From the IMG/VR virus record IMGVR_UViG_3300029910_000091, positions 1 to 22,961 of that record: 22,961 nt of DNA; one strand, written 5' to 3'. Numbering within the stretch: position 1 is the stretch's first letter; each line of letters opens with the position of its first letter. The translations under genes were made by a program, and so were the position numbers. This DNA comes from a virus. Below the pieces are notes generated by a model that did not search any database, was not told the origin of the DNA, and saw only the letters and a list, made by a program, of their open reading frames with translations. Below, in pieces: positions 1 through 22,961 of this stretch.

Positions 1-364
1 AATTGAGGACAATGCCGTCGGCCAAGTTGATTTCTGCGGTTTCCAGGCTGCTTGGATTTAAGTCCCTGCGTAGGCCGCATCCTTCCGCCCACTTACGCCA
101 ATCGAGAGGGGGAGAGAAACGTTCGACGCAATTCTCGGGAAACAAAAGCCGCAACGTGCCAGGGCTTGCCATACACCAATCGCCGGTGTCCTTGCGCGTC
201 ACTTTGCCGATCCGAACGCGGAACGGTGCATCGGGGCGTCGATAAGCATTGAGAAAGTGTGGGCCTCCCCACCCTGATAATTCAGCCTGCTCCGCGCCCC
301 GACCATCCTCTCTCGCGCGCTCGGAGAGGGGCATATTCCGCAATTCTGCTGCCAGTTCAGTCAT
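1..364 (-). CDS. Hypothetical phage protein, 3' end beyond the left edge
   Basis: The frame opens at ATG 364 and stays open for 121 codons to the window edge, so the C-terminus is not seen. Its ATG overlaps the stop of the gene before it (ATGA), and a GGAG lies about 10 bases upstream. It begins MTELAAELRNMPLSERARED, charged and probably helical, followed by a stretch with spaced aromatic residues (GGPHFLNAY, GDWCMASP, PPLDWRKWAEGCG). I see no membrane segment or catalytic motif. It lies downstream of the capsid gene in the transcription direction, so a virion or assembly role is possible but unproven. I do not recognise the family. Confidence 0.7.
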   Translation of the reverse strand, partial: MTELAAELRNMPLSERAREDGRGAEQAELSGWGGPHFLNAYRRPDAPFRVRIGKVTRKDTGDWCMASPGTLRLLFPENCVERFSPPLDWRKWAEGCGLRRDLNPSSLETAEINLADGIVLN

Positions 365-636
365 GCTGCATCATCTCCATCTGGCCAGGTCGCCAATTCG
401 GCGGCGAGCTGCTTCTCACCGGCGCCCCGTCCGCCGAAAATGTCCAGCAGGACGCTGTCGCGAAAGGGGGGAGTGGTGGGCACCCGGACCACCATCGGAA
501 TGCCGCTCTCGGTGAATGCAACCACCCGGCCCCGCCGGCACTCTAAGCCGGTCACCTGCCCCATTGCGGCGGGAAGCGTGATGATGCGCGTGGCCTTGTA
601 TATAATTCTCTTGGTTTCATCCGAATAGCCGTTCAT
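361..636 (-). CDS. Hypothetical protein, 91 aa
   Basis: It starts at ATG 636 behind a strong ribosome site (AAGGAGGGG, about 6 bases upstream) and overlaps the following gene by ATGA. The protein has a short basic N-terminus (MNGYSDETKRIIYKATR), then a beta-rich middle (IITLPAAMGQVTG, RRGRVVAFTESGIPMVVRV) and an acidic C-terminus. No signal peptide or membrane segment is visible. The short LPAAMG stretch is loosely reminiscent of AbrB-type folds, but that is too weak to call. It probably belongs to the post-capsid transcript that begins near 1032. Function unknown. Confidence 0.7.
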   Translation of the reverse strand: MNGYSDETKRIIYKATRIITLPAAMGQVTGLECRRGRVVAFTESGIPMVVRVPTTPPFRDSVLLDIFGGRGAGEKQLAAELATWPDGDDAA

Positions 637-764
637 TCACCCCTCCTTGGGCTCACGCTCTAGCCCAGCGCCGCCAGGCCGATCACCTGCCTCGCATCGC
701 CACCGTGGCGCAAAGCCTTCTTGCCCGCGCCGCAGTGCCCGGCGGCACTGGACCGCCAGGCGGC
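637..764. other. Intergenic gap, 128 bases
   Basis: Between two small minus-strand genes. It is GC-rich, with GCC/GGC stretches that can form modest stem-loops, but I find no uridine-tailed terminator, no good promoter and no short ORF with a ribosome site. The only clear signal is the Shine-Dalgarno sequence of the next gene at its left end. Confidence 0.4.
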
Positions 765-956
765 TTACTTCCGCTTGGTCTCGGGTTTCTTCATCACCTT
801 GGCCTCGGCCGCCGCATGGGACGTGCCGGCGGGATGATGGTGGTGGTGATGAATGACACGCTCGGCGGCTTTGCCGGCCTTCACGTGTTCCTTGTGGCTT
901 TCAGCCCGGCCGCCCTTGGCGCCCGCGCGTGACCTTTCGGTCTTCGATTCGACCAT
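765..956 (-). CDS. Small basic histidine-rich protein with a natural His6 run
   Basis: It starts at ATG 956, with AAAGGAA about 9 bases upstream, and encodes 63 residues. The protein is very basic: Lys/Arg/Ala/Gly-rich (SRAGAKGGRAESHKEH, KAGKAAERV), then VIHHHHHHPAGTSHA, then AEAKVMKKPETKRK. No hydrophobic segment is seen, so it is likely cytoplasmic or virion-associated and probably disordered. The frame stays open upstream into the capsid region, but that part is antisense-like noise; only the portion after the ribosome site looks real. The His run is encoded by mixed CAT/CAC codons inside phage sequence. Metal or nucleic-acid binding is possible. No known family recognised. Confidence 0.65.
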   Translation of the reverse strand: MVESKTERSRAGAKGGRAESHKEHVKAGKAAERVIHHHHHHPAGTSHAAAEAKVMKKPETKRK

Positions 957-1011
957 AGCCCAATTCCTTTCCCAAAAGGATGCCAGCTCGCAATGAGCCG
1001 GCGCCGGAAGT

Positions 1012-1032
1012 GCGGAGAGACGATCTCCCCGC
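1012..1032 (-). other. 5'-terminal RNA stem-loop of the post-capsid transcript
   Basis: On the minus strand GCGGGGAGA, loop UCG, UCUCUCCGC forms a 9-bp stem (one G-U pair). It begins about 7 bases after the candidate -10 at 1039-1044, so the predicted transcript would start directly with this hairpin, an arrangement that can protect phage mRNAs from 5'-end decay. The role is inferred. Confidence 0.35.
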
Positions 1033-1038
1033 TGACGC

Positions 1039-1068
1039 ACGATAGTCCCAGCGCCGCACAAAATGCAA
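1039..1068 (-). promoter_or_regulatory. Candidate sigma70-type promoter after the capsid terminator
   Basis: On the minus strand TTGCAT (1068-1063), an 18-base spacer and TATCGT (1044-1039) form a plausible but imperfect -35/-10 pair. It lies just beyond the capsid-gene terminator and about 80 bases before the His-rich small gene, where a new start would be needed to express the genes to the left. Confidence 0.35.
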
Positions 1069-1078
1069 CGCTGGTGAC

Positions 1079-1104
1079 AAAAAACGCCGCATTGCTGCGG
1101 CGTT
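1079..1104 (-). terminator. Rho-independent terminator after the capsid gene
   Basis: The minus strand reads AACGCCGCA, loop GCAA, TGCGGCGTT: a perfect 9-bp stem followed directly by a run of T. It lies 37 bases beyond the capsid stop and should end the long head-gene transcript. This is the clearest intrinsic terminator in the window. Confidence 0.88.
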
Positions 1105-1140
1105 CTTTGGTTCGAAGAGGATTGGAAAGATTTTTGGTGC

Positions 1141-2362
1141 CTATACTCCGGGCGACCCGAACCCGCCCCGCCAGTCGGCCCAGTTCCCCGAATAGCGTTC
1201 GTAGCAAGCTGCCTTCGCATTCTTCGTATCGAAATCGTTGTCACGATCGAACGAAATCTTATCCCGCTCGAAATACTGCAAACTCCGCGGCACATTGGTG
1301 CGGATGAACCAAGCCGTCGCCGAGCTGAAGTAATGGTTGATCTTGATGCCCTTCGGGAACACCCCGGTCGCGCGCAGCACGTTGATCGCGTTGTTCGAGG
1401 TGTCGTTCTGCAGCACCGATTTGTAGATCCGGTTGGCCTCGAACCAAAGCTGCGGCGGCACGTGCAGGCTTTGGGGAATGCCGCTGATCTTCATCCCGCG
1501 GTTGTTGGTCATCTGCATGATCTGGATGCAGAGGTCTTCCACCGCGACTTCGGACAGATCGGCCGCCGTGGTCAGCAGGTTCGACTGGTTGCCCGACAGC
1601 GTCGGATGAGCATTCGAGAACAGCGATACACCGTCGGCGCCGGGGTAGGACGAATTGAAGGCCTGGTTGTAGACCGACGCCAGCACGTTCTCCTTGGTTT
1701 GCCGCATCGAGAACGCCAGTTGCTGGGCGCGCCGCTTGGAGACCACCTCGTAGAGATCGTCGCGCAGCTCCTCGAAGGTCACGATGTAGCCGAGCGCGTA
1801 CGCCACATGGGTGAAGCGGCTGACCGGCCCCTGCACTTCAGTGTCGTAATAGATCTGCTGACCCTGCGGCTTTACGGGCGCAAGACCAAAGCCGGTGATT
1901 TCCGGCTCTTCTTCGTAAGCCTTGTCGGACACCTCGGTTTCGAACAAATCCGGATATTCCGGGACGTGTTCGTCGTAGGAACGCCCCCACCAAGCCACTA
2001 TTCCAGGCCACACGTCCTATTCGAAGCCGCTCGCTACGCGACCCCCGCCTCTCGGCAGCTACGGCTTTCACCGCAGACTAGACTATATTTTCACCCCGAA
2101 GGGTGTCCGCTCTTTCGCCCCGCTTGGGGCTACGGGCTCACGCCCTAGTCGTTGAAGGTTCCCAGCCTGCTCGGCTAGGCTTCCCTGCTGATTGCCCAAT
2201 CCCATGATTTTCGAACCGTCACGCTCACCATTTCCGGTCACGTTGTGGTCCATGGGCTCTAAGGGGTTCCCAGCAATTTAGCGGATTATCTATCTGAGGT
2301 TTCCTTCAGAAGGCCCTATTTTCAAAGGCTTTTGGATGAGAGCCCGTCGAGATTTCGGCCAT
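1141..2362 (-). CDS. Major capsid protein, split by a group I intron (join of 1141-2010 and 2324-2362)
   Basis: The 5' exon is 13 codons (2362-2324; MAEISTGSHPKAF) behind GAAGGAG. The 3' exon (2010-1141) continues with WPGIVAWWGRSYDEH and gives a 302-residue protein after splicing. It matches the phage head-protein family typified by the Mu-like major head subunit gpT: PEYPDLFETEVSDKAYEE, FGLAPVKPQGQ, YDT..QGPVSRFTHVAYALGYIVT, LFSNAHPTLSG, and a C-terminal ERDKISFDRDNDFDTKN..ACYERYSGNWADWRG. An HK97-type fold is expected for capsid subunits of this kind; that is inference. Without splicing the first exon hits a stop six codons into the intron. A frame beginning at GTG 2013 lacks the N-terminal residues and a ribosome site, so it is not the true start. 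The gene follows the scaffold-like and structural genes, as expected of a head operon. Confidence 0.93.
2011..2323 (-). ncRNA. Group I self-splicing intron (IA-like), 313 nt, no ORF
   Basis: RNA of the minus strand. P1: exon end CCUUU (last U at 2324) pairs with the guide GAAGG, leaving the required U-G wobble at the splice site. P3: UCCGCU (2285-2280) with AGCGGA (2111-2106). P4: UUGCUG (2276-2271) with CAGCAG (2190-2185). P6: AGCCU/AGGCU. P7: GACUA (2150-2146) with UAGUC (2085-2081). Two extra hairpins, P7.1 (GGGC GUGA GCCC) and P7.2 (GCCCC AAGC GGGGC), sit between P7 and P3 and are typical of group IA. P8: CACCC UUCG GGGUG. P9: CUGCGG/CCGUAG. The last base is the expected terminal G (2011). 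Both splice sites follow from P1 and from capsid-family alignment. No endonuclease gene lies inside, so mobility would need a separate enzyme. Confidence 0.94.
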
Positions 2363-2429
2363 TTTGATAACTCCTTCAAAACCGATCGAGAGCCGAGGCT
2401 ACCCGCCGGACGTTGCGAGGTGGCGCCGC

Positions 2430-3020
2430 TTAGGTGCCGAGCACTTCGGTGAACTGGTTGAGGTTGATCCGCACCAGCCACTTCGCGTTGGTGCCGACCG
2501 CGTTGCCCGTTTCCTGGAGCAGCTTGACGATGCGCATCTGCAGCGTGTTGGTGGTGGCCAGCGTCGAGCTGTTAAGTTGCCAGCCGGACAGACTGTCGTA
2601 GTTGCTCCCGGTGCCCGCCACGAGATCGGCGTTGCGGCCGGACGCGCCCGAGACCATCGCGCCATTTTCTTGGATCGCGTAGAGCAAGTCCGGGTCGGTG
2701 CAGATGTTGACGTAGGCCGCGGTCGACGCCGGCAAGTACGGCGTTTGGCTTTGCAGCAGCGGAATGGTCGCCAGCCCGGCGTTATTGCTGATGCCCCGGA
2801 AGACGCCCAGGATGTAAGTGCCCCCGCCCGCAGTCGCGATGCCAACGGACTGGATACCGTTACCGTCGCTGCTGTTGGTAATGAGCACCACAGGATCACC
2901 GATGTAGAGCGCCGTGGGGTTCCCGACCGGGACGTAATAGGTGGAGACGGCCCCGTTGTAGGGCTCGCCTGAACTGCGGGAATATGGGGTGAGCCCGCTT
3001 GGCGCGTTGGTATTCGCCAT
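2430..3020 (-). CDS. Probable virion structural protein, 196 aa
   Basis: It starts at ATG 3020 with AGAGGGTG upstream. The protein opens MANTNAPSGLTPYSRSSGEP and is rich in Gly, Ser, Thr, Asn and short beta-strand-like stretches (TALYIGDPVVLI, GTYILGVFRG), ending KWLVRINLNQFTEVLGT. Proteins with this kind of MAN.NAP.GL.P start, placed directly upstream of the capsid gene, occur in many phages and are usually annotated as virion or decoration-like structural proteins; assignment here rests on composition and position. No signal peptide, membrane helix or enzyme motif is seen. It is transcribed just before the capsid gene with a 67-base gap. Confidence 0.75.
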   Translation of the reverse strand: MANTNAPSGLTPYSRSSGEPYNGAVSTYYVPVGNPTALYIGDPVVLITNSSDGNGIQSVGIATAGGGTYILGVFRGISNNAGLATIPLLQSQTPYLPASTAAYVNICTDPDLLYAIQENGAMVSGASGRNADLVAGTGSNYDSLSGWQLNSSTLATTNTLQMRIVKLLQETGNAVGTNAKWLVRINLNQFTEVLGT

Positions 3021-3166
3021 GACACCCTCTGAAAACAGTGAAGCCGCAGCCAGGATTGACAGCGGCGAAATGCCTAAGTGCGCATGACTGTTTGAGGGCG
3101 GTTGACTGGCCGGCTCGGACGTGGCCGGCCGTTGCTAGGCCGGGACCAGCGCGGAGGTTACTGAGA
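3021..3166. other. Intergenic gap with an inverted repeat, 146 bases
   Basis: On the minus strand GGCCGGC, 9 bases, GCCGGCC forms a perfect 7-bp stem without a uridine tail, so it may pause or stabilise RNA but is not a convincing intrinsic terminator. A second, weaker stem GCCGC/GCGGC lies nearer the next gene. I see no good promoter and no short ORF. Confidence 0.4.
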
Positions 3167-3685
3167 TCAGCGGCGATTTACAAGATGCGTGCGTGATTTG
3201 TCCACGTAGAAGTGCTGCTGATCAGCGGGCAGGTCCTTGAGGTTGGAGCCTTCCTGGATGTTGCGGATTTTCTCGGCCTCGTATTGCTCGTTGGCGGCTT
3301 TATCTTCCTGGTACCACTCGGTCGGGATCTTCATGAGGTAGGCACGCAAGCCAGTGCCTTGGACCGACTTATCGACGATCATGGACACCGGCTCGCCGTT
3401 CTTCTCGACATGCTCGTAGCCGGCCAGCTTGGCGCGCTCGATCCGGCCCGGCATATCGTTGAACCAATAGAGTCGGAACCCTGGAATGGCTGGCCACGAA
3501 AGCGCCTGCTCATGGGTTCCGAAGGGCACGCGATCGCGCGGCGGCCGCTGGCCGGCAGGCATCGCCTGTTCTTGCTGGGCGACTTTGGCGGCGTGTGCCC
3601 GGCTGGCCGCCTGGGTAAGCGGTTCGCGGGTGCGCGTGGCCGCCGCTTCCGCGATTTCGGCGTCGATGAGGTCTTTGATGGGCAT
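3167..3685 (-). CDS. Hypothetical head-operon protein, 172 aa
   Basis: The chosen start is ATG 3685, one base after the stop of the scaffold-like gene (TGACATG), suggesting translational coupling; the frame extends upstream only as an out-of-frame copy of that gene. The protein begins MPIKDLIDAEIAEAAATRTR, has a Gln/Ala/Arg-rich middle, then a more ordered part (WPAIPGFRLYWFNDMPGRIERAKLAGYEHVEKNGE) and a charged C-terminus (DQQHFYVDKSRTHLVNRR). Placement between scaffold and capsid genes suggests a role in head assembly or a minor head component. No enzyme motif is visible and the family is not recognised. Confidence 0.8.
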   Translation of the reverse strand: MPIKDLIDAEIAEAAATRTREPLTQAASRAHAAKVAQQEQAMPAGQRPPRDRVPFGTHEQALSWPAIPGFRLYWFNDMPGRIERAKLAGYEHVEKNGEPVSMIVDKSVQGTGLRAYLMKIPTEWYQEDKAANEQYEAEKIRNIQEGSNLKDLPADQQHFYVDKSRTHLVNRR

Positions 3686-3686
3686 G

Positions 3687-4550
3687 TCACTCGTCCTGGT
3701 AATAAGTGGCGCAGTACTCTTCCTTGGTGAGCGGGCGCTTGTTGGCCCGAACCATTTCCGCCGCGTATTTCTCGAAGGCTCGCTTGGCGTCCGCCGGCAG
3801 GTTTTCGAAGGTCTTGGCATCGCGGGAGCGCGGCGATGGGCTGGCGGTGCTGCTGCTCACGGGGGCGGCCTCCTGGCGGCGGGGATTGCTGTCATCAACC
3901 GTTCGGGGTTGCGGTTCCGCGGCGCGCCGAACGCGCCCTGGGAACATGACATCGACGGCTCGGGTGGTGCGTTCCAGCAGATCGGTAATCGGTGCGCCAG
4001 GATTTGCCTTCTCCAGGCGGTCCATGATCTGGACAGCAGCTTGGGAAAGCGTGGGGTCTTCGCGGAACCAGGGATTTCGATCTCCCCATGCTTGCACCTC
4101 CGGCGATACCGGCGCGCTGGCGGGAGCAGCAGCCGAAGCAATCGGTTTCGCCGCCGGCAGCGGGATATCTTCCGCCACCTTGGAAAGCCTCTGGTCCGCC
4201 GCCTTGAAGCCATCAACGTCGCCGGTTTCTACGGCCTTGAGACGTTCGGCCTCGATCTCGGCGCGGGCGCGCTTGAGAGCGGTCTCATTGGCGCGCCGCA
4301 CCGTCTCCGTGAGAGTTTCGAGCGTCTTGGCTGTGTCGCGCTGGTACGTGGCGAAGCGGTTTTCCAGCGTCTTATATCGCTCGCGGATAACCGGGAGGTC
4401 TTCCTCGCCGTGCTTGAGGAAGGTCTCGGCATCGCGCCACTGCTCCGGCGGTCCCTTGAATTCTTCCTTAGGCTTCCAGCCGGCGAGGCGGGCGCGCTCT
4501 TCGACCGTCGGCGCCTCGGCTTGACCCTCCATATTTTGAGCCGCAGACAT
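3687..4550 (-). CDS. Scaffold-like head assembly protein, 287 aa
   Basis: It starts at ATG 4550. The composition fits a capsid scaffold: an acidic and helical N-terminal part (ERARLAGWKPKEEFKGPPEQW, DAETFLKHGEEDLPVIRERYKTLENR), a long coiled-coil-prone section (about residues 55-120, with TLETLTETVRRAN and ALKRARAEIEAERLKAVE), an Ala/Pro-rich linker, and a small basic C-terminal segment (FEKYAAEMVRANKRPLTKEEY), the part that in scaffolds usually contacts the capsid. The GWKPKEEFKGPPEQWRDAE signature is common in phage proteins annotated as scaffold. It lies next to the co-chaperonin gene and upstream of the capsid gene. I see no protease motif. Confidence 0.8.
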   Translation of the reverse strand: MSAAQNMEGQAEAPTVEERARLAGWKPKEEFKGPPEQWRDAETFLKHGEEDLPVIRERYKTLENRFATYQRDTAKTLETLTETVRRANETALKRARAEIEAERLKAVETGDVDGFKAADQRLSKVAEDIPLPAAKPIASAAAPASAPVSPEVQAWGDRNPWFREDPTLSQAAVQIMDRLEKANPGAPITDLLERTTRAVDVMFPGRVRRAAEPQPRTVDDSNPRRQEAAPVSSSTASPSPRSRDAKTFENLPADAKRAFEKYAAEMVRANKRPLTKEEYCATYYQDE

Positions 4551-4551
4551 T

Positions 4552-4968
4552 TCAGTCCCTACCTTCCATCACGCCGGCGATGCTGCGATCCTGCATTACC
4601 CGGTAGAGTTCGCCGTCCAACCCGGTGTACTCCTGACCAGAATATTTCTGAAAGCACACGCGAACCCCTGGCTCAGGTTTGAGGCCCTCCCATTTGACGG
4701 TCCGGTCAGTGTCCCAACCGAAGGCCTGCGGCCCGACGGCGACCATGATGCCGGTGGTGCTCGCGAGCGACATCCGGTCCTGCTGATCGTCGGGAAGGAG
4801 GATGCCCCCCTTGGTGGTACTCATCGAGGCATCGACTTTCACCACCACCTTGTCGCACAGCGGCACAATGCCGGACTGGTTGGTGCCGTCCCATTCGGAC
4901 AGGATGTACTGGCCGTGCTGGGTCTTGAGAACGCGCGGCGTCAACTCGCGCGGGGCTGTTTGGCTCAA
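4552..4968 (-). CDS. Phage GroES-like co-chaperonin (Cpn10 fold)
   Basis: The body matches the Cpn10/GroES family in order: PLCDKVVVKVD (first strand; GroES has PL.DRV.VK), STTKGGILLPDDQQD (mobile-loop region with GGI followed by a hydrophobic triplet that would bind GroEL), GIMVAVGP (GxVxAVGxG-like), KPEPGVRVCFQKYSGQEY (GD.VLFxKYxGxE-like) and a C-terminal LYRVMQDRSIAGVM (EYLIMREDDILAVI-like). Phage co-chaperonins such as T4 gp31 direct host GroEL to fold the capsid protein, which fits its place two genes before the scaffold-like gene. I prefer a TTG start at 4968: a perfect AAGGAG sits 7 bases upstream and there is no overlap with the previous gene. An ATG at 5007 would add 13 residues but lacks a ribosome site and overlaps the previous gene by 35 bases. 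Confidence 0.87.
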   Translation of the reverse strand: MSQTAPRELTPRVLKTQHGQYILSEWDGTNQSGIVPLCDKVVVKVDASMSTTKGGILLPDDQQDRMSLASTTGIMVAVGPQAFGWDTDRTVKWEGLKPEPGVRVCFQKYSGQEYTGLDGELYRVMQDRSIAGVMEGRD

Positions 4969-4972
4969 GTGC

Positions 4973-5356
4973 TCACTCCTTGGCGATAACGAGGCGACTG
5001 TAGACATAGAAGAGTCGGAGCGCCACGTTGGCGCGCTGCTCCGGGTCGTTCATCATGCCGATCTGATCGACCGGAATGAACTCGGCCTGCCGCATCTCCG
5101 GTTTGTTGCGCCAATATACGATATTGGCCCCTGGGACGGTTTCGGCGTAGTCCCAGGCCGAATGGAGCCACGATGCTACGGCGTCTTCCTCGGCGGTGAA
5201 AAAGGCCTTCATGGGCGTCCCGGCGGGACCAGGCTCGCGGTTACCGCCGCTCACCAGGCACACGAACGGCACGCCGTTGGGCGCCCGCGCGGCCGGGTCG
5301 CACAGTACCACGGTCATCTGGTGCTCGATCGCCTTGGTGGCTTCTTCTAGCGTCAC
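4973..5356 (-). CDS. Hypothetical protein, 127 aa
   Basis: It starts at GTG 5356, which overlaps the stop of a 34-codon gene (GTGA), with GGAAGG about 10 bases upstream. The protein begins MTLEEATKAIEHQMTVVLCDP, has a Gly/Pro loop (GGNREPGPAGTPMKAFF), then EEDAVASWLHSAWDYAETVP and ANIVYWRNKPEMRQAEFIP, and ends with a helical VALRLFYVYSRLVIAKE. It is probably a soluble alpha/beta protein. No metal site or catalytic motif is obvious. It lies between the portal-side small genes and the co-chaperonin. Function unknown. Confidence 0.75.
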   Translation of the reverse strand: MTLEEATKAIEHQMTVVLCDPAARAPNGVPFVCLVSGGNREPGPAGTPMKAFFTAEEDAVASWLHSAWDYAETVPGANIVYWRNKPEMRQAEFIPVDQIGMMNDPEQRANVALRLFYVYSRLVIAKE

Positions 5357-5457
5357 GCGTCAATGCCTTCCGTTTCGCGTTCAAGGAAATCCACAACGAA
5401 TCGCAGGTAAACCGTTGTTTCTACTGTTCCCTTCCTCGCCTTGGCTTCGAGCGTCAT
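5353..5457 (-). CDS. Tiny coupled gene, 34 aa
   Basis: It opens at ATG 5457 inside the stop of the gene before it (AAATGACG) and closes at a TGA that overlaps the GTG start of the next gene, so it is coupled on both sides. The product begins MTLEAKARKGTVETTV and ends with RETEGIDA, with an amphipathic YLRFVVDFLE segment in the middle. Because it exactly fills the space between two genes with ATGA/GTGA joints, I take it as real despite its size. No function can be assigned. Confidence 0.6.
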   Translation of the reverse strand: MTLEAKARKGTVETTVYLRFVVDFLERETEGIDA

Positions 5458-5714
5458 TTGAGTGCCTCATCAATCATTGCACGCCAAATGTCCCTGCTTG
5501 ATCGGTCGGCCAGATCTCCCGCGTCAATCATGGCTTGGGTCGGCTCGCGCACGGCCGCGAGGGCTGACCGAGATGCGTCTTTCAATCTTTTCTGCGCATC
5601 TTCCACGGCGATCATTTCGTACGGACCCCCGACGGCGCGAGCCCTAGCCACCAATCCTGCGGCGCGTTCGATCGCCTCCACCATCCGTTCAATCCGTTCA
5701 ATCATGCCGCTCAT
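5454..5714 (-). CDS. Hypothetical helical phage protein, 86 aa
   Basis: The chosen start is ATG 5714, overlapping the stop of the small membrane protein before it (ATGA); an open frame further upstream only mirrors other genes. The protein is helical: MSGMIERIERMVEAIERAAG, then AQKRLKDASRSALAAV, then a conserved-looking tail REPTQAMIDAGDLADRSSRDIWRAMIDEALK. Tails of the type REPT.AMI.AG...IW.AMIDEAL recur in small unannotated phage proteins, so this is a known family without a role. Soluble, no metal site. Confidence 0.75.
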   Translation of the reverse strand: MSGMIERIERMVEAIERAAGLVARARAVGGPYEMIAVEDAQKRLKDASRSALAAVREPTQAMIDAGDLADRSSRDIWRAMIDEALK

Positions 5715-5833
5715 CGGCGCGCCATCTTCTCGCAAAGCCACCAGGCGCAGTAGATCGTCATCAGGAATGCGTTGAGCGGACTCCAGGGACCGACGCACAG
5801 CGCCGCCACGACGAAGAGGGCGGCGAGGATCAT
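5711..5833 (-). CDS. Small membrane protein, 40 aa, two hydrophobic segments
   Basis: It opens at ATG 5833 in ATGA overlap with the stop of the gene upstream and closes in ATGA overlap with the gene downstream. The product has two hydrophobic stretches, ILAALFVVAALCVG (residues 2-15) and LNAFLMTIYCAWWLC (about 20-34), separated by a short Pro/Ser turn and followed by a charged tail EKMARR. This suggests a two-pass inner-membrane peptide with a cytoplasmic C-terminus. Size and topology resemble very small holin-like peptides, but nothing else nearby suggests lysis genes, so I leave the function open. Confidence 0.65.
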   Translation of the reverse strand: MILAALFVVAALCVGPWSPLNAFLMTIYCAWWLCEKMARR

Positions 5834-6240
5834 GGCCACACCACGCGGTAAGCCACAATGTCGTACTTACAGGGCGGAATTCCATCGCTGCGTTGTCGAT
5901 GCTGCCAAATTAAGCTCTCAGAAAACTCAGGTTGTCCCACGGGCCCAACTCGGAAAAGCACATCCACGACCGCGCCCGGCACCGGATTTTCTCCCCCATA
6001 CCAAGCCGTCCAACAATCCCCGACGGAGACTTGAGGAAGGCGATTCGGACTCTCATCCGATGCTTGGGCCTCTTTATAGGCCGGATCCGTCTCCAGCCGC
6101 TGCGCGTCGGTGAGGACTGAACCTGGGAATGGAACTGGGTTGGGGAAAAGGCGCTTCCGCACCTGGAGGCCAGCGAATGGGTTGCCGCGTTCTGGCTCAA
6201 GGCCATCCAGCATCCGGATTGTCGCTTCGTCGGTTCTCAT
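5830..6240 (-). CDS. Hypothetical protein, 136 aa
   Basis: It starts at ATG 6240 in ATGA overlap with the previous gene. The N-terminal half is polar (MRTDEATIRMLDGLEPERGN, LFPNPVPFPGSV). The C-terminal half carries WTAWYGGENPVPGAVVDVLFRVG and ends DIVAYRVVWP. A C-terminal module of the type GG.NPVPG..VDV.FR.G ... DI.AYRV recurs in phage proteins of unknown role and is probably a small beta domain; that is recalled from family resemblance, not tested. No membrane segment. Confidence 0.75.
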   Translation of the reverse strand: MRTDEATIRMLDGLEPERGNPFAGLQVRKRLFPNPVPFPGSVLTDAQRLETDPAYKEAQASDESPNRLPQVSVGDCWTAWYGGENPVPGAVVDVLFRVGPVGQPEFSESLIWQHRQRSDGIPPCKYDIVAYRVVWP

Positions 6241-6539
6241 GCTGGGGCTCCGTAGAAGCGCTGGATTGACCCGAGCGACAGTTCTTGGACCTCATCACAG
6301 ACCATCATGCGGCCGCGATAGTGCTGGGCCGCGAGTTCGGTGAGGTTGCCGGCGAGGCAATCGAAAACGAGCTTTTGCTCAAGCTGCACCCGGTAGTCCC
6401 GGAGAAACTGGAACGCCAGGCGGGTGACCGGATGGTGCCGCCACGCCTGGAACTGCTCCGGGGTCAGCTCCCTGAGCAGGGGCGGCAGTAAGTCCGGCGA
6501 CGCTGGCGGGGCTACTTCCGCCTGTGCTGGGTTGGGCAT
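6237..6539 (-). CDS. Hypothetical protein overlapping the portal 3' end, 100 aa
   Basis: It starts at ATG 6539 with GGAG about 8 bases upstream, although this lies inside the portal gene: the first half of this gene (6379-6539) overlaps the portal tail in another frame by 161 bases. After a Pro/Ala-rich start it has LTPEQFQAWRHHPVTRLAFQFLRDYR, then YRGRMMVCDEVQELSLGSIQRFYG, a pattern (LTPEQ..AW..HPVT..F..FLRD ... RG....DE...L....IQRFYG) that recurs in small proteins next to phage portal genes. The conserved part begins within the overlap, so the overlap looks genuine. Probably a helical head-operon accessory protein. Confidence 0.78.
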   Translation of the reverse strand: MPNPAQAEVAPPASPDLLPPLLRELTPEQFQAWRHHPVTRLAFQFLRDYRVQLEQKLVFDCLAGNLTELAAQHYRGRMMVCDEVQELSLGSIQRFYGAPA

Positions 6540-8565
6540 TCAACAACTCCATCTGGAAGCGTAAGCTTTCTATCTGCGCCCCATACCAATTTTGGTTGAC
6601 TTCCTCATCGGCCTTCCGAGCCTGAGCCAGATTGAGGATCGAGCGGCTCAAGCTCTCGATCTCGGAAGCTTTGTCCTTGCCGCGGCGGAGGTCCAAATCA
6701 CCCTGCTCATGCGCGGCGCGAATTTGAACTTCCTGCTGCCGAATTTGCAACTCAGCTGCCTTCGCGGTGACTTCCGGATTGGCCGGCGGCTGCTGCACCA
6801 GCAACTCTTCCGGATTCGGGAACTGCGCCGCATCAAGCATTTGCAGGCGAATAGTCCGAGGGTTAAACCACGGATCATCCTTGAACTGCAACAGAAACTG
6901 CGCGCGTCCCAGCTTCTGCATATCCGTGATCATCCGAGGATCGGAAACAGGCTCAACGCCGGCGCCCTCCTCGTAGTCGGCGCGGGTAATCTGCTTCCAC
7001 TCAGTCCCAAGCATGTAGCCAGTCTCGATCGGGAGATAGAGCCGATTGAGTCGGAATAGCTTTTTGAATTCCTGTTTCAAGGACCGATAGATGCGCTTGT
7101 AGATCGCGCTGAAGACGGCCAGGCCCTGCTCGATCATCGCAAGCGTGGCCACCCCGCTGGTGTTGTCGCCAGGCAGATCGCCCACCATTACGTCTTTGAC
7201 GGCAGCCACTTCCTTCCCGGCCTCGATCAGGAATTGCAGCAAAGAGAACAGCACCGGGTTGGGGCCTGGAAAAGGCAGCGGGAGTACATTGTCCCGAATC
7301 GTGCCGTTGCTCACGTTGACGGGTTTGTACTCGCCGACCTGGAACCGGACCGCGCCGGTATTCATCGACAGGCCAGACCCAATGAAGCCCCCGCCAGCAT
7401 TCGCGAGGTGCCCAGCGTCGAAGAGTTGGTTCAACGTCGAGTTCACCGCCTCATTGATCGGGAACAGCAGGTGGCCAAAGCCGATGTCGTACACGCCGCC
7501 GTCCGGATTCGGAATGAACCCATATTTCGTGTAGTAGGGCACCGGCTTGATCTTGCGAATGCGATGGTCCTTCGAACTGAAGAAGACCCCGTCCATGTCG
7601 TAGGCAGCCTTGATGCGTGCGAGTTTTCCGCTCTCTTTCGAGACGGTGACGATGTAGGGCTCCGGGTAGCCGTCATCGTCGAGATCCCACCGGCGATGCT
7701 GTTCCAGGAACGTCATCTTGGCGTCTTCGTCCTGGCCGGCGTCCTGGTCTTGGCCGTAATCCTCTTCCAGGTAGAGCCCCGACCGAATGCGCTCTTCCAC
7801 CTCGTGCGGGTAGAGTTCCAGAATCTCGGTGACACGCGGCGCGGTATCGAAGCTCTTGGCCTTGTAGTTCACGCACACCTGAAGCGCGGTGACTGTCTCG
7901 CTGACGTTGCGCTGTATGCTCGGGTCGAAGTAGGACTTGCGGAACATCGTGCCGACAATCGGAAGCGTCACGAGCAGCGCATCCGTCTGCGGTTCCCACT
8001 CTTCCTGTTCGTCGAGCAGTTGCCAGGACATGTGCTGGCCGATCTTGTCGGCGCGCTGTTTTTTGATGCCAGGCGGAATCTGCCAGACCGGTCCCTGCGG
8101 CCCGGCGGCGGGTTGCTTGGTGCGCGGGTCGATCACCGGCACGCCGTCGTCAGGGCCAATGACCGAGCCCTTGACGACATTCCGGTCTTTGATGATGGCG
8201 GGATAGGCCCGCGCGGCGAACTGGATGGCGGCCGTTGTGATCATCGGGTAGATGACGTTGGAGGCGGAGGGCCAAGGATAGGTCTTCGCTTCAGTCACTT
8301 GAAGCGCAAACTTCAGCCACTTCTCGTATTTCTCCTTCCAGTCGGCACGGCTTTCCTCGTCGATATCGTAATCCCGCAGCACCGCGTTGGCGATGCGCTG
8401 CCCCTCGGCTTCGTCGATGTCGAGCGCGATATTGTCGGACTCAATCCAGCGCTTGAGCTGGTCGGCGAGCGCCATGTTGGGCTTGGCCTCGATATCGTCC
8501 ACGGCCTCGCGCGCCTCGGCATTCTCCGGCAGCTTCAGGGCAGCGAGGGCGGCGGCAGCGGTCAA
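6379..8565 (-). CDS. Portal protein, 728 aa
   Basis: The portal forms the dodecameric ring at the head vertex through which DNA is packaged and to which the neck attaches. Evidence is the length, the position directly after the large terminase gene, and motifs of large portal families: an N-terminal WIESDNIALDIDEAEGQRIAN and YEKWLKFALQVTEAKTYPWPSASNVIYPMI, a middle part with DMDGVFFSSKDHRIRKIKPVPYYTKYGFIPNPDGGVYDIGFGH broken by loops, then GDLPGDNTSGVATLAMIEQG and a long helical stem/crown region (IYKRIYRSLKQEFKKLFRLN). The C-terminus is Gln/Ala-rich helix followed by a Pro/Gly-rich tail that overlaps the next gene in another frame. The start is TTG 8565 with AAAGGA 6 bases upstream; no ATG or GTG fits better. 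Confidence 0.9.
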   Translation of the reverse strand: MTAAAALAALKLPENAEAREAVDDIEAKPNMALADQLKRWIESDNIALDIDEAEGQRIANAVLRDYDIDEESRADWKEKYEKWLKFALQVTEAKTYPWPSASNVIYPMITTAAIQFAARAYPAIIKDRNVVKGSVIGPDDGVPVIDPRTKQPAAGPQGPVWQIPPGIKKQRADKIGQHMSWQLLDEQEEWEPQTDALLVTLPIVGTMFRKSYFDPSIQRNVSETVTALQVCVNYKAKSFDTAPRVTEILELYPHEVEERIRSGLYLEEDYGQDQDAGQDEDAKMTFLEQHRRWDLDDDGYPEPYIVTVSKESGKLARIKAAYDMDGVFFSSKDHRIRKIKPVPYYTKYGFIPNPDGGVYDIGFGHLLFPINEAVNSTLNQLFDAGHLANAGGGFIGSGLSMNTGAVRFQVGEYKPVNVSNGTIRDNVLPLPFPGPNPVLFSLLQFLIEAGKEVAAVKDVMVGDLPGDNTSGVATLAMIEQGLAVFSAIYKRIYRSLKQEFKKLFRLNRLYLPIETGYMLGTEWKQITRADYEEGAGVEPVSDPRMITDMQKLGRAQFLLQFKDDPWFNPRTIRLQMLDAAQFPNPEELLVQQPPANPEVTAKAAELQIRQQEVQIRAAHEQGDLDLRRGKDKASEIESLSRSILNLAQARKADEEVNQNWYGAQIESLRFQMELLNAQPSTGGSSPASVAGLTAAPAQGADPGAVPGVAAPSGHPPGVPVSPGLPGAA

Positions 8566-8614
8566 GGCCGGTCCTTTCGTGGATAGGCGTTCATACGCGC
8601 GCCGAGGCTTTGTT

Positions 8615-11116
8615 TCAATATCCGGTCACCGAAGAGCGCGTGCGGTCATCGATCAGGCGGCCCGCGCGGTTGTAGGTCTCGTAGATCGCGTCCATGTCCC
8701 GGCCGCGCAGAGCATCGCCGAACAACCAAGCCCCGGTGTAGCCCAGGCAGTCAGCGATATGGGAGTTGCCCGTGACGAAGGTCTGTCCATTTTGTCGGCA
8801 AATCCAATTCCCAGTTCCTGTAGTAGGGCACCACACACCCGCCGCAGTTCCTACTTTGCGCGCTTTGCGGTCGATGTTCATATCAGGGCGCCGCGCAAGA
8901 AGCGTGAGAATGTAACCGTGCGGCGCCTTCCGAGTGTGGGTTCTTAATCCTGAAAGGACTGCCATCATTTGGAGGGCGTCGATTGCTTGGGCTGATTTCT
9001 GGAAAGCTCGGGGAGTAATACCTTTGGGGGCAAAGTCCCGAGCGCGAGACAGATTGTTCGGGGGAGGCAAATCACCTCCAGCATGTCCGTCGCCGCGAAT
9101 GAATTCATAAATGAAACGGCGCCTGTTTATATTGCTCATTTTCACGACAAAGTCACAGGAAGGAATTTTGTTGGGCATCCAATGGCGGATAGCCCATGCT
9201 GTTTCCTTGGTGATTCTCCACGTCTTCATGTGAGAAGAGCCTGATTTATAAGGCGAATGCTCAATTGTCCCAGCAAATTTCGCCAAAAGAGCGTCCAGAT
9301 ACGCGACATAGTTCGGGTTGTGCTTGATACTCTGGCAGAGAAGAATGGCTTCATCCTGCCGCCGGTAGCTTCCTTCGGCCATCACCCATGCGCACAACGA
9401 TATGAAGTCATGGGAGAAAGGCTGTTGTTTCCGGGGACGCTGTTCGCTCGCGGCGCACACGAACGATTGGCCCATCTTGAGATCGGCGGTCGCCACCATC
9501 TTTAGGGCGCCGAGTTTTGTTCTTATGACATTTTGATGCTGGGCTGTGGAAACGAATGAAGAATGAATTCCCCCTACGGTGACAACTGGCGCCGTCTCAG
9601 GAAACAGATTTACGGCGTTCACAGTGGTATGGATGATCCGGTCCGCGGAAAGATCGTAGCCGTACACCCTTTCCCCAACGCGGGTTTGATGATGAAATTT
9701 CCATCCTTCAAGGGTCAGAATCTCTGAGTCCAACGGAACGCAAAATCGGTTTTTGGCGGGGAGATCCGAATATCGCTCCTCCGCTGTCCTCATGCGCTGG
9801 AAGTGATACCCGCCCAGCAGTGCCCGCCGGAGCGTTTTGCAGCGGGGATGAAGGACAAACTGGGGTTTACCCCCGATCAAGGTGTTGAGCGGCTTCCTGG
9901 TGCCTTCCAGCCTCAGCGCAAGCGACTGCGGCGCCGCTTTGATGTCGATTTCCTTGGCTCGCATGATCTCGAAACAGGTACGCTCATCGGTCTGTGCGCG
10001 CTGATTGCCCGCGGGATCGCCGATATCGACGAAATCAGACGCGGGATAATTGATCGCCGAGTGCTCGAGTACCTCATCGCTAAACCGGTCAATCCCCATG
10101 CTGGTGGAAGTCATCTCATCGACGATGATCCAGCGGCCGGCCGGCGTCATCTGGGAGAAAAGGCACGCCGGCGTGAGCCCGAAGTCGTATGCCCGATAAA
10201 TCGGCACGCCGGCGAGCGTCCGCGGTTGGAGCTTCGGGTCGGAGGGACAGTGCATTTCGTCAGAATACTCCGGGAAAACCGCTTTCCCCTCGACCGCGAA
10301 TCCATACTCGCCCTTGATGTTGACCTTGATCCAATCCTCGGACTTCCCCACCCGGAGCTTTTGATAATAGCCAACTGGCAGGTTTGGCAGGTTTTCAGCG
10401 GCCGGTGATAGGCCGGAGGGTTGCTTGAAGACGGCGCTGTAGTGGTCCAGCGTCATGCCGGGGATCACCGCGGCCAAGTCCTCAACCGCTTCAGCGTGCC
10501 CTTCTCGCTCTTCGAAGAACCGATACCAATCCGAATCCGTGTCGGGTGGGTTTGTGTCGGAGATGATGCCATACCAGGATGCCCCGCCGTCCTTCTTGGC
10601 CGGATAGCGACCCACGCGGCCGGTGAGGGTGTTGAAGATCACCCATGGCACGTCGCGCCCTTCGTTGATCCAGCCGCCGGTGTATTCGGTCGAGAGCAGG
10701 TTGCCGAGCTGGTCAGGCCGATCGAGCGCGCGGAAGTTGAGTTCGATTTCCGCGTTGCGATCATCGCCGGCCTGCTTCAGCGACTTCAGGACGAAATCAT
10801 GGCTCGACGCCTTCCACGTGCCGTGGATATGCGGCGGAAACCACTGGAAGAACGTCTTGATCGTACTGTCCTCCAGCATCCGGAAGGTATTGCGGATCAC
10901 CACCCAGCGCGAGCGCCGCACGCCGTCCGGGCTGGGCCGCTGCGCTACGCCGCGCTGGGCGATTTCCCACACGCACGCCGATGATTTGCCGCCGCCGACC
11001 GGTCCTACAATGCCGCGAATGAATGCGTCCGAATCCATGAACCGGGCGATAGTGGGGCAGTCCCGGACTGAATAGGCGGCGCCCACGCTATCTGTGCGCC
11101 GTGGCGCACTCCCCAT
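8615..11116 (-). CDS. terL: Large terminase subunit interrupted by an intein
   Basis: Packaging ATPase/nuclease motor. Numbering from GTG 11122, two codons before the preferred ATG 11116: Walker A GPVGGGKS at 40-47, Walker-B-like WINE at 151-154, then an RNase H-like nuclease with AYDFG (D313), DIGDPAG (366-372) and the last motif SHIADCLGY (787-795). Between F460 and S787 lies a 326-residue intein; the joined exteins make a terminase of about 507-509 residues, a normal length. Start choice: ATG 11116 or GTG 11122 (GAAGG 5 bases upstream); both overlap the previous gene by about 30 bases. No small terminase subunit is recognisable among the genes transcribed just before it. Protein splicing is needed for an active nuclease, since the insertion separates D313/D366 from D791. 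Confidence 0.93.
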   Translation of the reverse strand: MGSAPRRTDSVGAAYSVRDCPTIARFMDSDAFIRGIVGPVGGGKSSACVWEIAQRGVAQRPSPDGVRRSRWVVIRNTFRMLEDSTIKTFFQWFPPHIHGTWKASSHDFVLKSLKQAGDDRNAEIELNFRALDRPDQLGNLLSTEYTGGWINEGRDVPWVIFNTLTGRVGRYPAKKDGGASWYGIISDTNPPDTDSDWYRFFEEREGHAEAVEDLAAVIPGMTLDHYSAVFKQPSGLSPAAENLPNLPVGYYQKLRVGKSEDWIKVNIKGEYGFAVEGKAVFPEYSDEMHCPSDPKLQPRTLAGVPIYRAYDFGLTPACLFSQMTPAGRWIIVDEMTSTSMGIDRFSDEVLEHSAINYPASDFVDIGDPAGNQRAQTDERTCFEIMRAKEIDIKAAPQSLALRLEGTRKPLNTLIGGKPQFVLHPRCKTLRRALLGGYHFQRMRTAEERYSDLPAKNRFCVPLDSEILTLEGWKFHHQTRVGERVYGYDLSADRIIHTTVNAVNLFPETAPVVTVGGIHSSFVSTAQHQNVIRTKLGALKMVATADLKMGQSFVCAASEQRPRKQQPFSHDFISLCAWVMAEGSYRRQDEAILLCQSIKHNPNYVAYLDALLAKFAGTIEHSPYKSGSSHMKTWRITKETAWAIRHWMPNKIPSCDFVVKMSNINRRRFIYEFIRGDGHAGGDLPPPNNLSRARDFAPKGITPRAFQKSAQAIDALQMMAVLSGLRTHTRKAPHGYILTLLARRPDMNIDRKARKVGTAAGVWCPTTGTGNWICRQNGQTFVTGNSHIADCLGYTGAWLFGDALRGRDMDAIYETYNRAGRLIDDRTRSSVTGY
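8765..9742 (-). mobile_element. Intein with LAGLIDADG endonuclease domain inside terL
   Basis: In-frame insertion of 326 residues. It begins with Cys461 (block A: CVPLDSEILTLEGW), has block B TxxH within STAQHQNVIR (T526, H529), and ends VTGN followed by Ser787 as the first extein residue, so splicing chemistry residues C1, TxxH, terminal N and +1 S are present. The penultimate residue is Gly rather than the common His, a known variation. Two LAGLIDADG-type helices are seen: LCAWVMAEGS (acidic E583) and FIYEFIRGDGHAGGD (acidic D678), so the homing endonuclease may be active. The DNA is visibly richer in A/T than the flanking terminase, consistent with separate acquisition. The site, just before the nuclease SHxAD motif, is highly conserved in terminases. 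Confidence 0.93.
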
Positions 11117-11357
11117 GGGCACAATCGCCTTCGGGATGCGCCATGCCGGGGTATTTCTTGGCGACCTTGGTACGAACGGCCTTCTTCTCGGCTGGCGTTC
11201 CGTTCGCGCTGACGCGGGAAAGGGCGTTCCGAGCGTGTGACCGGTCCGGGATGGGATAGCTGCCGGAGCCCTTCCCTTCCGGGCCTTTGCCCTTTCCGGG
11301 CAGCGCGAAGTCCGACTTCGGGAGCTTCTTCCGGTCAGCCGCTGTCAATTTCGCCAT
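11088..11357 (-). CDS. Small basic phage protein, 89 aa
   Basis: I prefer ATG 11357: AAGGAG lies 8 bases upstream and the product begins MAKLTAADRKKLPKSDFALPG, the usual start of this recurring phage family (KLTAA.RK.LP.SDFALPGKGKGP ... GSYPIPD.SHARNALSRVS..GTPAEK..VR.KV..KYPGM). An upstream ATG at 11408 overlaps the previous stop (TGATG) but has no ribosome site; it would add 17 residues. The protein is basic and Lys/Gly-rich with no membrane segment. The family is common beside packaging genes and has no established function. It overlaps the terL start by about 30 bases. Confidence 0.8.
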   Translation of the reverse strand: MAKLTAADRKKLPKSDFALPGKGKGPEGKGSGSYPIPDRSHARNALSRVSANGTPAEKKAVRTKVAKKYPGMAHPEGDCAHGECATAHR

Positions 11358-11407
11358 CTTCCCCGCTCCTTGCAAAGCCGCCGGCGCGTTGCCGGTGCTG
11401 ATCGGCA

Positions 11408-11620
11408 TCAGGTCTGCTCAGCGCCGTGCCGCGGAAACTGCCGGAATCCGCGATTGACGGCCGCCTGTTCCTGCTCCATCGCCGCGCGGACCTCGGGCGA
11501 CACGACGGACATCGACGTCGCGCAGCGCTCCGCAATCGACGGTTTGGTCTCTGCCCGCACAAACACCCCTTTGTCACCGGGATGGTGCGGCATGATGTCT
11601 TTCGGCATTCGGTTCGCCAT
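11408..11620 (-). CDS. Hypothetical protein, 70 aa
   Basis: It starts at ATG 11620, overlapping the stop of the gene before it (TGATG), with AAGGGG about 9 bases upstream. The product begins MANRMPKDIMPHHPGDKGVF and continues with a helical SPEVRAAMEQEQAAVNRGF, ending RQFPRHGAEQT. It is short, polar, without membrane segment or metal site. Not recognised. Confidence 0.65.
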   Translation of the reverse strand: MANRMPKDIMPHHPGDKGVFVRAETKPSIAERCATSMSVVSPEVRAAMEQEQAAVNRGFRQFPRHGAEQT

Positions 11621-11907
11621 CACTTCTTCCCCTTGATCGGCTTCTCGATTGACGCGGTGAGCACTGGCTTTTCCGGGGAGTATTCCTCGGCCGAGAAGTA
11701 CTTCCCCTTCTTCACGCCCTCACGAGCGATGATGTAGCCGTTGGAGATGGACCGGATGCGCAGCGATTCGCGATCTTCTTCCCCGAGACCGGGCATTGCG
11801 ACCGATTTGGTCCGCGTGTCGCCACGGCCGCTCCCGGTGGGCTTCTTCGTCGGCGGCCGGCCGGGCGCGTGGTGCTTAGGCGTCGGTCCCGGCACTGGTG
11901 TGCGCAT
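11620..11907 (-). CDS. Hypothetical basic protein, 95 aa
   Basis: The chosen start is ATG 11907 (GAGAGGG upstream); the frame extends further but there only mirrors the neighbouring gene, which this gene overlaps by 32 bases. The N-terminus is a Pro/Lys/Gly-rich, probably disordered tail (TPKHHAPGRPPTKKPTGSG). The C-terminal part looks folded: LRIRSISNGYIIAREGVKKGKYFSAEEYSPEKP. The arrangement SNGYIIAREG...GKYFSAEEYSP recurs in small phage proteins encoded just before terminase genes. No enzymatic motif. Confidence 0.68.
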   Translation of the reverse strand: MRTPVPGPTPKHHAPGRPPTKKPTGSGRGDTRTKSVAMPGLGEEDRESLRIRSISNGYIIAREGVKKGKYFSAEEYSPEKPVLTASIEKPIKGKK

Positions 11908-12199
11908 CGTGGCCCTCTCCCAATTTGGCGGCATGTTCGGCCAAGGCGTTCTGGATGGCGGATTTCGCTTCCTTGGCGCCGGTGACATCGGTATCCGCGC
12001 CGATTTGGCGTTCGGCCTCGGGCTTATGGGCGGCCGCGGGGTATTGCTTTGCCCACGCCTCACTCGCCCAGTCACGGGCCGCCCCTACGTCCGTGGTCCC
12101 CGCCGGCGGCATGAATGTATGGAACCGCTCACCGTCGAACATCTCGACGATGAAACCGTGCGCGGCATTCCCGGATACGGTGATTGTGGGCTCGGTCAT
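11876..12199 (-). CDS. Hypothetical protein, 107 aa
   Basis: It starts at ATG 12199 with only a weak ribosome site (AAGGCG). The N-terminal half is beta-like (PTITVSGNAAHGFIVEMFDG, RFHTFMPPAGTTDVGAARDW) and the C-terminal half is Ala/Glu/Lys-rich and helical (AEHAAKLGEGHDAH). No membrane or metal motif. It belongs to the string of small genes before the terminase. Function unknown. Confidence 0.65.
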   Translation of the reverse strand: MTEPTITVSGNAAHGFIVEMFDGERFHTFMPPAGTTDVGAARDWASEAWAKQYPAAAHKPEAERQIGADTDVTGAKEAKSAIQNALAEHAAKLGEGHDAHTSAGTDA

Positions 12200-12210
12200 T
12201 GGCGGGCGCC

Positions 12211-12504
12211 TTACGGTTCGTAGTGCTTGTGCGGGCCGTGGTCGCTGTCGGCGGTGGCGTGCATCTTTCCGGCACCACGCGGAATGCCCGGCGGGCAGCC
12301 CCGCTCTTTGTCGGAGAGCGTCTTACTCATCGTCTCCATCGACGTCATCGGTTTGGCGCCGGTGCCGGGGATCGGACCAACGCCGAAATTGCCGGCCTCG
12401 CCGGGCACGGGCGAACCCTGGCCCATGCGCTCGCGCTGGCGCACCCCGCCGACACGATCGCTGATTTCGGAGCCGGGAGCATGGGCGGCGGATTCGCGGG
12501 ACAT
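12211..12504 (-). CDS. Hypothetical Gly/Met/Pro-rich protein, 97 aa
   Basis: ATG 12504 has GGAGG 7 bases upstream and is preferred over an upstream GTG at 12591 without such a site. The product is low in hydrophobics and probably largely disordered: RVGGVRQRERMGQGSPVPGE, GPIPGTGAKPMTSMETMSKT, then LSDKERGCPPGIPRG and a His-rich end HATADSDHGPHKHYEP. Its first half is read in a different frame from the tail of the J-domain fragment, which overlaps it. No function inferred. Confidence 0.65.
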   Translation of the reverse strand: MSRESAAHAPGSEISDRVGGVRQRERMGQGSPVPGEAGNFGVGPIPGTGAKPMTSMETMSKTLSDKERGCPPGIPRGAGKMHATADSDHGPHKHYEP

Positions 12505-12709
12505 GGGAGAGCCTCCAATGGGGCGGGACACGTGTGCGCGCACTGTAGGGTAGCCGTAGCCAGATTTCAAGGATGGCGCGTGTTCGTTCACTCAGTCGGC
12601 TTCGGTCAGGATGGGCGCCTTTACTCGCGCGCCGATAGGCTTGGTGGATCTCAGCCGGAGTGGCGTCCGGAGCTATGCCAAGTACGGCGTAAAGCGCTCG
12701 CTGGCTCAC
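12323..12709 (-). pseudogene. Truncated or broken J-domain (DnaJ-like) gene
   Basis: From GTG 12709 the first 45 or so residues are a clear J-domain start: LYAVLGIAPDATPAEIHQAYRRASKGAHPDRSR, with helix II and the HPD motif at residues 33-35, which stimulates DnaK ATPase. Helices III and IV are not recognisable. After about residue 50 the frame becomes Arg-rich and runs through the whole first part of the next gene in another frame, typical of non-coding translation in GC-rich DNA. I read this as a J-domain gene whose 3' part was lost, or at best a short J-peptide. The GTG follows the stop of a 27-codon gene by one base. Confidence 0.55.
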
Positions 12710-12710
12710 A

Positions 12711-12794
12711 TCAGCCCCTCAGCGCTATCAGCACAAGCCCCAGCAGCGATACGCCACACGCAACGGCGGCCAGGGTATAAACGATCTCAGCCAT
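12711..12794 (-). CDS. Single-pass membrane peptide, 27 aa
   Basis: ATG 12794 overlaps the last 8 bases of the preceding HTH gene and has GAAGGA about 9 bases upstream. The product starts MAEIVYT, continues with one hydrophobic helix LAAVACGVSLLGLVLIAL and ends RG. It fits exactly between the HTH gene and the J-domain fragment. A membrane location is likely; the role is unknown. Confidence 0.55.
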   Translation of the reverse strand: MAEIVYTLAAVACGVSLLGLVLIALRG

Positions 12795-12984
12795 TTTGTT
12801 TTTCCTTCGCGATTTGGTCAGAAATATGGGCTACCCAGGATATCGCGCCTTCCCATAGGCCGTTGACTTCCGGAAGCGCCTCTACCCGCGCGATCGTCCA
12901 TGTACTTGTGTCCAGGATGCGCCCAAGGGCCTGGCGGGTAAGCCGCAGGCGTTTGCGGGTCGAACGAAACTCGGCACCAGTCAT
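12787..12984 (-). CDS. Small HTH (XRE-like) DNA-binding protein, 65 aa
   Basis: The chosen start is ATG 12984, in ATGA overlap with the previous stop. The product begins MTGAEFRSTRKRLRLTRQALG and continues RILDTSTWTIARVEALPEV, the pattern of an XRE helix-turn-helix (..FR..R..L.LT...LG..L......I...E). The C-terminal helix WEGAISWVAHISDQIAKEK may mediate dimerisation. Its position inside an operon, rather than at a divergent promoter, suggests a secondary regulator or plasmid-type partner rather than the main repressor. Target sites are not identified. Confidence 0.75.
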   Translation of the reverse strand: MTGAEFRSTRKRLRLTRQALGRILDTSTWTIARVEALPEVNGLWEGAISWVAHISDQIAKEKQNG

Positions 12985-13229
12985 TCTCCCGGCCAGATCG
13001 CAACGATGTCTCGGGCAAGCAAGAAGCTTATACCACACCCGCGCCCGGTAATGGCGGATTCTACCGACCCTTCCCGCTCAATAATCGCATCTACCCGACA
13101 TTGCATTCTGATCGCTAATTGCTGACACAAGAAAGCGATGAGAATGCTTTCGTCGTGGCCGTCGATCGGCGTAACGGCAAGATCGGCTTCATCAACGCGT
13201 GGGTCCTGCTCGGTGGCGGGGTTGGTCAT
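12981..13229 (-). CDS. Hypothetical protein, 82 aa
   Basis: The start ATG 13229 overlaps the previous stop (ATGA), and the end overlaps the HTH gene start. The product has an acidic N-terminus (MTNPATEQDPRVDEADLAV) and a helical core ESILIAFLCQQLAIRMQCRVDAI, then a C-terminal LLARDIVAIWPGE. It opens with the same MTNP as the gene before it, though the two share nothing further. No enzyme or metal motif. Unknown. Confidence 0.65.
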   Translation of the reverse strand: MTNPATEQDPRVDEADLAVTPIDGHDESILIAFLCQQLAIRMQCRVDAIIEREGSVESAITGRGCGISFLLARDIVAIWPGE

Positions 13230-13552
13230 GACTTCGGTTCCCACCATCTGCCGATCTTTCCGCAATATCCGAAACTCCACCACCACGAAGCCTCGCGCTG
13301 CAATTGGCATCGGGAAGGGGCTTCGTCGCGGCTCCCCGTAACCCGGTCGTATTCGTTATTCTTTGCGTGATGACAGTGGCCTTTGAATTCCCATTTGCAG
13401 TTGATGCAAAGTCGAGGGAGATCGGCAGACTGAGGGGGAGAACTAAGGGATGGGCATCGCTTTTCGATCACCCTCCGCAAGGTCGCCTCGAAAAATCCGT
13501 CTTCCAAAGCAGCGTCCGATAGCACTTCTGCTAATGTGGTGGGGTTGGTCAT
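13226..13552 (-). CDS. Cys-rich, probably zinc-binding phage protein, 108 aa
   Basis: It starts at ATG 13552 (GAGAGGA upstream; ATGA overlap with the ASCH gene stop). The N-terminal half is a helical arm (TLAEVLSDAALEDGFFEATLRR). The C-terminal half has a Cys/His set: CINCKWEFKGHCHHAKN, then RVTGSRDEAPSRCQLQ and GYCGKIGRWWEPK. The pattern C..C......C.H ... V.G ... C..R ... CG..G.WWEPK recurs in small phage proteins and likely binds one zinc. No DNA-binding or nuclease role is established for it. Confidence 0.75.
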   Translation of the reverse strand: MTNPTTLAEVLSDAALEDGFFEATLRRVIEKRCPSLSSPPQSADLPRLCINCKWEFKGHCHHAKNNEYDRVTGSRDEAPSRCQLQREASWWWSFGYCGKIGRWWEPKS

Positions 13553-14154
13553 GTGGCGTTCCTCTCGAATGTGATCGCGGCCACCCACGGGTTTGCATCC
13601 CAGGAACCGAAGCCGTTGATGTGGCCCCAAATACCGGCAAACCCACAGAGAAAGGTTCCCCTGTCACTTTCATAAAATTTTTCATCATCTCGAACCATGC
13701 GGATAGCACCTTCGGCGAGCGCATCCTCTTCGCTGATATCCTGCAACCGCTGCACGCGGATATCCGTCACGGTCAGGCTGATCCGGCTGGCCCAGCGGGG
13801 CATGTGGATTGCTGGTCGACGCCGTGACACCCATCCATCGTAAGTCGCGGGGTATTGGACATCCGAACCGACTGGGATATCGCTTGGCTTCAGATGGTCA
13901 TAACACACGAGAGATTGCCACGTCTCGCGCACCCAAAGACGGTCGCCGACGATCCATCGCGACTTGAAATGATGGCCGCCAGGACCTCCCAAATATTCGG
14001 GGTAGATTACCGCCAGCCCGTTGCTGAGGACGCCCCCAGCAATGCCACCAGCGAAGATCGGTTGAGGCTTCAGAATCCGCCGCGTCTGTGTTTTGCTCCC
14101 GTCCAAGGTCGCCCTCATCATCGGGGCGCTGAACAGAATCGGTTTCTCATTCAT
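13549..14154 (-). CDS. ASCH-domain-like phage protein, 201 aa
   Basis: ATG 14154 has AAAGGA 6 bases upstream. It matches a widespread phage family: KPILFSAPMMRATLDGSKTQTRR (residues 4-26), VGDRLWVRETW (69-79), AIHMPRWASRISLTVTDIRVQRLQDISEEDALAEG (115-149, broken here by name only) and INGFGSWDANPWVAAITFER (179-198). The KTQTRR and WVRETW elements are typical of ASCH-type beta-barrels, thought to bind RNA or modified nucleobases. The length is normal for the family. It follows the methyltransferase gene in the same transcript; a link to modified DNA is conceivable but not shown. Confidence 0.83.
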   Translation of the reverse strand: MNEKPILFSAPMMRATLDGSKTQTRRILKPQPIFAGGIAGGVLSNGLAVIYPEYLGGPGGHHFKSRWIVGDRLWVRETWQSLVCYDHLKPSDIPVGSDVQYPATYDGWVSRRRPAIHMPRWASRISLTVTDIRVQRLQDISEEDALAEGAIRMVRDDEKFYESDRGTFLCGFAGIWGHINGFGSWDANPWVAAITFERNAT

Positions 14155-14371
14155 GTCTCGTCCTTTCGCTCGGCAGCCGTCCCGGCCAGCCTTTGGAGAT
14201 CGCGCACGGATCGATCCGGCAGAAGGTGTGCTCGCTCGCGCCGTTATCTGTGCGTTGCGATACGAAAACGGTGCATCCGACCGTCCAGCACGCCTCACAA
14301 ACGAGGTCGGCGAGGCACGGGTCCTGGAACAATTCCAGCAGTGGCTGGCGGAAGGCGGTAGTGCGTCTCAT
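14147..14371 (-). CDS. Small Cys-rich protein, 74 aa
   Basis: It starts at ATG 14371 in ATGA overlap with the methyltransferase stop and ends 8 bases inside the next gene. After MRRTTAFRQPLLELFQDPC it has Cys residues at 19, 25, 28, 33, 50 and 56 (LVCEACWTVGC, HTFCRIDPCA), a spacing that could hold a zinc knuckle. Basic C-terminus. Family not recognised; coupling on both sides supports reality. Confidence 0.62.
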   Translation of the reverse strand: MRRTTAFRQPLLELFQDPCLADLVCEACWTVGCTVFVSQRTDNGASEHTFCRIDPCAISKGWPGRLPSERTRHE

Positions 14372-15027
14372 TCTGCCGCGCTCCTTACCTCGGCGAACAT
14401 GCCTGCGTCTACTTCAGCTCGAGCCAGCGCGAGGTCAGCGAAGCCTTTATCAATTTCGATGCCAATCCCGTGGCGCTGCATCCTATCGGCCGCGAGGGGA
14501 ATTGTGCCGCTGCCGCAGAAAGGATCGAGCACCGACTCGCCAGGTTCTGACCACCAGTTCACCAACCATTCCATGTGAACCATCGCACGGCTGCAGGGAT
14601 GGCCATTCTTCGGGCGCGACCGCGGTTGGGCCTTCGGTCCCCACATTGGGATCACCCTCCGGCCGTCGCGGCTTGGGACGGGCTCACCGAAGCAGTAGGC
14701 CAACTCAGTGCCTCCAAGCACGCGGCCGAGATACATCGGCACGGCATAGGACAAAGCCTGGACGCAAACGAACTTCCAGCGCGCCGGCACCGCCGCGAGA
14801 AACCGCGGATCGCTGTCGGACCGCAGTACGATCACCAGTCGGCGAACACTATCTGGCAGCAGCTCGAGCGTCTCGGCCAGAAGCTCCCGCGGACGCTGCC
14901 AACCATCAAGCAGTCCTTCCGGGCAATTGGGCCAAACCGGGTCAGTCAGCACCAAGTCTGGCATCATTTCGGTCCGATGCTGCTGCAGGAACTCTCGCGC
15001 ATCCGCTTGGTAAATCTGCACGCTCAT
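14368..15027 (-). CDS. DNA N-methyltransferase, site-specific, 219 aa
   Basis: The chosen start is ATG 15027 in ATGA overlap with the helicase stop (GAGG upstream). The order is motif IV first, TDPVWPN (D29-N34) near the N-terminus, and motif I (AdoMet binding) VLDPFCGSGTIPLAADR at 167-183 near the C-terminus with acidic EID at 191-193: the beta-type order of amino-methyltransferases acting on adenine N6 or cytosine N4. The catalytic motif reads DPVW instead of DPPY/DPPW; the other parts (GRVLGGTELAYCFGEP, NGHPCSRAMVHMEWLVNWWS) agree with a phage orphan family, so it is probably active. No restriction enzyme is adjacent; it may protect phage DNA or mark it for regulation. Confidence 0.88.
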   Translation of the reverse strand: MSVQIYQADAREFLQQHRTEMMPDLVLTDPVWPNCPEGLLDGWQRPRELLAETLELLPDSVRRLVIVLRSDSDPRFLAAVPARWKFVCVQALSYAVPMYLGRVLGGTELAYCFGEPVPSRDGRRVIPMWGPKAQPRSRPKNGHPCSRAMVHMEWLVNWWSEPGESVLDPFCGSGTIPLAADRMQRHGIGIEIDKGFADLALARAEVDAGMFAEVRSAAE

Positions 15028-16496
15028 ACCTCGAACCTCTCTTGCGCCAGGTCGCTGAAGCGGGTGAAGGCGCCGTCGAACGCGACCGTGACCATCCCGA
15101 CCGCGCCAGCCCGAAACTTGCCGATAATGATCTCGGCCTTTCCCCGGCCGGCATCCATCTTGCGCTGCCACTCGCCGACAGCGGCGCTGAAGGCCTCCAT
15201 CGTCCTGAAGCTCTCCCGCTGCGGCCGCTCGTTGGCGCGGTAGTATTCGTCCCGGTAGAGCAGCAGCACGAGGTCGGCCGCCTGTTCCAGTCCTCCCGAC
15301 TCGCGCAGATCGGCGAGCGTCGGGCGCTTGTCGTCCCGATCTTCGACCCGCCGGGAAAGCTGCGACAGCGCCACCACCGGAACGTCAAGCTCTTTGGCCA
15401 GCGCCTTTAGGCCGTTCACCACGGCATCGACCTCGCCGACCCGGCCGAACGTTTTCTGGTTTGTCGGCGCGGTCACAAGCTGGAGATAATCCACGATCAC
15501 CAGCGACAGCCCCTGCGTGCGCTTGATCTTCCGGCAGCGCATTCGCATCGTCGAGATCGTCATCACCGCCGAATCGTCGATTATCAGCGGCAGACGGGCG
15601 ATCTCGCGGCGCGCCTCGATGGCCTGGCCGAGATCGTGGTTGCTGATCCGGCCCGATACGATCCGATCCACCGGAATAGAGATGCGGTCTGAGATCAGGC
15701 GCTGCGCCAGTTCCTCGGCGGACATCTCCAGGCTGAAAAACAGCACGCCGCCTTTGTGCTTCGAATCGGCCTCTTTCATATCCCCCTCATATCGGGCCGT
15801 GGACATGGCAAATTTGGCCGCCAGAGCCGTCTTGCCCATTCCGGGCCTAGCACCCAGCAGGATCAAGTTGGAGGGCTTCAGGCCCCCGATTTTGCGGTCC
15901 AGATCGGTCAATCCGGTGCGCGCTCCGGCGATGCTGCCAGGCGCCTGCATGGCGGCCGCCATCGTGTCGAGCACGCCCGCCAGCACCTCGCCGGCGGTCC
16001 TGCCACGGTTCTGCTCGGCGCCGCTGTCGGCCAACGCAAACAGGCCATCCATCGCCGCCTCGATCTGCGCCGACGCGTCCTCGCCGGCGAATGCGCGCTG
16101 CTGCTCGGCTTCGGCGTGCTCGATCATCTGCCGGCTGACCCAGGCGTTGTAGATCGAGCGGCCGTATTCGCCGGCGTTGATGATGCCGACCATGGAGGCC
16201 AGCAGTTCGGACAGGTAGCGCACCCCGCCGACCTCATCCAAGATCCCGGTATGCTCCAGATGCCGGCGCAGCGTCACCGCATCAGCCAAGCGCCCACCCC
16301 AGATCAACTGGCTGCAGGCTTCAAAAATCTTGGCGTGGATGGCATCGGCGAAGTGCTTGGGGCGTAGGAAGTCTGCCACGCGCTCGAAGGCCTTGTTCGA
16401 CGCCAAGATGCTGCCAAGAAGCGCCTGCTCAGCCTCCAAATTGCTCGGGGGCAGCCTGGGCGCCATGCCGAGCGGCCATTTTTCCTCGGCGCTCAT
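15024..16496 (-). CDS. dnaB: Replicative DNA helicase, DnaB family
   Basis: Hexameric 5'-3' helicase opening the replication fork. ATG 16496 has AAGGAG 8 bases upstream; the product is 490 residues, about normal. N-terminal domain from PSNLEAEQALLGSILASN (17-34) with the usual DVTL-like ADAVTLRRHL. C-terminal RecA domain: TGLTDLDRKIGGLKPSNLILLGARPGMGKT with Walker A G215-T223, SLEMSAEELAQRLIS, Walker B VIVDYLQL (D336), PVVALSQLSR (375-383) and ADLRESGGLEQAADLVLLLYRDEYY. All core motifs look intact. It follows the initiator gene with one small gene between, giving an initiator plus helicase module as in many phages that bring their own DnaB. Confidence 0.95.
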   Translation of the reverse strand: MSAEEKWPLGMAPRLPPSNLEAEQALLGSILASNKAFERVADFLRPKHFADAIHAKIFEACSQLIWGGRLADAVTLRRHLEHTGILDEVGGVRYLSELLASMVGIINAGEYGRSIYNAWVSRQMIEHAEAEQQRAFAGEDASAQIEAAMDGLFALADSGAEQNRGRTAGEVLAGVLDTMAAAMQAPGSIAGARTGLTDLDRKIGGLKPSNLILLGARPGMGKTALAAKFAMSTARYEGDMKEADSKHKGGVLFFSLEMSAEELAQRLISDRISIPVDRIVSGRISNHDLGQAIEARREIARLPLIIDDSAVMTISTMRMRCRKIKRTQGLSLVIVDYLQLVTAPTNQKTFGRVGEVDAVVNGLKALAKELDVPVVALSQLSRRVEDRDDKRPTLADLRESGGLEQAADLVLLLYRDEYYRANERPQRESFRTMEAFSAAVGEWQRKMDAGRGKAEIIIGKFRAGAVGMVTVAFDGAFTRFSDLAQERFEV

Positions 16497-16726
16497 AAAA
16501 GCGGCTCCTTGATGCCAAGGGCTTCTTCGGCGATCGCGCGCAGTCGGCCGGAATCGAGCAGCCCGTTCTGCGTTGGGTTCGCTACGATTGCTTCCAAGGC
16601 GGCGCGGTAGCGGTCCCTCTGCAATATCACGGCCGTGACTTCTTCCCCCGGCAAAAGCCAAGGCTGATCAAACCGGTGTCGTGAACGGCCGAACGCCAGA
16701 AGTCGAGTGATGGAGGGAGGGCTCAC
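16493..16726 (-). CDS. Hypothetical protein, 77 aa
   Basis: It begins at GTG 16726 in GTGA overlap with the initiator stop and ends in ATGA overlap with the helicase start, and its last codons contain the helicase ribosome site. The product begins MSPPSITRLLAFGRSRHRF and has a helical C-terminal half (AVILQRDRYRAALEAIVANP, LRAIAEEALGI). Its place between initiator and helicase suggests a possible replication accessory, but there is no motif to support that. Confidence 0.68.
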   Translation of the reverse strand: MSPPSITRLLAFGRSRHRFDQPWLLPGEEVTAVILQRDRYRAALEAIVANPTQNGLLDSGRLRAIAEEALGIKEPLL

Positions 16727-17640
16727 GGCCTCATTTGCTCCTGGTGATCGGCTCGCGATCGGGTCTCAGCCCGCTCCCGCTCGGTTATGGTTCGATAGGC
16801 GACGGGTGCAAACTCTTTGAAAACCATAAGCATTCGCTCCTTTTCCTCGCGAGGTTTGTCCCTGGCTTTCTCCCACATTTCCAGCGCCTCGGCGTTGTCG
16901 TCCTGGGGGGTCACGAGTTGGGACTCTGGCGGGAGCCATCGTCGTTTGTTCAACCAGGTTGCTGCCATTGGTGGGCTGTAGGTTGGGAACGGCTTGAAGT
17001 TGTAGCTCTCCAGCCCAGCCATAATCAGGACAAACGGGGTGCCTTTCCGAGCCTTGGCGAAGGCTCTGCGGGCGTCATCCTTGTCGGTCTTGTTCGGGTA
17101 AGCCTTCCAGAACTGCGAGAATTCATCCAGCGCTGGCTGTTTGGTTTGCTTCGGAGGCTCCAACTTCAACTCATTTTCCGCTTTTGCACGAGTGAGCGAA
17201 GCGAACGTACTCTGTTCATTTCTTCTGTTCTCTTTCTTCTGTTCTCTTATGTGGGCAAATTGCCCCATTGGTTGTGGGCAAATTGCCCCATCATCGTGGG
17301 GTAAATTGCCCACATCCTCGGCCAGCATCTGATCTTCGGTCGGCTCAGGAAGATCGAGCGGAATCCCAACCTTCAGCTTGCCCGCTTCCTTGATCAACCG
17401 AAGTTCAATGTATCCTGCGTCTCGCAGATCGTTGAGCATCCGCCTGATCTGGCGCTCGGCGTTTGGGCCTTCGTAGCCCATGTCGCTCGCGAGCGTTTTG
17501 AATGAGGGCCAACACCATCCTGTTCGGCTGTTACGATAGGCGGCAAGGATGCAAAGCAGCGTGCGGTTCGCGTGCGACAGATTTTTGTCGAAGCAGGCCC
17601 GCTGGGGGACCATCGCAAAGGCTTGTACCGCGCCGCTCAT
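16723..17640 (-). CDS. Replication initiator, lambda-O-like, 305 aa
   Basis: ATG 17640 overlaps the previous stop (ATGA). Residues about 20-92 form a winged helix-turn-helix (LSHANRTLLCILAAYRNSRTG, WPSFKTLASDMGY, AERQIRRMLNDLRDAGYIEL). Residues 95-170 are a polar linker. Residues 175-235 (QFWKAYPNKTDKDDARRAFAKARKGT, TWLNKRRW) match a C-terminal domain common in phage initiators. The role inferred is to bind origin iterons and recruit the DnaB encoded just downstream. Three palindromic iterons and a pyrimidine tandem repeat lie inside the linker-coding part, the same place as ori in the lambda O gene. No separate helicase loader (lambda-P type) is recognised. Confidence 0.85.
   Translation of the reverse strand: MSGAVQAFAMVPQRACFDKNLSHANRTLLCILAAYRNSRTGWCWPSFKTLASDMGYEGPNAERQIRRMLNDLRDAGYIELRLIKEAGKLKVGIPLDLPEPTEDQMLAEDVGNLPHDDGAICPQPMGQFAHIREQKKENRRNEQSTFASLTRAKAENELKLEPPKQTKQPALDEFSQFWKAYPNKTDKDDARRAFAKARKGTPFVLIMAGLESYNFKPFPTYSPPMAATWLNKRRWLPPESQLVTPQDDNAEALEMWEKARDKPREEKERMLMVFKEFAPVAYRTITERERAETRSRADHQEQMRP
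17219..17248. repeat. 14-bp tandem repeat in a pyrimidine tract, candidate unwinding element
   Basis: The plus strand reads TTTCTTCTGTTCTCTT twice (17219-17234 and 17233-17248), a 14-bp period, nearly all pyrimidines and fairly A/T-rich compared with the surroundings. It adjoins the iterons at 17251-17315. In lambda an A/T-rich, strand-biased segment next to the O iterons melts first; I infer the same here. It encodes REQKKENRRNEQST of the initiator linker. Confidence 0.5.
17251..17315. repeat. Three palindromic iterons, candidate phage replication origin
   Basis: Copies 1 and 2 are identical: GTGGGCAAATTGCCCCAT at 17251-17268 and 17274-17291, 23 bp apart. Copy 3 (17296-17313) is nearly the same in the opposite direction, GTGGGCAATTTACCCCAC on the minus strand. 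Each core is palindromic (GGGCAA-A-TTGCCC), as expected for binding a dimeric initiator. They lie in the linker-coding part of the initiator gene, beside the pyrimidine repeat. The arrangement closely resembles the lambda origin inside gene O. Confidence 0.78.
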
Positions 17641-17843
17641 GCCCCCGCCTCCGCTTCGGTCGGCTCGGGGAGCGGTGGCATCTCAGCCCAGTCGGTAGGG
17701 TTGGCATCCGGAGCTACATCCCAATAGCCATGCCCGGACCCGACAAAGCGATCCGACCAGATGTGGCCGTCTTCAACCAATACGACCCTCCGATCGTGTG
17801 GAACGGTCGCGATCGGCTGCCAATCAAGAAAATTTGGTGTCAT
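17637..17843 (-). CDS. Small DUF551-like protein, 68 aa
   Basis: It starts at ATG 17843 with a poor ribosome site (AAGGCG) and overlaps the initiator start by ATGA. The product has WQPIATVPHDRRVVLVEDG at the N-terminus and a C-terminal TDWAEMPPLPEPTEAEAG, the WxPIATxPxDxxVLL ... PTHWMPLPxPP layout of a small family very common in phages (DUF551). No known function. Being directly before the initiator it may be its translational leader. Confidence 0.8.
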   Translation of the reverse strand: MTPNFLDWQPIATVPHDRRVVLVEDGHIWSDRFVGSGHGYWDVAPDANPTDWAEMPPLPEPTEAEAGA

Positions 17844-17855
17844 TCGTTGTGCGCC

Positions 17856-17902
17856 TTGAAAAAGCCGCGCAACACCCGTAATACACGGGATGGGTCACGG
17901 CT
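17856..17902 (-). terminator. Candidate terminator or attenuator before the initiator pair
   Basis: On the minus strand AGCCGUG (17902-17896) pairs with GCGCGGCU ending in UUUUUC (17859-17863); an inner stem CCCGU/ACGGG sits in the loop. It has a run of five uridines, but the loop is long and the structure branched, and it lies only about 15 bases before the DUF551-like gene, so partial termination is more likely than a full stop. Confidence 0.4.
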
Positions 17903-17930
17903 TGGTTGAGACAAGTCGAGCCATTTACGG

Positions 17931-17954
17931 CGGCGGGGTGTGAAGGCCCCGCCG
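17931..17954 (-). other. 8-bp stem-loop in the intergenic gap
   Basis: On the minus strand CGGCGGGG, 8 bases, CCCCGCCG: a perfect stem without uridine tail, just after the stop of the Cys-rich gene. With the following candidate terminator it fills the 126-base gap at 17,844-17,969. It may stabilise the 3' end of the upstream message. No promoter is evident in the gap. Confidence 0.4.
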
Positions 17955-17969
17955 TTCGTGCTTCAGAAG

Positions 17970-18581
17970 CTATTCCTCCGGTGAAATTTCGGCAAGCGGT
18001 TTCATGGCTGCAGAAGAGCGCGCCTTCTTGGTGTTGTGCGCCCAAACCATCCGTAGGAAGCCAGAGCAGGTGCGCATCTTGGCCACGTCTTGCGTCATCA
18101 CAGGCCTTCCATCGGCGAGATTGAGCAGCGGCGCGCCTTCGAACATCACGGGCTTCTCCGGAAAAAGGAAGTTGCCAGGGCCCTTGGTCTGATCGATTGC
18201 CACGTGCTTGTGGCAATAAAACCGACCGGAGAACCATTCTTCGTCTTTCGAAGGCCGAAGTGAATCGAGAAGGCGCTTCCAACCTTCTTTGTCAGCTTGC
18301 TCTGGGCTCCCAGGCCTAAAAGCGCAATTGCTGCACGGCTGTGCGCAGACGGGGTCTTCGATGTAGCCGGCGGCCGGAAAGGGCTCCCACACAGCCCCGC
18401 ATGAAGCACAGAACTCAAGATCGTCGTCAATCAGCGCCCGCAGGCCGGGAGGAATTTCGGCCTTCGGGGTCCTGTGAATGAATTTGCTGCCGCAAGCTGG
18501 GCAGCGGGCCGGCGGCGGCACGACGGCGCCTGTCGCGTAGGCTTCGAGCCGCGCAGCGCGTCGCCTTTTTGCTTCTCCCAT
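17970..18581 (-). CDS. Cys-rich zinc-binding-type protein, 203 aa
   Basis: ATG 18581 overlaps the previous stop (TGATG), with AGGAGG 9 bases upstream. It begins MGEAKRRRAARLEAY, a basic start. CPACGSKF (C27, C30) and CASCGAVW (C58, C61) form one likely zinc ribbon. A second block CAQPCSNCAFRPGSPEQ (C79, C83, C86) with SGRFYCHKH further on matches a recurring phage pattern C.NC.FRPGSPE ... FYCHK. The C-terminal half (GPGNFLFPEKPVMFEGAPLL, MRTCSGFLRMVWAH) is less informative. Nucleic-acid binding is plausible; function unknown. Confidence 0.78.
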   Translation of the reverse strand: MGEAKRRRAARLEAYATGAVVPPPARCPACGSKFIHRTPKAEIPPGLRALIDDDLEFCASCGAVWEPFPAAGYIEDPVCAQPCSNCAFRPGSPEQADKEGWKRLLDSLRPSKDEEWFSGRFYCHKHVAIDQTKGPGNFLFPEKPVMFEGAPLLNLADGRPVMTQDVAKMRTCSGFLRMVWAHNTKKARSSAAMKPLAEISPEE

Positions 18582-18802
18582 CAGCTAGGCCTCCTGTGTG
18601 CCCGCTGCTCTGGCGGGTTGTGCGCGCGGTAGTGGTGCTCGGCGCAGTAGGGCTTATCAGGCAGCGCCTGCGCGCCGCAGAACCGGAAGTTCATCTTGTC
18701 CTTCGGATCGCCAAACGGCCACTGGCAGGCGTGGCGCGGGTTTTCCTGCGCCCATAGCTCGATAAATCTGGCCTTTTCGGCCTCTTTGAGCGGAGCTGGC
18801 AT
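18581..18802 (-). CDS. GcrA C-terminal-domain protein, 73 aa
   Basis: ATG 18802 overlaps the resolvase stop (TAATG). After a short helix (PLKEAEKARFIELWAQEN) it has CQWPFGDPKDKMNFRFCGAQALPDKPYCAEH with C26, C42, C53 and H56, the hallmark C-terminal region of the alphaproteobacterial cell-cycle regulator GcrA (CQWPxGDP ... FxFCGxxxxPGxPYCxxH). GcrA binds sigma70-RNA polymerase and methylated GANTC promoters; the N-terminal HTH domain responsible for DNA contact is absent here, as the whole protein is only about 40% of GcrA length. It could compete with or redirect host GcrA; that is inference. It supports an alphaproteobacterial host. Confidence 0.82.
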   Translation of the reverse strand: MPAPLKEAEKARFIELWAQENPRHACQWPFGDPKDKMNFRFCGAQALPDKPYCAEHHYRAHNPPEQRAHRRPS

Positions 18803-19341
18803 TATCTCAGACCTCGCTTCGGCGGCTTCCTGCGGCCGCCCACACTCCAATATTTCCAAATGCAATAGGCATCGGCAGCATTGTCGTCTGCGACCGGCAC
18901 CCCGTCCCGCTCCGCCATCGCTACGGACATCGCCTTCCGCTCGTCGCGGTTTATATGGCTCGTCCCGAGGATGGCACTGTACCAGGTTGAGTTCCCGACC
19001 GCGCCGATTGGGATGCCGCAGTGGGTTGCCGCCATCCGCGCAACGGTGTGGTGGCCGTGCTGCAGTACAGCGACGTGATTGCTTCTTTCCTGCTTGGCCG
19101 GCATCACGGCTTCGACCAGCAGCAGGTCGGCTCGGTTCTGTTCGATCAGGCCGATGATCTTCCAGAGTTCGGACATGAACAGCAATCCCAGGTCCTCGGG
19201 ATCGTCCTTCGGGTCTCGCAACGAGAAGGTGCCACCGAACGCTTCCGTGCCGTCCCGAGACCCTGACCTCCAGCCCATCATGAGTCCCAGGTCGAGGGCG
19301 AGGCAGCGGGCGCCGGGCGGGAACGCGCTTACGACGTTCAT
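18802..19341 (-). CDS. RuvC-like Holliday-junction resolvase, 179 aa
   Basis: The start ATG 19341 overlaps the previous stop (ATGA) with GGAAGAG upstream; a GTG-type extension to 19365 is less likely. RNase H-fold catalytic acids are visible in order: LALDLGLMMGW (D17), ADLLLVEAVMP (E77), and GVPVADDNAADAYCIWKYW (D153 and D157). Between them, HVAVLQHGHHTVARMAATHCGIPI matches the RuvC-type helix. The length is normal for phage RuvC-like proteins. It likely resolves branched replication or recombination intermediates before packaging and pairs with the YqaJ-type nuclease across the divergent promoter. Confidence 0.86.
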   Translation of the reverse strand: MNVVSAFPPGARCLALDLGLMMGWRSGSRDGTEAFGGTFSLRDPKDDPEDLGLLFMSELWKIIGLIEQNRADLLLVEAVMPAKQERSNHVAVLQHGHHTVARMAATHCGIPIGAVGNSTWYSAILGTSHINRDERKAMSVAMAERDGVPVADDNAADAYCIWKYWSVGGRRKPPKRGLR

Positions 19342-19598
19342 ATCCGCTCTTCCCACAGCGGACAATTGCGCGGAAATGGTTCGATCGGAAGACCTTCCTC
19401 ACATGCCTGAGGCTCGCCGAAATCTCCTTCTGCCGCTGGGATTCGAGAGCAAAAATGGGCGCAAGTGAGGCAAGAGAGATTATCTGGGTTCCGCGCACAC
19501 GACGCAATATGCTGTCGTGCCCGGCCTCGGCTACTGAAGCCCCGCACGCAATACGGGCAACGATAGCGAACGACTGTGACCCTGATCGGTTCCCTCAT
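19338..19598 (-). CDS. Zinc-finger-like protein, 86 aa
   Basis: The start ATG 19598 overlaps the previous stop (ATGA). It has a C2H2-like first unit, YRCPYCVRGFSSRGRARQHIASC (C14, C17, H30, C34), and a second Cys set in the C-terminal part, LSCLTCAHFCSRI with EACEEG-like and PRNCPLWEE endings. The TCAHF...C...NCPLWE pattern is frequent in small phage Cys-rich proteins. DNA binding is possible; no target known. Overlaps the resolvase start. Confidence 0.72.
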   Translation of the reverse strand: MREPIRVTVVRYRCPYCVRGFSSRGRARQHIASCARNPDNLSCLTCAHFCSRIPAAEGDFGEPQACEEGLPIEPFPRNCPLWEERI

Positions 19599-19909
19599 TC
19601 TTCGATCGCCAGCGCGGGCAGATCACCGAGCGCATCGACGGCCAGGCGGTGACTCTCGATAAGAGCGTCCCAGCCTTCGCGGCTGCCGCTGCGCGCCTGG
19701 TAGATGATAAAGCAGCGGAGGTTGCGTTCGGCGATCTGGTAGGGGTGAGGGGATAAGGGGTGAGCGCGGTCGAGATTCGCACAGGCGTCCCAATGAGCCC
19801 ACCCCTCCGGGTTTGAGGCCTGAGGGCGTTCGGTGGCACGGTAGAGCGCCATTGCCGCCTCGACCACAGCATCCTTCTCCGGGCAGTCGGGGTATTTGAC
19901 GCGGCTCAC
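19595..19909 (-). CDS. Hypothetical protein, 104 aa
   Basis: It starts at GTG 19909 in GTGA overlap with the preceding gene and ends in ATGA overlap. The product is helical and soluble: DCPEKDAVVEAAMALYRATE, then HWDACANLDRAHPLSPHPYQ, then EGWDALIESHRLAVDALGDLP. No Cys/His cluster, membrane segment or catalytic motif. Not recognised. Confidence 0.72.
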   Translation of the reverse strand: MSRVKYPDCPEKDAVVEAAMALYRATERPQASNPEGWAHWDACANLDRAHPLSPHPYQIAERNLRCFIIYQARSGSREGWDALIESHRLAVDALGDLPALAIEE

Positions 19910-20604
19910 TGGCGCGTCTCCGTGCCGCGCGCGGTCGGCTTGCGCGGTTTCTTATCGGCCGGTGGCGCGTCGATGATCTTCAGCTTGTTGCCTTTGGCCT
20001 TGATCGGCGCCTCCGCGGCATCATCAGCCGCGACGGTCTCGGCAACCGATTCCGCAGTGTCGGGCTGCAATTTTCCGCCGCGTTCGGCCTTCGGCTTCGC
20101 GGTTGGTGCCTTGGTGGCCTTCTCGGCCTTGGCGCGGACTGGCTTTAGGCCGTTCGCCAGCGCCTCCTGAGCCTCGGACCAGCCCTTCGCCCAGCACTGG
20201 TGCAGTTCGGTGCCGGGCTTACATGGATTGGCGCTTGGCGGTTGATTGCTCGCTCCGGCCGAGTATCCGAGGTCCTTGGCATTGGCCAAGCCGATGGTGC
20301 GCGTCGCCGCGTCGGTCGGCGGCTGGAGATCACCGAACAGCCCGGCTTGAGTGCCGAGCGGCATCCCCAGCCACAGCAGGCGCTGGGCGATCTGCCGCTG
20401 CGTCTCCTGATGCTCGACGCTGTTGCCTTTGGCGCGGATGCGCAGCACGGCGGCGAACACCTTCCGGTCTTCGCCGGCAGCCTCGACGCGGCTGTAGAAG
20501 GCCCGCCGGCGTCCGAGCACCGACTGGCACGCGCGCTCCAGCTCCAGTCCTTCGGTCATGAGGTCGGCGAAAATTTGCGGCTTGGAATTCGACAGTTCGG
20601 CCAT
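19906..20604 (-). CDS. GapR-like N-terminus with RMF-like and basic tail, 232 aa
   Basis: ATG 20604 has AAGGAG 6 bases upstream. Residues about 15-60 (LMTEGLELERACQSVLGRRR, FYSRVEAAGEDRKVFAAVLRIR) resemble GapR/DUF2312 coiled coils that bind overtwisted DNA in alphaproteobacteria, although here with few exact matches. LWLGMPLGTQAGLFGD is shared by many phage proteins of that group. NPCKPGTELHQCWAKGWSEAQ looks like a ribosome-modulation-factor-type helix. The last 70 residues are Ala/Lys/Pro-rich (AEKATKAPTAKPKAERG, ADKKPRKPTARG) like a histone tail. A nucleoid-type DNA-binding role is a reasonable inference only. Confidence 0.7.
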   Translation of the reverse strand: MAELSNSKPQIFADLMTEGLELERACQSVLGRRRAFYSRVEAAGEDRKVFAAVLRIRAKGNSVEHQETQRQIAQRLLWLGMPLGTQAGLFGDLQPPTDAATRTIGLANAKDLGYSAGASNQPPSANPCKPGTELHQCWAKGWSEAQEALANGLKPVRAKAEKATKAPTAKPKAERGGKLQPDTAESVAETVAADDAAEAPIKAKGNKLKIIDAPPADKKPRKPTARGTETRQ

Positions 20605-20617
20605 GGGAGTCTCCTTG

Positions 20618-20689
20618 TTAAGTGAGATTGGTAGCTCGGCGCGGCCAGCCGGCAGGCCAAGCCAGCGGATAGGCGCTCGGAGTTGTCAT
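20618..20689 (-). pseudogene. 23-codon remnant of a YPL-WP-GWPR phage protein
   Basis: ATG 20689 overlaps the repressor stop (ATGA) and the frame stops after 23 codons. It reads MTTPSAYPLAWPAGWPRR, which closely resembles the first residues of a common, much longer phage family (AYPL.WP.GWPRT...). Only this leader remains before the stop; the rest appears deleted. It may now be a translated spacer between repressor and the next gene. Confidence 0.5.
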
Positions 20690-20919
20690 GGTTTGGGATT
20701 GAGGGGCACAAACACCCCGACACGCCGCCCGTCCGCGGCAAACTGCGCGCCCATCAGTTCGAGCGTGTCCTCGATTTTTTGGATGGTCTGGGAGGTAGCG
20801 TTGCGGCCCATCTCGAAATCGTTGACCGTCGAGGCGGCGATCTTGGCGGCACGAGCGAGATCGCGGACGGTAATTCCCAAGCCTTCCCGAGCGATACGCG
20901 ATTGAAGCGGGACGATCAT
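20686..20919 (-). CDS. XRE-family repressor, 77 aa
   Basis: It starts at ATG 20919 with a weak AGG ribosome site. The helix-turn-helix is clear: GITVRDLARAAKIAASTVNDFEMGRN followed by ATSQTIQKIEDTLELMGAQF, the usual XRE order with the recognition helix STVNDFE. The protein is short, without a cleavage or dimerisation domain like lambda CI, and the C-terminus (RRVGVFVPLNPKP) is a small strand. As the first gene of the leftward transcript beside a divergent promoter with a palindrome, it is likely a Cro-like or autoregulatory repressor controlling both directions. Confidence 0.85.
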   Translation of the reverse strand: MIVPLQSRIAREGLGITVRDLARAAKIAASTVNDFEMGRNATSQTIQKIEDTLELMGAQFAADGRRVGVFVPLNPKP

Positions 20920-20951
20920 ACCTGTTGTTCTCCGTTGTGGGCTTCGGCCGC

Positions 20952-20981
20952 ACTATAGTATCGACACAAACTTACAATCAA
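20952..20981 (-). promoter_or_regulatory. Leftward promoter for the repressor and the minus-strand operon
   Basis: On the minus strand TTGATT (20981-20976), an 18-base spacer and TATAGT (20957-20952) form a good sigma70-type pair. The -10 is part of the palindrome ACTATAGT. The repressor ATG lies about 33 bases further on. Confidence 0.65.
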
Positions 20982-20998
20982 GGCGTATTTTCGTCTTG
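20979..20998. promoter_or_regulatory. Candidate operator between divergent promoters
   Basis: CAAGGCG-TATTTT-CGTCTTG is an inverted repeat with 6 of 7 paired positions. It overlaps the -35 boxes of both the leftward and the rightward promoter, so a bound dimeric XRE protein could block both. The link to the adjacent repressor is inference. Confidence 0.5.
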
Positions 20999-21023
20999 CT
21001 TAAACCTTCCGCGTCGCTATTAT
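20996..21023 (+). promoter_or_regulatory. Rightward promoter for the plus-strand operon
   Basis: TTGCTT (20996-21001), a 16-base spacer and TATTAT (21018-21023) lie 23 bases before the first plus-strand ATG. The -35 overlaps the candidate operator. Confidence 0.6.
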
Positions 21024-21045
21024 CGGGCCAGCAAGGAGACCGGCT

Positions 21046-21411
21046 ATGAGCAACTACCCCGACGATATGGCGCGCTACGATACCGATCCGCGCTCGCCCG
21101 AATATATCCATGCCGAGCGGGACGAGCGCCAATACAACGAGGCGTTCGACGCCGCAGTCAAAGCGGTAAAACCGCTGATCCCTGGGCTGCGACTACTTCG
21201 GCAGGCCGCCGACGCGTTTGGGCTTGCGGAGATCGGGGGCACCAAAGGTGCGGATCGTATCCGCTGCTGCATCAACGACCTGATCGCCGAGGAACTCCAA
21301 TTTGATCTGATCATCGGCATTTGTGCAGACCAGGTGCAAGCGATCTGCGCTATCGACCAGGACCTCAACGTCGATGATGTTTGCGCCGCGGCGGAAAAGG
21401 AAACGCCATGA
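21046..21411 (+). CDS. Hypothetical early protein, 121 aa
   Basis: It starts at ATG 21046 with AAGGAG 8 bases upstream, the first gene of the rightward operon. The product has a charged start (SNYPDDMARYDTDPRSPEY, HAERDERQYNEAFDAAVKA), then helices LRLLRQAADAFGLAEIGG and DRIRCCINDLIAEELQFDLI, and an acidic C-terminus. No known domain; soluble. Being first behind the operator-controlled promoter, it may act early. Confidence 0.78.
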   Translation: MSNYPDDMARYDTDPRSPEYIHAERDERQYNEAFDAAVKAVKPLIPGLRLLRQAADAFGLAEIGGTKGADRIRCCINDLIAEELQFDLIIGICADQVQAICAIDQDLNVDDVCAAAEKETP

Positions 21412-21443
21412 ACGACTGGATCACCGAGAGGTTTGTGCAATGA
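21408..21443 (+). CDS. Possible 11-aa coupling peptide
   Basis: ATG 21408 overlaps the previous stop (ATGA), and the frame ends 11 codons later with a TGA overlapping the next ATG. The peptide is MNDWITERFVQ and its coding sequence holds the ribosome site of the next gene. It probably serves to carry ribosomes across the gap rather than to make a functional product. Confidence 0.3.
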   Translation: MNDWITERFVQ

Positions 21444-21697
21444 GCCATAAATTTGACATCGCTGCGCTGTCCGTCCTCGCCTACGTCGGAGACGTCCGAC
21501 CTAACTGGAAAGGATTCTCTATGTGGCTCTATCGCCCCCGCGAGGTATGTCGTATCCAAGACGTGGAGCAGCCCAACTTCTTCCGGTGCGAAATGCTGGA
21601 AGAAGGGGATTTGATTATCTTGAGCCTCACTGGCGGATTATATCAGCGGGCGATTTTTATCGGCGCTGATGGCATCGAACTGGTGAAGGTCCAATGA
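21440..21697 (+). CDS. Hypothetical protein, 85 aa
   Basis: It starts at ATG 21440 with GAGAGG about 8 bases upstream; open frame before it belongs to other genes. The product is beta-rich: FDIAALSVLAYVGDVRPNW, FSMWLYRPREVCRIQ, then EEGDLIILSLTGGLYQRAIF and a final IELVKVQ. No motif recognised; soluble. Coupled by ATGA to the following small gene. Confidence 0.7.
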   Translation: MSHKFDIAALSVLAYVGDVRPNWKGFSMWLYRPREVCRIQDVEQPNFFRCEMLEEGDLIILSLTGGLYQRAIFIGADGIELVKVQ

Positions 21698-21864
21698 GCC
21701 AGCCCGGCAACAGACTGTTAGAGGCTGTGGCAGCGATCAAGCTGGCGATCAGCGCGGTCCATAGCGGAAATGCGGAAGAAGCCGACCTGATCGCCAAAGC
21801 CATTCTGGTTGCCGCCAGCCGGGGCGAAATCCCACACCTGAAGTTTGAAAGGAGCGCCACATGA
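21694..21864 (+). CDS. Small helical protein, 56 aa
   Basis: ATG 21694 overlaps the preceding stop (ATGA), GAAGGT is upstream, and its own stop overlaps the next ATG. The product is mainly helical (NRLLEAVAAIKLAISAVHSG, ADLIAKAILVAASRG) and ends IPHLKFERSAT. Its last codons include the AAAGGAG ribosome site of the next gene. No known family; the fit between neighbours supports it. Confidence 0.68.
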   Translation: MSQPGNRLLEAVAAIKLAISAVHSGNAEEADLIAKAILVAASRGEIPHLKFERSAT

Positions 21865-22256
21865 GCGATTCACCGGAAATGATCGTCTACCCAGAGGGCG
21901 AGTATGCGATTGTTGAATTATTCGGCCATACAACCTTGGTGGGTCGCATCAGTGAGGTCGAGCGCTTCGGAGCAAAGATGCTGGCGATCGAACCGCTGTT
22001 CGCAGGCCAGATGCTTGACCCGGTCTTTCACGGGGGTGCCGCGATCTATCGGCTGACGCCATGCTCGGCCGCCACCGCGCATAAGCAAATGCCAAAGCAG
22101 TCGTATCAATTACCGCCGGCTATCTTGGCGACGGTGCCTCCAGAGTTGCTGCCGGCGCCGATCACCGGCTACTTCAGCGAGGATTTCCAGCAATTTTTGG
22201 GGCTGCTGCAGGACGCGCGGCAGGCCCCGCCCGGTTCGGCGAGTTGGTTTCGATGA
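21861..22256 (+). CDS. Hypothetical phage protein, 131 aa
   Basis: It starts at ATG 21861 behind AAAGGAG. The first 75 residues follow a recurring phage pattern: YAIVELFGHTTLVGRISEVE, FGAKMLAIEPL, FHGGAAIYRLTPCSAATAHK, probably a small beta-barrel. The rest is a Pro-rich linker (PPAILATVPPELLPAPITGY) and short helix (SEDFQQFLGLLQDA). The family is widespread in phages of Proteobacteria and lacks an assigned function. Confidence 0.8.
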   Translation: MSDSPEMIVYPEGEYAIVELFGHTTLVGRISEVERFGAKMLAIEPLFAGQMLDPVFHGGAAIYRLTPCSAATAHKQMPKQSYQLPPAILATVPPELLPAPITGYFSEDFQQFLGLLQDARQAPPGSASWFR

Positions 22257-22480
22257 CCGACGAAGAGCAGCTTCTCGCCGCAGCGTCAGCCTGTCGAACC
22301 GAAGAGGCGATCGAGCGTGTGAGTCAATGGTTGGGAGATTATCGACAGCCTCCCCGCAGCGATATTATTGCGGCCGTCAAGTCGAGATACGGCGTTGTCT
22401 ACGCGACGTTGCTAGCTTCAGATATCGCTATTCTTTTGGCCGAAATGGACCGGCTGCGGGCGATTGTGGGGGTGGAATGA
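22253..22480 (+). CDS. Hypothetical protein, 75 aa
   Basis: ATG 22253 overlaps the previous stop (ATGA); a TTG three codons upstream is less likely. The product is helical: TDEEQLLAAASACRTEEAIE, then SDIIAAVKSRYGVVYATLLA, then SDIAILLAEMDRLRAIVG. Moderately hydrophobic in the middle but not a clear membrane helix. No function inferred. Confidence 0.7.
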   Translation: MTDEEQLLAAASACRTEEAIERVSQWLGDYRQPPRSDIIAAVKSRYGVVYATLLASDIAILLAEMDRLRAIVGVE

Positions 22481-22961
22481 TCGTCAACATCTCCCCCAAG
22501 ACCGCCGAGTGGCACATCTTCCGCAACCAGCATCTTGGCGCGTCGGAGATACCCGCCTTCTTCGTCGGCGCCGAGGACCTACCGATCTATACCAAGTCGG
22601 CGTATGCGCTGTGGATGGTAAAGGCGGGCTACATCAATGATGATTTCGACGAAATTGAGCGCCAAGACCAGCGGGTCTACTGGGGCATCGTGGACGAACC
22701 CACCACGGCAACCGGCATTGCCAAATTGCGCGGCTGGACGATCGGGCCAGGTCCAGTGGTCGAGGATGATGTCTGCCCCCGTCTGAGTGCCAGCATCGAT
22801 TTCCTGGTGCACGACTTCGGCGCGGACGAAGCGATGTGGAAGGCGTGCGGCGGCGGTTCCGGCCCGTGGCCGGCCGAGGTCAAGAGCGTCGGCGACGATA
22901 TCAAGCGCGAGCGGTGGACCGATCCTGACGGTAGGCAGCGGCCGCCGCCGTACACCACGCT
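22477..22961 (+). CDS. YqaJ/lambda-Exo-type recombination nuclease, 3' end beyond the right edge
   Basis: ATG 22477 overlaps the previous stop (ATGA), and 161 codons are visible. The N-terminus EWHIFRNQHLGASEIPAFFV matches the YqaJ start (W...R...IGASE), YTKSAYALWMVKAGY is the next conserved helix, and VYWGIVDEP follows (WG..LEP). The PD-(D/E)xK catalytic residues are visible as SASIDFLV (D108) and WPAEVKS (E134, K136). Such enzymes resect double-stranded ends to 3' tails for single-strand annealing. A partner annealase (Redbeta/RecT/Erf type) would be expected further right, outside the window. Confidence 0.85.
   Translation, partial: MIVNISPKTAEWHIFRNQHLGASEIPAFFVGAEDLPIYTKSAYALWMVKAGYINDDFDEIERQDQRVYWGIVDEPTTATGIAKLRGWTIGPGPVVEDDVCPRLSASIDFLVHDFGADEAMWKACGGGSGPWPAEVKSVGDDIKRERWTDPDGRQRPPPYTT

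Follow-up and report, generated by a model that had tools for sequence, protein, structure and literature searches.

Does the major capsid gene in this viral genome contain a group I intron near its beginning, and between which nucleotides would it splice? The window, meaning the whole stretch of DNA analysed, is a 22,961-base IMG/VR virus record (IMGVR_UViG_3300029910_000091), a single metagenomic contig. The best-supported answer, and a very probable one, is that a self-splicing intron of group IA type splits codon 13 of this gene in an uncultured tailed phage. It draws on RNA family membership, a covarying fold, intronless homologues and a restored reading frame. Coordinates are collected in Table 1.

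The interrupted capsid gene

The minus-strand ORF at 1141-2013 matches a major head protein family (phrog_371, E = 1.7e-8) and Pfam Phage_capsid_4 (E = 2.3e-6). Homologues were kept from 80 IMG/VR loci (73-88% identity); a further 19 are found in bacterial genomes, chiefly Gluconacetobacter prophages, and 20 among phage records, several of which carry the annotation major capsid protein. The family is that of the Gluconacetobacter prophages and, more distantly, of Caulobacter phage RW. The host of this uncultured tailed phage probably belongs to the Alphaproteobacteria.

A mechanical ORF list begins the capsid gene at a GTG at 2013, as was foreseen for the unspliced gene. This is an annotation trap; a capsid gene called in this way would miss the real start and the first 12 residues. 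Exon 1 opens with an ATG preceded by a Shine-Dalgarno-like AAGGAG. Read unspliced from this ATG, the frame stops at residue 19 (18 residues translated), and full-length capsid synthesis therefore needs splicing. Excision of the intron restores a 302-aa capsid frame, and the predicted N-terminus after splicing is MAEISTGSHPKAL.

Table 1. Features of the capsid locus, the intron and the neighbouring genes (window coordinates)
Feature	Position	Strand	Remarks
Major capsid gene, exon 2	1141..2012	-	Begins TG TGG CCT GGA; family matches and homologues
Group I (IA-type) intron	2013..2325	-	313 nt without ORF, ending in G2013; RF00028 match, covariation, homologue-set junction
Major capsid gene, exon 1	2326..2362	-	ATG ... 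GCC T, giving MAEISTGSHPKA plus the first base of codon 13; agrees with homologue N-termini
P1	2313..2329	-	Exon GCCU (2329-2326) with guide GGGC (2316-2313); wobble U2326.G2316 closes the helix
P4-P5 domain	2182..2278	-	Extended P5 (P5a-d) with GAAA loop cap; common to 16 other phage and plasmid introns
P7	2150-2146/2085-2081 (domain 2081..2150)	-	Encloses P7.1, P7.2, P3 3' strand and P8
P7.1	2145-2142/2137-2134	-	Inside P7
P7.2	2130-2126/2121-2117	-	Inside P7
P3	3' strand 2111-2106, pairs with 2285-2280	-	3' strand inside P7
P8	2105-2101/2096-2092	-	Inside P7
P9	2076-2071/2064-2059	-	In 2013..2078 with P9.0 and terminal G2013
Small gene, maybe head decoration protein	2430-3020		Position only; phrog_37556, function unknown
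Gene without family match	3687-4550
GroES-like co-chaperonin gene	4552-5007	-	Cpn10, E = 1.2e-13; inside head gene cluster
Portal	6379-8565
Large terminase	8615-11122	-

Splice sites

In the window the conserved HPKA extends to 2327 and WPG starts at 2010. All in-frame cuts after U at the 5' end and after G at the 3' end were taken as candidates; only 2325..2013 (x = Leu) and 2323..2011 (x = Phe) keep HPKA-x-WPG. The homologues are uninterrupted: insert-free joining with an open upstream frame was found at 79 of 80 IMG/VR loci and at all 19 bacterial loci. The remaining IMG/VR locus (L019) is shifted and was left unscored, which leaves 98 scorable homologues. All 98 have L-W-P-G at the junction, mostly as HPKA-LWPG, and the Leu is invariant; 2325..2013 was chosen for this reason. 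U2326 is thus joined to U2012, reading GCC U/UG UGG (Ala-Leu-Trp-Pro), and the insertion separates the first and second bases of codon 13. The spliced protein reads SHPKA-L-WPGIVAWW.

The ribozyme geometry agrees with this cut. Read off the sequence, a P10 is possible (U2012-A2317, G2011.U2318, U2010-A2319), as is a P9.0 immediately before G2013 (G2078-C2014, U2077-A2015). The P1 register of the Rfam alignment contains a C.C mismatch and was dropped in favour of a register without one.

The original prediction placed the same intron at 2323..2011, joining 2324 to 2010 to give SHPKAF-WPG. That cut is in frame, removes 313 nt, follows a U and ends on a G, but it is very improbable. Its junction residue is Phe against the invariant Leu. 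U2324 pairs with A2317 in the Rfam register or faces a U in the better one, so that the U-G splice wobble, which does exist at U2326.G2316, is lost there. P9.0 before G2011 would consist of two wobbles, compared with G-C and U-A before G2013. The length of the insertion and the restoration of the frame thus hold as first described; both ends lie 2 nt away, and homologues and the P1 wobble move the junction to 2326 and 2012.

Intron class and fold

A match to the Rfam group I model was expected on this strand and was found: RF00028 aligns to 2059-2335 (-) over its full length (model 1-253) with 79.1 bits (E = 6.8e-19; gathering score 50). It is the single match when the whole window is scanned with cmscan against all Rfam families. 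A search confined to 1900-2500 returned the same match and no rival RNA family. The element has the group I core P3-P8 with the P3/P7 pseudoknot, a U2326.G2316 pair at the 5' splice site and a terminal G2013. P7.1 and P7.2, which lie between P7 and P3, are a trait of subgroup IA. The intron is probably of type IA2, the subgroup by tradition linked with phage introns (PMC11878797). All three frames are closed within the 313 nt, and the intron contains no homing endonuclease gene. The original prediction of a group IA-type intron with no ORF close to the capsid start is strongly supported; P1, P3-P8, P7.1, P7.2, P9 and the terminal G are all present.

The core helices were placed by hand as an IA-type fold of 73 pairs, and the fold was tested by pair counts on MAFFT alignments built without structure. 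Across six full introns 82.8% of cells are paired, and both sides change in 35 of 73 pairs against 18 in shuffles; the structure was derived from the window sequence, which favours the percentage paired, and changes on both sides weigh more as evidence. None of 500 shuffles reaches the observed number of double changes. Covariation is 0.420, compared with 0.168 for shuffled and at most 0.138 for slid alignments. The P4-P5 domain, aligned for 17 introns, gives 90.4% of cells paired, both-side changes in 13 of 27 pairs and covariation of 0.386 (shuffled 0.156; slid at most 0.092). P3 is 88.9% paired with both-side changes in five of six pairs, and P7 is invariant. P7.2 changes on both sides in four of five pairs; P7.1 is weaker. 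P2 and P6a have little support in the alignment set, and P1 differs between introns, as it should for a helix that tracks each exon. A plain fold of the strand gives weak support (z = -2.66).

This intact core bears on whether the element is a dead remnant, with the capsid translated from the GTG at 2013 and neither exon 1 nor splicing involved. The ORF is indeed open from that GTG, and a weak AGGA lies a short distance upstream of it. However, every core helix is intact; exon 1 retains its ATG, AAGGAG and the conserved HPKA motif, the N-terminal residues are kept in homologues, and the GTG spans the splice site by chance. A dead remnant is accordingly highly improbable.

Relatives of the intron and occupied sites

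A blastn search with the intron (E up to 0.1) matched 140 phage records. No record covers 80% of the intron, and the best reaches 72% identity across 71% of it. At the top stand the RNA polymerase introns of Pseudomonas litunaviruses, followed by RNA polymerase introns of large Serratia and Aeromonas phages; further relatives include Staphylococcus and Streptococcus lysin regions and the Twort nrdE intron with I-TwoI. The relatives sit in phage polymerase, nrd, lysin, terminase and tail genes. Plasmids gave four matches, all partial. On the Nitrosophilus labii plasmid pHRV44 (Campylobacterota), a P4-P5-like stretch is flanked by an integrase-core gene and a hypothetical gene.

An assembly chimera, in which the intron of another genome was joined into the capsid gene, has a negligible chance of being correct: there is one contig only and the whole intron has no known close relative, but the junction is base-exact, the guide pairs with its own exon (P1 GCCU/GGGC, P10 UGU/AUA) and the capsid frame is restored.

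The conserved P4-P5 pattern occurs in at least 120 IMG/VR stretches, and 78 of these, each with a distinct frame, were scanned upstream of the intron for host genes. The assignments are frame-based guesses, the splice partners being unproven: capsid families (Pfam Phage_capsid_3 three, SU10_MCP two; phrog_334 major head protein three), terminase families (four, two and two), tail sheath (three), ribonucleotide reductase (four) and many endonuclease ORFs. These frames indicate that capsid genes are ordinary hosts of the intron family: up to 5 of 78 matched capsid families, a share similar to that of ribonucleotide reductase or polymerase. The argument that capsid genes are rarer intron hosts is therefore weak, given these frames and the capsid introns already published in LittleE and crAss-like phages.

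One contig (L082:3092-3982) contains three group I introns within 900 bases, one of them like that at L083:1094-1320. These introns lie immediately upstream of a frame weakly similar to N4-gp56 capsid, and two overlapping LAGLIDADG_2 ORFs are near. They were not counted as capsid introns; the adjacent frame scores 23.9 bits against a cut-off of 60.

An RF00028 search of the 80 homologue-bearing contigs found no intron anywhere. When the capsid was compared by tblastn with 120 IMG/VR stretches containing the same intron family, there was no match, and thus no sibling intron in the same capsid family among these stretches. A targeted pattern, which recovers the window itself and is blind to variants without WWG or with altered P7, found no second occupied site in all of IMG/VR. 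Two points count against the best explanation: it comes from one metagenomic contig, and IMG/VR yielded no second occupied site by which the allele could be seen to persist.

Predicted splicing and probable route of arrival

Two-step splicing is the standard mechanism for group I introns, and it is the only well-supported reading of this locus. We infer from the sequence that the capsid pre-mRNA would fold, that exogenous guanosine would attack after U2326, and that the freed exon 1 would then attack after G2013 to give an uninterrupted mRNA for the 302-aa capsid. It may be that the genome is defective and its intron inactive, which would kill the capsid gene. As an unspliced transcript yields only 18 residues, the intron could also act as a switch on late expression, tying capsid output to splicing and cell state (GTP, translation); this is unlikely.

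The intron would most likely have been acquired horizontally, out of the large pool of IA introns that phages carry, its endonuclease being either lost or supplied in trans. Some phage introns have no nucleases (PMC11878797). In the flanking window genes scanned, no endonuclease was recognised apart from the intein-like terminase insert described below. As the intron itself encodes no endonuclease, mobility would require a lost or separate nuclease.

Terminase insert

The terminase ORF contains a 326-aa insert (residues 461-786; window 8765-9742, minus strand) which is absent from relatives; their matches reach about residue 460 and resume at 785-787. It is probably an intein, because it has a Cys at its start, TGN before Ser at its end, and two LAGLIDADG-like stretches. 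Pfam gave no match for the insert. On another contig (L081; G080:46045-48306) the terminase open frame is 805 aa, with a large gap around query residue 43, which suggests that terminase genes of this family have a further site for an intein or insert.

Comparison with known phage introns

Capsid-gene introns are already known. In mycobacteriophage LittleE, splicing of a major capsid intron was demonstrated by RT-PCR and N-terminal sequencing, and the authors judged it most likely group I; the same paper mentions an intron in the capsid gene of a lactococcal phage (PMC3706429). The LittleE insertion differs in being 819 bp with a LAGLIDADG-like ORF, in another phage, capsid gene and site (PMC3706429). 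CrAss-like phages of the Delta and Zeta groups also have group I introns in the MCP gene; these were found via endonuclease domains and sometimes occur several per gene, whereas the window intron is single and ORF-less (PMC7886860).

By sequence, the closest known introns are those in the RNA polymerase genes of the litunaviruses PAP02 and Pa_WF01 (Pseudomonas phages; about 72% identity over 71%). They share the extended P5 and the P7.1, P7.2 and P8 layout, but have a different host gene and a separate ORF between the ribozyme and the next exon. The P4-P5 domain of the Staphylococcus phage Twort nrdE intron is 81% identical over 30% of the query; that intron differs in its nrd host gene and in carrying the HNH endonuclease I-TwoI. 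The present intron leaves the picture of phage introns unchanged; it adds a capsid family and a new insertion site to those in which phage IA introns are known.
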